Positions 1 to 59,321 of a DNA stretch of 59,321 bases are shown here, piece after piece. The translations under genes and the position numbers were made by a program. Position 1 is the stretch's first letter. Each line of letters opens with the position of its first letter. The notes under the pieces were generated by a model. It worked only from the letters and a program-made list of their open reading frames with translations, was not told the DNA's origin and did not search any database. This DNA is from a virus. The stretch covers positions 1 to 59,321 of IMG/VR virus record IMGVR_UViG_3300045974_000359. One strand, 5' to 3'.

Positions 1-1
1 A

Positions 2-259
2 AAACCCGCTCCAAAGAAATCTTCAAAAAAGCCTGTCGTTGAAGACGATGAAGATGAAGATGAGGATGAAGAAGATGAGGATGAAGAAGATGAGGATGAA
101 GAAGAAGAGGATGAAAAGCCTGCTCCAAAAAAATCTTCAAAAAAACCTGTAGTTGAAGACGATGATGAGGATGAGGATGAAGACGATGAACCTGCTCCAA
201 AAAAGGGTAAAATGACTATCGAACAAATTAGAGATAGATTGAAAAAAGGTAAAAAATAA
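2..259 (+). CDS. C-terminal end of an acidic tail protein (5' truncated)
   Basis: The gene enters from the left edge and about 85 residues are visible. They consist of two copies of a basic P-A-P-K-K-S-S-K-K-P segment alternating with long runs of Asp/Glu, followed by a short helix-like end (MTIEQIRDRLKKGKK). An acidic C-terminal tail just upstream of a recombinase is typical of single-stranded DNA-binding proteins such as T4 gp32, but the DNA-binding part is outside the window, so that function is inference only. A strong terminator follows. Confidence 0.6.
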   Translation, partial: KPAPKKSSKKPVVEDDEDEDEDEEDEDEEDEDEEEEDEKPAPKKSSKKPVVEDDDEDEDEDDEPAPKKGKMTIEQIRDRLKKGKK

Positions 260-286
260 TTTTATTTTTAATCAAAGTTAAAAGTA

Positions 287-313
287 GGGTAATGGAAACA
301 TTGCCCTTTTTTA
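287..313 (+). terminator. Rho-independent terminator
   Basis: An 8-bp stem GGGTAATG/CATTGCCC (one G-U pair) closes a GAAA tetraloop and runs straight into TTTTTT. It ends the transcript of the acidic protein. It contains an in-frame ATG at 292 that would extend the next gene, which argues against using that ATG as the start. Confidence 0.85.
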
Positions 314-330
314 TTAAACAAATTTATATT

Positions 331-1410
331 ATGAGAAAAATAATTGACCAATTAGTTAAAAAATTTGATTCAGACGATGCTGTAAAATTTTCTGAAAAAG
401 ATAATTTCAAAGAGAATAAATCATGGGCAGTGACGGGAAGTCCTGAACTTGAGTATAATTTAGGAATTTTAGGTTTTCCAACAGGAATAATAGAAATTGC
501 TGGAGTTTCAAGGTCAGGTAAAACTACACTTGGATTATTAGGAATGTCTAATTTTCTAAAAAAAGAAGAACATGGTATAGCAATTATCTTATCCTCAGAG
601 AATAGAGATAATAAAGACTATGCTTTGAAATTAGGAGTTGACCCTGAAAGAGTAATGATTTTAAAAATTAGATATGTTGAAGATATGTTTATGAAAGTAA
701 AGAAAATCATTCAAGATGCTAATCAAATTTATAAAGATGAAAAATTAGGTCAACCAAAATTTTTCTTTTTATGGGATTCATTAGGTGCTACTTTATCAAA
801 AGCTGAAATTGATACTATGGAAGAGAATACTTCAATGATGGAAAAGAAAATGGCTAAAGGTGAGGAGTTAGAAAAAATGAAGCATGAAAAATTAGGTGCT
901 TTTGCTAAACCAGCTAAAATGTTTGCTAAATTTTTAATAGGAGAAATGTATGATAATGTAATACATTTTGTAATCCTAAATCACGTTTATGATACTATGG
1001 GTGGGCCAGTATCTGGTAAAAAATCAGGAGGTGGAAATTGGGTTGAATTCTTACCATGTTTAAGATTAAGAACAACTGTTATAGGGCATGAAAAACTTGA
1101 CGAGGTAGAAGTTGCTCAGTTCAGTGAAATCAAAGTTATAAAGAATGATTTTGGTAGTAGAAAAAAGACTATTGTTGAAATATTGTTAGGTAAAGGATTT
1201 GTTTTATCAGAAGATGATATTGAATTCGCAGTCGAACAAGGTATCATAAAAAAAGAGGGTGCTAAAAAACATGTCTTTGGTAAAGTAACTTGGAATACTA
1301 AAAGAACTTTTTATAACAATTATCATAATGACCCTAAAACTATGGAAATTTTACATAAAAAGGTTCATTCAGCCAGACATAAACAAATTTTACAAGAAAG
1401 AGAAGTTTAG
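331..1410 (+). CDS. uvsX: UvsX/RecA-like recombinase
   Basis: RecA-fold ATPase expected to form filaments on single-stranded DNA and drive strand exchange in phage recombination and recombination-dependent replication. The Walker A motif GVSRSGKTT lies at about residues 58-66 and the Walker B strand FFFLWDS at about 144-150; a Gly-rich stretch (SGKKSGGGNWVEF) follows as in the L2 region. At 359 residues it matches UvsX-size proteins. I chose the ATG at 331 because the earlier in-frame ATG lies inside the terminator hairpin. It is followed one base later by the gp47-like nuclease gene, giving a recombination operon. A Sak4-type RecA relative is a less likely alternative because of the length. 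Confidence 0.88.
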   Translation: MRKIIDQLVKKFDSDDAVKFSEKDNFKENKSWAVTGSPELEYNLGILGFPTGIIEIAGVSRSGKTTLGLLGMSNFLKKEEHGIAIILSSENRDNKDYALKLGVDPERVMILKIRYVEDMFMKVKKIIQDANQIYKDEKLGQPKFFFLWDSLGATLSKAEIDTMEENTSMMEKKMAKGEELEKMKHEKLGAFAKPAKMFAKFLIGEMYDNVIHFVILNHVYDTMGGPVSGKKSGGGNWVEFLPCLRLRTTVIGHEKLDEVEVAQFSEIKVIKNDFGSRKKTIVEILLGKGFVLSEDDIEFAVEQGIIKKEGAKKHVFGKVTWNTKRTFYNNYHNDPKTMEILHKKVHSARHKQILQEREV

Positions 1411-1411
1411 T

Positions 1412-2434
1412 ATGAAGCCAATAGCAGTATTTTTAACAGACACTCATTTAAAAGAGAATAACCAAGAATTAATTTTGGATATTTTCAAACAAGCAATTTC
1501 TTTATGTAAGAAGTTAAAAGTGAATAAAATATTCCATGGCGGTGATTTTTTTACAAGTAGGACTTCTCAATCACTTCAGGTTTTGATTTGCTTTTCAAGA
1601 ATTTTAGATTTATTAACTAAAGAAAATATTGAATTAATAGCAATATCAGGCAATCATGATAAAACTAATCAAGATAGTGAAAATTCCTATTTAGATATTT
1701 TCAAACATAGAAAATGTATAACTGTAGTTAGAAAGCAAGAATGTTTTGAGTATAACGATATTACATTTGGTTTTCTACCATTCTTTACAGATAGTTATAA
1801 AGATAGGTTAAAATATATAAAAGATGCTGCTATTGCCTTAAATAATGATTGTAATATCTTAATTACTCATCATGCATTTAATGGTGCTATAAATAATGAT
1901 GGAAGTGTAGTAGATGATTCAAATTCTACTAAATTAGTAAAATTTTGGGATAAAGTTTTAGTTGGACATTATCATGATTCAAATCATTTTTCAAACATAT
2001 ATTATACAGGTTCATTATATCAAGCAAATTTTGGAGAAAGAATAGATGATAAAGGATTTACTATAATTTATGATAATGGCGAGATTGATTTTGAGCCGTC
2101 AAAGTTTCCTAAATATATCAAAGTGAAACTAAATGTATCAGATGATGTTGATAATGAAATAGAGATGTTCGCTTCAAAAGGTGATAATGTTAGATTTATT
2201 TTTTCTGGAGATAAAACCGATATTCATAAAATTGATAGACAAAAATTAGATGCCGTTGGAATAGATGTAAAATTTGAGTTAAATGAAGTCAATGAAGAAA
2301 TATTAAAAGTTGAGCAAGGTGATTTTTCATCAATGTCTAAAAAGAACATTTTATCTTATTTTAAAGAATATTGTGAAATTCAAGAAATTGATAAAGATAA
2401 AATATCAAAAGGTTTAAAGCATTTAATAAAATGA
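1412..2434 (+). CDS. Mre11/SbcD-like recombination nuclease subunit (T4 gp47-like)
   Basis: Calcineurin-like phosphoesterase, the nuclease half of an Mre11-Rad50 (gp47-gp46) complex that resects DNA ends. The metal-binding motifs appear in order: DTH at residues 10-12, GGDFF, SGNHD, THH and GHYH, all with their Asp/His/Asn ligands. Its partner ATPase is encoded two genes downstream. The 340-residue form starts at the ATG one base after the recombinase stop; an earlier in-frame ATG would lie deep inside the recombinase gene. The C-terminal part, beyond residue 220, lacks recognisable motifs and probably carries the capping and Rad50-contact regions. Confidence 0.9.
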   Translation: MKPIAVFLTDTHLKENNQELILDIFKQAISLCKKLKVNKIFHGGDFFTSRTSQSLQVLICFSRILDLLTKENIELIAISGNHDKTNQDSENSYLDIFKHRKCITVVRKQECFEYNDITFGFLPFFTDSYKDRLKYIKDAAIALNNDCNILITHHAFNGAINNDGSVVDDSNSTKLVKFWDKVLVGHYHDSNHFSNIYYTGSLYQANFGERIDDKGFTIIYDNGEIDFEPSKFPKYIKVKLNVSDDVDNEIEMFASKGDNVRFIFSGDKTDIHKIDRQKLDAVGIDVKFELNEVNEEILKVEQGDFSSMSKKNILSYFKEYCEIQEIDKDKISKGLKHLIK

Positions 2435-2733
2435 TAAAAATAAACAATATTTTTACAGTTGGAGATGGTTATTATTCAGGTGAAAGAATTTTATTACTTT
2501 GGATTAATAAATCAAAAAATATATCTATGTTTGGTAAAAGATTTACTCAAGCGAATGGTAGATTAATAAAAAACAATAAAAGAATAAATGTTATTTTAGA
2601 ATTTTTAAAAGATGATGATTCAACTGATTATACCTTATTGGCTAAAATTGATTTGATAAGAAAAATAAAAAGAAAAGATTTAAAGGCAAAAAAAGAATAC
2701 ATTTTGCGTTACAAAAAACTACCAAAATTCTAA
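2431..2733 (+). CDS. Small basic protein between gp47- and gp46-like genes
   Basis: One hundred residues, rich in Lys and Ile, overlapping the nuclease gene by four bases (ATGA) and ending three bases before the ATPase gene. No family is recognised. The translational coupling to both subunits of the end-resection complex suggests it is expressed with them. No signal peptide or membrane segment is seen. Confidence 0.75.
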   Translation: MIKINNIFTVGDGYYSGERILLLWINKSKNISMFGKRFTQANGRLIKNNKRINVILEFLKDDDSTDYTLLAKIDLIRKIKRKDLKAKKEYILRYKKLPKF

Positions 2734-2736
2734 ATT

Positions 2737-4662
2737 ATGTGGCAACCAAATACGCTAAAGATTGAAAATTTAATAACTCATGAGAACACTACATTCAAAT
2801 TAAAAAAGAATAAGTGTATCATGATTTTCGGCATTAATTCTACTGATTCAGGCTCTGATAGTAACGGTGGAGGAAAATCTACTGTTTTAGAGGGTATAAC
2901 ATTAGCATTGACGGGTGAAACTAATAGAGATGTTTCAAAAGATGAATTTATCAGAGATGGTGAAGATGAATGTTATATTGAAATGGATTTATCTAATGAA
3001 GTTGGATTAGTAAATTCATTGACTATTAAAAGATGGTTTTTTAGAAAAAAATCTTCAAAAATAGAAATATGGGAAAATGGAGAACGAAACAAAGAAATAA
3101 CTTCAGTCAATGAAGCAAACAAAAGAGTTTTTGAATTAATAGGTTTAAATAAAGAGGACTTACTACACTTTTTTATGGTAGGTCAAGAAACAAATTATTC
3201 ATTTTTAACAGCTAATGATGGAGACAAAAAGGATATAATTTCCAGATTTTCAGACATAGAATTTATTAATGAAAAAATAGAAAAATTAAAACTTGAAAGA
3301 AAGTCCTTGGAATTAGAATTAATCGACAACTCCAGACTAATACAAAAGGTTGAAAATAAGATTGAGTTTTTAAACGATAGAAAAAATGAACTTAATGATA
3401 ATTTTGAAAAAGAAAATAATGAAAAAATTGAATCATTAAAATTAAAAATTTCTAAAGAGAAAAATAACAAAAAATCAAAGCAGAGTGAAATTGATGATTT
3501 AGATTTAAAAATTAAAAAATTCAATAATGATTTAGATTCATTAAAATTAGAAGACATATCTGAACTAAAAATAAAATTATCTAAAAACAACAAAAAGTCA
3601 AAAACTTTTGAAAAAGATATTGATGAGGCAGAACATACTATATCACATCTTGAGGCTATATATGAAGGCAAAATAACTTGTCCATCATGTAGTCATGAGT
3701 TTAATCCATCTGAGGATATTGAGGTTTCAGAAATTCCTACTTTAATTGAACAATCAAATAATATAATTTTAGAACTTACTAATCAAAAGCAAGTCGTAGA
3801 ACAACGAATTAAAAGTTTGAATGAAAAGATAAAATTAAATGAAGAAATTGAAGACAAAATTTCTGATTTAAAAAGGAAAATAAAAAGAAGTCAAACTGAA
3901 CTTGAAAGTTTAAAGGATGATTTAAAATCTTTTGATAAAAAGATAAAAAACATTGAAAGTCAGATTGAAGATTTAAAATCAAATTCTATTGATTCTGAAT
4001 TAGAAAAATTAGATTCAGATATAAAACAACAGAAAAAAGATTTTAAGAAAATAAAACTTGAAAAAGATGTTATTGATTTAAAAATTTTAGATATAGATTT
4101 TTGGATTTATCATTTTGGTAAAAAAGGATTTTTAACTTTTTTAACCAATAAGTCAATCAAATCAATTGAGGGAATAACTAACAGTTATTTGAAACAAATG
4201 AATTCAGAATTACAAATTTTGATAGATGGTTACACGGCTTTAAAAACTGGCGACATACGTGAGAAAATAAATATTTCTATAATAAGAAACGGACTTCAAG
4301 TTGCGAGTTTTAACAGATACTCAGGCGGTGAAAAAGGTAGGATAAAATTAGCAAATATTCTTGGACTTCAACATTTAATAAATTTGACAGCTAAAAATGG
4401 CGGTTTGAATTTTCTTGGACTTGATGAAGTTTTCGAGGGGTTGGATAGAACTGGTCAAATTGATGTTTTAAATATTTTAGAAAACTTAAAAGTGACATCT
4501 TTAGTTATCACTCACAGAAACCAACCCATTGGAGCATCAAACGAAATTTTCATAGAAAAAATAAATGGAATAAGTAGAATAGTAGATAAAAATTTTATAA
4601 ATTTACCACATGAAAAAAGTATCAAAAGCAAAATTAGAAAAATTAGAGAACAAGGCAAATAG
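2737..4662 (+). CDS. Rad50/SbcC-like recombination ATPase (T4 gp46-like)
   Basis: SMC-type ABC ATPase, partner of the gp47-like nuclease in DNA end resection. The split ATPase head is visible: an extended Walker A ending NGGGKST (about residues 44-49), the ABC signature YSGGEKGR (about 527-534) and Walker B FLGLDEVFEGLD (about 558). Between them lies a long Lys/Glu-rich coiled coil with a CPSC zinc hook at about residues 315-318, which dimerises the coils. At 641 residues it is close to gp46 and shorter than cellular Rad50. Its 3' end overlaps the resolvase gene by about 50 bases in another frame. Confidence 0.92.
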   Translation: MWQPNTLKIENLITHENTTFKLKKNKCIMIFGINSTDSGSDSNGGGKSTVLEGITLALTGETNRDVSKDEFIRDGEDECYIEMDLSNEVGLVNSLTIKRWFFRKKSSKIEIWENGERNKEITSVNEANKRVFELIGLNKEDLLHFFMVGQETNYSFLTANDGDKKDIISRFSDIEFINEKIEKLKLERKSLELELIDNSRLIQKVENKIEFLNDRKNELNDNFEKENNEKIESLKLKISKEKNNKKSKQSEIDDLDLKIKKFNNDLDSLKLEDISELKIKLSKNNKKSKTFEKDIDEAEHTISHLEAIYEGKITCPSCSHEFNPSEDIEVSEIPTLIEQSNNIILELTNQKQVVEQRIKSLNEKIKLNEEIEDKISDLKRKIKRSQTELESLKDDLKSFDKKIKNIESQIEDLKSNSIDSELEKLDSDIKQQKKDFKKIKLEKDVIDLKILDIDFWIYHFGKKGFLTFLTNKSIKSIEGITNSYLKQMNSELQILIDGYTALKTGDIREKINISIIRNGLQVASFNRYSGGEKGRIKLANILGLQHLINLTAKNGGLNFLGLDEVFEGLDRTGQIDVLNILENLKVTSLVITHRNQPIGASNEIFIEKINGISRIVDKNFINLPHEKSIKSKIRKIREQGK

Positions 4663-5152
4663 AATAGCTGAATTAAAAATGGCTAAAGTTGCTACTAAAA
4701 AGAATATTTTAGGCATAGACCAGGCAACAAAGTGTGGAATAGCATATGAGTTAGTTGGAAGTAAACCTAAATCAGAACTATGGTTACTTGAAATAAGGAA
4801 TAAAGAGAGCCAAGGTATGAAGTGGCTGAGGTTTGAATCTAAATTAAAGAATTTCATAGTTATTAATAAAATCGAAGTTATAGCATATGAACTTCCAGCA
4901 GGTAGAAATATCAATCCAATAATACATTCATCTAAACTAATTTGCATAATTGAAAAGTTATGTGCTGAGATGAATTTGGAGTACATAGAACTATCTACAG
5001 GTTCAATCAAAAAGTTTGCGACAGGAAATGGTAACGCTAAAAAAGATTTGATGGTTGAGTTTGCTAAAAAATTATGGGCATACGATGGAGAGGATGATAA
5101 TGAAGCAGATGCGTTACATATTTTACATTATTTGAAAACAAAAATAAATTAA
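4610..5152 (+). CDS. RuvC-like Holliday-junction resolvase
   Basis: RNase H-fold nuclease expected to cut four-way junctions left by recombination and clear branched DNA before packaging. Motifs in order: LGIDQATKCG (first catalytic Asp, about residue 37), AYELP (catalytic Glu), a segment beginning STGSIKKFATG that matches the RuvC K-rich region, and DDNEADALHIL (final Asp). The 180-residue length is usual. The ATG lies inside the end of the gp46-like gene; a later start would remove only a Lys/Ala-rich N-terminus, so the exact start is less certain than the identity. Confidence 0.85.
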   Translation: MKKVSKAKLEKLENKANRIAELKMAKVATKKNILGIDQATKCGIAYELVGSKPKSELWLLEIRNKESQGMKWLRFESKLKNFIVINKIEVIAYELPAGRNINPIIHSSKLICIIEKLCAEMNLEYIELSTGSIKKFATGNGNAKKDLMVEFAKKLWAYDGEDDNEADALHILHYLKTKIN

Positions 5153-5158
5153 TATAAA

Positions 5159-5461
5159 ATGGCTGATAATTACAATTTTTACGATGAAGAAACAGGAGAA
5201 AAATTTTGTATAAGTAATTTCAAAATGGTTCATAGAGATGGTAAATGGATTAATGTTGACAATAGAGGTGAACAAATAATTAATCCTAAAAACAAAAACG
5301 TTTTGAAAGATATACCTAAAGAGGGTATTCCAAACTTCAATAAAAGTAATAATAAAGAAACGTTACAGAAGATGCTTAAAAAAAGGTCACAAGACCATTT
5401 CAAAAAAGAAATTGAAGAAGTAAAGCATGAGAAAAATAAAAAATTAAATAGCCAACAATAA
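5159..5461 (+). CDS. Hypothetical protein, 100 aa
   Basis: Hydrophilic protein with a Tyr/Asp/Glu-rich N-terminus (ADNYNFYDEETGEKF) and a strongly basic, probably helical C-terminal half full of Lys and Glu. No family is recognised. It lies in the recombination operon, six bases after the resolvase gene. Confidence 0.7.
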   Translation: MADNYNFYDEETGEKFCISNFKMVHRDGKWINVDNRGEQIINPKNKNVLKDIPKEGIPNFNKSNNKETLQKMLKKRSQDHFKKEIEEVKHEKNKKLNSQQ

Positions 5462-5473
5462 TACAGATGAATT

Positions 5474-6103
5474 ATGAGTTTTTCAATTTTTAATAATGAT
5501 ATTCCTTATCATAAATACAATAACAGAAAAGTTATTAATAAAATCAAAATCATTAGAATGCTTTTGGATAAAAATCCAAAATCAAGGAAAATTGAAAAAC
5601 TAAAATTTCAAATTTATTTAATGATGAAAAATTTGATTGTTAAAAATATTAATAATTATCTAAAATATAGTCAAAATTCATCTGTCGCTGATATGGCTAA
5701 TACTTCATTAGAAATGGAAGCAGAGGCATATATAATTGTAGATAATTGTATTAAACAATTTCAATATAAATATGATTTTTACTTTTATCTTAACAAGGCT
5801 TTATCCAGAAACTTTTACAGAATGTTCGACAAAGATAAAAGGATGAATGATAAAGACATCATTTACAAAAGTGGACTTTATCATAGAAGTAAAGATAATT
5901 TTGCTTCAAATAATTTTGAAATTGACATATTTAATTTAGGATTAGATGGAGATGAAATGATTGTTTTAAGGTCAAAGATGAATGATGAAACTAAAGATAT
6001 GTTTACAAAAAACAATCCTAAATTTCCAATGTCAAGATACTATACATGTATAAAGAAAATAAAAAATTTATTAACAAGTTTAAAAGAAAACGATGAGTTA
6101 TAA
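5474..6103 (+). CDS. Sigma-70-like factor, probable late sigma (T4 gp55-like)
   Basis: Residues about 50-115 read like sigma region 2: a conserved helix, then acidic AEAYIIVDNCIKQF corresponding to the core-binding/-10 helix (compare LIQEGxxGLxxAxxKF), then YFYLNKALSRNFYRMF corresponding to FSTYAxWWIRQAIxR. The C-terminal part (VLRSKM ... FPMSRYYTCIKKIKNLL) resembles a degenerate region 4 helix-turn-helix. The size (209 aa) and position next to gp46/47 homologues match T4 gene 55. It would direct host RNA polymerase to phage late promoters; a recurring intergenic motif in the late region is the candidate target. The similarity is distant, so the call is probable rather than firm. Confidence 0.6.
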   Translation: MSFSIFNNDIPYHKYNNRKVINKIKIIRMLLDKNPKSRKIEKLKFQIYLMMKNLIVKNINNYLKYSQNSSVADMANTSLEMEAEAYIIVDNCIKQFQYKYDFYFYLNKALSRNFYRMFDKDKRMNDKDIIYKSGLYHRSKDNFASNNFEIDIFNLGLDGDEMIVLRSKMNDETKDMFTKNNPKFPMSRYYTCIKKIKNLLTSLKENDEL

Positions 6104-6407
6104 ACAAAGAATATTAGACATCCAATTTTTAGTATCGCAAGGATATTCAATTGTGGAAATAGAAATAAATGAGAAATCTCATTTTTTTCAAACGAATGAT
6201 TTTGAACCACCAAGTATTGGTTCAGTAATGTCTGCTCCATATCTAACTTTCAAAGGTATTGATATAACAGAATTTATTGATAATTCAGGATTTAATCAAG
6301 CGAGTACTGAACTTTATAAAGAAAGATTTAACAATTTAGTTAATTCTGGAAAGCAACAAATTTCTTTTAAATTTTCAGATAAACATGTTTGGAGGTTTTT
6401 TAATTAA
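6093..6407 (+). CDS. Hypothetical protein, 104 aa
   Basis: Begins 11 bases before the sigma-like gene ends. A mixed alpha/beta composition with no membrane segment or Cys motif; no family recognised. Confidence 0.72.
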   Translation: MSYKQRILDIQFLVSQGYSIVEIEINEKSHFFQTNDFEPPSIGSVMSAPYLTFKGIDITEFIDNSGFNQASTELYKERFNNLVNSGKQQISFKFSDKHVWRFFN

Positions 6408-6422
6408 ATAAAAATTTTTTTT

Positions 6423-7904
6423 ATGGAATATAGTGTCTATCAATCTGACATTTTTGATGAAATCATCAATGGAAAAAATAATATTGTAATATCAGCTGTA
6501 GCTGGAAGTGGTAAAACTACTACAATACAAGAAAGTTTAAAAATAATACCTAAAGACTCAGATTCAATCTATATGGCTTTCAATAATAATATTGTTGAAG
6601 AAATGAAATCAAGATTGAAAAATACCAAAACATTAATTTCTACAATGCATAGTTTTGGTTGGAGAGCAATAATGAAATCTACAAATTTTAAGGCTAAATT
6701 AAATAAATCAAAATCTTATAAATATATTGATATTTGTTTGAAGAAAAATAATATTGTTGATGAAAAATTAAAATCATATTATTTTTATATGATGTCTGGA
6801 ATGTTAGATTTGATACGACAAAATTTAGTATCAGACTTTGATGATATTATATCTTTGGGAATGAAATATGATTTTCTTTTAGGTGAAGATGACGTTATGA
6901 TGCTATCAGAAACTCTTCAAATGATGAATAAAGATAAAAGAGAGTTTGATTTTACCGATATGATTTATAGAGTAATTGTTGATAAAATAAGACTTCCAAA
7001 ATATGATTTTATATTCGTAGATGAGAGTCAAGACCTTTCAAAATGTCAACAAGAAATTATATCAAAAATAAAAAAGATTAATGGTAGAATGATTGCTGTT
7101 GGAGACCCATCTCAAGCAATTTATGGGTTTGCTGGTTCTGATAATAATTCGTATGATAATTTAAAAAATATGTTTCCAAACACTATTGAATTACCATTAT
7201 CAGTTAATTATCGTTGCGGCAAAGAAATCGTAAAAGAAGCACAAAAAATCAATGACCAAATTTTACCATTCTCAAAGAATAAAAATGGAATTGTTAGAAA
7301 TGGAGTTGTTACTGAAATAATAAATTCAGATTGGGTTTTATGTAGAAACTTAAAACCATTAGTTCAACTCAATTTATTCCTATTAGACAAGAAAACAAAA
7401 TCATTTATAAAAGGATATGATATTGGAGTAGGTTTAACCAGACTATTAGATAAATCAACCAAATCAAGAGTTGATAATGCTATAAAATCTTATGAAAATG
7501 AGATACTTAAAGAGATGGTTAAGATGAAGAAAAAAGGTGTTAGAAATCCTAAAAATTCTGAGAAAATAGATAATATGAATCAGAAATTAGAAATATTAAA
7601 AATACTTTCAAAAGACTTACTTTTTACAAAAGACCTTATAAAAAGAATAAAAGAAATCTTCAAAGAAAGTGGAGAGGGTGTTATGTTATCTACAATACAT
7701 AAAGCAAAAGGTATGGAAAATAATAGAATTTTCTTTTTATTACCAAACTTAATACCTAACCAATTTGCTACTCAATCTTGGCAAATTCAACAAGAACATA
7801 ACTTGATGTACGTTGCTATCACCAGAGCCAAAAATGAATTGATTTATCTAAATGAAGATGAATTCAAACCTGTAAAAGATAAAATAAAAGAACTTATAAA
7901 ATGA
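6423..7904 (+). CDS. UvrD/Rep-family superfamily 1 DNA helicase
   Basis: ATP-driven 3'-5' type DNA helicase, probably for replication or recombination. Motifs in order: I AVAGSGKTT (residues 25-33), Ia MHSFG, II VDESQD (about 199), III GDPSQAIYGFAGS, IV VNYRCG, V STIHKAKGME, VI YVAITRAK. The 493 residues are short for UvrD, with reduced 1B/2B insertions, as in phage helicases. It overlaps the RNase H gene by four bases (ATGA), suggesting coupled translation. Confidence 0.93.
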   Translation: MEYSVYQSDIFDEIINGKNNIVISAVAGSGKTTTIQESLKIIPKDSDSIYMAFNNNIVEEMKSRLKNTKTLISTMHSFGWRAIMKSTNFKAKLNKSKSYKYIDICLKKNNIVDEKLKSYYFYMMSGMLDLIRQNLVSDFDDIISLGMKYDFLLGEDDVMMLSETLQMMNKDKREFDFTDMIYRVIVDKIRLPKYDFIFVDESQDLSKCQQEIISKIKKINGRMIAVGDPSQAIYGFAGSDNNSYDNLKNMFPNTIELPLSVNYRCGKEIVKEAQKINDQILPFSKNKNGIVRNGVVTEIINSDWVLCRNLKPLVQLNLFLLDKKTKSFIKGYDIGVGLTRLLDKSTKSRVDNAIKSYENEILKEMVKMKKKGVRNPKNSEKIDNMNQKLEILKILSKDLLFTKDLIKRIKEIFKESGEGVMLSTIHKAKGMENNRIFFLLPNLIPNQFATQSWQIQQEHNLMYVAITRAKNELIYLNEDEFKPVKDKIKELIK

Positions 7905-8380
7905 TAGAATTACAATTATGGACAGATGGTAGTTGTAATAACAATCCTAAACACGCAAGTCACGGAATAGGCGGTTGGGCTTTTATAATTTTAGATGCTA
8001 ATGGCAAAACTTTATATGAAGATTTAGGATATACTCATAATACATCATCTTCAAGAATGGAGCAAACGGCTGTATTAAAAGGCTTGAGATTTTTAAAAAA
8101 GATTTACAAAGAACAAAGTATAAAGATTGAGATTTACTCAGACAGTGCTTATGTTGTAAATTGCTTTAAAGACAGATGGTTTGAAAGATGGATTGAAATA
8201 GAATTTTTAGGAATAAAGAATTCAGATTTATGGATAAAAATTTTAAACTTTAGAGGTGATAGAAAATTCAAAATGAACTTCAATCATGTAAAAGGACACT
8301 CTGGAATAGAGAATAATGAAAGATGTGATTTTTTAGCTGGAGAGGCAAGAAAATACTATTTAGAAATTTTACAAAGTTAA
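7901..8380 (+). CDS. rnhA: Ribonuclease HI
   Basis: Degrades RNA in RNA-DNA hybrids, for example replication primers. The four carboxylates are all visible: Asp9 in WTDGS, Glu in SRMEQTA, Asp in YSDSAYV and the last Asp in ERCDFLAGEA; the substrate-binding VKGHSG His is also present. The usual NPGPGG turn is replaced by NNPKHASHGIGG. The length (159 aa) is standard. Confidence 0.93.
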   Translation: MIELQLWTDGSCNNNPKHASHGIGGWAFIILDANGKTLYEDLGYTHNTSSSRMEQTAVLKGLRFLKKIYKEQSIKIEIYSDSAYVVNCFKDRWFERWIEIEFLGIKNSDLWIKILNFRGDRKFKMNFNHVKGHSGIENNERCDFLAGEARKYYLEILQS

Positions 8381-8405
8381 TTAATGTAAATAAATAAATT
8401 TAATC

Positions 8406-8561
8406 ATGGGAACAAGAGAACAAGAATTCAAGTTAAAAGATGGTAGAACAATATTTAAAACTCATAATGGTTTCAAATATTTCGCTGAAGACAAAAAGGG
8501 TGAAGTTTTAGAAGTTGAAGAAAAATATTGGAAACAAGCCTGGCAAAATCGGATTAAATAA
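8406..8561 (+). CDS. Small hypothetical protein, 51 aa
   Basis: Starts ATG after an A/T-rich leader and ends TAATG, overlapping the next start by one base, which supports it as a real gene. Sequence is charged and soluble (begins MGTREQEFKLKDGRT). Function unknown. Confidence 0.65.
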   Translation: MGTREQEFKLKDGRTIFKTHNGFKYFAEDKKGEVLEVEEKYWKQAWQNRIK

Positions 8562-8779
8562 TGATTGAGGATATAATTCTAACTTTAGATAAAATTTTTG
8601 AAAATATTATTTTTGATTTAGAAGAACATACATTTGGAGACAATACTACTAAATTTTGTATAATAGTAGGTGACTTTGAATTCTATATGAAAGATAAAAA
8701 ATTCAAGAAATGGTGCGATATTTTAAGAAAAAAATATCCAAAAGTAAAGTGGTTTTGTGCCTATAAAAACATAAAGTAA
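8561..8779 (+). CDS. Hypothetical protein, 72 aa
   Basis: Acidic N-terminal half and Lys/Trp-rich C-terminal half (ending KWFCAYKNIK). No family recognised. Coupled to its neighbours by a one-base overlap upstream and a one-base gap downstream. Confidence 0.7.
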   Translation: MIEDIILTLDKIFENIIFDLEEHTFGDNTTKFCIIVGDFEFYMKDKKFKKWCDILRKKYPKVKWFCAYKNIK

Positions 8780-8780
8780 T

Positions 8781-9035
8781 ATGACTGTAAACGAAGTAAA
8801 TACAATTCAAGATTTAATGAATTTAGATATTGAATTAAAATTTGGAGAAAACTTCATGACGTTAGTTAAAGATTATTCATCTTTGGTAGTCATAGAATTT
8901 CCAGAAGAGGGTTTCAATCTAACTAATTTGATAAAAGAAAAGGTTAGAAAAAATATTGATATGATTGACTCAGATAATTATATTGATACCAGAGACCGTT
9001 TGCCGATATTAAAAGAAATCCTAAATACAATCTAA
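8781..9035 (+). CDS. Hypothetical protein, 84 aa
   Basis: Acidic, apparently soluble protein with no recognised motif. Directly abuts the next start codon. Confidence 0.7.
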   Translation: MTVNEVNTIQDLMNLDIELKFGENFMTLVKDYSSLVVIEFPEEGFNLTNLIKEKVRKNIDMIDSDNYIDTRDRLPILKEILNTI

Positions 9036-9623
9036 ATGGAAATATTAGATAAAATCAGACAAGATTTAATTTCTGAAAAATCATCTGGCGTAGTTATAGT
9101 TCATGCTTGTCCTAAAACAATTCATCAAATCATTAATGATATAAATAATTCTTATGGAGGTATGATAGATTTTTCTTCATCTGTAAAGAGAAACGAATTC
9201 AAATTTGAGCTTGATAAATTAACTCTTCAATTTGTTCATAATTCTTATATTGAAGAAAATCATTACAAATTAATTCCTAACAGATATTACAATTCAATTC
9301 AAAGAATAGATAAAACTAATTTTGGATTAATATCAATTTACAATCCTGAAAATAAAGATACTTTATCAACAACTAAAGATTGTATTAATTTTTGTATTGC
9401 TAAAAATATAGATTTTAATTTTGTAAGTGACGAAATAGAAAATCAAAAAATACCATTTACAAAGATATATACTAAAAATCCTTACAAATACGTTTTTGAA
9501 AAATTAGGAGTAAATAAAAACTCAATCGACATAGCTGGAGATATTGCTCTGAAAATGTTAAACGAAAAAATTGAAAGAATAACTAACTATTATACATACA
9601 AACCGTCATGGCTAAACAATTAA
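9036..9623 (+). CDS. Hypothetical protein, 195 aa
   Basis: A mixed alpha/beta soluble protein. A predicted strand-helix start (SGVVIVHACPKTIHQIINDI) and a Lys-rich middle are visible, but no catalytic motif is recognised. It overlaps the next gene by 16 bases. Confidence 0.75.
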   Translation: MEILDKIRQDLISEKSSGVVIVHACPKTIHQIINDINNSYGGMIDFSSSVKRNEFKFELDKLTLQFVHNSYIEENHYKLIPNRYYNSIQRIDKTNFGLISIYNPENKDTLSTTKDCINFCIAKNIDFNFVSDEIENQKIPFTKIYTKNPYKYVFEKLGVNKNSIDIAGDIALKMLNEKIERITNYYTYKPSWLNN

Positions 9624-9877
9624 CAAAAAGAGAATTACAAAATTTAGAAATTGGTTCAATCGTAACTGAAAAACTTTTTAATGAAACTTATCATTTAAAA
9701 GTCGAAAAAATTGAAAGCGAGAAAATATTGACTTATCATATGGTTGATATTAATTCTAAAAAAAGAGGTAAACTTGTTGTTGCTGAAAATTTTAATAAAG
9801 AGGGTGACCGAAAATATAAGTCATCAAATGGTAGTGTAATTGTAAAATATTATGAATATGTTGAATCAGCTGACTAA
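9608..9877 (+). CDS. Hypothetical protein, 89 aa
   Basis: Begins MAKQLTKRELQNLEIGSIVTEK, like small beta-barrel (SH3/KOW-like) phage proteins, but I cannot assign a family. Overlaps both neighbours by 16-26 bases in different frames. Confidence 0.68.
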   Translation: MAKQLTKRELQNLEIGSIVTEKLFNETYHLKVEKIESEKILTYHMVDINSKKRGKLVVAENFNKEGDRKYKSSNGSVIVKYYEYVESAD

Positions 9878-10319
9878 CATTATTGGAAATATAACTTTAT
9901 ATGTAGCAATCGGTTTTGCTATAAGTAAAATGTTTTCAATAATAAATTTCAAAGTCCTATCTTATTTACAAAAAAGAAAATCTGAAAAAGAAAAAAGGAA
10001 TAGATTGAATTCATTTTATACTAAAATAAAATTGAATCATAAAGAGTTAAAACCATTTTTAATTTCATTAAATCAAATGATTAATGAGATAATGTCTCAA
10101 GACCTAACTCAAGCAGAACTTAATAGAGTTTTAAGTGGTTATCATTTATATCAAGACATTTTTGATAGAATAGTTGAAGGCAAAGGGGTTGAAGAAAATG
10201 ATTTAATATACTTTGCTGAATTACATGTTAATTATACCGATTTTGTAAAAAATTGGAAAAAGATGAAAAAGGATGAATTTTATTCAAAAAATAAATTCTT
10301 TGACATAAGTCTAAACTAA
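9852..10319 (+). CDS. Membrane-anchored hypothetical protein, 155 aa
   Basis: One hydrophobic segment near the N-terminus (about residues 10-32, ITLYVAIGFAISKMFSII) is followed by a Lys/Arg-rich stretch and a helical, probably cytoplasmic domain. A second ATG two codons downstream is an equally good start. It precedes the membrane-anchored glucosaminidase gene, so the two may work at the same envelope. Confidence 0.7.
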   Translation: MNMLNQLTNIIGNITLYVAIGFAISKMFSIINFKVLSYLQKRKSEKEKRNRLNSFYTKIKLNHKELKPFLISLNQMINEIMSQDLTQAELNRVLSGYHLYQDIFDRIVEGKGVEENDLIYFAELHVNYTDFVKNWKKMKKDEFYSKNKFFDISLN

Positions 10320-10329
10320 AACAAAAATT

Positions 10330-10869
10330 ATGAAATTTAGAATTTGTATTGAAAACAAAAATTCTTTAGAATTAAAAGAAATTAGATTTTGGAAAATCTA
10401 TTTAGTTTTAACAGCCTTTATAACTTTAGGATATTTATTTGGTTCATTAACTAATCATCCAAATAGAATAGAAAAATTCATTTACAATGAAAAGGTTATA
10501 TTGGATAAATACAATGAGAAATTCTCTCAATCCAGATTAGAAAAATTATTGCTGAAACTAAAAGTAAAGCATATTGATATCGTAATGGCTCAATCTAAAA
10601 TAGAAACAGGAAACTATAAATCAAAAGTGTTCTTGGAAAATAATAATCTATTTGGAATGAGACAATCTCAACAAAGAGTTACAACATCAACAGGAACTAA
10701 TTTGAATCACGCCACTTATGACTCTTGGCAAGAAAGCGTAATTGATTATGCTATTTATCAGAGTACCTACTTGAAACAATACGATAGGAATCAATATTTA
10801 GCATATTTACAAGCAAACTATGCCGAAAGTAAAGATTATGTTAATCTTATAAAAAGAATAACGAGATGA
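10330..10869 (+). CDS. Membrane-anchored N-acetylglucosaminidase-like murein hydrolase
   Basis: An N-terminal transmembrane segment (about residues 23-42) is followed by a glucosaminidase-type (FlgJ/LytG-like) domain: AQSKIETGNYKS holds the expected catalytic Glu, then NNNLFGMR and a C-terminal YAIYQSTYL helix. It should cleave peptidoglycan glycan strands from the membrane face, either as a signal-anchor endolysin or as a wall-remodelling enzyme. It overlaps a lipoprotein gene by four bases. A separate lysis cassette with an M15 peptidase lies at about 44 kb, so this early-region enzyme may serve another stage of infection. Confidence 0.78.
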   Translation: MKFRICIENKNSLELKEIRFWKIYLVLTAFITLGYLFGSLTNHPNRIEKFIYNEKVILDKYNEKFSQSRLEKLLLKLKVKHIDIVMAQSKIETGNYKSKVFLENNNLFGMRQSQQRVTTSTGTNLNHATYDSWQESVIDYAIYQSTYLKQYDRNQYLAYLQANYAESKDYVNLIKRITR

Positions 10870-11114
10870 AAGCATTAACAATCATATTATCAATTATCTT
10901 AATATCTTGCGGAACACCTCATAACATTTGTAAAAAAGATATTAGAATTTCTGGAGAAGTAATCTATGCTGAAAAGCGTGGAAGTTATTTAAGAAACGTA
11001 ACTATTCAAAACGATACTTGTAAAATTAAAATTTACAACGTACCATTAGAGCAACCATTATATAATATTCCTATCTGTAAACATAAAGGAAAATGGTATT
11101 GGGTTATGCCTTAA
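10866..11114 (+). CDS. Small lipoprotein, 82 aa
   Basis: Signal peptide with a lipobox ending ILISC-G (Cys at about residue 15), so the mature protein is about 68 residues, lipid-anchored, with three further Cys. Coupled (ATGA) to the glucosaminidase gene. It could be an o-spanin-like partner or an envelope protein blocking superinfection; neither is shown by the sequence. Confidence 0.75.
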   Translation: MKALTIILSIILISCGTPHNICKKDIRISGEVIYAEKRGSYLRNVTIQNDTCKIKIYNVPLEQPLYNIPICKHKGKWYWVMP

Positions 11115-11142
11115 CAAAGTTAATAATTTAAAGATAAATATT

Positions 11143-11397
11143 ATGTCTAAAAAATTCACATCAGAACAATTAAATGAATTAGTTTCAGCATTAACAGGAA
11201 CTTGCGATGAATTAAATTCCGCAATAAACGAACTGTTTGGAGAAGACTATTCAGAAGATGATTTAACGGAAGATGACCATAACTTTATTGATAATGAAAT
11301 CTTTCATTGCGATGACTGCGGTTGGTGGTATGAGATTGCCGAGCAGTCCGAAGTAGAAGATGAACAAGTTTGTAACGATTGTAATGAATGTAGATAA
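11143..11397 (+). CDS. Acidic zinc-ribbon-like protein, 84 aa
   Basis: Very acidic, with C-terminal CDDCGWWYE ... CNDCNEC pairs that look like a four-Cys zinc site. Function unknown. Ends on the first base of the next start codon. Confidence 0.75.
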   Translation: MSKKFTSEQLNELVSALTGTCDELNSAINELFGEDYSEDDLTEDDHNFIDNEIFHCDDCGWWYEIAEQSEVEDEQVCNDCNECR

Positions 11398-11747
11398 TGG
11401 CAAAAGTAAAATTAGACCTTAAAACGGCAGATGGAAAACATTTAAAGGATTTGGAATTTTCAACACCTTTATTCGAGGTTTTAAAAGCACCTGATGGAAA
11501 GTATTATGTTGGAGAAGTAATTGTATTGAATTTAGAATACAGAAAAAATCCTAAAAAAGATATCAAAAAGATATTTCATGATAAGTCGAAAGCTGAGCAA
11601 GAAGTATTCAAAATCAACAAGCTGAATTATTTTCCAAAAATAGAAAACTATAAAGAAAATTTCAAGAAGTCACTAAAGATTTTATCTAACTTTACAGATA
11701 AAGAATTGTATGATTTTGTTCAACTTAATAAAGATAAAATATCATGA
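11397..11747 (+). CDS. Hypothetical protein, 116 aa
   Basis: Lys-rich soluble protein with a beta-rich start (VKLDLKTADGKHLKDLEF). No family recognised. Overlaps its downstream neighbour by four bases. Confidence 0.72.
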   Translation: MAKVKLDLKTADGKHLKDLEFSTPLFEVLKAPDGKYYVGEVIVLNLEYRKNPKKDIKKIFHDKSKAEQEVFKINKLNYFPKIENYKENFKKSLKILSNFTDKELYDFVQLNKDKIS

Positions 11748-12028
11748 GAATAATTCCAATCATTGAAAGTCAAATTAACAATATTCTAATTTTAGGATAT
11801 GAACCAGCTGCTATTCAAATTCATGAAGAAATATTTGATGAGTTTATAGAAGAATGTAAATCATTCATAACTACATCTGAAGACAAACCTGCTATTGATT
11901 TTAAAGTAGCGAGATTTATGGGTTTGGAAATATCAAAAATAAACTATTCGAGAGTTCAATTTGAACAATCAAAAGGTTTTGTAGCACCTGTTCAAGTAAC
12001 TGTTAAAACTTATCACTTGGGAGAGTAA
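11744..12028 (+). CDS. Hypothetical protein, 94 aa
   Basis: Soluble protein of unknown function; ends one base before the next start. No motif seen. Confidence 0.7.
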   Translation: MRIIPIIESQINNILILGYEPAAIQIHEEIFDEFIEECKSFITTSEDKPAIDFKVARFMGLEISKINYSRVQFEQSKGFVAPVQVTVKTYHLGE

Positions 12029-12029
12029 T

Positions 12030-12233
12030 ATGGAAATTGAAGAAAAAATTCAAATTGAAAAAGTTATAATTCAAGATGACCTTGAAAGATATACTTTACA
12101 ATTAAAGGAACTGAAAGAAAAACATACTGAGTATGCTATTCATTATTCGATACTAAATGAAATGAGTGATTTGGAAAAGAAAATCCTTATTGCCGAATCA
12201 AAATTGGAAATCTTAAATTATTTGAAACCATGA
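12030..12233 (+). CDS. Coiled-coil hypothetical protein, 67 aa
   Basis: Almost entirely predicted helix with Glu/Lys/Ile heptad-like pattern, a probable short coiled coil. Overlaps the next small gene by four bases. Confidence 0.7.
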   Translation: MEIEEKIQIEKVIIQDDLERYTLQLKELKEKHTEYAIHYSILNEMSDLEKKILIAESKLEILNYLKP

Positions 12234-12379
12234 AAGAAAATGAACCTAAAGGATTTTTCAAAGATGTCCTACTATTCAGAAGTAATAATAAATTTCATAG
12301 ATGGTTAGGAATTTGGACTTGGCTAAACATTCTACATATTATTGTAAGATTTATAATTTTCATAAATAAAATAGTATGA
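12230..12379 (+). CDS. Small single-pass membrane protein, 49 aa
   Basis: A charged N-terminal half is followed by a hydrophobic segment (WTWLNILHIIVRFIIFI). ATGA overlaps at both ends with the flanking genes support it as real. Function unknown. Confidence 0.65.
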   Translation: MKENEPKGFFKDVLLFRSNNKFHRWLGIWTWLNILHIIVRFIIFINKIV

Positions 12380-12708
12380 AGAAAGTATTTAAAAATATAG
12401 CACTTGACCCTCACTTACAATCAGAAGTAGATTCAAAAGAAAAAAGATTTGATTTCATAAAAAAGTATTTTGAGGAGCAAGACTATTTAGAAATACAAAT
12501 TGAATTAAAACAAGCCTGTATAAGTATAGGCAATCCTCATATTCAAAAGAAAATAGATAGTGAGGAGTTTCTAAATGATTTCAAATTATCAGGCTTTAAA
12601 ACCTTTGAAGTAATTTATGGTTACCGATTTGAACCAGACTTTGAAAACCCATTTGCTCCAGATAAAAGAGTGAGAGATTGGAATGATACAATAACATTTA
12701 AAATATAA
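12376..12708 (+). CDS. Hypothetical protein, 110 aa
   Basis: Soluble, charged protein; N-terminal half predicted helical, C-terminal half rich in aromatic residues. No family recognised. Confidence 0.72.
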   Translation: MKKVFKNIALDPHLQSEVDSKEKRFDFIKKYFEEQDYLEIQIELKQACISIGNPHIQKKIDSEEFLNDFKLSGFKTFEVIYGYRFEPDFENPFAPDKRVRDWNDTITFKI

Positions 12709-12712
12709 TAAA

Positions 12713-12907
12713 TTGGAAATAATTAAAGGCAAAGATTTAATATTCATATCAAATATTCATAGAGATGGAAAGGGAGTTACTGACCTAACTAAAAATGATA
12801 TGAGTCATGAAAATGAAACAAGTTTTAAAGTAGTTTGCTTATCAATAAGTAATAAAACTTTCATTGCTTCAGAGTTCAATAGTTATGTTGTAAAAAAGAA
12901 ATCATAA
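12713..12907 (+). CDS. Hypothetical protein, 64 aa (TTG start)
   Basis: The only start that keeps the beta-rich N-terminus is TTG four bases after the upstream stop; the first internal ATG would remove nearly half of the protein. Function unknown. Confidence 0.55.
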   Translation: MEIIKGKDLIFISNIHRDGKGVTDLTKNDMSHENETSFKVVCLSISNKTFIASEFNSYVVKKKS

Positions 12908-12919
12908 AAACTAAATAAG

Positions 12920-13255
12920 ATGGCAAAAGAGAAAAAAGAAATTTCTGAAGTAGAAATTATTGTAAGAAAACATTTTGGTAAACAGAATAACTCAGGAATG
13001 GGATTTTTAGAAACCGAAATTGTAAGTTGTACAAACGAACTAAATGAGAAGTTCAATCCAGAAAAACAAAAATTGGATTTTTACAAAAAGTTATTTAACA
13101 AGCTGAAGTTCATATCGGAATACAACGATGCTACAAACTCTCATATCAAGAACTATAAAAAAGAAGTTGAAGAGAATATTGTAAAACTTACAAAGAAACT
13201 ATTTCCAGCACCTAAACCTAAAAAGAATTTAAAGATTAAAGGTAATGGAAAGTAA
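12920..13255 (+). CDS. Hypothetical basic protein, 111 aa
   Basis: Lys/Glu-rich helical protein with a strongly basic C-terminus (PKPKKNLKIKG), possibly nucleic-acid binding. No family recognised. Overlaps the next gene by 11 bases. Confidence 0.72.
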   Translation: MAKEKKEISEVEIIVRKHFGKQNNSGMGFLETEIVSCTNELNEKFNPEKQKLDFYKKLFNKLKFISEYNDATNSHIKNYKKEVEENIVKLTKKLFPAPKPKKNLKIKGNGK

Positions 13256-13478
13256 TCTAAAAATTGGCGATACAGTAAGAAGTGTTCGCAAGAGTTTACC
13301 AAAAGGTCATCCACTAACAGTATTTGAGGGAGTTATTGTAAAAATAAAACCTAATATTGTTTGGGGATTTAATATCATAGTTCAGAACGTAACGCCAACT
13401 CCACTATATGAAAGAGGTGAAATGATTGAGTGTAAAAAAGAGCAAGTTGAATTGGTAGATAAAATAAAACCAAACTAA
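13245..13478 (+). CDS. Small beta-barrel-like protein, 77 aa
   Basis: The pattern KIGDTVRSVRKSLPKGH ... GVIVKIKPNIVWGFNIIVQN looks like a KOW/SH3-like small barrel. Function unknown. Confidence 0.68.
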   Translation: MESNLKIGDTVRSVRKSLPKGHPLTVFEGVIVKIKPNIVWGFNIIVQNVTPTPLYERGEMIECKKEQVELVDKIKPN

Positions 13479-13480
13479 TT

Positions 13481-13657
13481 ATGTACGGAGGAGCAGAGGG
13501 TTGTAAGAAATGTAAATATGAAACTGACCCATATAGAAAAAAGTTTAGAAATAAACAAGGACAATGTATTCATACAATAGAAAGTGAAAATAAAGGACTT
13601 TTGATATGGCTAATAATTCTGTCTATTTTAATTCTATTAATGATAAAATTTAACTGA
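13481..13657 (+). CDS. Small CxxC membrane protein, 58 aa
   Basis: Begins two bases after the upstream stop. An N-terminal Cys motif (GCKKCKYE plus a third Cys, likely metal-binding) precedes a C-terminal transmembrane helix (LLIWLIILSILILLMI). Function unknown. Confidence 0.62.
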   Translation: MYGGAEGCKKCKYETDPYRKKFRNKQGQCIHTIESENKGLLIWLIILSILILLMIKFN

Positions 13658-13687
13658 AAATTGTAAAGCCTAAAAAGAATTTGAACT

Positions 13688-13894
13688 ATGGAAAAAGAAA
13701 TTATTATACTAAAGCACTCTACAGCGACTTCCAAGCCTAAATTTAGAACTTTAAATGAGAACGAAAGTATTATTATAATTAACTCTAAAAAGAGTTGTAG
13801 TAATGCCTTAAATAAACCTAAATTTAAAATGATTGATAAGGCAAACAAAAGAAACTTGGAAACAAGACAAATAATAATTAATCATAAACAATAA
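13688..13894 (+). CDS. Hypothetical protein, 68 aa
   Basis: Basic Lys/Asn/Ile-rich sequence, no motif. It carries a loose internal repeat (NKPKF / SKPKF). Could be a weakly conserved early protein; lower certainty than its neighbours. Confidence 0.5.
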   Translation: MEKEIIILKHSTATSKPKFRTLNENESIIIINSKKSCSNALNKPKFKMIDKANKRNLETRQIIINHKQ

Positions 13895-13977
13895 CATACA
13901 ATTAAATCAAAGCAAGTATTAAAATACAAAGAGAATAAAAAGAATAATGTTTATTTGTAAATTGTAAAGACTTAATT

Positions 13978-15090
13978 ATGGAGGAAAATAAAGAAATTCC
14001 TAAAGGAGTAGTAGATGTAGAAGCGTATAATGAAAGTGTAAAGTTAGCCAAACACCCTATTATAAAAAACCCCTACTATACAACAAGTGAGGGTGTAGAA
14101 CTTAATCTTGGTATGATGGTACATATCTTACGCAAGAAAATAGAACATTTACCAGCGACAGAAATCGACAAGATTGAAAAATTAAAAGCGGTTTACTTCA
14201 AAATTAACAATAACCTTACAATCCAGAAACGTAGAGCGTTTGGAAAGAAACAAGGACAAGGACAAGGTAAAACCGAAAACGGCTCAATCTTTGAAAGTCG
14301 CAAAGAGGAACTACTTGAATACTTTGGTAGAATGTTTACAGTAGAAGATGTATTGAAGATTGTAAATATGGAGTGGGGTATTCCTATGGGAAAACATTCA
14401 TTGTACGACTTCAAAATGAAATATGCTGAAGAAGTTAAAAAGAGAATAGACAATCATCAATTAAGTTATCATAACATCAGGCTTGGTATTAAGAAATCAA
14501 GATTGGAAGAGTTATCGGAACTTTACAGAAAAGCAAAGGGAACTTGGGAAGACAACGCCAAACGTGAAGATTTAAGGATATTGCTTACAATATTAGAACA
14601 ATTGCGTAAAGAGGCAGAGGGTGACCGATTAACGATTGATGGAAAGGTTGATATAAAGTATGAGCAAAACATTCAAGTTCATTTAATGAAAGAAGTTTTC
14701 TCAACTACTAACTTAAAAGAAATCATACTTGGTAGAGTTGCCGCCAAAATGGGAATAAACCCAATCAAATTAATCTATTCACTTCAGAATAGTTATTACA
14801 AACAATATAGTAATGTCCTTGGGGATTTTGGTGAAGATGGAGAAAATACAGACTTACCATATCCATCTCAATTAAATTATGATTTTGAACGAATTGGAAA
14901 ACAATTTAATTTGAAAGATAAATTAATTGAAGATGCTATCATTGTTGAAGAAACTCAAAATACAAAAGATTTATCAAAAGGAATTTCTTTAAAAGAGAAA
15001 CTTGCTGCTAAATTGAAAAGTAAAACGCAAGATATTGAAAGATTCAAAACGAAATTAGAAGTAATGGATGAACGAAATAAAGACAAATAA
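13978..15090 (+). CDS. DNA-binding-like protein, possible small terminase-type fold
   Basis: The 370-residue protein has a central helix-rich region: a helix-turn-helix-like stretch (FTVEDVLKIVNMEWGI, then HSLYDFKMKYAEEV) followed by RLEELSELYRKAKGTW and a long helix (LRILLTILEQLRKEAEG). That order is what I associate with small terminase subunits of Bacteroidota phages, which bind the packaging site. It lies about 12 kb upstream of the large terminase, so a regulatory DNA-binding role is also possible. The upstream 80-base gap has no recognised promoter. Confidence 0.5.
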   Translation: MEENKEIPKGVVDVEAYNESVKLAKHPIIKNPYYTTSEGVELNLGMMVHILRKKIEHLPATEIDKIEKLKAVYFKINNNLTIQKRRAFGKKQGQGQGKTENGSIFESRKEELLEYFGRMFTVEDVLKIVNMEWGIPMGKHSLYDFKMKYAEEVKKRIDNHQLSYHNIRLGIKKSRLEELSELYRKAKGTWEDNAKREDLRILLTILEQLRKEAEGDRLTIDGKVDIKYEQNIQVHLMKEVFSTTNLKEIILGRVAAKMGINPIKLIYSLQNSYYKQYSNVLGDFGEDGENTDLPYPSQLNYDFERIGKQFNLKDKLIEDAIIVEETQNTKDLSKGISLKEKLAAKLKSKTQDIERFKTKLEVMDERNKDK

Positions 15091-15129
15091 TAAAATCTTT
15101 ACAAAGTTAATTAATTAAAATATTTTACT

Positions 15130-15432
15130 ATGGATTTTAAAGAGGTTTACAAGTTTCCATTAAAGATGGATGAGTTAGGTGAAAAGGTTTGGACAACCGA
15201 TGACGAAATGGCGTTTGACTTTTGTGATAGTTGGCTACCAAATAAGAATGCTTTCATAATTCCTGATAAAGACCAAAGAAAGTTAGTTGACCTACTAAAT
15301 TCTGAAGAAAGCATATTTGAAACGAAAACCAAACTTGAATTAAAGTATGAAAACGGAACCATATTTGTCATTCAAAATTTCGTTAAGAGGTCATTCATCA
15401 ATATCAGAGGTTGGGACATCTTACAGGAATAG
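15130..15432 (+). CDS. Hypothetical protein, apparently frameshifted at its 3' end
   Basis: One hundred residues beginning MDFKEVYKFPLKMDELGEKV and ending INIRGWDILQE. Immediately before the stop, the -1 frame continues with HLTGIGGLKLKDDEAKDLQ to a stop at 15512 that overlaps the next start codon (ATGA). The natural product is probably 127 residues, with one base missing near GGGACATC, or made by -1 frameshifting. Function unknown. Confidence 0.65.
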   Translation: MDFKEVYKFPLKMDELGEKVWTTDDEMAFDFCDSWLPNKNAFIIPDKDQRKLVDLLNSEESIFETKTKLELKYENGTIFVIQNFVKRSFINIRGWDILQE

Positions 15433-15512
15433 GAGGTTTGAAATTAAAGGATGATGAAGCAAAAGATTTACAAGACCAATTCGCAAACTATATAATCAAA
15501 AAGTTATCATGA
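15415..15512 (+). pseudogene. Out-of-frame 3' part of the preceding gene
   Basis: This is the continuation, in the -1 frame, of the 15130 gene: about 32 residues with a Gly turn followed by an amphipathic helix (AKDLQDQFANYIIKKLS). It has no ATG of its own; TTG at 15438 could start a 24-residue peptide. The ATGA overlap with the following gene is the arrangement used by true gene ends in this genome. Confidence 0.45.
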
Positions 15513-15808
15513 AAACAAAAGAGTACATCGCAGTAAAGAATTTCGTTCATAACGAATTGAAATTAACAAAAAACGATTTTTTAGAACTAATGAAACAAGC
15601 AGTCCAAGAGGAGGCAAAAGCATTCGTTCAAAGAAAGTTCCAAGATTCAGAAACAAGATATGAAGAATTAGCAAAATTAGCAATCACTTCTGAAGCAAAA
15701 TCAATCTTAACAGGAAGACAACACGGAACTCAAGCTGATAAAATGTTTACATTTATCGGTAAAGAAATAGCGAATCAATTTACAATAAAGTTAAAAGAAA
15801 AAGAATAA
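15509..15808 (+). CDS. Hypothetical helical protein, 99 aa
   Basis: Lys/Glu/Ala-rich, predicted all-helical (ELMKQAVQEEAKAFVQRKF). No family recognised. Its final base is the first base of the next start codon. Confidence 0.72.
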   Translation: MKTKEYIAVKNFVHNELKLTKNDFLELMKQAVQEEAKAFVQRKFQDSETRYEELAKLAITSEAKSILTGRQHGTQADKMFTFIGKEIANQFTIKLKEKE

Positions 15809-15990
15809 TGAAGCATTTACCAATATTCCTAAAGATTTTATTATTCATTCCTTTCATTGGGATTATGAGTATGATTATTTTAAACGATACAATTTCAGAA
15901 AATCCTAAAACAGTATCATTCTTAATAGCATATCACTTTGCTGTAATTTCAATATTCCTTTCATCAATAACATTTATACAATTATCATGA
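15808..15990 (+). CDS. Small two-pass membrane protein, 60 aa
   Basis: Two hydrophobic segments (about residues 6-25 and 37-58) separated by a short polar turn. The holin-like size and topology are noted, but the main holin candidate is at 43 kb, so its role is unknown. Coupled to the next gene by ATGA. Confidence 0.68.
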   Translation: MKHLPIFLKILLFIPFIGIMSMIILNDTISENPKTVSFLIAYHFAVISIFLSSITFIQLS

Positions 15991-16205
15991 GCAAGAAAAT
16001 TATGAAGTGCGTTTCAGAGCCATCAGGCAATCAATACTTTGACCACCCTTATTTGATAGGTGAAAAAGTAATCTATGTTGGAGAAGTAGAACCAAAACCA
16101 GATAGCAAGAACTCAGCTCAGTTTCATAAGCAATTCATTAGGATTAAGCGATTAAAACCATTAGAAGACAGAGTTGAGAGCCGCAAGAACTTTGAGTTTG
16201 TATAG
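15987..16205 (+). CDS. Hypothetical protein, 72 aa
   Basis: Basic, soluble protein of mixed composition (contains DHPYLIGEKVIYVGEVEPK, beta-like). Function unknown. Confidence 0.68.
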   Translation: MSKKIMKCVSEPSGNQYFDHPYLIGEKVIYVGEVEPKPDSKNSAQFHKQFIRIKRLKPLEDRVESRKNFEFV

Positions 16206-16206
16206 A

Positions 16207-16530
16207 ATGGATTACAATCAATTCGACTTAAAAGAAATTTTGAGTCATAAGGAAAGTTTAAATTTAGAAGTTGTACAAAAAAGATTGGTATTGTTAGCAC
16301 TAATAAAAGCCAACTTCAAAATTCGAGTAGCGTTTGAAATAAACTGTAAAGGTAGTTACTACACGTTTGACGCTTATGATAAGTTATACCGAAAACATTT
16401 TCCAGGTGGATTGAAAAATCTAAAGAATCAATTTATGGAACAGTTTGGGTACGCTGAGAATTTCGATGGAAAGTTAATCAAGATTAAATTAAAAAAGGAA
16501 AACAATGAAAAAGATAAAACTTTGGTTTAA
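16207..16530 (+). CDS. Hypothetical protein, 107 aa
   Basis: Starts one base after the upstream stop (MDYNQFDLKEIL). An earlier in-frame ATG would overlap the upstream gene and add an unconvincing N-terminus. Basic, probably helical; function unknown. Confidence 0.68.
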   Translation: MDYNQFDLKEILSHKESLNLEVVQKRLVLLALIKANFKIRVAFEINCKGSYYTFDAYDKLYRKHFPGGLKNLKNQFMEQFGYAENFDGKLIKIKLKKENNEKDKTLV

Positions 16531-16675
16531 GTGTAGATATTGGTATAGTGGATTGTATGATTCAATTATCAAGAATATTAGAATGAGAACAGATGATAGT
16601 GAATTTGTTTATCGTTTCTTCAGATTCAAATACAATCAAGTTAAAAGAGAATATGACGAATGTAAGATATTGTAA
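16505..16675 (+). CDS. Small basic protein, 56 aa
   Basis: Overlaps the previous gene by 26 bases and ends just inside the next promoter. Rich in Lys, Arg and Tyr/Trp (LWFKCRYWYSGLYDS), with two Cys. Function unknown. Confidence 0.55.
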   Translation: MKKIKLWFKCRYWYSGLYDSIIKNIRMRTDDSEFVYRFFRFKYNQVKREYDECKIL

Positions 16676-16702
16676 ATTTATTTTTATATCTTTGTACCAT
16701 AG
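16670..16702 (+). promoter_or_regulatory. Bacteroidota-type promoter (P1)
   Basis: TTGTAAATTT at 16670 followed by the -7 box TATCTTTG (consensus TAnnTTTG) at 16687-16694, then GTACCATAG. The spacer of 14 bases between TTG and TA is short compared with cellular promoters. The same TTGTAAAT...CTTTGTAC pattern recurs at 24.3 and 31.2 kb. It should start transcription near 16700 for the genes from 16722. Confidence 0.75.
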
Positions 16703-16721
16703 TAATCTTTAAAATTGTAAA

Positions 16722-17300
16722 ATGAATATATTTGCCTTGGATATAAGTCCTAAAAAAGCTGCTAAATATCATTGCGATAAACACGCTGTAAAAATGATAT
16801 TAGAAAGTGCTCAAATGATATCGACTGTATTTGATAAATACGATTATCATCAAGACTATATGATAAAGCCTTGTTTTCAAAATCACCCTTGTACTTTATG
16901 GGCTGGAAAGACTTATAAGAATTTATTATGGTTGATAAATTTAGGTAACGAACTTACAAAAGAATATACTTCAAGATACAATAAGGTTCATAAATACAAC
17001 GACATCTTCAGATTAGCATCAGAACATATAGAGTATTTATCAGACAAGTTTCCAGAAGAGGGTTTACAACCATTCGCTATTGCTATGCCTGAATATCTAA
17101 AAGAACAAGCTGTAGAAAACTATTCAAGCGATGACGCAATTCAATTATATCGTCAATATTATATCTTGGAGAAAAATAGATTTGCCGTTTGGAAATATTC
17201 CGAAATGCCTGATTGGTATCGTAAAAGCAAAACGATTAAAAAGAAGATGATATTGGAAAACTTTACAAAGTTAAATTACAAGGTTAAGTTAATAAACTAA
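16722..17300 (+). CDS. Conserved phage protein of the HCDKH type, function unknown
   Basis: Contains YHCDKHAVKMILESAQM, NHPCTLWAGKTYKNLLWL and FAIAMPEYLK, with a C-terminal YRQYYILEK and W-rich end. I recognise this combination from uncharacterised proteins in many tailed phages. The clustered His/Cys/Asp residues suggest a metal site. First gene after promoter P1, so it is probably expressed early and strongly. No enzymatic role can be assigned. Confidence 0.75.
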   Translation: MNIFALDISPKKAAKYHCDKHAVKMILESAQMISTVFDKYDYHQDYMIKPCFQNHPCTLWAGKTYKNLLWLINLGNELTKEYTSRYNKVHKYNDIFRLASEHIEYLSDKFPEEGLQPFAIAMPEYLKEQAVENYSSDDAIQLYRQYYILEKNRFAVWKYSEMPDWYRKSKTIKKKMILENFTKLNYKVKLIN

Positions 17301-17306
17301 ATTACT

Positions 17307-18080
17307 ATGAAAAGAAGTGAAACTGTAATAAAAGAGAAAATTTTACAATTACTACAATTTCTTCATGAATATCAAGAGCCTTGTTATGTTTATGAACTTG
17401 AAGAGTTATTTCCATCTATGCATCATAAAACAACTTATATTCCTGTGATGAAAGAATTAGGATATATTGAAACAGTTGGAAAGATGAGAAGTCGTCAATG
17501 GTATTATACCAAAGAACATGCTCCAACAATCAAAGATGCTAAACTAATATCTGAAAAAACGAGTCAAAAAAGATTTGAATATAAAAACAAAAATAAAGAG
17601 CCGATGGAAATAAAATTCGACAGAATAGGTAAAAGACAAATTTATGATTGGTTAATGTTTTTATCTAAAGTTAAAGAATCAAGATATCAAGCAATCAAAA
17701 TGGAAACTAAAGTAAATTTATCTTATGTCTTTATAAGAGCCATGCTTGAAAATAATATAATTGGTAAAAAAGATGAGGGTGTTAAAACTAAATACTTCAT
17801 TAAAACCGAAGTGATGCCTAATATTCATATGGTAGATAGGATATACAGAGCAGGACAATCTATTCAACATGCTTATAATAATAAGGCTCAAGATAACAAA
17901 GTTAATAAAATAGAACTTAAAAAAAGATATGAGTCAGAAATGAATGAAGAAGTAGTTGAAGAAAATTATACTTTAGATGACTTTAAAAATCATCTTGAAA
18001 TACTTAAAACAAAGTTATTCAACTCAACAGGAATAAGTACAGAAATGACTGTAAGATTTACTAACCAATTTATAATATAA
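17307..18080 (+). CDS. Putative DNA-binding protein with two winged-helix-like domains
   Basis: Residues about 8-70 (helices, then a wing GYIETVGKMRSRQWYYT) and about 113-168 (KRQIYDWLMFL ... NNIIGKKDEGVKTKYFI) each look like a winged helix-turn-helix. This suggests a transcription regulator or replication-initiator-like protein. The C-terminal 80 residues are helical and charged. No named family is recognised. Confidence 0.62.
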   Translation: MKRSETVIKEKILQLLQFLHEYQEPCYVYELEELFPSMHHKTTYIPVMKELGYIETVGKMRSRQWYYTKEHAPTIKDAKLISEKTSQKRFEYKNKNKEPMEIKFDRIGKRQIYDWLMFLSKVKESRYQAIKMETKVNLSYVFIRAMLENNIIGKKDEGVKTKYFIKTEVMPNIHMVDRIYRAGQSIQHAYNNKAQDNKVNKIELKKRYESEMNEEVVEENYTLDDFKNHLEILKTKLFNSTGISTEMTVRFTNQFII

Positions 18081-18082
18081 TT

Positions 18083-18340
18083 ATGAAAAGTCAAGAACAA
18101 AAAGACCTTATGGTTGAAAATTTATCGAAAGCTAAAAAAAATGTTTCTAAAGTAGAAAGACCAGTTTGGGATGATACCGATTATGAAAGTTGTATAGAAG
18201 CAAAAATTCAAATCATAAAAGGAACTAAAAAAGTTGAAGATTATGAGGGATTTGACGAACAATGCGATGCTGCTTGTTTAGCTGAAGATTGGTTAAATGG
18301 AGAATTATCTGATAAACAATTATTAAAAAATTTATCATGA
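18083..18340 (+). CDS. Hypothetical protein, 85 aa
   Basis: Acidic helical protein with three Cys; overlaps the deaminase gene by four bases (ATGA). Function unknown. Confidence 0.7.
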   Translation: MKSQEQKDLMVENLSKAKKNVSKVERPVWDDTDYESCIEAKIQIIKGTKKVEDYEGFDEQCDAACLAEDWLNGELSDKQLLKNLS

Positions 18341-19188
18341 TAAGTAACCAAACATTCATGCGAATAGCATATCAAGTCGCATCAGAGAGTAAAGCAGAGA
18401 AACGTAAAGTTGGAGCTGTAATTGTAAAAGATAATAATATCATCGCATTAGGATATAACGGAACGCCAAGCGGTTTTGATAATTGTTGCGAAGATGAAGT
18501 TGAAAACTTTTCATACGAACAAAATGAAAATAAGTTAGCAGCTGGAGAAAATTTCGGAACTAAAGAAAAATTATTGAAGACACGTCCAGAAGTTTTACAT
18601 GCTGAAAGTAACGCTATATCAAAATGTGCTCGTTCAACCTATTCTTCAGAGGGTGCCGATATTTTCGTAACTACTGCGCCATGTATAGAGTGTGCTAAAC
18701 TAATAATACAAGCAGGAATCAAGAATGTCTTCTGGAGTGAGGAATATAAGACCATGGATGGAATAAGATTGCTGGAACAGGCAAAAATTTACGTTAAGAG
18801 AGTTATTGTTAAACTTGAACCTATCTTGATTAAAATTCCGAACTCTATGACCGATGAAGAGCGTGAGGAATTTAAAAAGAAGTGGATGGAGTTCCAAGCG
18901 TCAGATAAAACAATTTGGTTACCGAGTGATTGGGATAAAAAATGTAATCATGTTTGGAAAGCTGTTATTGAAGATGATAAACAATTCATTCAATCAAGTT
19001 ATGAAGCAGAATGTATTCATTGCGGAATAAGGGGTGGAGAAAATCCTATTGAATTAAAAAGATTGTATGATGAGCCAGAAGTTAAAGGTATTGTTAAGTC
19101 AATTATGATTTTAGCGAATGAAACTGATAATATTGGTAGATTAGAAAAATTTATAGATAGTAGTTTTGAAACTTTAAAGAATAAATAA
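18337..19188 (+). CDS. dCMP deaminase with C-terminal zinc-ribbon extension
   Basis: Converts dCMP to dUMP, the precursor for dTMP or hydroxymethyl-dUMP. The N-terminal half shows RKVGAVIVKD, GYNGTPSGF, the zinc ligand/catalytic pair in HAES and the PCIEC zinc pair. After residue about 150 comes an extra region of about 130 residues containing a second potential zinc site (CNHVW ... CIHCG), which is not part of ordinary dCMP deaminases (about 150-190 aa). It fits with the dUTPase gene 4 kb downstream and with possible thymine modification. Confidence 0.9.
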   Translation: MISNQTFMRIAYQVASESKAEKRKVGAVIVKDNNIIALGYNGTPSGFDNCCEDEVENFSYEQNENKLAAGENFGTKEKLLKTRPEVLHAESNAISKCARSTYSSEGADIFVTTAPCIECAKLIIQAGIKNVFWSEEYKTMDGIRLLEQAKIYVKRVIVKLEPILIKIPNSMTDEEREEFKKKWMEFQASDKTIWLPSDWDKKCNHVWKAVIEDDKQFIQSSYEAECIHCGIRGGENPIELKRLYDEPEVKGIVKSIMILANETDNIGRLEKFIDSSFETLKNK

Positions 19189-19189
19189 T

Positions 19190-19402
19190 ATGAAAACAAT
19201 AATCATTTTAGTAGCCATAGCAATCCTTTTACTAATTGTAAATAAACTTGCTAACAAAGTATATAACTACAATAAGAAATATCCTAAAGAAGATAAAAAG
19301 AAATTCTATTGTTGGAGAGACAAAATGGATTTATTTCTTGACGATAGTTGTATTGAACAGTGTCCGAGATGTAAAAACGTAGAAGATGAAAGATATGAAT
19401 AA
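19190..19402 (+). CDS. Small membrane protein with CxxC motif, 70 aa
   Basis: An N-terminal transmembrane or signal-anchor segment (IIILVAIAILLLIV) is followed by a Lys-rich linker and a C-terminal four-Cys cluster ending CPRCKN. Possibly a membrane-tethered zinc-binding protein. Function unknown. Confidence 0.68.
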   Translation: MKTIIILVAIAILLLIVNKLANKVYNYNKKYPKEDKKKFYCWRDKMDLFLDDSCIEQCPRCKNVEDERYE

Positions 19403-19469
19403 TAACCAAGAATGTAACGGAACTTGCGAAAGTTGTAATTGTCTTAAAATTAATCAAGATGAGAAATAA
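19395..19469 (+). CDS. Cys-rich miniprotein, 24 aa
   Basis: A 24-codon ORF with four Cys in ECNGTCESCNC, overlapping the genes on both sides in different frames. The dense Cys spacing and end-to-end overlap argue for a translated miniprotein, but at this length chance is possible. Confidence 0.4.
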   Translation: MNNNQECNGTCESCNCLKINQDEK

Positions 19470-19758
19470 AATAGATGAGATTTTTGAGAATATTTCTAAT
19501 GATGAATTAAAACAAGGAATTTTAGAAATAAAAGAGGATGGAGAAAAAGGTTTCATTCGCAATGGAGTTGTTAGAAAATATGCTAAAATTACATCTGAGA
19601 TAATAGGTAAAAGTGTAAGTTTAGACTTATTCATGACAGAACTTAATCTTTTACGTCAAGCAAGTTATCGTTGGGCAAAACCGCCTAAACAAAAATGTAA
19701 ATGCGTACAATCATATTCAGACAATGGAATTTGTTTAACATGTAAAAAACCGAAATAA
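19459..19758 (+). CDS. Hypothetical protein with C-terminal Cys cluster, 99 aa
   Basis: Helical N-terminal two-thirds, then CKCVQSYSDNGICLTCKK, a probable zinc site. Function unknown. Its last base overlaps the next start. Confidence 0.7.
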   Translation: MRNKIDEIFENISNDELKQGILEIKEDGEKGFIRNGVVRKYAKITSEIIGKSVSLDLFMTELNLLRQASYRWAKPPKQKCKCVQSYSDNGICLTCKKPK

Positions 19759-19973
19759 TGGCTAAAGTAACTTACAAAAAGATAGTTGAAGAGAAACTAT
19801 CAGGAATGGAAATTGGAGATAAATTTGATATTGAAAATTTCGTAGAAACGAATTGGGGAACGTATAACTTTTTTGTTCGTAGGAGTTTTGATGTTTACCT
19901 TTGTAAAGCAAAAGCAGAATATCCTGTAAGAAAATTTGAAACCCAAAAAGGACACCTTGTAAGATTGAAATAA
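19758..19973 (+). CDS. Hypothetical protein, 71 aa
   Basis: Basic soluble protein (MAKVTYKKIVEEKLSGMEIGD). No motif recognised. Confidence 0.65.
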   Translation: MAKVTYKKIVEEKLSGMEIGDKFDIENFVETNWGTYNFFVRRSFDVYLCKAKAEYPVRKFETQKGHLVRLK

Positions 19974-20021
19974 ATTTTACAAGGTTTATTATTGTAAAGA
20001 AATTAATTAAAATAAAATATC

Positions 20022-20423
20022 ATGGGACAATTAAAAGATTTAACTTGCGCAATGGGTGGTAATTTTTCTATATTGAAATCAATTTTAAATAAAGGTAGAT
20101 ATGTGCCTAAAAAGAAATTGAGAAGCATAATCCAGACTCAAGAAAATATATTATCAGAAATTGAGATTTTACCAACTTCAGACATATCAGACTTTGATGA
20201 AGAAATTAAATTTTTTATTCGAGTTAAGAATGCATCAGGTGGAGCATCTTGGACTGAAGAAATTGCAAAAGATATTCAAAAGGTAGGTGAAAAGATTGCT
20301 TTTGAACATGGTAATAGAATAATTGAGAATTTCAATATGACTTTAAAACCGCATGAAGAAGCAAGAGAACTTGTTGAAGTTTATAAAACTATAACTTATA
20401 GCAAACAAGTAAAACTATCTTAA
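20022..20423 (+). CDS. Hypothetical protein, 133 aa
   Basis: Soluble, helical protein preceded by a 48-base A/T-rich gap without a clear promoter. No family recognised. Confidence 0.7.
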   Translation: MGQLKDLTCAMGGNFSILKSILNKGRYVPKKKLRSIIQTQENILSEIEILPTSDISDFDEEIKFFIRVKNASGGASWTEEIAKDIQKVGEKIAFEHGNRIIENFNMTLKPHEEARELVEVYKTITYSKQVKLS

Positions 20424-20424
20424 T

Positions 20425-20961
20425 ATGGAAATATTAAAACTAAAATCAGATTTTGAGAAATTAAGTATTCCAACAAAGATACATAGAATATCTCAAGGCA
20501 AAGTAGAACATTTTGTTTATTTAGGAACTAATCCAATGGTATCAAATACTATGGTAGTTTTATGTTCTGGAGATTATACAGATGCCAAATGTCTGAGATA
20601 CCCCGAACCAAGAGAATTTAAGTTTGACGATGAATCGGAATTTAAAGAGGTTTTTGTAAAAGATTATAATTCTCAAGAAGTAGGTGAGATTATGATTAAA
20701 CAACTTTATAGAAAAATAGATGTCGTTCAAGAAATCTATATTCAAACCGAAAACTACAAAAAAGCAAAATCATTCTATGGAAAGTATTTTGAAGAATGTA
20801 AAGGATTGATAGATGAAAATGGTTGGTTAAGAATTTGTAATCAAACGCCAAAATCAATCGTTAAGTTTTCCAGAGAAAATAGAACTATGTTTGAGAGTAG
20901 AACAGAAAATACTCAAGATGCTTATTTAACATTCATTCGTCCAACTTGTAATTTATCTTAA
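20425..20961 (+). CDS. Hypothetical protein, 178 aa
   Basis: Mixed alpha/beta soluble protein with three scattered Cys; no motif recognised. Directly follows the preceding gene. Confidence 0.72.
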   Translation: MEILKLKSDFEKLSIPTKIHRISQGKVEHFVYLGTNPMVSNTMVVLCSGDYTDAKCLRYPEPREFKFDDESEFKEVFVKDYNSQEVGEIMIKQLYRKIDVVQEIYIQTENYKKAKSFYGKYFEECKGLIDENGWLRICNQTPKSIVKFSRENRTMFESRTENTQDAYLTFIRPTCNLS

Positions 20962-20962
20962 T

Positions 20963-21061
20963 ATGGCAATGATTAAAATTGAAGATAAAATTATATATCA
21001 CGGTGATTTTATCATAACGCTACATGGTGACGGAACTTTTACAGTTAAAACTAAAAAATAA
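20963..21061 (+). CDS. Very small hypothetical protein, 32 aa
   Basis: Fills the gap between two genes with an ATG one base after the upstream stop. Predicted beta-hairpin composition (IIYHGDFIITLHGDGTFTV). Possibly real because it is exactly fitted to the gap. Confidence 0.42.
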   Translation: MAMIKIEDKIIYHGDFIITLHGDGTFTVKTKK

Positions 21062-21064
21062 ATC

Positions 21065-21694
21065 ATGGGAAACTATAAAGAAATCGATGGCGATTTAATC
21101 GAGATGTTTAAAAAAGGTGAGTTTGACGTAATTGCTCACGGCTGTAATTGTTACGCTACTATGGGAGCAGGAATTGCTTTAACAGTAGGTAATGAATTTC
21201 CAGAAGCAAAACAAGCTGATGAAGATTTGGAAATCCCAAACGGAATTAAAAGATTAGGAAAATTATCATATACAGAAATTGATATTGATAAAAAAGCAGG
21301 CTATGATACTTCATTACTTTTCAATCTTTACACTCAATATAATCCAGGCAGAGACTTTAGAATGAATGGATTCATAAAGTCTATCAAGGCTATGAAGAAA
21401 GTAATAAAAGATGAGTTTTCATATATTAACGATAAAGGTAAAAGAGAATTTCTTGGAAACAATGTTAGAATTGGTTTACCATTAATCGGTTGCGGAATAG
21501 CTGGAGGTGATTGGAATGAAGTTAGTGAAGTTATCAAAACTGAACTTTCAGAGTTTGACGTTACAATAGTTCACTTTAAACAAAAAGTAGTAGGAGTGAA
21601 TTATTTTCCATCTAAAAAATATTCCAAGCGACCAAAAGTAAATTGGGAGGACTTATCAGACGATGAGTTTGAAAGAATGTTAAAAGAAATGTAA
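21065..21694 (+). CDS. Macro-domain protein (ADP-ribose-binding)
   Basis: Macro domain expected to bind ADP-ribose or hydrolyse its derivatives. VIAHGCNCYATMGAGIA (about residues 22-38) matches the substrate-binding loop 1, with Asn28 at the catalytic-Asn position, and LPLIGCGIAGGDW matches loop 2. A charged C-terminal tail of about 40 residues follows. A phage-encoded macro domain could reverse host ADP-ribosylation, act on ADP-ribose 1''-phosphate from tRNA processing, or counter NAD-based defences; the sequence does not decide which. An ADP-ribosyltransferase-like protein is encoded at 50-52 kb. Confidence 0.88.
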   Translation: MGNYKEIDGDLIEMFKKGEFDVIAHGCNCYATMGAGIALTVGNEFPEAKQADEDLEIPNGIKRLGKLSYTEIDIDKKAGYDTSLLFNLYTQYNPGRDFRMNGFIKSIKAMKKVIKDEFSYINDKGKREFLGNNVRIGLPLIGCGIAGGDWNEVSEVIKTELSEFDVTIVHFKQKVVGVNYFPSKKYSKRPKVNWEDLSDDEFERMLKEM

Positions 21695-21695
21695 T

Positions 21696-22082
21696 ATGGC
21701 AGAGCAAAAGGATTTAAACCCAAAAACATACGATTTAATAAATGTAATTTTAGGGTGCGACATAATTACTACCTTTAATGATAAGTTAGTAGGAACAAAG
21801 GCATATCGTCAAAAACTAAAAGTTCATTCAAAAGGATTGGGTGAAGAGGTTGATAAGGTTTTAGATACGGAACTTGCGAGAATGTATTCAATAGATGAAG
21901 AAATTTATCAGAATATTTCTATCAATATGGAAAGGTTTGTTAAGAACATGTCTAAAAACATTGTAGATATGCGTCCAGATGATTTTCTGGAATTGAATCA
22001 AATCATAGAACTCTATTGTAACAATAAACAAGAGTTTCAAGATTCATTTGAAATAACAATGAGAAAACTAAATGAAAAATAA
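21696..22082 (+). CDS. Hypothetical protein, 128 aa
   Basis: Charged, helical protein with no recognised motif, following the macro-domain gene by one base and overlapping the next by 11. Confidence 0.72.
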   Translation: MAEQKDLNPKTYDLINVILGCDIITTFNDKLVGTKAYRQKLKVHSKGLGEEVDKVLDTELARMYSIDEEIYQNISINMERFVKNMSKNIVDMRPDDFLELNQIIELYCNNKQEFQDSFEITMRKLNEK

Positions 22083-22302
22083 TGATTTAGTCATATTAAA
22101 AAGAAATCAATATAATCTTGTTTTATCAATCAGATTATCTAATTCTGATGAAATAGAATGTCTTAAAAGAAAACTTGAATCCCAATATTCGACTAAAGAA
22201 AGGATTTTATTGGATGAGAAAGTAAGATATGACCACGAACTAAAATCAGAGTTAATTGATTTAGATGAAAAAATAAATAATTTATCAGGATTAAATAAAT
22301 AG
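22072..22302 (+). CDS. Hypothetical coiled-coil protein, 76 aa
   Basis: Highly charged Lys/Glu/Leu helix (ECLKRKLESQYSTKERILLD), probably a short coiled coil. Function unknown. Confidence 0.65.
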   Translation: MKNNDLVILKRNQYNLVLSIRLSNSDEIECLKRKLESQYSTKERILLDEKVRYDHELKSELIDLDEKINNLSGLNK

Positions 22303-22304
22303 TT

Positions 22305-22559
22305 ATGGCAAGAACATTTGTAGAATTTGAAGAAGCATTCATTGACTTATCAGTAATTAAGGCTATTGAAAAATCATCTTCTTGGGATGAAAAGGATGAA
22401 AGAATTGCTTTCAAAATAATTATCAACAATCCTGATAGAATTAAAATTGATTCATTCCTACCAACGTACACTTTCAAATACGCAACCGAAAGACAACGTG
22501 ATAGACTTTTTCAGGAATTAAGAGAGAAACTTGAAGAACAAGATGTTGAATTCATTTAA
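22305..22559 (+). CDS. Hypothetical protein, 84 aa
   Basis: Soluble alpha/beta protein (MARTFVEFEEAFIDLSVIKAI). No family recognised. Confidence 0.68.
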   Translation: MARTFVEFEEAFIDLSVIKAIEKSSSWDEKDERIAFKIIINNPDRIKIDSFLPTYTFKYATERQRDRLFQELREKLEEQDVEFI

Positions 22560-22570
22560 AATAAATAATC

Positions 22571-22702
22571 ATGTGTAAAAAATGTAACTGTACCGATTGT
22601 AAATGCGACAAGCAAAAAATCGACAAAACTAAAAAAGATGCTATATCTAAACAAAAAGATAATAGTATTGGAAATAAACCAAAACAAACATTCGAGAAAT
22701 AA
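22571..22702 (+). CDS. Metallothionein-like Cys-rich miniprotein, 43 aa
   Basis: Five Cys within the first 13 residues (CKKCNCTDCKC), then a Lys-rich tail. It ends on the first base of the GroES start codon, which supports translation. The Cys spacing suggests metal binding. Confidence 0.58.
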   Translation: MCKKCNCTDCKCDKQKIDKTKKDAISKQKDNSIGNKPKQTFEK

Positions 22703-22974
22703 TGAATCAAATCAAACCGATTGGTGATAGAGTTTTAATTGAACCTAAAGCACCTGAAACGCAAACTGCCTCTGGAATTATCATACCAGAAAGTACTCAA
22801 CAAAAAACTCAATTTGGTACAGTTATTTCTGTAGGTAATGGTAAACAAGGTGAACCCTTGACCGTTAAAGAGGGTGATTCAGTCATATACGAAAAATATG
22901 CTGGAACGGAAATGAAACTTGGAAACAAGGAATATCTTTTAATGAGAGAAGAACAAATTTTAGCAATACTTTAA
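22702..22974 (+). CDS. groES: GroES-type co-chaperonin
   Basis: A full-length 90-residue Cpn10. IKPIGDRVLIEP begins the barrel, TASGIIIPESTQQ is the mobile loop that contacts the apical domain of GroEL, and VGDGxxV-type strands appear as VKEGDSVIYEKYAG. Like T4 gp31 it should cap host GroEL for folding of phage proteins, possibly the capsid. It looks closer to cellular Bacteroidota GroES than to gp31, suggesting host acquisition. No GroEL gene is in the window. Confidence 0.95.
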   Translation: MNQIKPIGDRVLIEPKAPETQTASGIIIPESTQQKTQFGTVISVGNGKQGEPLTVKEGDSVIYEKYAGTEMKLGNKEYLLMREEQILAIL

Positions 22975-22977
22975 ATC

Positions 22978-23235
22978 ATGGAAAGAAATCCTAAACCAAT
23001 TTTAGTAATCAAAATGCCTGCCTCAACAAGTTTGGCTATGATTCATCAATCTCATAAATATATTGAAGAAAAAAAGATTGAAAATGATTATCATGTTCTT
23101 ATTGTAAGTAATGGAAATAAAGAGGGTGTTGATATTGAAGTTTTTTACGACAAGAATATAAAGGAAACAGATGTTGAACAATTAAAACAATTAATAAAAG
23201 ATGGATTTGAAAGTAAGAGTAATAAACAAGAGTAA
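22978..23235 (+). CDS. Hypothetical protein, 85 aa
   Basis: Small alpha/beta protein lying between groES and dUTPase and overlapping the latter by 35 bases. No family recognised. Confidence 0.68.
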
Positions 23236-23674
23236 TTTAGAATTACCAAAGTATGAGACAACTTCTTCAGCTGGGTTGGACTTAAAAGCGTGCCTGATAA
23301 CCGAAAGAGAAAATGAACCAAACGTATTTGATGCGTATGATGAAATAATCGAAGTAGGCAAAAGAAAACTAATTAAGACAGGTTTGTTTTTAGAAATTCC
23401 TCAAGGCTATGAGGCTCAAGTAAGACCAAGAAGTGGATTAGCTTTAAAAAACGGAATAACTGTATTGAATTCTCCAGGCACTATTGATTCAGATTATCGT
23501 GGCGAAGTAGGAGTGATTTTGATTAATCATGGAGATGTTCCTTTCAATATTTCTCATGGAGATAGAATTGCTCAGATTGTTTTCGCTAAAGTTGAGCAAG
23601 CAGAATTGAAAGAAGACATAAATTTATCTGAAACTGAAAGAGGTGAGGGTGGATTTGGAAGTACAGGAAAATAG
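23201..23674 (+). CDS. dut: dUTPase
   Basis: Hydrolyses dUTP to dUMP and pyrophosphate, keeping uracil out of DNA and feeding thymidylate synthesis. All five trimeric dUTPase motifs are visible: [38 protein letters not shown] and the C-terminal [10 protein letters not shown]. The 157-residue length is typical. The start lies inside the preceding gene; no later ATG would preserve the first strand ([11 protein letters not shown]). Confidence 0.96.
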
Positions 23675-23763
23675 TTTACAAAGTTATACTATATATCGAA
23701 AGATAAAAATATTGAAAATAGAAATCCAAACCCAGCGGTGACGACTTTATGGGATAGGGTGGA

Positions 23764-23835
23764 TGCCGTATAGCTCAGCGTGTAGAGCACCAGAGACTAA
23801 TCTGGAGGTCAGAGGTTCAAGTCCTTTTACGGCAA
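23764..23835 (+). tRNA. tRNA-like gene with a six-base anticodon loop
   Basis: A complete cloverleaf can be drawn: acceptor TGCCGTA/TACGGCA (7 bp), D arm GCTC/GAGC, anticodon stem CCAGA/TCTGG, variable loop AGGTC, T arm AGAGG/CCTTT around TTCAAGT, discriminator A, CCA not encoded. The anticodon loop has only six bases (GACTAA) instead of seven, so the anticodon cannot be assigned. It may be a degenerate tRNA, carry a one-base error, or serve mainly as a processing site, because its 3' end abuts the tmRNA acceptor piece. Confidence 0.72.
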
Positions 23836-24188
23836 CGATTGAATTGTTTGACGTTTTATTGAAATTTTGTTTGGACACGGGTTCGACACCCGTCACCTCC
23901 ACGAATAATTGTTTCCATAATTATTTTGTGTTATTTGATTTGTCCGTAGTAAATAAACGGAATGGTGGAACGTTTACCAGAGTGAGAAAACTGGTTGACC
24001 CTATTCGATGGTAATGAGAATTGAAATAATTTACCGAAATTGGGGGTGAGTTGGTTTTGACAGCAATTAAATAGGTAGAATTTAGATTCAATTAAAAAGT
24101 AACTCCAAAAGTTATAAACCTTTTTGGTAACTCAGTACAGGCTGCTGCGTAACTAAACGAAATTAAAGGATGCGAAAAATCCTTAAAA
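23836..24188 (+). ncRNA. ssrA: Circularly permuted tmRNA gene (ssrA)
   Basis: The tmRNA 3' half comes first: T arm ACGGG-TTCGACA-CCCGT (23877-23893), acceptor strand CACCTCC (23894-23900) and discriminator A. The 5' half lies 140 bases downstream: GGGGGTG (24042-24048), then AGTTGGTTTTGACAGC, as in ordinary tmRNA 5' ends. The two acceptor strands pair over 7 bp (one G-U). A second helix joins 23854-23863 with 24087-24097 (TTTTATTGAA with TTCAATTAAAA), like tmRNA helix P2. Downstream is a short frame ending GNSVQAAA-stop (stop at 24150), a plausible degradation tag, and then a hairpin AAGGAT/ATCCTT. Processing of the 140-base spacer would give a two-piece tmRNA for ribosome rescue. Confidence 0.8.
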
Positions 24189-24191
24189 GAG

Positions 24192-24216
24192 GGGTAAATG
24201 AAAATTTACCCTTTTT
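24192..24216 (+). terminator. Rho-independent terminator after the tmRNA
   Basis: Perfect 8-bp stem GGGTAAAT/ATTTACCC with a GAAA loop followed by TTTTT. It closes the dUTPase-tRNA-tmRNA transcript. Confidence 0.92.
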
Positions 24217-24232
24217 ATTGTAAATTATTTTC

Positions 24233-24322
24233 TCCACAAAAATAAGGAAAAACAAAAATATTTTAAAAAAAGATTGTAAAAAATTTTTTTCTTTGTAAAT
24301 TTCGTAATATCTTTGTACCATA
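24233..24322 (+). promoter_or_regulatory. Bacteroidota-type promoter (P2) with conserved upstream block
   Basis: The -7 box TATCTTTG (24308-24315) follows TTTGTAAATTT at 24292. Upstream are TCCACAAAAATAA (24233-24245) and a 26-base run (24265-24290), both repeated exactly before promoter P3 at 31.2 kb. It drives the gene at 24382 and possibly the late leftward end of the terminase cluster. Confidence 0.78.
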
Positions 24323-24381
24323 GAACTTTAATAACAGAGTTTATAAAATCAAAAATTAATTAATAAGTAAAATTTTTTATC

Positions 24382-24957
24382 ATGGAAAACACAAATCAAA
24401 AATTCGGAAATGTAGTAGCAGCTTTACAGGCATTAGTTGAAACAGGTAATTTCGTAATCGACTTACAAAAAAATGTTCATTCGACTTCTTACAGAACAGG
24501 TAGTTTAGAACAAGCCTTACAAAAACAAGTTATTGAAGAAACTGTTCATCATTTAGGTGAAGAAGATGAGCAACCTCAAGAACCAACCAGAAGAATCAAA
24601 ATCCAAATTATCGGTTTAGATAATGAAACTACTATTTTGAGAAAAATAGAAATTGCTCAAGCGATGTTTGACGGAACTTTAGAAGAAGTTTTACCAAGTG
24701 AAGAATTGAAAAATTCTGACCGATTGTTAGATTGTTTAGATGGACACTTTGGAGCTGGACCAGAACTTGATAGACAATTTCTTGAATCTAAAAAACAAGC
24801 TGAGATTGCTGCGGAGGAAAAAGACAACAATCCCAGCGATGAAGTTTCTGAAGAAACTGTTCAGGATGAAGTAGAGCAACAAGATTTACCTCAAACTCCA
24901 TACGGTCAAGGTGAGCAACCAACCGATGAAGAAAACCAAGAAACAACTACTAATTAA
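24382..24957 (+). CDS. Hypothetical protein with acidic C-terminal tail, 191 aa
   Basis: Residues 1-125 appear folded; the last 65 are disordered, rich in Glu, Gln, Asp and Thr. It has its own promoter upstream and terminator downstream, so it is a single-gene unit that is probably strongly transcribed. No family recognised. Confidence 0.78.
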   Translation: MENTNQKFGNVVAALQALVETGNFVIDLQKNVHSTSYRTGSLEQALQKQVIEETVHHLGEEDEQPQEPTRRIKIQIIGLDNETTILRKIEIAQAMFDGTLEEVLPSEELKNSDRLLDCLDGHFGAGPELDRQFLESKKQAEIAAEEKDNNPSDEVSEETVQDEVEQQDLPQTPYGQGEQPTDEENQETTTN

Positions 24958-24968
24958 TACAACTACCT

Positions 24969-24999
24969 AAAGGGCATTGAGAAATCTTTGCCCTTTTTT
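24969..24999 (+). terminator. Rho-independent terminator
   Basis: Stem AAAGGGCA/TGCCCTTT with a 12-base loop and a run of T. Ends the monocistronic unit from promoter P2. Confidence 0.85.
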
Positions 25000-25012
25000 A
25001 ATTCTAATTATC

Positions 25013-25453
25013 ATGAAAAAGTTTATCCTATTTTTAGCAATCTTATCAATAAATTTATCATTCAGTCAAGACCAATCTATCCAAAGAGAAAAGGATTTTT
25101 TAGTAAGAATGAAAGACAAGCAATTTGCGAAAGAGCAAGAGCAAGAGAATTTAGATTTATTAACCGAACTTTATAATGCCGTAAACACGCTACAAGCGTT
25201 GAGAAAATACCATTATGAAATGAGATATGATAAAACGTATCTCAAACAATATAAAAGAAAAATATTTTATGGTTTGAGAAATGACGTATCTTGGGAGAGA
25301 GATAAAAATACAATGAATAAACAATTGAGTGATAATATATTACTTTACAACGAACAACGTCAAAGATGTATATTATACTATTCTTGGGCAAAACAGTTCC
25401 CTAAAGATATTGTACAGAAATTAGATATTGATAATCTACCAACAGGAAAATAA
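25013..25453 (+). CDS. Secreted hypothetical protein, 146 aa
   Basis: An N-terminal signal peptide (KKFILFLAILSINLSFSQ) with the Bacteroidota-like cleavage context before Gln, then a charged helical body without Cys. I start at the ATG at 25013 because the longer frame would begin inside the terminator. Likely periplasmic; function unknown. Confidence 0.72.
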   Translation: MKKFILFLAILSINLSFSQDQSIQREKDFLVRMKDKQFAKEQEQENLDLLTELYNAVNTLQALRKYHYEMRYDKTYLKQYKRKIFYGLRNDVSWERDKNTMNKQLSDNILLYNEQRQRCILYYSWAKQFPKDIVQKLDIDNLPTGK

Positions 25454-25520
25454 GAGTAAAATCTATTCAAGGTTATTAATTAAAAGAGTAAATAATTTGT
25501 TTAACTAAAATTTAAAAATC

Positions 25521-25715
25521 ATGATTACAGCTTACAATGTTAAAACTAAAGAAAAAAATGTCCCAATGCTTAAAGCAGTAGTTGACAGAAGTGGAAACCG
25601 ATGTTTCGCAAAAGGAGAATCAGCTGATGGACAAAAGATGTGTGTTGCTATTGGATTAGCAAATGCTGAAAAAGAAATTGCGGCTGGAAATGCTACAAAA
25701 GGTACTGGGTGGTAA
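25521..25715 (+). CDS. Small protein resembling a zinc ribbon without its cysteines, 64 aa
   Basis: The sequence AYNVKTKEKNVPMLKAVV ... GNRCFAKGESADGQKM follows the pattern of short phage zinc-ribbon proteins (DUF5679-like: AYCVKCKEK ... GxCPxCGTKM), but the expected Cys positions hold Asn, Thr, Ser and Asp. The fold may persist without metal. Function unknown. Confidence 0.62.
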   Translation: MITAYNVKTKEKNVPMLKAVVDRSGNRCFAKGESADGQKMCVAIGLANAEKEIAAGNATKGTGW

Positions 25716-25740
25716 TTTAGTATTTATTCTGCGGTGAGAT

Positions 25741-25783
25741 GGTTGATGGAGAATTAATTTTCAAAGTCAACCTTTCATTTTTT
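25741..25783 (+). terminator. Possible terminator hairpin
   Basis: GGTTGA/TCAACC with a 20-base loop, followed by TTTCATTTTTT. It overlaps an in-frame ATG upstream of the next gene, favouring the later start. The long loop makes it weaker than the other terminators. Confidence 0.45.
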
Positions 25784-25807
25784 AATAACAATTCAAAAAA
25801 TCATATT

Positions 25808-26053
25808 ATGTTCAGTAAAGATAAAATTTTCGTAATCGGTTCAAAAATAATCAATAGTTGTATTACACCTGAGCAATTAGATAATGCTGTAAGAGCAATT
25901 GATTTAATTCGTAATCTAAATAATGATGAAACATTAATAAGCGAGTTAATCGAGATTGTCGAACAAAGAAAACTTCAAATTGAAAACTTTCATAATGATG
26001 TAAATAATATCAACGTTATTTATGAAAAGGTAACAGGTCAAAATAAAGAATAA
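25808..26053 (+). CDS. Hypothetical protein, 81 aa
   Basis: Starts ATG after an A/T-rich leader typical of this genome; an in-frame ATG at 25739 would put the N-terminus through a hairpin. Helical, charged, unknown. Ends directly at the exonuclease start. Confidence 0.66.
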   Translation: MFSKDKIFVIGSKIINSCITPEQLDNAVRAIDLIRNLNNDETLISELIEIVEQRKLQIENFHNDVNNINVIYEKVTGQNKE

Positions 26054-26686
26054 ATGAAGAAAGCATATTACATTGTATTTGATACAGAAACAGGTGGATT
26101 AGATTGTACAAAAAATCCTATATTAGAAATCGCATTGGTAACGCTTGATATTAATCTTAAAGAAATAGATAGATATGAAACATATGTTAAACCATACGAT
26201 GACTTGGAAATAACTAAAGGTGCTTTGAATGCTAATGGTATTAAATTGAGGGATGTTGAGAATAACGGAATAACAAAAAAGGAGTTAATAAAGAATTTGA
26301 TAATTTACTTTAAAAACGCCATGCCTGGTTCTCACCCATCTTTAAAACCTGTAGTTGTTGGACATAATATTCCTTTTGATATAGGATTTATGGATGAGTT
26401 ATTCAAGAATGAAAAAACAAAATTTAAGGATATCATATCAAATGTCTATATAGATACTATGGCTGATGCTAAAAGAAGTTGGCCAAAAATATCTTCAATA
26501 AACCTTTCAACTTGTTGTGAGCAAGCTGGAATAGAACTAATAAATGCGCACCGAGCAATGCCTGATGTTTTAGCCACCGCTGACTTATTCAGGTATTTTA
26601 CTAAAAAGCTGAGCCAAACGACTTCAAGCAAGTTTAAGGATTCAGAAAGTCAGGATGGAAAATCAAGAAGTAAATTTCAATTTTAA
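26054..26686 (+). CDS. DnaQ-like DEDDh 3'-5' exonuclease
   Basis: FDTETGG (Exo I, Asp/Glu pair), VGHNIPFDIGFM (Exo II Asp) and HRAMPDVLAT (Exo III His and Asp) give a complete DEDDh site. It would remove nucleotides from DNA or RNA 3' ends, as a proofreading subunit or a stand-alone nuclease. The last 20 residues are Ser/Lys-rich. It sits just upstream of the terminase genes, an unusual place for a replication exonuclease. Confidence 0.9.
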   Translation: MKKAYYIVFDTETGGLDCTKNPILEIALVTLDINLKEIDRYETYVKPYDDLEITKGALNANGIKLRDVENNGITKKELIKNLIIYFKNAMPGSHPSLKPVVVGHNIPFDIGFMDELFKNEKTKFKDIISNVYIDTMADAKRSWPKISSINLSTCCEQAGIELINAHRAMPDVLATADLFRYFTKKLSQTTSSKFKDSESQDGKSRSKFQF

Positions 26687-26690
26687 TTAT

Positions 26691-27500
26691 ATGGACACTA
26701 ATCAAAAAGAAAATCCAAATCAGGATTTAAAACAAGATGAAGGCAATGTTTCAGAAGTTCAATCAAAAGGAACTGTTGGAGAAGCAATCAAGGAAGTAAT
26801 TAATACAGAACTTGAAAACGACAATGGAGTTGAAGAGCCATTGAATGATGATGAGATGAGTCAACTTTCTAAAGACAAAGAAAATTCTGAAAAGGAATTC
26901 AAATTTGTAATTATCGGAGGTAATGAACCATCAGTAAATGACTCATTTGTAAAATCTATTGAAGCAGCAGGTATTCCTATAACAGTATTTGAATTAACGA
27001 ATGAAGAAATGAAATTCATTATCAATTCACGTGCCGAAGTAAAAGCTCAAGAAGCATCAGTTGATTATCTTCAAAATGAAGAAAACAAAAAAAGAGTAAA
27101 TGAGTGGTGTAAATTACTTATTCAAAATCATCTTAAAAGAGTTCATAAAGGTAAAGAGTTTTCAGAACTTATACAAAAAGCATATGACTCTGAAATTGAA
27201 ATTTCATTTACAAAGAAAACTTTAAAACAAGCATCTAATTTAAGTTGGAAACAATTTGAAGAGTTGTATGGAAATTTAGAGTTGTTTGGAGTTATAAAAC
27301 ATTTTGAAGATGGCTCATTTACACTTATTCTAAATGAAGAAGATGTTGTAAAAAATCAAGTATTTGATTTTAAACAATTATTGAATTTAGTAATCGGCAA
27401 GGCTACAAGTATTCAAGGTGAAAAGAAACTTTCTGCTAAAGATAAAAAGAAGTTTGAGTCAATCAAAAAAACATTATACAATGTAGCTGATAAAATTTAG
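26691..27500 (+). CDS. Hypothetical protein upstream of the large terminase
   Basis: The first 70 residues are acidic and disordered; the rest is predicted helical, with a C-terminal Lys-rich end. Its position, two bases before terL, makes a packaging accessory or small terminase possible, but no helix-turn-helix is clear. An in-frame ATG at 26655, inside the exonuclease gene, would add 12 residues. Confidence 0.72.
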   Translation: MDTNQKENPNQDLKQDEGNVSEVQSKGTVGEAIKEVINTELENDNGVEEPLNDDEMSQLSKDKENSEKEFKFVIIGGNEPSVNDSFVKSIEAAGIPITVFELTNEEMKFIINSRAEVKAQEASVDYLQNEENKKRVNEWCKLLIQNHLKRVHKGKEFSELIQKAYDSEIEISFTKKTLKQASNLSWKQFEELYGNLELFGVIKHFEDGSFTLILNEEDVVKNQVFDFKQLLNLVIGKATSIQGEKKLSAKDKKKFESIKKTLYNVADKI

Positions 27501-27502
27501 TT

Positions 27503-29185
27503 ATGATAATTACTCAAGAGGACTTAAAAGTTGTAGATAAATTCGCCAACCCTTTTTCAGCTGACCAGCTGTCTGAGGGTTTTCGGATTTTTGAAGAAAT
27601 CATAAATAATTTAGATGATACAGGGGTAAGAGAATTACTTGGTGGAGATGAAAAAGATATTGATGATGTTTATTCAATAATTCTTGAAGAGACACTTGCT
27701 GTAGTTTATGGTAGAGAAAATAATATATCAAACCGATTAGGATATTTTGACCACTTAACAGGTTCAATTGAAGAAACACTTTGTATTGAAAATCTAACTT
27801 ATTTTATAATTTCAAAAATTCCTGCCTTTGAATTAAATTGGCACCATATGGAATGGGGAGATGTCGTACAAAGATATAATAAGTTCAATATCATTGCGGC
27901 ACGTGACCATGGTAAGTCCTACTATTTCAGTAATGCTTATTTAATTTGGAAATTGTATCGTTATCAACCTTTCATTTCAAAACAAATTAGCAGAAGAGAT
28001 TTATCATTGTCTAAAAAAGGATATTTATTTTCATTTTCTCAAACTCAAGCAACTGACCTTTTAGAAATTTTAAAAGGAACTATTGAAGAGAATGATGATT
28101 TGCGTGATAAACTTTTACCTAAAGGAACGGATGGTTGGGCAAAAACTGAGATAAGATGTAAGAATGGGGCTGGTATAAAAACAAAAGGTTTTGGTTCAGC
28201 AGTAAGGGGTGCTCACCCAGGATTTATAATGATTGATGATGGATTGAAAGATAACGTAATTTATTCATCAGTTCAAAGAAAAAAGTCAATTGATTATTTC
28301 CAAGCGGTTATTATGAATATGATTGTGCCAGGTGGACAAGTAGGAGTTGTAGGAACTCCATTTCATGCTAATGACCTTTATGGAGATTTGAAAAATAAAT
28401 CAGGTTGGCATGTAAGAGAATATCCTGCTATATTTCCAGATGGTACAGTACTATGGCGTGAACGTTGGGGATTCAAAGAACTTTTGGAAAAAAGAGAAAC
28501 CCAAGGAAACTTAATTTTTTCAAGAGAAAATCTTGTTAAACCTGTAACAAATGAAAGTACGATATTTCCAGAGGATGTTATAAAACGTTCATATCTTGGA
28601 ATGGAAGACCATGTATTCGTTAGAAGTAGAGATGCTTTCAAAATGAAATTCGATAGAGTAGTAACTGCTTGTGACTTTAGTATATCATCATCTGTAGGAG
28701 CAGATTACACTGTTATTATCACGGCTGGGATAGATGATAAGGAAAATATATGGTTATTAAATATCACACGTTTTAAAGGCAAGAAATTTAGTGAACAAAT
28801 GAGTATGATTAAACATATTCATCATTCATTTAAACCTGACTTGATTGTAATGGAAAATAACGTTTTTCAACAAATTTTCGTTCAAGAGGGTGATAAGTTA
28901 GGAATGCCTGTTGAGGGTCATACGACAGGAACAAATAAATATGACTTGAAATCAGGATTGCCTGGTGTAGCAATTTTATATGAAAGAGGTAAAATAAGAT
29001 GTCCGAGAGGTAATCAAGAAAGTATTGATATATCAGATGGATTGGCTTTGGAACTTGGAAGTGTAACTTGGACTGAACACGGACTTGAGGGAGTTGGAGA
29101 ACATGATGACCAAGCAATGTGCTTATGGTTATTGACCGTTGGAGTTAAAAAAGTAACAACTGGTTTCTCTTTCAGATTTTTATAA
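27503..29185 (+). CDS. terL: Terminase large subunit
   Basis: DNA-packaging motor ATPase plus nuclease. ATPase: AARDHGKSYYFS is the R-x-H-G-K-S form of Walker A (about residues 132-141), FIMIDDGLKD is Walker B (about 243), and GVVGTPFH a coupling motif. Nuclease: ACDFSIS, VMENN and EHDDQAMCLWL supply the acidic metal ligands of an RNase H-like fold. The 560-residue length is usual for phages of this group. Confidence 0.93.
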   Translation: MIITQEDLKVVDKFANPFSADQLSEGFRIFEEIINNLDDTGVRELLGGDEKDIDDVYSIILEETLAVVYGRENNISNRLGYFDHLTGSIEETLCIENLTYFIISKIPAFELNWHHMEWGDVVQRYNKFNIIAARDHGKSYYFSNAYLIWKLYRYQPFISKQISRRDLSLSKKGYLFSFSQTQATDLLEILKGTIEENDDLRDKLLPKGTDGWAKTEIRCKNGAGIKTKGFGSAVRGAHPGFIMIDDGLKDNVIYSSVQRKKSIDYFQAVIMNMIVPGGQVGVVGTPFHANDLYGDLKNKSGWHVREYPAIFPDGTVLWRERWGFKELLEKRETQGNLIFSRENLVKPVTNESTIFPEDVIKRSYLGMEDHVFVRSRDAFKMKFDRVVTACDFSISSSVGADYTVIITAGIDDKENIWLLNITRFKGKKFSEQMSMIKHIHHSFKPDLIVMENNVFQQIFVQEGDKLGMPVEGHTTGTNKYDLKSGLPGVAILYERGKIRCPRGNQESIDISDGLALELGSVTWTEHGLEGVGEHDDQAMCLWLLTVGVKKVTTGFSFRFL

Positions 29186-29187
29186 AT

Positions 29188-29200
29188 ATAAGTATAATTT
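29188..29200 (+). promoter_or_regulatory. Weak match to the late-promoter-like motif
   Basis: ATAAGTATAATTT lies between terL and the next virion gene and resembles the ACAAGTATTATTT motif seen at other late gene starts, with two differences. A T4-type TATAAATA string directly precedes it. Confidence 0.35.
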
Positions 29201-29229
29201 ATTTTAAATAATCATTAAAACAAAATATT

Positions 29230-30321
29230 ATGAATATAAAATATTTCTTTACAAATGTTGATGGAAATCTATATTTGAATAGTGTATTATTAGATGCTAT
29301 CTATATAATATCACCTACAAGTACGGATAATTCAGTTGATATTATATCGGCATATGATAAAAATCTTTCTTTATTAAATTGTAAAATAGATGAAATTCAA
29401 TTTGACGAAATACCTTTAAATTCAGTTTCTCAATTTAGAGAATTAGCAAAAGATTTACTTTTCAAACAAAGTAGTAGTTCATCAACTCCATCTTCATCAG
29501 GAGCAACTTCTGATAATCAAATTGCCGGAAATCAATCATTATCTAATATTGATGCCGATTTAGGAACAAAATCTGACGCTGCCGCTACAACTGATATTGG
29601 GAATTTTTCTTTAATTTCTTTATTTAAAAGAGGATTGCAAAATTGGACTTCATTATTAGCAAAGATACCATCTTTAGGAACTAAAAATGCATCTGCTTCA
29701 TTTCCCGTCACTCAATCGGTTGAAACAGCTGTTGGAGTAATAAGTACTCAGAATTTAAACCCTAATGGAGTAGCAACGGCAAATAGTGCGGTTGAAATTT
29801 CTTTACAAGGAAATGCTCAATTAGCAATACAGACTGTAGGAACATATACAGGTGCTTTATCTATTCAAGTAACAATTGATGGAACAAACTGGCTTACCGT
29901 TACAGCTTCATCACTATTGAAAATTATAACAGGTACATATCTTCCATCCATAACTTCTGCCGAACAATCCGCATATCAATTTGAATGTTCGGGATTAATG
30001 AAAGTTAGAATAACGGCATTAGCAGCTGTTACAGGTAATGTAACTGTTAATTTGAGAGCAAATAATAATATAAGTTTAATTGGTATTGATGCACCATTAC
30101 CAGCTGGTACTAATACTTTAGGGAATATTGCTACAGTTACTACAGTAACAGGAGTTACAACAGTTTCTACAGTAACGACTGTTACAAACGTAACTTCTAT
30201 AACGGATGCTGGAACGCCTAAAGTTCCTGCTACACCTTATTTTGTAAATTCTTTAGCAGGTACAAAATGGAGCATTAATACTAACGGGAACATCAGGATT
30301 ACATGCTTTTTACGCTACTAA
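29230..30321 (+). CDS. Virion surface or fibre protein, frameshifted near its 3' end
   Basis: Ser/Thr/Ala/Val-rich beta protein: N-terminal domain of about 85 residues, a Ser-rich linker, then repeats such as VTTVTGVTTVSTVTT and a DGTNWLTVT / LRANNNISLIGIDAPLPAG segment typical of phage decoration or receptor-binding proteins. The frame ends with an unconvincing tail (NIRITCFLRY), while the +1 frame continues convincingly to 30580. Removing one A at about 30283 would restore a 450-residue protein. Being just after terL, it is probably a virion component. Confidence 0.72.
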   Translation: MNIKYFFTNVDGNLYLNSVLLDAIYIISPTSTDNSVDIISAYDKNLSLLNCKIDEIQFDEIPLNSVSQFRELAKDLLFKQSSSSSTPSSSGATSDNQIAGNQSLSNIDADLGTKSDAAATTDIGNFSLISLFKRGLQNWTSLLAKIPSLGTKNASASFPVTQSVETAVGVISTQNLNPNGVATANSAVEISLQGNAQLAIQTVGTYTGALSIQVTIDGTNWLTVTASSLLKIITGTYLPSITSAEQSAYQFECSGLMKVRITALAAVTGNVTVNLRANNNISLIGIDAPLPAGTNTLGNIATVTTVTGVTTVSTVTTVTNVTSITDAGTPKVPATPYFVNSLAGTKWSINTNGNIRITCFLRY

Positions 30322-30580
30322 TTCAGGGGCAGCAGTTGCTTATGTTAAATTATATAATAAAGCGACAGCACCTACAGTTGGAACTGATGTACCTGAAATG
30401 ATAATGATTGTTCCAGCAGCAGTAGGAGGTGTGCCTGGTGTATGCGTTTTACCAATCGGTAATCAAGGTTTTAGATTTGCTTTAGGTTTAGGGATAGCAA
30501 TAACAGGAGGTGCGGCTGATACTGATGCTACAGCGGTGGCAGCTGGACAAGTTAAAGTAAAATTATCAAGAACTGTATAA
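30281..30580 (+). pseudogene. Out-of-frame C-terminal part of the virion protein
   Basis: In the +1 frame this reads LTGTSGLHAFYATNSGAAV then VKLYNKATAPTVGTDVPEM and an Ala/Gly-rich end closing with QVKVKLSRTV. The motif VKLYNKATAPTVGTD is one I associate with C-termini of phage surface proteins. It lacks its own good start; the first ATG (30398) is deep inside the domain. Confidence 0.65.
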
Positions 30581-30596
30581 TTAGTAAATTATTATT

Positions 30597-30610
30597 AACA
30601 AGTATTATTT
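30597..30610 (+). promoter_or_regulatory. Late-promoter-like motif
   Basis: AACAAGTATTATTT, 45 bases before the next ATG. One of six intergenic copies of ACAA[G/C]TATTA between 30 and 53 kb. Confidence 0.55.
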
Positions 30611-30654
30611 GTTTTTAACTTACAAAGTTATTATAATAAATAAAATTAATTTTT

Positions 30655-31053
30655 ATGAAACGTTTATTGACAATTGTTTTGTCTTTGCTCTGTTTTTCGG
30701 TTATGACGGCTCACGATGTGAGTTTGATTAATAGCAAAGATGTTCTCAAACAGAAAACCGAGTTTGTTAAATCAACTCAAACGCAAATGGATGTAATCGT
30801 TACATCATGCTCAAGTGAAAATGCTAAATTTAGCTTTACAGAAAATCGGAACGTTTTTAAAGACGTCAAGACGAAAGTGATAAGTTATTGTAGCTGGGAT
30901 AAAATTAAAACCGACTTATTTGATAAAATACCTATTCTGGTCAGTTGGAAAAATCCTATAAATTATAATAAGAATACAATTACAAAAATATCTACTGCCG
31001 AATTGAATTTCAATAACAAAATTATGTTGCATAACAATTCCGTCAGGGTTTAA
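30655..31053 (+). CDS. Secreted hypothetical protein, 132 aa
   Basis: Signal peptide of about 19 residues (KRLLTIVLSLLCFSVMTA) and a short exported domain with two Cys. Its base composition is slightly less AT-rich than the neighbours. It is a single-gene unit: late-type motif before it and strong terminator behind it. Function unknown; envelope modification is a guess. Confidence 0.7.
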   Translation: MKRLLTIVLSLLCFSVMTAHDVSLINSKDVLKQKTEFVKSTQTQMDVIVTSCSSENAKFSFTENRNVFKDVKTKVISYCSWDKIKTDLFDKIPILVSWKNPINYNKNTITKISTAELNFNNKIMLHNNSVRV

Positions 31054-31078
31054 GTTGGTTAATTAAGTTTGAAATGAA

Positions 31079-31108
31079 AGTCCTATATTAATTTATAGGA
31101 CTTTTTTT
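31079..31108 (+). terminator. Rho-independent terminator
   Basis: Perfect 9-bp stem AGTCCTATA/TATAGGACT with a TTAATT loop and a seven-T tail. Confidence 0.92.
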
Positions 31109-31120
31109 ATGTCTAAAATT

Positions 31121-31220
31121 TCCACAAAAATAAAGACATTGTAAAAAAGTTTTAAAAATTTACAAAAAAAGATTGTAAAAAATTTTTTTATTGTAAATAT
31201 TCGTAGTACCTTTGTACTAT
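31121..31220 (+). promoter_or_regulatory. Bacteroidota-type promoter (P3), near-duplicate of P2
   Basis: TTGTAAATATTCG at 31191 and -7 box TACCTTTG at 31207-31214, followed by GTACTATAA. The 13-base TCCACAAAAATAA and a 26-base A/T run at 31164-31189 match the P2 region exactly. Serves the gene cluster from 31245. Confidence 0.78.
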
Positions 31221-31244
31221 AATTAGAAACTAAATAAAAATATT

Positions 31245-31442
31245 ATGAGAACTTTAGTAAAAGTAACTAACGAATTAAATGGAAAAGAAATCGGAAAATC
31301 TATTGTTTCTGAGTCTATTGAAGAATCAAGAAATGCTACTATTTTGAAATATGGAGATACTATTAAATTAAGTGATTTTGGTTCGTTATTATTAACTAAT
31401 TTACAAGGAACTTTTAGATTTACATTTACACAAACTAAATAA
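31245..31442 (+). CDS. Hypothetical protein, 65 aa
   Basis: First gene after promoter P3. Small soluble beta-rich protein (TIKLSDFGSLLLTNLQGTF). Function unknown. Confidence 0.68.
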   Translation: MRTLVKVTNELNGKEIGKSIVSESIEESRNATILKYGDTIKLSDFGSLLLTNLQGTFRFTFTQTK

Positions 31443-31450
31443 TAGAAATC

Positions 31451-31639
31451 ATGGAAAATACAACGATAGAGAAAGTTAAAAAAGGTGATTATTTCAGATT
31501 AAAAGAAAATTCTCCAATATATGTAGCGGATGGCTATAACAGAACTACTAAAAAATATTCAACTTATAAATTTGATGATATAAGTTCATTCAGAGAATTT
31601 AAAAAAGGGACAGTTGTAATTGTTAATTTCGAGTTTTAA
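31451..31639 (+). CDS. Hypothetical protein, 62 aa
   Basis: Small beta-barrel-like composition (VKKGDYFRLKENSPIYV ... KKGTVVIVNFEF). Function unknown. Confidence 0.66.
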   Translation: MENTTIEKVKKGDYFRLKENSPIYVADGYNRTTKKYSTYKFDDISSFREFKKGTVVIVNFEF

Positions 31640-31670
31640 TATCAAAGTTTAAATAATAAAAATATCAATC

Positions 31671-32342
31671 ATGGAAAGTATTTTAGATAAAATCAAAAAA
31701 TTAATGGCTCATCAAGAATCAGCTGAGCAAATGGGTTCAATTCATGAAGCAGAAGCATTCGCTGCTAAAATTCAAAAAATGATGCATGCTCATAATATAT
31801 CCTTAAAAGATATTTCTTTTGAAGATTTAAAAGAGAATGTTAAACAAGAATATCTTGATAGTAAAATTGCAAGTGTTAGTTACTCTTTAGGATATTTCAT
31901 AATGTATCCAATAGCAAAATATAATTGGTGTAGAGTTTATATTGCCAAAAGAAATAGAATGCTAATAGTAGGTTCACCTGAGAATATCGAAGCATGTAAA
32001 ATGATTTACGATACTGTTTTAGCAATATTTTTAAAGGTAGGTAAAGAGAAATACAAAACTACTAACAAGGCGGTTGGATTAGATACTTATTTGAGAGAAT
32101 TTCTACAAGGCTGTGCTAATGGACTTGCTGATAAATTTAAGGCTGAGAGAAAGATTTTAGAATTACAAAACTCATCTTCTACAGCGTTGATAGTTAGAAA
32201 TGATAAAGCGGTTGAAGCATATGTTGAAAAAACATTTAAAGTAGGAAAATCAAAAGCAAGAGAGGTTAAGAAATCTGACGCTTATTTTCAAGGATTACAA
32301 ACAGGCAGAAACGTTGAATTAAATAAAAAGATAAGTGAATAA
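31671..32342 (+). CDS. DUF2786-like protein
   Basis: The N-terminal 45 residues (ILDKIKKLMAHQESAEQ ... EAEAFAAKIQKMMHAHNIS) match the DUF2786 helical pattern, followed by a globular region of about 170 residues as in phage members of this family. The biochemical role is unknown. Overlaps the frame of the following gene slightly. Confidence 0.78.
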   Translation: MESILDKIKKLMAHQESAEQMGSIHEAEAFAAKIQKMMHAHNISLKDISFEDLKENVKQEYLDSKIASVSYSLGYFIMYPIAKYNWCRVYIAKRNRMLIVGSPENIEACKMIYDTVLAIFLKVGKEKYKTTNKAVGLDTYLREFLQGCANGLADKFKAERKILELQNSSSTALIVRNDKAVEAYVEKTFKVGKSKAREVKKSDAYFQGLQTGRNVELNKKISE

Positions 32343-32358
32343 GGAAAATGTACCATAT

Positions 32359-32682
32359 ATGAAGAAACCTTGCGGAAACTGCCCATTCCGTAAGGATTCA
32401 GCTGGTATAAAATGTTTAGGTAAAAAGAGGGCTCAAGAAATTTCTAAACAAAATATGACCGATGGTTTCGTTTGTCATAAAACTGTAGATTATTCTAAAG
32501 AGAATGGTGAGATTGACTCAACCAGAAAACAATGTGCGGGTGCTTTAATTTTAGCCAAGAAAACTAAATCACCTCAACCATTTTTAGATTTATATGAGGG
32601 AATGTTTAAAGTAGAAATGGAATTGAATAATAAAGACGTCATAGTTGATACTTATGAGGAGTTCATAAATATTCAATCATAA
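32359..32682 (+). CDS. Small Cys-containing protein, DUF6283-like
   Basis: CGNCPFRKDSAG near the N-terminus, then FVCHKTVD and CAGALIL, forming a four-Cys pattern typical of a small phage metal-binding family. I prefer the ATG at 32359; a GTG at 32335 would add eight residues and overlap the upstream gene. Function unknown. Confidence 0.75.
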   Translation: MKKPCGNCPFRKDSAGIKCLGKKRAQEISKQNMTDGFVCHKTVDYSKENGEIDSTRKQCAGALILAKKTKSPQPFLDLYEGMFKVEMELNNKDVIVDTYEEFINIQS

Positions 32683-32694
32683 CAAGTATTATTT
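32681..32694 (+). promoter_or_regulatory. Late-promoter-like motif
   Basis: AACAAGTATTATTT, identical to the copies at 30597 and 36302, 30 bases before the next ATG; it overlaps the preceding stop codon. Confidence 0.55.
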
Positions 32695-32723
32695 TTAAAA
32701 ATTAGTAATTAAATAAAATAGAC

Positions 32724-33590
32724 ATGGATAATAAACTATTCTTATCATCAGATGACTTTGAAAATAAAAGATTGAATAAATCATTTTTTACAAACATCAA
32801 TAAAGGTATTTCTGAGCAACAATTTAGAAATCAATATCCAACTAATAAATTTGATGCCTTTGAAAAAGGTATGGTTGAAAATTGGATAAAAGAAACTTAT
32901 GAATCAACAGGTGGAGAAATCATTAAAGGTGGATTCAACGATACTGAAGATGTTTCAAAAGTATTGGAGAATATGAAATCTCAAGTTACCTTACTAAAGG
33001 GAGTTATTGTTGAAAATGAATTAGGTGAAGTGAAAGAAATTTTTGTAATGCCTAAACAAGAAGTTTTATCAGAAGAGTCAACCACAGGTTCAGCTATTGA
33101 AAAAGGTAAAGATTCAGACCAACTTGAAAAAGGTAAAATTAAAGATGCCTTATATTACTCAGAATTGAAAATTGTTTTTCAAAAAACTGGTAAAGAAATA
33201 AAAGAAAAATTAGTTTCAATCAAAACGAGAGAAACTGCTAAACTTGCTGAATTACAAGTTAAATTAGATTTATTGAAAGATAAATTTAGTTACCAACCGA
33301 CTGAGAAATATTCCTATGAGGATAGCGATGATACGCTAAAAACATTTAAATGGGATATGACTTATGAAAGTAAAACTGCTTGCGATAATAACGTAATTCA
33401 ATTCAATGAAACTGAATCAGGAACATTAACTAATGAGGAATGTAAACTTCATAGAGAATGGAATGATACTGTTTATTCATATCGTGACGTAAAACAAGAA
33501 ATCGATGCTATTAGTTTACTTGAGGAAAATCTTGAGGAAACTAAAAAATATGAGTTGACTGCTCGACAAATGCTTAATTTTGGTTTCTAA
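32724..33590 (+). CDS. Hypothetical protein, 288 aa
   Basis: Charged, largely helical protein with a central coiled-coil-like region (about residues 145-200) and an acidic linker (SEESTTGSAIEKGKDSDQLE). Located in the virion region behind a late-type motif, so possibly structural. No family recognised. Confidence 0.74.
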   Translation: MDNKLFLSSDDFENKRLNKSFFTNINKGISEQQFRNQYPTNKFDAFEKGMVENWIKETYESTGGEIIKGGFNDTEDVSKVLENMKSQVTLLKGVIVENELGEVKEIFVMPKQEVLSEESTTGSAIEKGKDSDQLEKGKIKDALYYSELKIVFQKTGKEIKEKLVSIKTRETAKLAELQVKLDLLKDKFSYQPTEKYSYEDSDDTLKTFKWDMTYESKTACDNNVIQFNETESGTLTNEECKLHREWNDTVYSYRDVKQEIDAISLLEENLEETKKYELTARQMLNFGF

Positions 33591-33612
33591 TTTTCCATGT
33601 CTGCTGTTTGAG

Positions 33613-33645
33613 ATGCCTTTGTAAAAGAAGGCATTTCACTTTTAA
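33613..33645 (+). terminator. Possible weak terminator
   Basis: ATGCCTT/AAGGCAT hairpin with an 8-base loop, followed by an interrupted T run (TTCACTTTT). May reduce rather than stop transcription. Confidence 0.4.
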
Positions 33646-33671
33646 CATAGTTATTAAATAAAATAGTAATT

Positions 33672-33989
33672 ATGGCACCGACATCATTTTCAGCTAAAGG
33701 TAAAATTATCAGCATAGAAACTGTTAGAGAATTTGGCGATGTAAGATATTTAGAGTTAAAGATTGAATTACAAACATCACTTCAGATATTAGATTTTTAT
33801 ATTACAGAAAATAGTAATACTCCAAGAGCATTTCAACTTATAAGAAAAAATTTTGGAGAATATGGAGCATATCAAATTAATGAAGAAATTCAATTTGATT
33901 TTAATATCGTAAAGAATAAAAAAGATGAAACTAAATTAAAGATTTGGTCAATCTACAATAAAGGATTTAAAAATGGAATGGAAAGTTAA
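33672..33989 (+). CDS. OB-fold-like hypothetical protein, 105 aa
   Basis: Alternating strands (SAKGKIISIETVREFGDVR, then LELKIELQ and FDFNIVKN) suggest an OB-fold, as in small single-stranded-DNA-binding relatives, but the evidence is only the pattern. Overlaps the next gene by 17 bases. Confidence 0.6.
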   Translation: MAPTSFSAKGKIISIETVREFGDVRYLELKIELQTSLQILDFYITENSNTPRAFQLIRKNFGEYGAYQINEEIQFDFNIVKNKKDETKLKIWSIYNKGFKNGMES

Positions 33990-34212
33990 AATTGAAGAGC
34001 AATTAAAACAAGCAACTAATCAACGTAAAATCTCAACACCCTTAAAGAAATTAGTAAAAATAGTTTTAAGTGGAGATACAAGGTTTAATTTAGTGTATTC
34101 GAGTAGTAGAGAGCAATATGTTACTTTAGTTTTTAGAGAAACATTATCAAAACTTACTTCTTCAATACTTTTGAAAAATGGTTATAAACAAATTTACTTA
34201 AATAACAAATAA
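33973..34212 (+). CDS. Hypothetical protein, 79 aa
   Basis: Basic, Lys/Thr-rich protein with no motif. Coupled to the following hypermodification-type gene by a one-base overlap. Confidence 0.66.
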   Translation: MEWKVKIEEQLKQATNQRKISTPLKKLVKIVLSGDTRFNLVYSSSREQYVTLVFRETLSKLTSSILLKNGYKQIYLNNK

Positions 34213-35270
34213 TGGGATATGCTGAAGACAATCCAAGGACAAAGCAATATTTGCCTGACGATACTTTAGATGTATGTGAAGAAAATTTACATCTATTCTT
34301 TAAAACAATGTTTGATAGACAAAACATATGGTTTAAAAGATTTATTGAAAAGAAACCTGCTCCATGGACAAAAGATAAATTTCTAAAGGACTTTAAATTT
34401 ACAAATGTTTATAGAGAACTTGATAGAAATTCTCAATTTCAAATAGAGAATTTTTTCAAAAATCCTATTAGTAAAGTTGACCGAAAAGAATTGATTTGGA
34501 AAATAATGTTTTTCAGATTTTTTAATCAGCCTGAGTTTTTCAAGTTCATAGAAAAATTTACTATGGATGCGGATGAAGCAGGTGCTTGCGATTTTTCTTT
34601 TATAGGAATGATTCCAAGATATGAAAGATTTAAACCTGAGGAACTAAAACAACTAATGGAAGCATATAGAGAACAAGGTGGAAATCCTTTTACTAATGCT
34701 TATTTAACAAACTCTCAAGCATGCCCAGGCAAAACAAGAGATGAATGTTTCGCATTTAAAGTAATTCCTACTTTACATTCATTAATTCCTAAAATATCAA
34801 AAACTTTATTGTTAGCAAAAAGTCCTGACGATATCATAAAATTACTTTTGACACTTCCATCAGTTTCTCATTTTATGGCTCATGAATTTTATCAAGACTT
34901 TACATATGCTCCAAGATACTCTGGAATAAAATTAATGAAGTTTGACCAAGATGATTACACGAATGTTGGACCAGGTGCGGAAGTAGGAATAAGATTGATA
35001 TTTCCAAATAGAAAAAATAAAACCGAGAAACTACAAGCAATATATGACTTGAGAGATTTAGCGGTTGATTATCTTGAGCAGTTTGGAGATTTTAAATATT
35101 TAGCATACAATTCAATATCAGGCAATTATTTAGTAGATTACAATAAACCTCAAATAACTCTTCATCAAATAGAAATGTGGTTATGTGAATTTCAAAAATA
35201 TTGGAAGATGCTAATTGGAGAGGGTAAACAAAGAAGTCAATTTCAACCAAAAACAATAATTAATAAATAA
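34212..35270 (+). CDS. Putative thymine-hypermodification enzyme (aGPT-PPlase/HMUDK-type domain)
   Basis: The N-terminal part matches the pattern of alpha-glutamyl/putrescinyl-thymine pyrophosphorylase and 5-hydroxymethyl-dU kinase helical domains: FFKTMFDRQNIWFKR, then PWTKDKFLKDFKFTNVYRE with LDRNSQ, and later the helix-turn GPGAEVGIRLIF. Members of this superfamily act on hydroxymethyluracil-containing phage DNA. That would imply modified thymines in this phage, but no dUMP hydroxymethylase or aminotransferase is in the window. The next gene is an FkbM methyltransferase. A different role for the same fold cannot be excluded. Confidence 0.65.
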   Translation: MGYAEDNPRTKQYLPDDTLDVCEENLHLFFKTMFDRQNIWFKRFIEKKPAPWTKDKFLKDFKFTNVYRELDRNSQFQIENFFKNPISKVDRKELIWKIMFFRFFNQPEFFKFIEKFTMDADEAGACDFSFIGMIPRYERFKPEELKQLMEAYREQGGNPFTNAYLTNSQACPGKTRDECFAFKVIPTLHSLIPKISKTLLLAKSPDDIIKLLLTLPSVSHFMAHEFYQDFTYAPRYSGIKLMKFDQDDYTNVGPGAEVGIRLIFPNRKNKTEKLQAIYDLRDLAVDYLEQFGDFKYLAYNSISGNYLVDYNKPQITLHQIEMWLCEFQKYWKMLIGEGKQRSQFQPKTIINK

Positions 35271-35276
35271 ATAAAA

Positions 35277-36293
35277 ATGGAAAATGTAGCAAAACTTATC
35301 AAATATTTTGAAAAGAAAAAATTAGAAATTCGTGAGAAAAAAACAGTGATAGGAATTTATCATGAAAATCTTCAACTATTTTCAATCAACTCAATTAGAG
35401 TTAAAGAAGATGAAGCAATAATGAATTTTACTTTTAATATTTTAAAGGAAAATAAAAGTGTATTGGAAGACATTGACGGAATTGATATTGAAAAAACTCC
35501 ATTCTTGAAAAACGTTTCTGAATCAGAACTTTTGAAAATATTAAAAGATAATGATTTAGTTCATGAGTCAAAAAAATTAACTGACTTTGATGAAGTTCAA
35601 GAAAATTATGAATTAGCAGTTGCTGAAAATAAGGATGGTAAAACTGTAGAATATAGAAAAAATCTTCCAACAGAAATTCATATTGTTCAGGCGGTTTTCA
35701 AATCAAACGAATATATTAACAAAGGTTTGAAATTATCTAAAAAAGATGTTGTTTTAGATTTAGGTGGAAATATAGGATGTTTCTCTTGCGAAATTTTTGA
35801 CCGAGTTAAAAAAGTTATTGCTTTTGAGCCAGAAGATGTTAATTTCAAATTCTTTACTAATAATGTAAATAGAAATAAAGCAACTAATGTAGAAGCACAT
35901 AAAGCTGCCGTTGTAGGTAACTCAGATGAAGTTAGAAAACTTTATTTAGGCAAAGTACCATATTACTATTCTTTTTTAGTTACAAATAATCGTAAACCTG
36001 TAGAAGTTCAATGTATTAATATCAACGACTTAATACAAGCATATAACCCAACTAAAATGAAAATTGATATAGAGGGTGCTGAATTAGAAGTTATGCTTGG
36101 AGTTACGGACTTTAAAAATGTAAATCAAATCATATTTGAATATAATTTCGATATGAATGGAGATTTAAAGTCAGGATATGAAAATTTTACTAAATTAAAA
36201 AAGCATCTTAAAAATAACGGATTTGATATTTCAGATTTAAACAAAGATTTAAAGAGAAATTGGAATATGGTATTTTTGGTAAATAAAAAATAG
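35277..36293 (+). CDS. FkbM-family methyltransferase
   Basis: SAM-dependent methyltransferase. DVVLDLGGNIGCFSCE is the SAM-binding motif I, VIAFEPEDVNF is motif II, and KMKIDIEGAELEVML is the FkbM signature. The first 140 residues are an extra helical region. FkbM enzymes usually O-methylate sugars or small molecules; here the target could be a virion glycan or a modified DNA base, given the hypermodification-type gene six bases upstream. Confidence 0.85.
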   Translation: MENVAKLIKYFEKKKLEIREKKTVIGIYHENLQLFSINSIRVKEDEAIMNFTFNILKENKSVLEDIDGIDIEKTPFLKNVSESELLKILKDNDLVHESKKLTDFDEVQENYELAVAENKDGKTVEYRKNLPTEIHIVQAVFKSNEYINKGLKLSKKDVVLDLGGNIGCFSCEIFDRVKKVIAFEPEDVNFKFFTNNVNRNKATNVEAHKAAVVGNSDEVRKLYLGKVPYYYSFLVTNNRKPVEVQCININDLIQAYNPTKMKIDIEGAELEVMLGVTDFKNVNQIIFEYNFDMNGDLKSGYENFTKLKKHLKNNGFDISDLNKDLKRNWNMVFLVNKK

Positions 36294-36301
36294 TTTTTAA
36301 A

Positions 36302-36315
36302 AACAAGTATTATTT
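36302..36315 (+). promoter_or_regulatory. Late-promoter-like motif
   Basis: AACAAGTATTATTT directly followed by TTGTTATAAATATT, upstream of the portal-module genes and immediately before a strong hairpin. Confidence 0.55.
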
Positions 36316-36321
36316 TGTTAT

Positions 36322-36379
36322 AAATATTAGCTGAGCATTGGGATTATCGAATGATAAGTAACTTTATCAGCTAATATTT
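36322..36379 (+). other. Structured leader hairpin
   Basis: A perfect 13-bp inverted repeat (AAATATTAGCTGA / TCAGCTAATATTT) encloses a second hairpin TTATC-GAAT-GATAA. No T tract follows, so it is not a simple terminator. It lies between a late-type motif and the gene at 36413, hence in the 5' leader of the portal transcript. Confidence 0.7.
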
Positions 36380-36412
36380 TAAAAACAATATTCAATTTTA
36401 AAAAAGAATAAA

Positions 36413-36874
36413 ATGAGTAATACGAATAAAAGACTGATTTATACATTTCAAAGTACTGAGGATTCAGATATGTTCTATGTTATAGGAACTATTTTTGTAG
36501 GTGAAAGTTTACAAGTAATAGATTCAATTTCATTTTCTGATAAATGGAAGAGTTACGATACTGTAGGATTAACAGAAAAACAATTGCTATCTAAATTTGA
36601 TAAAATAGGAGCATCTGTTTTAGGAATGTCTCAAACAGATTTTGATACTCAATATGCTGCTAATAGAAAGCAATTTCTTAATGACAATATGGATAATTTT
36701 ATAGACACTTTGTTAGATTTCAATAATTCTAATGGTGTGACTAATTTTCCATTTCAAGTGGGACATCAATTTGCGAATATCCAAAAAAACATAGATGACT
36801 ATTTAGAAACAGTTACTATTATTTATGAGATGAAAAAGAATTTTGAAAATAAACCTTATATAATTGAAGAATAA
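36413..36874 (+). CDS. Hypothetical protein, 153 aa
   Basis: Soluble protein with strand-rich N-terminal and helical C-terminal halves, the first gene of the portal module. Ends on the first base of the next start. No family recognised. Confidence 0.72.
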   Translation: MSNTNKRLIYTFQSTEDSDMFYVIGTIFVGESLQVIDSISFSDKWKSYDTVGLTEKQLLSKFDKIGASVLGMSQTDFDTQYAANRKQFLNDNMDNFIDTLLDFNNSNGVTNFPFQVGHQFANIQKNIDDYLETVTIIYEMKKNFENKPYIIEE

Positions 36875-37080
36875 TGGACACTATCAGAAAAGCAATACAA
36901 GAAAACCAAGCTCAAAGAAAATTACATATTTTAAAGAGTTTTATGAATGGGGATGATAAACCTGACTCTGGAGAGCATGAAAGTATTACAGATGCTGAAA
37001 AGGAATTAGATTCAGATATTACTAATGATGATGTTGCGACAGGTGAAGTTGAAAGTTGGAAGAAAAATAAAACTAAATAA
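36874..37080 (+). CDS. Small acidic protein, paralogue of the next gene's N-terminus
   Basis: The first 25 residues (TIRKAIQENQAQRKLHILKS) match the start of the following protein (FRRNIQEKQAERKLHILKS), after which it is acidic and disordered. Probably a tandem partial duplication. It may be a virion-associated peptide. Confidence 0.7.
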   Translation: MDTIRKAIQENQAQRKLHILKSFMNGDDKPDSGEHESITDAEKELDSDITNDDVATGEVESWKKNKTK

Positions 37081-37082
37081 TA

Positions 37083-37964
37083 ATGGAAGATTTTAGAAGA
37101 AATATTCAAGAAAAACAGGCTGAAAGAAAACTTCATATTTTGAAGTCATTTACAGAAACAGAAAATAGTTTTGAAAAGGGTCATATGGATTTTGATTCAT
37201 CTAATACTCCAAAAGGCAAAAGTAATCTTACTAAAAAAACTATAACCGATAAAAATGGTCATCAAACTACAAAATGGGTTAAGCAAGGTGAAGATGTAAA
37301 AGATGAAAAGAAACCTAAAGAGGAAACTACTGATTCAAAATCTGAAGCAAAAAGTCCTGAAGACCATGCTAAAGAAACATCTACTGAAGACTTGAAAAAG
37401 TATTTAGATACTCAATCCAGAAATAAAGACCAAGATGATAATACTAAATCAGCAATTGCCGCTGCTGAAAAAGAACTTAAATCAAGAGGTGATGATACTG
37501 AAAATTATTCTTGGGATGATGATAAGGCTTTAAAGAAAGTTTTTGATAAATACCTTAAAGATGGCGGTGGTACTACTGTTGATGCTATCAACGCTTGGAG
37601 TGAAGATACTAATGAGAGTTATGAAGATATAGCTGATAAATTAGTTGATTTAAAGTTAGTAAAAAAAGAAGATGCTTTTCCAGATGAATCTGAAAAAATA
37701 AGTCATGAACAACATATGCTTTTATCTGAAGCAATGGGAGATGGTTCTGAATATAAGGATGCCGATGAATTTTTAGAGCAAGTTAAAGATGGAGAAGTTA
37801 CGATGCAAAGTGACGACTTCAAGGATTTATCAGATGAAACTATAAAAAATTGGTTTGATGAAAATTTAGCTGCTAAACAGGAAAATGATTTACATAATAA
37901 ATTAAGTAAAGTAGATAAATCAGTTCAAGATTTAAAGAAACATTTAACTCCAAAAAAAGAGTAG
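37083..37964 (+). CDS. Virion-module protein with shared N-terminal modules
   Basis: N-terminal helix shared with the preceding gene, then a linker motif TKKTITDKNGHQTTKWVKQG and a segment (STEDLKKYLDTQ ... AAAEKELKSRGDD) that both recur in the AAA+ protein at 48.4 kb. The rest is acidic and helical. Directly upstream of the portal, so probably packaged or a scaffold-type protein. No enzymatic motif. Confidence 0.72.
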   Translation: MEDFRRNIQEKQAERKLHILKSFTETENSFEKGHMDFDSSNTPKGKSNLTKKTITDKNGHQTTKWVKQGEDVKDEKKPKEETTDSKSEAKSPEDHAKETSTEDLKKYLDTQSRNKDQDDNTKSAIAAAEKELKSRGDDTENYSWDDDKALKKVFDKYLKDGGGTTVDAINAWSEDTNESYEDIADKLVDLKLVKKEDAFPDESEKISHEQHMLLSEAMGDGSEYKDADEFLEQVKDGEVTMQSDDFKDLSDETIKNWFDENLAAKQENDLHNKLSKVDKSVQDLKKHLTPKKE

Positions 37965-37992
37965 GTTTCAAAATAAAATATAAAGGAAAGTT

Positions 37993-39588
37993 ATGTCAGA
38001 AATATCAAAGAATTTAGATGGGGTTGACCACTTAATATCAAAACTATCTATAAAGAAACAATTACTACTTCAAAAGGCGATGGCAAGTTCATCGCCAAAC
38101 GATATTTTAAAGGCTCAAAAAATTCTTCAAGGAATAGAGAACAGAGACAAGTCAGAAAAAAAATCATACATTCTTGACCCATTCGATTTTAATCAAACGT
38201 TTGGATATAAAGATAAACCTTTTATGATGAGTTATTCGACATTGAGAAATATGTCTAAAACACCTGTTATAAATGCGATTATAAAAACAAGAAAAAATCA
38301 AATTGCTGACTTTGCCGAACCTCAAGCTGATAAGTATTCAACAGGTTTCATAATTAGAAAAAAACTAAAATTTGGTCAAAATAGTAATGATAAACCTACT
38401 GATGAAGAATTAAGAATAATTGATGAAATTACAGATTTCATATTACATTGTGGAAATGGTAGCAATTGGGAGAATGACGACTTTGAAACATTCATTCGTA
38501 AGATAACTGAAGATAGTTTAGTTTTTGACCAAATGACTTTTGAAGTAACTCGTGATAAGTCTGGTAAACCTTATGAATTTTTCGCAACGGATGCTGCTAC
38601 ATATAGAATAGCTGATTCATATAATGATGACGAATATTCTGAAAAGGGCGGTAGATTATCAGAACAAAAAAATGGTTATTATCCAAGTTACGTTCAAGTT
38701 TTAAATGGAGAAATAAAAGCTGAGTTTTATCCTTGGGAATTATGTTTTGGAGTTAGAAATCCATCTACTAATATAAGTAATGTTGGTTATGGTATTTCTG
38801 AGCTTGAGGAGTTGGTTACAACAGTTACTTCTATGTTATGGGCAGAAGAGTATAACAGAAGATTTTTCAGTCAAGGTTCAGCACCTAAAGGATTGTTGAG
38901 AGTTAAAGGTCAAGTTAATGAAAAAGAATTATCTGCCTTTAGACAACAATGGAACGGAATGGTTCAAGGGGTTCAAAACGCTTGGAAGACACCTATTGTG
39001 GATGCTGATATAGATTGGATTGATTTACAAAAGAATAACCGAGATATGGAATATAATGCTTGGTTAGAATTTTTAATAAAAGTTTCTTGCGCCATATACT
39101 CTATTGACCCTAATGAAATTGGATTTAATATAAATGGTTCAAGCGGTTCAGCACCTATGTTTGAGGGTAAAAATGAACAAAAATTAAAACATTCAAAAGA
39201 TAAAGGTTTATATCCAATATTAAAATTCATTCAAAGAAAACTTAACAAGTATGTCGTTGCTCAACTTAATCCAGATTATGAATTTTTATTCGTAGGATTG
39301 AATGGAGTTACTATTCAAGAGGAACTTGAAATGGATATTAAAAAATCAACTTCACTTTATACTATTAATGAAATACGTCAAAAAAGAGGTGATGAACCTA
39401 TTGACGGTGGAGATATTATTTTGAATCCTACTTTTACTCAATCTAAAATGATGGCTGAACAAGCTGCTCAAGCAGGACAAGGTGGACAAGATGTAAACCC
39501 CTTTTTAATGAACGATGATGAAGATAATTTAGAGGATGACGATGAAAATCCTTTTTTGAAATCATTTTTAAATAATTTAGAAAAATAA
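37993..39588 (+). CDS. Portal protein
   Basis: Forms the dodecameric DNA gate at one capsid vertex. The 531 residues show the usual portal layout: an alpha/beta wing, a stem/clip region around MLWAEEYNRRFFSQGSAPKG, and NEIRQKRGDEPIDGGD near the C-terminus, a hallmark of HK97/SPP1-like portals. The last 50 residues are acidic (NDDEDNLEDDDENPF). It is in the expected place between terminase and head genes, though about 9 kb from terL. Confidence 0.88.
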   Translation: MSEISKNLDGVDHLISKLSIKKQLLLQKAMASSSPNDILKAQKILQGIENRDKSEKKSYILDPFDFNQTFGYKDKPFMMSYSTLRNMSKTPVINAIIKTRKNQIADFAEPQADKYSTGFIIRKKLKFGQNSNDKPTDEELRIIDEITDFILHCGNGSNWENDDFETFIRKITEDSLVFDQMTFEVTRDKSGKPYEFFATDAATYRIADSYNDDEYSEKGGRLSEQKNGYYPSYVQVLNGEIKAEFYPWELCFGVRNPSTNISNVGYGISELEELVTTVTSMLWAEEYNRRFFSQGSAPKGLLRVKGQVNEKELSAFRQQWNGMVQGVQNAWKTPIVDADIDWIDLQKNNRDMEYNAWLEFLIKVSCAIYSIDPNEIGFNINGSSGSAPMFEGKNEQKLKHSKDKGLYPILKFIQRKLNKYVVAQLNPDYEFLFVGLNGVTIQEELEMDIKKSTSLYTINEIRQKRGDEPIDGGDIILNPTFTQSKMMAEQAAQAGQGGQDVNPFLMNDDEDNLEDDDENPFLKSFLNNLEK

Positions 39589-39593
39589 CAGTT

Positions 39594-41777
39594 ATGGCTG
39601 GAGAAAACGAAATAAGAGGCACGAAAAATTTAGGATTAATACAGGCTATATATGCTGGAATTAATCCTCCATTGAATACTAAAATAATTTGGTATGACGA
39701 TAATGTAGGTGTAAAATTACATAAGTATTATGACGTAACAATATCTCAATGGGTACCATTCGGAGGTAACGGAACTATAACTATAAATGGACATTATGTT
39801 TACATAGCATTCTCTTCAGATTGTAGTGGGGCAGATTTTAGTTTTACATTTGATGTAAATACACATACTCATACATCAATACTTTCATCAATCAATCCTA
39901 TTCCTAATAATCAATTAGTTCCAAATTTATTTAAAAATAAATGGATTAAATTTTGCGGAGATGAAAAGGGTGGTAATTATACTTACATAGCATTCGCTGA
40001 CGATTGTGATGGTAATAATTTTGGACTTGAACCTACTTATATTGGTGATTGCGGAAAATGTGAAATTGTAGATGGATATAAACCTTTTACTAAACCATCT
40101 GATGGATTACAATATGATTTAGTAGTTGACGGAACAACTGCTAATTTATCCTTTTCAGGCATAAGTCCTAAAACTATTGAAATTGATTTATATTTAGGAG
40201 GTAAAAAATTACTTGATGGATTACAATATTGTATAAAATTAAAAGTGCCTGGATATGTGAAGAATAAGTTTTACATTAGATTAGATGGTTCAGAGGTTGG
40301 TGGATATAGTTTTATTCCTAATGGTCAAGACCAAGAAATAAAATTCAAGAAAATAAATAATGGTTCAAAATTATATATTGAGTTTTATGAATCAAAAAAA
40401 GAATTGCGTGGAGAACTATCTTTTCAAATAGGAACTGAGGCTTGTTGTGAAGATAAGACTAAATGTAAAAAATGTAGAAAGTGTTGGGCAATAATAACTT
40501 CTGATACTCCAATTTTAGAATTATCTGCTGAAAATTTTAAAGATAAATGGGTTTGCGATTGTAGTTGTAATGATTCTGGTAGTAATGCCGATATTTTAAA
40601 TTTACAACAATTAATATATAATCTTGCTGAGATTCAAGTTTCAGACAAAGAGGAACTTTTGAAATTAATTAATGAACTTTATTCTTTACAAAAAAGTTTA
40701 ACTGAAGTCGTTCAAAATAATTACAATTCACTATCAGAAACTATAAATAAAAATAATCAAGCAATCTATTCATCAATAAAAAACATCAATAAACAAATAA
40801 ATGAAATTTTAATTTCTTTAGGTTTGATGCAAACTCAAGTAGATGATATAAATAAGGCATTGTCTGACGAAATATTTAATCCACGAGTAATAGCGTTAAT
40901 TGCTCAGAATTCAGGCAACGTAACTATTAATGAGAAGTTACAAATAATTGCTAATTCAAGTAATTTAGAATTAAAGTGGAAAAATAGAGATAGATTTTAT
41001 TACAAAAAACCTGAGCAAAATACAGTAGGTGTTCAAGACAGTATCTATACAAGAAATGGATTTATAGGATATGTTGAACCTACATTAGATGAATTTGGAG
41101 GAGTTAGATATATTACAGATTCAAAAGTTAAAGGTGGGGCGGTTCCAGCAAAAAAGGGTAAGGCTCAAGCAGTTCCTTTTTCTGAAGAAAGAAATCTTTG
41201 GGAAATTGATTTAATAAATAATCTTGTAATTAATCTTGATAAAAAAACTTGGAATTATATAAAAGATTTAAAACCCTTTATACAAATAACGAGATATAAA
41301 AATTCAAAAAATAAAGGAGCAGAAAATGTAAATTTCACAGGTGGAGTTGAAAAAAACATTAATCATACAAGTACATCTGGATTTAAAGTAAATAAAAAAG
41401 CACCTGCCTTTAGACCATCTAAAATTTACATAAATTCTAATTTTCAAGTTATAGATTTTGGACAAGAACATTACTTCAGAACAGACCAATATTTTTCAAG
41501 AGGTGAAACAGGCGGTATCTTAAATAGAGTTAAAGCAAGAGGGTTGTTAAATAGATTTGATACAACATTTCAATCAAATAAACCATATCAAAATGAAAAA
41601 ATGATTACAAAAAAATCTTGGATTTATTTAGAATTTAGTATTGGTTTTGAATATAATAAAACTGAAATTATATCTAAACCATTAAATAGATTAAAAATGA
41701 CATTTACTCTTGAAGATGGAAATGGGGATAATGGTTATGTAAAAAGATTAAATAGTATCAAATTCAAGTATGTATAA
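39594..41777 (+). CDS. Fibre- or appendage-like virion protein with CSG-type repeats
   Basis: The 727-residue protein has two copies of a YIAFxxDCxGxxF motif (YIAFSSDCSGADF and YIAFADDCDGNNF) near the N-terminus, a beta-rich domain, a Cys cluster (CCEDKTKCKKCRKC), a coiled coil at about 340-420 and a beta C-terminus. I associate the motif with surface proteins of flavobacterial phages. The next gene carries a third copy. Host attachment is likely but not proven. Confidence 0.76.
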   Translation: MAGENEIRGTKNLGLIQAIYAGINPPLNTKIIWYDDNVGVKLHKYYDVTISQWVPFGGNGTITINGHYVYIAFSSDCSGADFSFTFDVNTHTHTSILSSINPIPNNQLVPNLFKNKWIKFCGDEKGGNYTYIAFADDCDGNNFGLEPTYIGDCGKCEIVDGYKPFTKPSDGLQYDLVVDGTTANLSFSGISPKTIEIDLYLGGKKLLDGLQYCIKLKVPGYVKNKFYIRLDGSEVGGYSFIPNGQDQEIKFKKINNGSKLYIEFYESKKELRGELSFQIGTEACCEDKTKCKKCRKCWAIITSDTPILELSAENFKDKWVCDCSCNDSGSNADILNLQQLIYNLAEIQVSDKEELLKLINELYSLQKSLTEVVQNNYNSLSETINKNNQAIYSSIKNINKQINEILISLGLMQTQVDDINKALSDEIFNPRVIALIAQNSGNVTINEKLQIIANSSNLELKWKNRDRFYYKKPEQNTVGVQDSIYTRNGFIGYVEPTLDEFGGVRYITDSKVKGGAVPAKKGKAQAVPFSEERNLWEIDLINNLVINLDKKTWNYIKDLKPFIQITRYKNSKNKGAENVNFTGGVEKNINHTSTSGFKVNKKAPAFRPSKIYINSNFQVIDFGQEHYFRTDQYFSRGETGGILNRVKARGLLNRFDTTFQSNKPYQNEKMITKKSWIYLEFSIGFEYNKTEIISKPLNRLKMTFTLEDGNGDNGYVKRLNSIKFKYV

Positions 41778-41781
41778 CTTA

Positions 41782-41969
41782 TAGGAGGGTGTAGAGGTGA
41801 GTAAAAGATGTAACTGATTACATATTGAATTATGTATAAGTATCATTCAAATACAGATTTGAATTCGCATTTAAGATTTAAGAACGTGGTAATAGTTTAC
41901 TATTATCGTGTTTGGTAATTGGCTGCTGAGATAATCATTTAAATGAATACTTCTTGAATCACCCTCTTA
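41782..41969 (+). ncRNA. Candidate structured RNA element between fibre genes
   Basis: A 188-base element closed by a 10-bp stem (TAGGAGGGTG, 41782-41791, with CACCCTCTTA, 41960-41969, one G-U). Inside are ACATA/TATGT (41820-41835), ATTCAAAT-ACAG-ATTTGAAT (41845-41864) and a 13-bp stem AACGTGGTAATAG-TTTA-CTATTATCGTGTT (41883-41912, three G-U). A further AAGTAT/ATACTT pairing is possible. It has no matching ORF and is followed by T-rich sequence. This could be a cis-regulatory or processed RNA; its fold matches no class I know. Confidence 0.65.
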
Positions 41970-41988
41970 TTTTTAAAATAAAGAAATT

Positions 41989-43068
41989 ATGTGTTGTGAA
42001 TGTGAAAATAATAGTGGAAATTTTACTTATGTAGCCTTTGCTACAGATTTGAATGGTTCAAATTTTTCTTTAAGTAGAAACTCTAATGGTATAAGTAGAT
42101 GTTATCAAGCAATCTATGTATCAGCCGTTGAGTTAGATACTAATTTGAGTATTTTTCCTAATTATTTCTATGGTAGATACTACAATATTTGTGCAGCTAA
42201 AGAAACAAATAATTATCATTTACCTACACCGATGATTGCTAAAAGAAAGGTTACTTTAGAGAAAGAAACTTCAAGACTAAATTTAGATGGTATATCAACC
42301 AGAAAATATCAATCTGAAGACTTGGCTAAATTCGATTTTGGCAATAGATATTATTTAGAACAACTTGACATATATTTCAATTCTTTTGGTAAAGAAAATA
42401 GTTGGTTATCATTACCTGATAAAAGACTTGAATTATGTTTAGTTTCAAACAAGAATTATAAAAATGGAGGCAGACCAGGCACTACAACGAGTGATATAAT
42501 ATTTTCTGGAGTTGGTAATAAAGATAATTTTACAAATGCTATTGTTCATCCAGCAAATTCATCTAAAGAAAATCCTACAATAACAGATACTATATTTTCT
42601 GGAGGTACTGTAGGAGAACCATTTTTTAAAACTGAATGGAAAATAAATGAAAATGATTTTTCTTTTGGAGAAAGTATTTTCAATGCATCTGGTTTGAACC
42701 GATTTAATAATCCAAATATAACTATTGAATTAGATGTAAGGAATTTTATTTTAAGAGGACATTCTAATGCATGGAGTTATCCTTATAATATTAGAGAAAA
42801 TGGAGACATAAAAATAAGAAATATTGGAAAAATAAGATTTGCTAATGGTAAATATTATAAAAGAAATTCAGTTTTATATTTTAGATTGAGCGCAGGAATG
42901 CCTTCAACATTAAATCAAAAAACAGGTGTTTATCAAAAAAGAATTTATAGTGATTTAAGTATTCCAATTTATATAAGTCCAAAAATAGGTATTTTTACAA
43001 GTAGAAATACTGGAGACCAGCTTGGTTTTCTTTATGGACATAGATTAACTTTAGGAATTAAGAAATAA
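41989..43068 (+). CDS. Fibre- or appendage-like virion protein
   Basis: Begins with Cys residues and a YVAFATDLNGSNF copy of the repeat also found in the preceding protein. The rest is beta-rich with many Asn/Gly/Ser and Tyr, typical of receptor-binding appendages. No C-lectin fold or variable repeat signature is seen. Confidence 0.74.
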   Translation: MCCECENNSGNFTYVAFATDLNGSNFSLSRNSNGISRCYQAIYVSAVELDTNLSIFPNYFYGRYYNICAAKETNNYHLPTPMIAKRKVTLEKETSRLNLDGISTRKYQSEDLAKFDFGNRYYLEQLDIYFNSFGKENSWLSLPDKRLELCLVSNKNYKNGGRPGTTTSDIIFSGVGNKDNFTNAIVHPANSSKENPTITDTIFSGGTVGEPFFKTEWKINENDFSFGESIFNASGLNRFNNPNITIELDVRNFILRGHSNAWSYPYNIRENGDIKIRNIGKIRFANGKYYKRNSVLYFRLSAGMPSTLNQKTGVYQKRIYSDLSIPIYISPKIGIFTSRNTGDQLGFLYGHRLTLGIKK

Positions 43069-43076
43069 TGATTTTA

Positions 43077-43218
43077 GCGGTACTCTCTCGATGATAAAAG
43101 TATAGAGTATCGCATTTTTAGACAATCTCTCTCGATGCCTCGGCAACAGTAGGTTTACCCTATTTTTAGAGAAAGTCATTATAGAACCCCTCTCTTGATG
43201 AAAAGTATAGAGGGGTTC
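43077..43218 (+). ncRNA. Cluster of three related hairpins (3' region of the fibre gene)
   Basis: H1: GCGGTACTCT/AGAGTATCGC (43077-43113), loop CTCGATGATAAAAGTAT. H2: GACAATCTCT/AGAGAAAGTC (43121-43177), with a loop starting CTCGATG and an inner TAGG/CCTA stem. H3: GAACCCCTCT/AGAGGGGTTC (43184-43218), loop CTTGATGAAAAGTAT. H1 and H3 share the CTCT-CTYGATGA...AAAGTAT-AGAG arrangement and H2 shares its 5' half. These look like three copies of one RNA element. Confidence 0.62.
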
Positions 43219-43229
43219 ATTAAACTTTG

Positions 43230-43258
43230 ATAGACTCATTTTTTGAAGTCTATTTTTT
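43230..43258 (+). terminator. Rho-independent terminator
   Basis: ATAGACT/AGTCTAT stem with a T tail, following the three hairpins and preceding the late-type motif for the lysis cassette. Confidence 0.75.
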
Positions 43259-43264
43259 GTTTAT

Positions 43265-43276
43265 ACAACTATTATA
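43265..43276 (+). promoter_or_regulatory. Late-promoter-like motif
   Basis: ACAACTATTATA, the C variant of the ACAA[G/C]TATTA motif, 46 bases before the holin gene. Confidence 0.5.
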
Positions 43277-43321
43277 TCTTAAATAATGAATAAATTCAAT
43301 CCATTTAATAACTTATAGAAT

Positions 43322-43963
43322 ATGATTTTTCAAGTAGCATTATCAACCGTTTACAAAATGATTACATTTAAAAAAGGAAGTCTAACAATGTTATCATTAA
43401 CTCTATCTGGCAGTTCAATGCTATACATAAAAAAAATATTTGAGGGAACTGATTTAAAACATTTAATAATTCCAATTGTCATATTTTCAGTAGGTTTTGT
43501 TATGTATTTCATATTCTTATTAGCAGACTTATTTACAGGACTTCAAGTTGCTAAACATGAATCATTAAGACAAAATGATGGAAAACACGTTCCATATGTT
43601 AAATCATACAAATTATATAGAACACTTTGGAAACTTTTAGGAATAGTTTTATTAGCAGTATTAATGTTAATATCTGCCTTAATGGTTGAGATAATTGATT
43701 TATCTTTTTTATATAAAATATTCATAATGCTACAAGGAACAGTTTGGTTATTATCTTGCGGATTTGAATTACATTCAATAGGTGAAAATCATCTAAAAAG
43801 ATTTGGATATAAACCAAGAATATTTTTATTTTTTGATAAAATAATTAGTATATTTGAAAACAAAATAATCGACAAAGTAAATAAGACATTAGACGTTTTA
43901 GATTTACCAGCTGAAGAAGTTACTGATAACAATAATATAGATAAAAATGGACCAAGCGACTAA
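43322..43963 (+). CDS. Putative holin, 213 aa
   Basis: Two to four hydrophobic segments (for example HLIIPIVIFSVGFVMYFIFLL and LLGIVLLAVLMLISALMV) with a DLFTGLQVAKHES motif like the D-x-x-T-G core of phage holin family 4. It should permeabilise the inner membrane at lysis. It overlaps the endopeptidase gene by 17 bases and is followed by spanin-like genes. Confidence 0.78.
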   Translation: MIFQVALSTVYKMITFKKGSLTMLSLTLSGSSMLYIKKIFEGTDLKHLIIPIVIFSVGFVMYFIFLLADLFTGLQVAKHESLRQNDGKHVPYVKSYKLYRTLWKLLGIVLLAVLMLISALMVEIIDLSFLYKIFIMLQGTVWLLSCGFELHSIGENHLKRFGYKPRIFLFFDKIISIFENKIIDKVNKTLDVLDLPAEEVTDNNNIDKNGPSD

Positions 43964-44408
43964 ACAAAGAATTGACTTACTACATCCATCTGTTAGACAA
44001 GAGATGTTAAAGATAGTATCTGAATGTGATAAAGCATTAACAGGAAGAGCACATATGAGAATAACTCAAGGTTTAAGAACATTTGCTGAGCAAGATGCTT
44101 TATTTAATAAGAAACCGAAAGTTACAAATGCTAAAGGTGGTCAATCTATACATAACTATGGATTTGCCGTAGATATTTGTATGATTATAGATGGTAAAGA
44201 AGCAAGTTTTGATACTCATAAAGATTGGGATGGAGATAAAATTGCGGATTGGGATGAATGTGTAAAGATTTTTGCTTTAAATGGTTGGTCATGGGGTGGT
44301 AATTGGAATACATTTAAAGATATGCCTCACTTTGATAAAATCGGTTTAAACAATTGGAGAAATCTTATAAATAAAAAACGTGACTCTAAAGGATATGTTA
44401 TAATTTAA
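43947..44408 (+). CDS. M15-family peptidoglycan endopeptidase (endolysin)
   Basis: L-Ala-D-Glu/VanY-type zinc peptidase. ITQGLRTFAEQDALF, GQSIHNYGFAVDI (His and Asp zinc ligands) and DMPHFD (third ligand) match T5-type endolysins. No signal peptide, so export needs the holin. At 153 residues it consists of the catalytic domain only. Confidence 0.93.
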   Translation: MDQATKQRIDLLHPSVRQEMLKIVSECDKALTGRAHMRITQGLRTFAEQDALFNKKPKVTNAKGGQSIHNYGFAVDICMIIDGKEASFDTHKDWDGDKIADWDECVKIFALNGWSWGGNWNTFKDMPHFDKIGLNNWRNLINKKRDSKGYVII

Positions 44409-44419
44409 AATTTATTAAA

Positions 44420-44818
44420 ATGATAGTAGATTGGAAAAAAGTAAATGAAAAAATATTCTTGATTTTTTTAGTATTAGTTTTTATATGTTTGTTATTTTTA
44501 GTTGGAAGACAATTCACTAAAACTGAATCTCAGAAAATTTTAGAAAAAGATTTAAAAGAAATTAAATCAAACCAAAAGCAATTGATTGAAAATGAAAAAA
44601 ATAACTATAAAGTAATAGATAGTTTAAAAAAGCAAATTTCTGTCAAAGAGAATTTTAGAGATAAAATAATTGAAAAACATTATTACACTAAAGAAGTTAT
44701 TAACAATAAAATAAAAGAAGATGAAAAAAATCTTAATAATTCTAACGTTTCTTTTGATACCATTAAAAAGTATCTGTCAAACTATAAATATAAACCTTTC
44801 ACAACCTCAAGCAACTGA
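44420..44818 (+). CDS. Putative inner-membrane spanin (Rz-like)
   Basis: An N-terminal transmembrane segment (FLIFLVLVFICLLFLVG) is followed by a coiled-coil periplasmic part, the i-spanin layout. The C-terminal 98 bases overlap the next gene in another frame, as in Rz/Rz1. Confidence 0.7.
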   Translation: MIVDWKKVNEKIFLIFLVLVFICLLFLVGRQFTKTESQKILEKDLKEIKSNQKQLIENEKNNYKVIDSLKKQISVKENFRDKIIEKHYYTKEVINNKIKEDEKNLNNSNVSFDTIKKYLSNYKYKPFTTSSN

Positions 44819-45155
44819 AGTCTATAAAGGTTTAATTCAAGGTAATAATTTAAAAAATACTGTAATTGATTTGCAAAAGTCTATTACAGAATTAGAAAAA
44901 GCAGTTGTTTTAGATTTAAGTATTCAAAATGATTTGAAAAAAGAAATCGAAAAATTGAATAAAATAATTTCTGATAAAGCAGACTTTATCAAAAATCAAG
45001 AAAAACAAAATGACATCGAGCAGGCTAAAATAAAAGACAAATTGAATAAAAGATTTGGATTTGGATTAGTAGGAGGTTATGGATTATCTACAGGAACTAA
45101 TAACTTTCAAGGTTTTATAGGAGTAGGTGTATCATATAACTTATTCAGATTTTAA
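44721..45155 (+). CDS. Putative outer-membrane spanin partner, 144 aa
   Basis: A signal peptide (KKILIILTFLLIPLKSIC before Gln) is followed by a coiled coil, then a Gly-rich C-terminus ending VGVSYNLFRF, with a terminal aromatic as in outer-membrane beta-barrel proteins. It lacks a clear lipobox, so it may be anchored by barrel strands instead of lipid. Start lies inside the Rz-like gene. Confidence 0.65.
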   Translation: MKKILIILTFLLIPLKSICQTININLSQPQATEVYKGLIQGNNLKNTVIDLQKSITELEKAVVLDLSIQNDLKKEIEKLNKIISDKADFIKNQEKQNDIEQAKIKDKLNKRFGFGLVGGYGLSTGTNNFQGFIGVGVSYNLFRF

Positions 45156-45379
45156 TGGAAGCAAAGAAAGACAAGCAGTCTAAAGATGATAATAAAATCT
45201 TAAAACAAAATAGTAAGATTTTAAATAAAATCGTCAATACAAAAGAAAAAAGGCATGTTAAAGAGCCAACTGAACCTGTATTTAAAGAAATATTAAAGGA
45301 ATTCAGTTTTAATTATGGAAAGTTAGTAGTTTCAAATACAAGTGTTGAAATTTTAAAATTAGTAAAGAATGAATTTTAA
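45155..45379 (+). CDS. Hypothetical protein, 74 aa
   Basis: Highly basic Lys-rich N-terminal half, no motif. It lies between the lysis cassette and the head protein gene, overlapping both by 1-11 bases. Confidence 0.66.
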   Translation: MEAKKDKQSKDDNKILKQNSKILNKIVNTKEKRHVKEPTEPVFKEILKEFSFNYGKLVVSNTSVEILKLVKNEF

Positions 45380-46271
45380 TATATTCCAAATTCAAAAGAT
45401 GATTGAGATTTTTTCTAAAAATCAAGCAATCTTCATTGGTTCAACTTTAGGAATAGACTATTTATCAGACTATGATAAATTTATATTGAAGATGAATGGA
45501 ATTGATATTGATAATTTAGATACTATTGACGATATTCAAAGAATGTTTTATTTCGGACTTTATTCTGGAATGTTGGGAGGCAATAAATCATTTAAAGTAA
45601 AAAGAAAAGATTTTGATGATTGGTTTAGTAAAGAATTACATAAACCATTAAGTACTCAAAAAAAGGCTTCATTAGATTTTCTTAAAAAAAGAACTTTTAA
45701 TGATATAACAGGACTTGGTAACAGAATAACTAATAAATTCACTAATCAAGTTTTAACAGCATCAATTTCTAAAAGAAATTTATTACAATCTAAAATTAAA
45801 GATGCTACTATAAAAGCATTTGAAGATAATAAAACTCAACAACAATTAGCATCTATATTAAGAGAACTTACAGGTGATTGGGCAAGAGATTTTTCAAGAA
45901 TATCTGATTATGTTATGCAAGAGGCATATGCTTATGGTAGGTTGGCTCAAATAGTAGAAACTTATGGTGAAGATTGTTTAGTTTATAAGCAGACATTTCC
46001 TGGTGTATGTAAACATTGTGAAAAGAATTACGGAACACCTGGTGAGTATCCAGAAGTTTATGAAATACAAGATTTATTAAAAAATGGAAATAATATTGGA
46101 AGAACAGAACAACTTCCAGTGGTTGGTCAAGCTCACCCTTGGGCAAGAAGTATCTTACATGCAATTCCACCTAACAGTAAATGGGATGCTAATAAAAATC
46201 AATTTGTATTAGTTAGAAATACTCAAGGTGTAAAAAGGAATAGCAAAGTTAAGGTTACTATAACGGATTAA
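45369..46271 (+). CDS. Phage Mu F-like head morphogenesis protein
   Basis: Minor head protein of the SPP1 gp7/Mu gpF type. A helical N-terminal 170 residues precede DWARDFSRISDYVMQEAYAYGR, then a Cys-containing VCKHCEKNYG segment and PVVGQAHPWARSI, corresponding to the conserved C-terminal HP-x-C-R motif. Expected to sit near the portal during assembly. Confidence 0.78.
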   Translation: MNFNIFQIQKMIEIFSKNQAIFIGSTLGIDYLSDYDKFILKMNGIDIDNLDTIDDIQRMFYFGLYSGMLGGNKSFKVKRKDFDDWFSKELHKPLSTQKKASLDFLKKRTFNDITGLGNRITNKFTNQVLTASISKRNLLQSKIKDATIKAFEDNKTQQQLASILRELTGDWARDFSRISDYVMQEAYAYGRLAQIVETYGEDCLVYKQTFPGVCKHCEKNYGTPGEYPEVYEIQDLLKNGNNIGRTEQLPVVGQAHPWARSILHAIPPNSKWDANKNQFVLVRNTQGVKRNSKVKVTITD

Positions 46272-46278
46272 ATTTATT

Positions 46279-46932
46279 ATGGTAAAGCAAAACATACTAC
46301 TGATTCAGCCGCATTCAGATGATATTCTATTTTCGGCAAGTAAATTTCTTTTTGATAAAAAAAGATTTGGTGATATAAAAATATTAACCATTGAAAAAGG
46401 TAATCAAAAAAGAGTAAATGAAGATATTGAATTATGTGAATTATTCGATGTTAAATATGAGAATTTAGGATTTGATTTTGAAGATGATTCTTACTATCAT
46501 TATTATCAAAAGCATAAAATATTCCTTTCAGATAATTGTGATGAAATTCTTGAAGATAGATATGGAAGTGAATTTCTTGATTCTATAAAAACTAAATTAA
46601 GAAAATTTGTAAAGAAACATAGAAATCTAAATTATAAGATAGTTGTTTGTTTAGGAGTTGGTCATCCAATGCATTATTTCATAATGGAATGTGTAAAAGA
46701 TTTATCGGACTTATTTTACAGAGATTTTCCTCATTCATATAAACGTAAAGCAAAACTTGATTTTGAAAACCTTACAGAGTTTATATTGGAAAGCGAATAC
46801 TTTGATGAAGAGAATCATGAGATGAAATTTGAGATAGCATATCAGATTTATAAAACTCAAAGAAGTTTATTGTTTTTTGAAAAAGGATATATTGATAAAA
46901 AAATATCTGAACAATTTTATAAACTGAAATAA
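46279..46932 (+). CDS. PIG-L/LmbE-like deacetylase
   Basis: QPHSDDILFS near the N-terminus matches the PHPDDE zinc motif, and VGHPMHYF the second His site. Such enzymes remove N-acetyl groups from GlcNAc-containing substrates. The adjacent GT4 gene shares one base with it, suggesting a sugar-modification pair, perhaps for virion glycans. Confidence 0.82.
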   Translation: MVKQNILLIQPHSDDILFSASKFLFDKKRFGDIKILTIEKGNQKRVNEDIELCELFDVKYENLGFDFEDDSYYHYYQKHKIFLSDNCDEILEDRYGSEFLDSIKTKLRKFVKKHRNLNYKIVVCLGVGHPMHYFIMECVKDLSDLFYRDFPHSYKRKAKLDFENLTEFILESEYFDEENHEMKFEIAYQIYKTQRSLLFFEKGYIDKKISEQFYKLK

Positions 46933-48338
46933 TGAAAATAAGATTTGTAACATTTTCTATTGCTAAATATGGCGGTATAATAAAACATATAGAAACTAAA
47001 TTTGAGGCACTTCAAAATTTAGGTCATGACGTTGATATAATCATTTTAGATTATAAAAAATCACTATCTTTAAAAGGTTATCAAAAAAAGATAAAAGACC
47101 TTGAGAGTGGAGTTTTTCAAGATAAATTAGATGTTAAAAGTCAAAATGGCGGTTACTTAAAATCTGATATTACAGGTTATTGGTATAATCCTTATTATGG
47201 TTGGTTATTTGAACCTAATAAAAACATTTTACCTTGTTTAGATGAAAATTCTTTAGATAGATGGAATGAACTTGTTTCAGATTGCGACTTACTTATTTGG
47301 AGTTTTGTACCAACTAAAACTTCTGAAGCAAAAGGATTTAATTGGTGGCATAAGTATTTTGAGTTGCCCGATACAGTAAAACAAATTCTAACTATTCACG
47401 ATGGATATTATGACTTGCGTAATTCTTGGTCAAACTTGTTAAGCAAAAAAATATCTTTTTTTGAATGTGTTCATATAACGAGTTATAATGCTTGCGAAGT
47501 TTTCGATGTTCCGAGAATTTTAAATTTAGATTCAAGAAAAATTCCAAACAAACTTAAAATAAAAAAGTTTGAAGAAAAATCAGTTGATTTTTTCGCTGCT
47601 CATATTTTTAAAAGTATGAAAAGAATGGAGGAGTTAATATCAGCCGTTCCTTATATTAAAAAGGGTCATACTACAATGATTGCTGGTTCTGGTATAGAAT
47701 TATATTATATGATGACTGAGGATGAGAGCAAGCAAAAACCTAAATATACAACTTCTAAAAAAACTGACCCTGATTGTAAAGATTCAGATATTGGATTAAG
47801 TCTATTTAAAAGAGCAGAAAAATACGGAATGGAATTTTTAGGATTAATTGATAATGATAATGTAAATTTTTTATTACAAAATTCTAAATTTGCCGTTGAC
47901 CCATCATTCTGTACTCATTATGCTAAATATGTAAACACTCATTTAAACGGATTTATAATTGAAGCAATAGTAAATGGTTGTTATCCTATTTTAAGAAATT
48001 ATAGAAAAGATGAAGTTGAAAATGATTTCATATTTCAAGAATTAAGAGCAATATACATTCCTTATGATTGCACGCCTAAAGAGTTTGCTAAATATCTTAA
48101 TGATGCTTTAAATATGGATAGCAAGAAGTATTTAAAGGATGTAATACATAATTTCAATTTAGCAAAACAAATTCTCAACCCAGAATTAAATATGTCTGAA
48201 ATAGTTAGTCTAATTAGTAAACCTAAAAAAATGAAGAATTTAGAAATAGGAAAATCATCCAAAAAAATAAATGATGATGCTCAAAAAACTATGAAAGAAT
48301 TTTTCAAATATGAAGATTTACCAGATTGGATGAATTAA
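46932..48338 (+). CDS. GT4-like glycosyltransferase
   Basis: GT-B fold enzyme. N-terminal FSIAKYGGIIKHIETKFEAL resembles the acceptor-side Rossmann start (GGxxxH), and the C-terminal half contains FLLQNSKFAVDPS and LNGFIIEAIVNGCYPIL, the donor-binding E-x7-E-like region. Substrate unknown; expected to glycosylate a phage protein or host surface. Confidence 0.78.
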   Translation: MKIRFVTFSIAKYGGIIKHIETKFEALQNLGHDVDIIILDYKKSLSLKGYQKKIKDLESGVFQDKLDVKSQNGGYLKSDITGYWYNPYYGWLFEPNKNILPCLDENSLDRWNELVSDCDLLIWSFVPTKTSEAKGFNWWHKYFELPDTVKQILTIHDGYYDLRNSWSNLLSKKISFFECVHITSYNACEVFDVPRILNLDSRKIPNKLKIKKFEEKSVDFFAAHIFKSMKRMEELISAVPYIKKGHTTMIAGSGIELYYMMTEDESKQKPKYTTSKKTDPDCKDSDIGLSLFKRAEKYGMEFLGLIDNDNVNFLLQNSKFAVDPSFCTHYAKYVNTHLNGFIIEAIVNGCYPILRNYRKDEVENDFIFQELRAIYIPYDCTPKEFAKYLNDALNMDSKKYLKDVIHNFNLAKQILNPELNMSEIVSLISKPKKMKNLEIGKSSKKINDDAQKTMKEFFKYEDLPDWMN

Positions 48339-48350
48339 CAACTATTAATA
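48337..48350 (+). promoter_or_regulatory. Late-promoter-like motif
   Basis: AACAACTATTAATA, overlapping the glycosyltransferase stop codon and 33 bases before the AAA+ gene. Confidence 0.5.
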
Positions 48351-48383
48351 GAATAATGAAAATCATAATTAAAAAATTTAGAT

Positions 48384-49853
48384 ATGAACAAAATTAGTGA
48401 CGATTTAGGAAAAATAATTGAAAAGGCTGGAGGTTCAGCAACAAGACAAGTTGGTTCAACAAAAACTGATAATCAAGGCAGAACTTTAGTTTGGACTGAA
48501 ACAAAGCCAGGCAAATTCGATTGGAGAATTGCTAAAAATCAACCTAAAAAGGAAGATGATTCAGATGAAGATGATTCAGATGGTCAATTTAGTAAACTAC
48601 AAAATCATTTGAAAAATTCAACTGTCGATAGTCTAAAGGCTTTTGCTAAAAAACCAGGCAATGCTCCGAAATTAAGACAAGCTGCTTATGATGAATTAGT
48701 AGAGCGTGGAGAAGATGTATCTGATATAGATTTGAATACAGGTAAGTATGGTCAAATGAAACAAGCATTCGGAGTAGGAAACGGAAAATCAAATTTTAAA
48801 TTAAATGCCGATGGTTCATCAACTTCTTCAGAAGATGCTGAAGATGAAGATTGGAAAGACCCAGAATTTATAAGAAAGAAATTTGGATTTAATGATTTTT
48901 CAAAAGCAACAAAATCTCAAAGAATTGCTTACGATAAATTCGTAACTGAGCAAAAGGCTAAAGACCCAAATTATTTACCACCTGAAGAAGAAATTTATGA
49001 TTTGAATACTTTATATGCTCAATTCTTAATGACTGATTCTCCATTAATGATTGCATCAGGTGGAGCAGGGGTTGGTAAAACGCATAACTTACATCTTGTA
49101 GCAAAGGCTATGAATAAGAAACCTTTTGACCCAGATGTTGACCAGCCAGGTGATGATGATTACGATTATGTTGAAGCACCTGAAGTAAATTCAGCACCTC
49201 AATTAGCATCTTTATTGAAAGAGCATAATGGTAAAATTATAGTATTTGATGATACTGATAATTTATTAAAATCACAAGATACATTCGGTATATTGAAAAA
49301 AGCAACTGCTTCATCAGGTAAAAGAATTGTAGGTAAAAAATCAGCTGGAGCTGGAAATATTGACCCATTTGAATTTAAAGGAAAAATTATTTTCTTGACG
49401 AATATGAATCAGGCTCAATTAACTAAAGATGAAAATTTAAATGCTATTTATTCAAGAGCACTTAAAAAAGATATTTATTTTACAAAACAAGAACAACTTC
49501 ACTTCATTGATAAATTAAAACATCAATTCAACTTTACAGGAATTGATAGATTGCCTAATAAGGCTGATGATATTCAAGAGAGAGAAGAAATTTTTACATT
49601 GTTGAAAGACAATATTGAAGATATTGACCCAGCTAAATTTAATGTTCGTTCAATGAAAGAAATGCTTGAAGTAAAAAGAGCATCTGATAGAGCAGAAGAG
49701 TTTACAAAGAATGACCCAGTTATGGGTAAAATGCTTTTTGGTAATGCTGGAGATTGGAAAAAGAAAGTAAAAACTTTACTTGTAAAAGGTGAGGGGTACA
49801 ATCCTAAAAAAGAAGTTTTAGAGAAAGCAAAAGAAATCCTTAATTTGGAATAA
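48384..49853 (+). CDS. AAA+ ATPase of the virion gene cluster
   Basis: Walker A GGAGVGKT (residues 226-233), Walker B IIVFDDTD (285-292), sensor-1 IIFLTNMN (335-342) and a possible arginine finger in IYSRALKK (358) define an AAA+ core. Upstream are an N-terminal module (GRTLVWTETKPGKFDWRIAK, 32-51), an acidic linker and a segment (STVDSLKAFAKK ... AAYDELVERGED) shared with the 37.1 kb protein. ATPases are not usual in capsid clusters, so it may act in assembly or be injected with DNA. Confidence 0.78.
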   Translation: MNKISDDLGKIIEKAGGSATRQVGSTKTDNQGRTLVWTETKPGKFDWRIAKNQPKKEDDSDEDDSDGQFSKLQNHLKNSTVDSLKAFAKKPGNAPKLRQAAYDELVERGEDVSDIDLNTGKYGQMKQAFGVGNGKSNFKLNADGSSTSSEDAEDEDWKDPEFIRKKFGFNDFSKATKSQRIAYDKFVTEQKAKDPNYLPPEEEIYDLNTLYAQFLMTDSPLMIASGGAGVGKTHNLHLVAKAMNKKPFDPDVDQPGDDDYDYVEAPEVNSAPQLASLLKEHNGKIIVFDDTDNLLKSQDTFGILKKATASSGKRIVGKKSAGAGNIDPFEFKGKIIFLTNMNQAQLTKDENLNAIYSRALKKDIYFTKQEQLHFIDKLKHQFNFTGIDRLPNKADDIQEREEIFTLLKDNIEDIDPAKFNVRSMKEMLEVKRASDRAEEFTKNDPVMGKMLFGNAGDWKKKVKTLLVKGEGYNPKKEVLEKAKEILNLE

Positions 49854-49854
49854 T

Positions 49855-52128
49855 ATGAGCGACTTGAATAACAAGTTAATGAAATCACTTAATGAAGTCG
49901 CAAAGGCAGTAGCTGATGGAACATTAAGTGATTCCTCATTAATAAAAGCAAATCAAATTTTTAAATGGAGAACGAGTTTTGAGCCAGATAATAAATACAA
50001 TATAATTAAGGCAAAAACCTTTAATAATTTTAAAAATGGTATAGATAACTCTCAATCTTTAATTAAAGCCTTAATAGTAGGTGAAACAAAGGTTGTAGAT
50101 GGCGTTACTTATGTAGTTAAACAGATAGGTAAATCAGGAAAGTTAGATTGGCGTGTTGCTAATAAACAATCTAAAGCAAACAATCAAAATCAAAAAGTTA
50201 ATTTAGATACTTTATTTGATACTCAAGATTTTCCTACAAAAACAAGTGATTTGAAATTCAAGTCAGCACTTGGAGGTTCAACAGGTGCTCAATTAATGGA
50301 AGATGCTCAAGGAACTCTTTTTGTTTTAAAGAAAGGTGCTTCAAAATCTCACGTTGAAGAGGAATTTCTTACAAACTGTATTTACAAATTAATGAACGTA
50401 CAAGTTCCAATTGTAAAACTATATGAAGAGAATGGAGTTACATCAATGGTTTCTAAATTCATTCCAGATACAACTCCAATAAATAACGTTTTAGATGAAC
50501 AATATATAGATGACATGACTGAACATTATGTTTTAGATTGTCTTCTTGCTAATTGGGATATTTACAAAAACGATAATATTTTAGTAAATAACGATAATGA
50601 TGATATTATCAGAGTTGATAATGGAGGTGGTTTAAGATATTCTGCTCAAGGTAGAGATAAAGGTGCTCATTTTACTGATGATGTAGATGAGATTGAAACT
50701 ATGTTAGTAAATAATCCTAATTTAGCATCAGGTGTAACTACTAAAAAAATCAACAATCAAATAAAATCAATTGTAAAAAATAAGAATAAAATTTTAAGTC
50801 TTATTGATGATGTTGCTTTGAAACATAAAATGTCTATGAGAATAGCGAGTTTAGATATGCGTTTACAAAATGCAAATTTACCACTTGACCCTTATAGAGA
50901 TTTAACAGACAAAGAATTAGAAAAAGCAATGAAAGTTTGTAAAGATGACTTATTTGCTACAAACGATGTTGAGGGTTGGATTTTCCTATCTCAAATTGCT
51001 AAAATGAGAGGTTTTGACGGAACACCTACAATCGTTGATTCTAAAGATTTTGATAAACTTTTAAAAGATAAAGACACTGTTCATATAAATAGAGGTTTAA
51101 CTGCTTACAATAATAAAACAGCAAAAGCGTTAATGAACGACTTTGTTGAATCAGAGCATTGTTTTTATGGTAAACAGGCTATGTATGGAGCAGGAATTTA
51201 TGGAGCAGTAAATTCTAAAAAGAAAAATGGTAAAGGTAATGAAGATTGGGAATTAGTACATAGTAATTATGCTGGGTATGACGAAAATCATATTTTAGAT
51301 ATAATCTTACCATCTGATATGAAAATTGCGGATGGTGATGAGTTAGATAAAATGATGATGGAAGAATTTTTTGGTGATGAATTTAAAGAAGCCAAAAAAG
51401 AATATGATGAAGCTGTAGAAAACATAAATAGATTAAAACTTGAAAAACAAGGACTTGAAAAAGAAATTGAAGATGGAGTTAAAAAGGATTTAGGTTGGGA
51501 TGAAAAAACTTATCAAATTCTACAGAAATCAAGACCTGAGGAAGTCTATGCCGATACTACTAAATTCAAGTTTGAAAAGATTTTAAGATATTTTTCACCA
51601 ATTCTAAAGAACATTAATGGTAACATTAATAAGATTGATGATTTGAATTATGAGATACAGTTACCGAACAGTTCAGACACCTTTATTTTAAATAGAAATG
51701 CTGTTGAAAGTAAAGATGCTTTAAAGAAAAAAGGAGATGGTTACAAGGCTTATAACTATCAATATAAATTAATGAAAGAGTATATTATGAAAGAACATTT
51801 TCATAATATCGTAAAAAAGGTTCATGAAAAAATATCTTTTGAGCATAAAAATAATGACGACTTAAAACAAATTAAAGTTGATATATCAGACTCAGAAAAA
51901 GCAATCAAAGCGTTATCAGACAATATTGATAAATTAAAAACTACAGGTTCAAATACAATGAATTCAGTAATGGCTAAAATTGCTCAAAGACCTGGTGGAG
52001 AGTTTAGAGGTTTTTATGCCGCAATAAAAGGATATGATGCAATTATTCAGAAAAAAGGTTGGGGTGGAAATACTGACTTTTGCGTTATACTAAATAGAAG
52101 TAAAGTAATTGTAAAAGATTTTAAATAA
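49855..52128 (+). CDS. Kinase-like and ADP-ribosyltransferase-like virion-cluster protein
   Basis: A 757-residue multidomain protein. Residues 75-107 repeat the linker module VDGVTYVVKQIGKSGKLDWRVA. Residues about 135-262 look like a HipA/PI-kinase-type domain: Gly-rich GGSTGAQL, VLKK (Lys), ANWDIYKNDN (catalytic Asp/Asn) and RVDNGGGL. Residues about 410-460 look ADP-ribosyltransferase-like: HINRGL (Arg), then MYGAGIYGA, reminiscent of the PARP G-x-G-I-Y motif. The end (KGYDAIIQ ... CVILNRSKVIV) matches the C-terminus I associate with ART domains of phage head-linked proteins. Probably injected with DNA to modify host proteins, like T4 Alt. Confidence 0.68.
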   Translation: MSDLNNKLMKSLNEVAKAVADGTLSDSSLIKANQIFKWRTSFEPDNKYNIIKAKTFNNFKNGIDNSQSLIKALIVGETKVVDGVTYVVKQIGKSGKLDWRVANKQSKANNQNQKVNLDTLFDTQDFPTKTSDLKFKSALGGSTGAQLMEDAQGTLFVLKKGASKSHVEEEFLTNCIYKLMNVQVPIVKLYEENGVTSMVSKFIPDTTPINNVLDEQYIDDMTEHYVLDCLLANWDIYKNDNILVNNDNDDIIRVDNGGGLRYSAQGRDKGAHFTDDVDEIETMLVNNPNLASGVTTKKINNQIKSIVKNKNKILSLIDDVALKHKMSMRIASLDMRLQNANLPLDPYRDLTDKELEKAMKVCKDDLFATNDVEGWIFLSQIAKMRGFDGTPTIVDSKDFDKLLKDKDTVHINRGLTAYNNKTAKALMNDFVESEHCFYGKQAMYGAGIYGAVNSKKKNGKGNEDWELVHSNYAGYDENHILDIILPSDMKIADGDELDKMMMEEFFGDEFKEAKKEYDEAVENINRLKLEKQGLEKEIEDGVKKDLGWDEKTYQILQKSRPEEVYADTTKFKFEKILRYFSPILKNINGNINKIDDLNYEIQLPNSSDTFILNRNAVESKDALKKKGDGYKAYNYQYKLMKEYIMKEHFHNIVKKVHEKISFEHKNNDDLKQIKVDISDSEKAIKALSDNIDKLKTTGSNTMNSVMAKIAQRPGGEFRGFYAAIKGYDAIIQKKGWGGNTDFCVILNRSKVIVKDFK

Positions 52129-52129
52129 A

Positions 52130-52540
52130 ATGAATACAAACTATATAATTTTCGACACGTTGACATCAAAAGATGAGCAAATAAAAAATTTAGAAGTATT
52201 ATTTAACCGAGTTAGTAATATAACGAAAATATTGTTTGACAATAAACCTACATTAATTCCTTTTAATTATAAATTTCCAATTTTAAATATAAATGAACAA
52301 AATGTATTTTTAAAAGAATGTCAAAAACATAATTTGTTTGATGATTTACCTAAACATTATCAAGAGAAAGTTTTTTTATCTGAAAAGGTGAATTTCTATA
52401 ATTTAAAGTTTTTAAGTTTTCTTGAAGATAAAAAAATGACTGAAAAAGAGTTTGACCAAAAAAATCCTAAAACCAAAATGGATATTTTTTACGACTTTCT
52501 TTTTTCAAATCATATGGACATTGGAATGTTAGATTTATAA
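52130..52540 (+). CDS. Hypothetical protein, 136 aa
   Basis: Basic, Lys/Phe-rich soluble protein following the kinase-ART gene by one base. No family recognised. A late-type motif follows it. Confidence 0.7.
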   Translation: MNTNYIIFDTLTSKDEQIKNLEVLFNRVSNITKILFDNKPTLIPFNYKFPILNINEQNVFLKECQKHNLFDDLPKHYQEKVFLSEKVNFYNLKFLSFLEDKKMTEKEFDQKNPKTKMDIFYDFLFSNHMDIGMLDL

Positions 52541-52541
52541 T

Positions 52542-52554
52542 ACAAGTATTAATT
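52542..52554 (+). promoter_or_regulatory. Late-promoter-like motif
   Basis: ACAAGTATTAATT, 20 bases before the protease gene, giving the protease-capsid transcript its own candidate start. Confidence 0.52.
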
Positions 52555-52574
52555 GATAAATTAATTAGATAATC

Positions 52575-54152
52575 ATGTCAAATAAGTTTAAATTTTATAC
52601 ACCTGTAGAGATTAAGAAGTCCAAAGATGATAAAGGTAAAGATATCATGAAAATTGGAGGTATTGCTTCTACAAAAGATGAAGATAGTGATGGAGAATTT
52701 CTTGACCCTAATGGATTCATTTTAGATGACTTTTTAAAAGTAGGTTTTGTTAATTGGCATCATCAAGCTAAAAATAAACCTAAAACAATCGTTGGTGAAC
52801 CGTCATTAGCAGAAATAAGACCAGATGGACTTTATGTAGAATGTGATTTATATCCATCTTCAGAAATAGCAAAAGAAATATATGAAACTGCTCAAATTCT
52901 TGAAAAAGATAGTAAGACACGCAGATTAGGATTTTCTATTGAGGGTGAAGTTATAGAAAGAGGTTCAGAAGATGAAACTCACCCAGATTTTTTGATTGTT
53001 AAGAAAGCAAATATAACTGGGCTTGCTATTACTCATATGCCTAAAAATGCCGCTACTTTTGCTCAAATAATAAAAGGATTTACAGGAGATGAAGGTGTAA
53101 CTGATACTTCTGATTCAAATGTAGATGATGATAGTTCATTAAATACTAAAAATGGCAAAGCAATTATAAAAGAATCATTGAACAAAAAAATAAAAAAATT
53201 AGTGCCCGATGTTAATTCTGTAGAGAAATCTAAATTTGAAATAATTAATTTAGGTGAGGAAAAGATGTATGATAAAATTTTTGATACATTTACAGATATT
53301 AATATTGAAAAGGCTGAAAAAGTTTTTACATTGTTAACAAAAATTAGTCAAGATATGAAAAAAGGTAAAATAAATGATGATAAGCTGGAAAAAGCAATGA
53401 GTGCTTTAGGTTTAGAAGTCAATGAAGCAAACCCATTCCTTTCAAAAGCAAAATCTGAAGAAACCGATGAGGAAGATGATTCAGACGATGCTGACGAGAA
53501 AGTAAAAGCAGCTGCTAAAAAAATAGCAGACAAAGTTCAAAAAGAGGAATTTGGAACCAAAGTTGAAAAAGCTGAGGGTGACGAAGATGAAGAGGATGAT
53601 GAAGATGATAAAGATGATTTGAAAAAATCTAAAGAGTCATCTAATTTATCTGGAAATCAAAAAGGCTTATTTTTGTTATTCTCTAAAGAAATACAAAAAG
53701 CAAAATCTCAAAACACTGTTGAGAACAGAGCATTGGGAGTTTTAGTTAAAGGTATTCTTGATGAAAATCAACTTTTAAAAGGTCATATTGAAAAACAAAA
53801 TGACATGTTCTCATCTCAAGTTAATTTGATTGAAAGTCAAACGGAACTTATCAAAGGATTAGTAGAAAAGATTGAATCATTCGGAGCAGTTCCAGATGCA
53901 AGAAAATCTATTACTAAAGGATATGCTGAGAAATTCGCTCCAGAGAATAGAGAGATTGAAAAAGGTGCTAATGTTTTAAGTATTTCTAAAAACAGAACTC
54001 AAATTTTAGAAATTCTTGATGCAAAGACTTTCGCAAAAGGTTTTGACGATAGTTTAAGTAAAGCATGTACAACCTTTGAATCTACAGGAAAATTACCTGC
54101 TGATATCCTAAACAGATTGAAAGTAGAAAACGGAATTACAATCACTGAATAA
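52575..54152 (+). CDS. Prohead protease fused to a scaffold-like region
   Basis: Residues about 1-170 match a U35/HK97-type maturation protease: IGGIASTKDEDSDGE, NWHH (catalytic His) and LGFSIEGEV (catalytic Ser), followed by ANITGLAITHMPKN. Residues 170-360 are acidic and disordered; the C-terminal part is helical and basic/acidic mixed, as in scaffolding proteins. Expected to build and mature the prohead, immediately upstream of the capsid gene. Confidence 0.86.
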   Translation: MSNKFKFYTPVEIKKSKDDKGKDIMKIGGIASTKDEDSDGEFLDPNGFILDDFLKVGFVNWHHQAKNKPKTIVGEPSLAEIRPDGLYVECDLYPSSEIAKEIYETAQILEKDSKTRRLGFSIEGEVIERGSEDETHPDFLIVKKANITGLAITHMPKNAATFAQIIKGFTGDEGVTDTSDSNVDDDSSLNTKNGKAIIKESLNKKIKKLVPDVNSVEKSKFEIINLGEEKMYDKIFDTFTDINIEKAEKVFTLLTKISQDMKKGKINDDKLEKAMSALGLEVNEANPFLSKAKSEETDEEDDSDDADEKVKAAAKKIADKVQKEEFGTKVEKAEGDEDEEDDEDDKDDLKKSKESSNLSGNQKGLFLLFSKEIQKAKSQNTVENRALGVLVKGILDENQLLKGHIEKQNDMFSSQVNLIESQTELIKGLVEKIESFGAVPDARKSITKGYAEKFAPENREIEKGANVLSISKNRTQILEILDAKTFAKGFDDSLSKACTTFESTGKLPADILNRLKVENGITITE

Positions 54153-54174
54153 TTAATAAATTAAATAATTGAAT

Positions 54175-55662
54175 ATGAATCCAGGACTAAATTTGCAAGA
54201 TTATGCAAAAGCAGCTGCTAACAATCCGTCAGCTGTCTTTGGTGGTTCTTCAATGGAAGAACTTAACCAATTACAAAAAGCATTGGAGGCAGGCTCGATA
54301 ACTGGCCGTGAAACAACGGACATGACATCTGCGTCTGGTGCTCCATTAAAGGTTGAATCTTTAGACAAAAATCTAAAGCACTTAACTTTTAAAGAAACAG
54401 ATATTCAACTTTGGAAGATGTTGCCTAAAAAAGCTGCTTACAACACTGTTGAAGAATACAACCAATTAGTTGACTATGGTCAATCAAGAGGAGGTTTTTA
54501 CAATGAGGGTGAATTACCATCAGAAGAAGAATCAATGTATGTTCGTAAAGCACAGTTAGTTAAATTTATGGGAGTTGTGAAATCAGTTTCTCACCCTATG
54601 ACTTTAGTAAACACTAACGTTGGTAACATTATTGAAAGAGAAATCAAAAACGGTACTCTTTGGATTTTGAGACAATTAAATAAATCATTATATTTTGGAG
54701 ATGAATCTTTGGTTCCTCAAGAATTTAATGGATATTTAGCTCAACATCAAAAAGATAGTGGGTATGCCGATTTAGATGCGTATTTCGACTCAGATGTTGT
54801 AATCGACTTGAGAGGTAACTCTTTACAAGAAAAAGATATTGAGGGTGCTGCTAATGGTATCGTTCAAAACTTTGGTTTAGGTAACCAATTATTTGCTCCG
54901 CCATCTGTATTATCAAAATTCGTTACTAACTTTTATGGTAACAAATTTATCCAACCAAATACTTCAGCATTAAGCGATGGAGTTATGGGTCAAAGAGTAA
55001 AATCTTTTGAATCTCAATTTGGTAATATCGGATTGAATTGGGATATTTTCTTTAACAAGAAAGCACCAAGAAGATATAATGCGGGTAATACTTCACCAAT
55101 GGCTCCAAACGTTCCTACTGCTTTAACAGTTACACCTGTTGCCGTAGATGGTTCATCAGCTTGGGCTGTTTCTGATTCAGGAAACTATATATATGCCGTT
55201 GCGGCTGTAAATAGATATGGAGAGTCAAGTTTAGTATATACTGCTACACCTGCTACAATCGTTGCTGGAGGTGCCGTAAATATCGACTTTACAGATGGAG
55301 CAGGATTGAATCCAGCATCTTCTTACACTATTTATAGAAGTAATAAAGGTGCTACTGCTGCTAATGCTGCTGGTGTAATGTTTTATCCTTTATTTACTGT
55401 TTCTAAACAAGAGCAAATCAATGGATTTGACGGTGGAGCAAACGGTGTTGTAAGAGATAGAAACAGATGGATGCCTAATACAGACCAAGCAATCTTATTC
55501 CAAATGGATAACGAGGTTATTGAGTTTGCACAATTAGCACCTCTTATGAAGATGGATTTAGCCTTGCTTGCTCCAGCTTACAGATTTATGATTCTATTGT
55601 ACGGAACTCCATTCTTGTACGCTCCAAAGAAAATGGTTAGAATTGTGAATATTGGCGCATAA
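54175..55662 (+). CDS. Major capsid protein
   Basis: The 495-residue protein lies between protease-scaffold and connector genes. An N-terminal helix-rich delta-like part, an E-loop-like YNQLVDYGQSRGGFYNEGELP, and a segment MTLVNTNVGNIIEREIKNG are typical of HK97-fold capsids. Residues about 310-420 form a Pro/Thr/Val-rich inserted Ig/FN3-like domain (APNVPTALTVTPVAVDGS). A TTG at 54169 could add two residues; the ATG is preferred. It ends in a strong terminator. Codons are more C/G-rich than elsewhere, as expected for a highly expressed gene. Confidence 0.88.
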   Translation: MNPGLNLQDYAKAAANNPSAVFGGSSMEELNQLQKALEAGSITGRETTDMTSASGAPLKVESLDKNLKHLTFKETDIQLWKMLPKKAAYNTVEEYNQLVDYGQSRGGFYNEGELPSEEESMYVRKAQLVKFMGVVKSVSHPMTLVNTNVGNIIEREIKNGTLWILRQLNKSLYFGDESLVPQEFNGYLAQHQKDSGYADLDAYFDSDVVIDLRGNSLQEKDIEGAANGIVQNFGLGNQLFAPPSVLSKFVTNFYGNKFIQPNTSALSDGVMGQRVKSFESQFGNIGLNWDIFFNKKAPRRYNAGNTSPMAPNVPTALTVTPVAVDGSSAWAVSDSGNYIYAVAAVNRYGESSLVYTATPATIVAGGAVNIDFTDGAGLNPASSYTIYRSNKGATAANAAGVMFYPLFTVSKQEQINGFDGGANGVVRDRNRWMPNTDQAILFQMDNEVIEFAQLAPLMKMDLALLAPAYRFMILLYGTPFLYAPKKMVRIVNIGA

Positions 55663-55687
55663 TAATTAATTTTTGAATTACAAAAGG

Positions 55688-55728
55688 AGTGGTTGGAGGT
55701 GTAAATTTTCAACCACTTTTTATTTTAT
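55688..55728 (+). terminator. Rho-independent terminator after the capsid gene
   Basis: Perfect 8-bp stem AGTGGTTG/CAACCACT with a 14-base loop and a long T-rich tail. Sets capsid expression apart from the genes downstream. Confidence 0.9.
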
Positions 55729-55749
55729 TAATATTTTAAATTTAAAACA

Positions 55750-56274
55750 ATGGACAAAAAGATTAAAATTAAAGCGAACGCAAGTTCACTATTCGGTCAA
55801 CAAGTTAATTTACCAATTGACGGACATGTTGAAATCGGTAAAGATGGTATTTTAGAAGTTTCTCAAGAATGTGCTACATTACTTGTAGAAAAAACTGACC
55901 AATATTCTTTAGTTGAAGAGAAAGTAAAATCTGACTCTAAACCAGCTAAAGAAGTAAAGGATGATAAAAAGGCTACTACTGCAAAAAAGGATGCTAAAAC
56001 TACTGAAAAAGTGGGTGAGCAAACAACTGAAGATGATTCTGAAGATGATGAAACTGAGGATGAAGCAGAAGATGATATTGAAGATGACGCTACTTCAGAA
56101 GATGAAGAAGATGTTGAAGATGAGATTTCATTTACTAAAGAAAGTTTAGGAGAGTTGGAAATCAATGATTTGATTGAAATCTTAAAAGATGCTCAAATTG
56201 ATGAAGATAAATATAAAAAGTTTATCGACAAAAAAGGTTTGTTAATTAATTTCATTTTGAAAACTATTAAGTAA
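55750..56274 (+). CDS. Acidic head-module protein, 174 aa
   Basis: A short beta-rich N-terminus (KIKIKANASSLFGQQVNLP), a 75-residue Asp/Glu/Thr/Lys disordered middle, and a C-terminal helical domain (ELEINDLIEILKDAQIDED) resembling HeH/LEM or Rho-N type small DNA-binding folds. Possibly a virion or head-tail linker protein. Overlaps the next start by one base. Confidence 0.7.
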   Translation: MDKKIKIKANASSLFGQQVNLPIDGHVEIGKDGILEVSQECATLLVEKTDQYSLVEEKVKSDSKPAKEVKDDKKATTAKKDAKTTEKVGEQTTEDDSEDDETEDEAEDDIEDDATSEDEEDVEDEISFTKESLGELEINDLIEILKDAQIDEDKYKKFIDKKGLLINFILKTIK

Positions 56275-57071
56275 TGCCTAAATTGACTTTAAATATAGAA
56301 TTTAGTAAAAATGACGGACTTGTAATGAGTCCGTCAAACTTACAGAATTTATATTTGGCAGGTATTCCACTATGTTATCCTAATGGTGGAAGAGTAAGTC
56401 AAGAATTAATAAAACAAAAATTATTATCTGCTCAGAAGTTTTTAGAAAATTATTTATCTATAAAATTTCAAAAGCAAATCATAACTGAAGAACAGGATTT
56501 CAATAAGCAGGAATTTACATCTTGGGGATATATCAGAACTGTTTTTCCTATAAATGTAGCAAAAAAATTAGAGGGTAGAATAAATAATATCACTCAAATA
56601 ACATATCCTGAATCTTGGTTAAGTGTTAAAGATAGTAATGATTCAACACGATTCAGAAACTTACATATAATTCCAAATACACAAGGAAGTACGGAACAAA
56701 ATCAGTATTCAGTTGTTTATTCTGGAATTGCTCCAACGATTGGTTATTTTGGAAGTAATAATATACCTAACTATTGGAGAGTGACCTATTGTACAGGTTG
56801 GGATGCCGATGATTTACCTTATGATTTATTAGATGCTGTTGGAAAGATAGCGGCAATACAAGTTTTAGCGATTACAGGTGACTTAATCTTTGGAGCTGGT
56901 GTTGGAAATCAAAGTATTTCTATTGACGGAATATCTCAAACATATTCTACAACTAAAGGCGGTGGTAAAGGTGCTTTTGCTGGTAGAATAGACCAATACA
57001 AGAATGAATTAGAACAATCTTTAAAAGATTTAAAATCAGAATATCTTGGAATAATGTTTAGAGCATTTTAA
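56274..57071 (+). CDS. Head-tail connector protein (gp6/neck-adaptor-like)
   Basis: The C-terminal half, DLPYDLLDAVGKIAAIQVLAI, GNQSISIDGISQTYSTTKGGG and YKNELEQSLKDLKSEYLG, matches the pattern of head-completion adaptors that bind the portal ring. The N-terminal half is beta-rich. Its place just after the capsid gene fits. Confidence 0.72.
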   Translation: MPKLTLNIEFSKNDGLVMSPSNLQNLYLAGIPLCYPNGGRVSQELIKQKLLSAQKFLENYLSIKFQKQIITEEQDFNKQEFTSWGYIRTVFPINVAKKLEGRINNITQITYPESWLSVKDSNDSTRFRNLHIIPNTQGSTEQNQYSVVYSGIAPTIGYFGSNNIPNYWRVTYCTGWDADDLPYDLLDAVGKIAAIQVLAITGDLIFGAGVGNQSISIDGISQTYSTTKGGGKGAFAGRIDQYKNELEQSLKDLKSEYLGIMFRAF

Positions 57072-57072
57072 A

Positions 57073-57855
57073 ATGGGTGACAACTTTCAAAAAAGAGCAA
57101 CGGCAACTGTAACTCCAGCAGAGTCAGTAGAACATCAAGTAAGATTTGAAACCCAAAGATTCAATTCTTTAGTTTTTGATAAAGGATATGAAGTTTGGAT
57201 TGACAAAGCATATAGATGTCCATGTTCAGTAAAGTCAGCTGGACAACCTTTAATTTCTTGTAATAATTGTTTAGGAGTAGGTTGGATTTTTACAGATAGG
57301 GCAGAAACAAGAGTTGCTATACAAGGAATAAAAGCAGATGTTAAATATGAAAATTGGTCAAAAACAACTTCTGGTACAGCAAGAATAACCGCAAGAGCAA
57401 TTGACAAATTAGCATTCATGGATAGAATAATCCTAAAAGATGTTGAGGGTTACTATAATGAAATAATAAGAACACGACAAGTTGCTAATAAAAAAGTTGC
57501 TTATGCTGAATATCCGATAATAAGTGTTGAAGAAATTTTCCTTTTTGAATCAGATAAAACGCCATTAAAAAAATTAGTTGATGGTACGGATTACATAATT
57601 GAAAATGAATCTAAAATTGTTTTTGACTCATCTATTTCTACAAAACCTGAATTAACTCTTTCAATTAGATATAGACATTATATGACTTATCATGTAATTG
57701 ATATGAATAGAGATATAACAAAGGTTAGAGAAAAAGGATGTATGATGAGTGACGAACAATTAAAAGAAATGCCTATAAATGGTTTGATTAGAAAAGCACA
57801 TTATCTATTTGATAATATGAAGTATGAAGCAGAAAGCAGATTAATCGAAAATTAA
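57073..57855 (+). CDS. Virion protein with zinc-ribbon insert, connector module
   Basis: CPCSVKSAGQ ... ISCNNCLGVGW forms a probable four-Cys zinc site near residues 50-75; the remainder is beta-rich. It lies between connector-like genes and is a probable neck or tail-attachment protein. No exact family recognised. Confidence 0.66.
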   Translation: MGDNFQKRATATVTPAESVEHQVRFETQRFNSLVFDKGYEVWIDKAYRCPCSVKSAGQPLISCNNCLGVGWIFTDRAETRVAIQGIKADVKYENWSKTTSGTARITARAIDKLAFMDRIILKDVEGYYNEIIRTRQVANKKVAYAEYPIISVEEIFLFESDKTPLKKLVDGTDYIIENESKIVFDSSISTKPELTLSIRYRHYMTYHVIDMNRDITKVREKGCMMSDEQLKEMPINGLIRKAHYLFDNMKYEAESRLIEN

Positions 57856-57856
57856 A

Positions 57857-58651
57857 ATGACTATTGATTTAAACATAGATGACTTAATTCAGGAATTTAA
57901 CTTTCCAAAGAATACAGCTGATTTTATAGTTTCAGATACAGTTGAAAGAATAACTGACGAAATATTTAGAAACTGGCAGCTACAAGCAACTAATGCCCTT
58001 AAATCAACACGTAATGAATATATTAATAATCTTCAAATTATTGATAACTCAGCTTTTTCAAAAACAATCATATTAACAGGTAAATTACCAAATATGTTAG
58101 AAAGTGGAATTTCTGCTTTTGATATGAAAGAGGGTTTTAGAAAATCAGCAAAAGTAAAATATTCATATAAAACGGATAAAAATGGTAATGTAACTGCTCA
58201 TTGGTATTTAACAATTCCTTTTAGAATAGGAACACCTGGCATAGTTGGAGAAAATTCTGCCTTTTCAAATATAATGCCTCAAGAAGTTTATAATGTCATG
58301 AAAGGTAGAATGTCTGATTCAGGTTTAAAAAAATCTGAAATACCATTCCCTCATAATATACCAAGTTCCAGAAGAGAAATAATTTTACCAAGCAGAGTAA
58401 TTCCAGAATATAAGCATAAGTCAAGCATTTATCAAGGAATGGTTAAAAAGACAGCTGCTTATGGAAATACTACTCAAAATACATATATGACTTTCAGAAG
58501 AGTTAGTGAAAATTCTGACCCAAACTCTTGGATTCATAAAGGTATTCAAGCATACAATTTAATGAAAAAGGCTGTACAAGAAACAGATGTTTCAACTTTG
58601 GCTGAGAATAATGTAGATATAATTTTATCAAATTTAGGATATGGCAAATAA
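57857..58651 (+). CDS. Head-tail joining protein (HK97 gp10/tail-completion-like)
   Basis: TARGET-like middle region followed by YMTFRRVSENSDPNSW and IHKGIQAYNLMKKAVQ; the W-I-H-x-G-I signature recurs in tail-completion proteins of this group. Overlaps the next gene by 11 bases. Confidence 0.66.
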   Translation: MTIDLNIDDLIQEFNFPKNTADFIVSDTVERITDEIFRNWQLQATNALKSTRNEYINNLQIIDNSAFSKTIILTGKLPNMLESGISAFDMKEGFRKSAKVKYSYKTDKNGNVTAHWYLTIPFRIGTPGIVGENSAFSNIMPQEVYNVMKGRMSDSGLKKSEIPFPHNIPSSRREIILPSRVIPEYKHKSSIYQGMVKKTAAYGNTTQNTYMTFRRVSENSDPNSWIHKGIQAYNLMKKAVQETDVSTLAENNVDIILSNLGYGK

Positions 58652-59315
58652 TCAACCTGGCATAATAATGCCTGAAATAATAATCTATAAAAGTCTTGTT
58701 GCTATTTTTAATATAGTTAAGCAAGACTTTTTAGAATCAACCGATGAAGAACAAAGTATGTTGTTTAATTTTTTCGGTAAAGATGAAAATGGAGATTTTT
58801 TAAATTTTGAACAATTCAACTATTTTGAACAAGCAAAAGAAACATTTATTCAGAAATCACCGCAAGTAAATTTAGGATATAATCTTGAGGTTGCTTCAAT
58901 GGGAAGTATTCATATATTATTGCCTGGTGAGAATGGACAACCATTAACGATAGGTGCTGATGAGAATTATCAACCCTACATTCAAAATCAAACTGAATTT
59001 AAAGCAACATTTTCTCAAAGATTTGACTCAACTTATAATATACTGATAACTTCAGAGAATACTTTTGAAGTTATATTGATTTATAATTTATTGAAATCAT
59101 CTATATTAGCACTAAACTATCATTTTGAATTAGCAGGTTTAAGACTACCTAAAACAAGCGGTCAAGACCTAAATGTTCAATCTGATTTAGTACCTACTCA
59201 TATATTTCATAGAAGTCTAATGTTAAACTTTTTTTATGAATTGAATGTATCTGATTTTTTCTATAAAAAATTAATCAAAAATTTTAAGATTACAGGAATA
59301 GCAGAAAATGAATAA
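58641..59315 (+). CDS. Putative neck or tail-terminator virion protein, 224 aa
   Basis: Mixed alpha/beta protein with a central LLPGENGQPLTIGADENY segment. Its order in the connector cluster suggests a tail terminator or neck ring component. No firm family match by eye. Confidence 0.6.
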   Translation: MANNQPGIIMPEIIIYKSLVAIFNIVKQDFLESTDEEQSMLFNFFGKDENGDFLNFEQFNYFEQAKETFIQKSPQVNLGYNLEVASMGSIHILLPGENGQPLTIGADENYQPYIQNQTEFKATFSQRFDSTYNILITSENTFEVILIYNLLKSSILALNYHFELAGLRLPKTSGQDLNVQSDLVPTHIFHRSLMLNFFYELNVSDFFYKKLIKNFKITGIAENE

Positions 59316-59321
59316 AAAAGT
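59308..59321 (+). CDS. Start of the next gene (3' truncated)
   Basis: ATG AAT AAA AAA overlaps the end of the preceding gene by eight bases and runs off the window. Only four codons are visible, so it is called from the overlap pattern alone. Confidence 0.4.

Follow-up and report, generated by a model that had tools for sequence, protein, structure and literature searches.

A predicted circularly permuted tmRNA gene in a tailed phage of Bacteroidota, and its relatives in other phages

The window analysed here, the whole 59,321-nucleotide stretch of virus record IMGVR_UViG_3300045974_000359, carries a tRNA gene directly followed by a tmRNA gene whose two halves stand in reversed order, both on the + strand, as are all features of this locus. 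Upstream of the pair, in the window as in the related contig G001, lies a dUTPase gene (23201..23674; PF00692, 112.6 bits, and synteny). A conserved sequence, ATAGTTTACAAAGTT, located upstream of the pair at 23672-23690 in the window and at about 1277-1293 in L011 (G001), is a possible promoter candidate. The tRNA gene (23764..23835; RF00005, 55.4 bits) has an anticodon loop of 6 nt (CCAGA-GACTAA-TCTGG) and was reported by ARAGORN as tRNA-???. Its last base is 23835; at the very next one, the acceptor (3') piece of the tmRNA (23836..23901; RF04321 alignment, sequence and cofolding) can start. This piece contains a T arm (GGAC-ACGGG-TTCGACA-CCCGT, 23877-23893), the acceptor 3' strand CACCTCC (23894-23900) and a discriminator A (A73, 23901), after which CCA is absent from the DNA. 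It is followed by a spacer of 140 nt (23902..24041), which by its position between the two mature pieces is expected to be excised, and which harbours a structured module (23943..24003; model and descriptor) composed of the hairpin TCCGT/ACGGA, TGGTGGA (23963-23969), the hairpin ACCAG/CTGGT and TGACCCTA. The coding (5') piece (24042..24216, 3' end at approx. 24216; sequence, RF04321 and cofolding) opens at 24042 with GGGGGTG-AG-TTGGTTTTGACAGC and comprises the acceptor strand GGGGGTG, the D-loop-like TTGGTTTTGAC, a P2 strand, a tag reading frame (24105..24152), a post-tag hairpin with a GCGA loop (AAGGAT-GCGAAAA-ATCCTT, 24166..24184), which recurs across permuted phage genes, and, at its end, an intrinsic-terminator-like hairpin (GGGTAAAT-GAAA-ATTTACCC-TTTTT, 24192..24216).

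The two pieces are complementary in an acceptor stem of 7 bp (GGGGGTG/CACCTCC, with a G3.U70 wobble) and in a distal P2 helix of 8 bp between GATTGAAT (23837-23844) and ATTCAATT (24086-24093), which is weak when taken alone. The alanine identity elements of an acceptor stem are G3.U70 and the discriminator A, and the window tmRNA possesses both. The preliminary description of the locus had placed the 3' half 140 nt upstream of the 5' half and had listed the T arm, CACCTCC, the discriminator A, GGGGGTG and the 7-bp pairing, all of which were recovered. Its P2-like helix is likewise present, with 8 instead of 10 bp; the start it gave, 23836, is a possible one for the acceptor piece and adjoins the tRNA, and its end, at 24188, has to be moved to approx. 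24216.

The identification as a permuted tmRNA gene, also proposed there, was borne out by covariance models. When the whole window was compared with 4227 families, the permuted tmRNA model RF04321 (gathering score 47 bits) matched 23843-24152 in full (model positions 1-213) with 63.5 bits and E=5.8e-10, and the standard tmRNA model RF00023 reached at best 25.4 bits in the window, below its cut-off. The lineage models also stayed below their cut-offs in the window (alphaproteobacterial RF01849, 31.5 bits, cut-off 50; betaproteobacterial RF01850, 31.5 bits, cut-off 84; cyanobacterial RF01851, 24.1 bits, cut-off 70) and aligned to the tRNA-like part alone. Genuine alphaproteobacterial genes attain 108-148 bits, and the window, with 63.5 bits, ranks well lower. 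ARAGORN made no tmRNA call at the window locus and calls the tmRNA of the closest relative permuted. That T-arm-like and tmRNA-5'-like sequences lie side by side by chance, or through an assembly artefact, is barely credible: the incompleteness of the 59-kb contig is the only point in its favour, and it is refuted by the E value together with the relatives, the same arrangement recurring in the genomes of two isolates as well as in an independent contig whose terminase is 80% identical.

The proposal that the phage infects Bacteroidota is supported by several features of the window. Shine-Dalgarno (SD)-like motifs precede only 5 of its 84 genes, and A is enriched upstream of the gene starts (67-75% at -13 to -11, 76% at -3), the pattern found in Flavobacterium johnsoniae, with A enriched at -13 to -11 and -3 (PMC6847099). 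Among named homologues, those in Chryseobacterium phage MA9V-3 (portal, 46%) and in Bacteroides phages (terminase, 34%) come nearest. Promoters of the type TTTG-TAnnTTTG were not significantly in excess in the window (7 vs 5.9 expected) and were therefore left out of the host evidence. The dUTPase was tried as a host marker and found uninformative, its best matches being a mixture of alphaproteobacteria and Bacteroidota (50-60%). A 5-hmdU DNA kinase domain (34212-35270; PF18723, 157.9 bits) suggests that thymine in the phage DNA may be hypermodified.

A terminase search retrieved five related contigs, with terminases 73-80% identical to that of the window. In G001, the same permuted gene stands behind the same odd tRNA (RF04321, 50.1 bits), and the gene order is that of the window (dUTPase - tRNA - tmRNA - w24382 - w25521 - RNase_T - terminase), plus extra genes; the 24382 protein, used as query, found no relatives. 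In G003, the odd tRNA is followed by a tmRNA gene of standard order (RF00023, 67.5 bits), the pair being situated in the same dUTPase-to-RNase_T interval, on the opposite side of the w25521 homologue. Such a standard-order gene in the shared interval, behind the same odd tRNA and with a related tag, looks new; the order in G003 may be the ancestral standard one, re-permuted or recombinant. Neither tRNA nor tmRNA was seen in G002, G004 (a fragment) and G005. With no tmRNA seen in these three out of five close relatives (the fragment included), the gene is dispensable. Among named phages similar to the window tmRNA DNA, matches were confined to the tRNA or the T arm.

The absence from three relatives, the low score and the missing ARAGORN call would also suit a decaying or non-functional copy, with an RNA that is unprocessed or inactive, or a decoy that sequesters host SmpB; there is a precedent in phage DS6A, whose tag-less tmRNA inhibits that of the host, according to a passage in PMC11915505 that cites it. 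We consider decay or a decoy improbable, as the tag frame, G3.U70, the T arm, the P2 pairing and the hairpins have been kept in the window, in G001 and in many other phages.

The tRNA with the GACTAA loop is present in all three tmRNA carriers, the window, G001 and G003 (L011, 1414-1485; L004, 7726-7797, besides the window gene), and no other IMG/VR contig matches its exact pattern. Its acceptor stems are wholly different among the three, yet paired. A tRNA or tRNA-like element adjoins the acceptor piece in several permuted genes, and we infer that the acceptor piece owes its 5' end to the 3' processing of the leader tRNA. By eye, tRNA-like elements whose anticodon arm is missing or abnormal were noticed next to the permuted tmRNAs of L103 (before about 257), L025/L117 and L228 (reverse strand); the L103 element is apparently devoid of an anticodon arm, and the loop of L228 is long. 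Their sequences look as if they had been retained purely for processing signals.

A 5'-end pattern search of IMG/VR returned more than 100 phage tmRNAs among the matches listed. By regular expressions, most of these are standard, and at least about 17-18 IMG/VR contigs, for most of which no host was assigned here, are permuted. RF04321 scored above its cut-off in eight of nine permuted contigs tested, with L068 below. Two Bacteroidota phage isolates have a permuted gene as well, Maribacter phage Panino (PP540027.1; RF04321, 62.2 bits) and Chryseobacterium phage MA9V-3 (PV245944.1; RF04321, 64.7 bits). In MA9V-3 (L283), a gene annotated clpX (2539-3378) lies within a few kb of the permuted tmRNA, and all that Pfam recognises in it is a general AAA ATPase; the window has no homologue. 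Among 396 Bacteroidota genomes, RF04321 exceeded its cut-off in one, G251, where the permuted gene adjoins phage-type replication genes in a phage-like stretch of the chromosome and the genome has a standard tmRNA of its own; standard tmRNAs were present in 25 of 26 Bacteroidota genomes sampled. A phage-borne permuted lineage in a phylum with one-piece chromosomal tmRNA, as sampled, would amount to an independent origin.

The window tag, PKVINLFGNSVQAAA, closes with small hydrophobic residues ahead of a stop codon and aligns with GKVVNLFNNPVQAAA of G001 and with other permuted phage tags. It belongs to a recurrent type, GK(V/T)I..FN.PVRLAA, which differs from tags of hosts, GENNYALAA being an example. 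Translation would resume at CCA (Pro) in the window and at GGC (Gly) in most relatives. The tag of the standard-order gene in G003, GKVLTMPSMNAPMRAAA, resembles those of the permuted forms (0/500 shuffles against G001, G251, L062, L116 and L125) and shows no resemblance to host tags, some resume codons in this comparison having been assigned manually.

These tags bear on the possibility that the permuted form was acquired horizontally from alphaproteobacteria, betaproteobacteria or cyanobacteria and diverged afterwards. tmRNA genes do travel on phages: the gene of Melnitz is of alphaproteobacterial type, and the host of this phage is a gammaproteobacterium (PMC9004378). In Stenotrophomonas phage Marzo, a permuted gene reaches 119 bits. 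Against acquisition stand the tag type, which is common to the standard-order gene of the sister phage G003, the lineage models far below their cut-offs, the 5' motif TGGTTTTGACAGC, which is that of Bacteroidota hosts, whereas alphaproteobacterial genes have AGGATCGACG or TAGCATCGACG, and the T loop of the alphaproteobacterial genes, which differs from that of the window. We thus regard such a transfer as unlikely, though less so than a decayed copy. The Marzo gene (L276; RF04321, 119 bits) is of another type, lies between tRNA genes and has the tag end ANDDSYTVRIAA.

Five spacers (window, G001, L025, L065 and L105) contain the arrangement hairpin-TGGTGGA-hairpin-ACC; otherwise, the TGGTGGA module belongs to standard phage tmRNAs, where it sits within the mRNA-like domain. 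A model built from standard-form copies only, which is sequence-only because RNAalifold found no consensus pair, recovered the module in L065 (E=2.8e-4), L025 (3.5e-4) and the window (0.016), and matched G001 weakly (E=0.23), all in a search space of 179 kb. A hairpin descriptor, used alongside this model, occurred in five of 20 spacers against 0.006 expected from shuffling, the five representing approximately three independent groups. The occurrence of a one-piece-RNA module inside permuted spacers looks new. Simple tandem duplication was considered as a route to permutation and set aside, as it would not by itself bring the TGGTGGA module into the spacer. The spacers of L068, L103 and L134, inspected by eye, contain a compact pseudoknot-like motif (CTAAC-CCGT-cgc-GTTAG-t-ACGG) with variants in L100 and L125 and an apparent covariation of CCGT/ACGG to CGGC/GCCG.

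In 20 permuted phage tmRNAs, the pairing between acceptor and coding pieces was stronger for cognate than for mismatched combinations (p 0.004 and 0.002 by permutation), a result which, as the genes are related, is support rather than proof, and in which the window alone did not rank high. In G251, a change in the acceptor stem is compensated (GGGGCTG/CAGCTCC). What is shown for the window gene is its sequence, structural signature, conservation and gene order. With a probability of roughly 85%, we read the locus as an ssrA gene that is circularly permuted and functional in a tailed Bacteroidota phage, and that would give a two-piece tmRNA through host processing. Probably, one precursor transcript would be made behind the tRNA, which the tRNA-processing enzymes of the host would free; the 3' end would be matured after A23901 and CCA then added, and a cut at G24042 would form the 5' end, with loss of the 140-nt spacer. 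The two RNAs, joined through the acceptor stem and P2, would be charged with alanine (G3.U70) and act with host SmpB, adding a 15-residue tag ending in AAA at stalled ribosomes. An SmpB gene was not found in the phages tested, so function would depend on that of the host. The phage would possess a rescue RNA of its own and may gain from it in that ribosomes stalled during infection are freed, the tag being different from that of the host. If Bacteroidota phages do supply a rescue RNA that has a tag of its own, a redirection of the fate of stalled proteins becomes testable.

Permuted tmRNAs have been described from three main bacterial lineages and from organelles. Three main bacterial clades are named in the paper on the models (PMC11915505), and permuted tmRNAs carried by phages are already known, the legend of Fig. 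5 in PMC9004378 giving three known lineages as shared with their phages. The preliminary description had stated that none was known from Bacteroidota phages. This holds for the literature that could be searched, in which no description was found and from which subscription journals are mostly absent, and needs amending for sequence records, two isolates carrying such a gene under the plain label tmRNA; the papers on Panino and MA9V-3 (PMC11590407, PMC13120357) make no mention of permutation. Routine annotation conceals permuted genes, since ARAGORN misses some and records read just tmRNA. Supplementary Table S2 of PMC11915505 may already list permuted Bacteroidota entries; as a set, the permuted tmRNA genes of Bacteroidota viruses are apparently undescribed.

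Whether they form a fourth, independently arisen permuted lineage we judge to be evenly balanced. G001 and G003 present both gene orders among related viruses, within the same interval of one phage group, and a folded module of the one-piece RNA is kept in the spacer, so that the route from a one-piece to a two-piece RNA would be traceable and a role of the spacer in processing is possible.

The closest known counterpart is the permuted tmRNA as modelled in RF04321, with which the window shares the order acceptor piece - spacer - coding piece, the acceptor pairing, the T arm, the tag frame and G3.U70. It fits none of the lineage models RF01849, RF01850 and RF01851, from which its Bacteroidota-like 5' motif and its tag set it apart, as do, from the permuted lineages, the GCGA-loop hairpin after the tag and the structured spacer. 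On the strength of these comparisons, the window gene is a predicted member of the permuted tmRNAs outside the alphaproteobacterial, betaproteobacterial and cyanobacterial lineages as modelled. A permuted ssrA that mismatches the type of the host lineage is likewise carried by Melnitz and further phages from aquatic settings (PMC9004378), but the Melnitz gene, unlike that of the window, is alphaproteobacterial in type. Panino and MA9V-3 are, like the window, Bacteroidota phages with a gene that is permuted by both RF04321 and ARAGORN, but their spacers are short, without the TGGTGGA module, and their annotation is just tmRNA. Standard phage tmRNAs (RF00023; G003 and Cellulophaga phage Calle_1) have a tRNA-like domain similar to that of the window and also the GGTGGA module; they are, however, ordered 5' piece - tag - pseudoknots - 3' piece, with the module within the mature RNA. 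As permuted tmRNAs are already known from phages, the window gene represents an apparently new lineage and variant, not a new kind.
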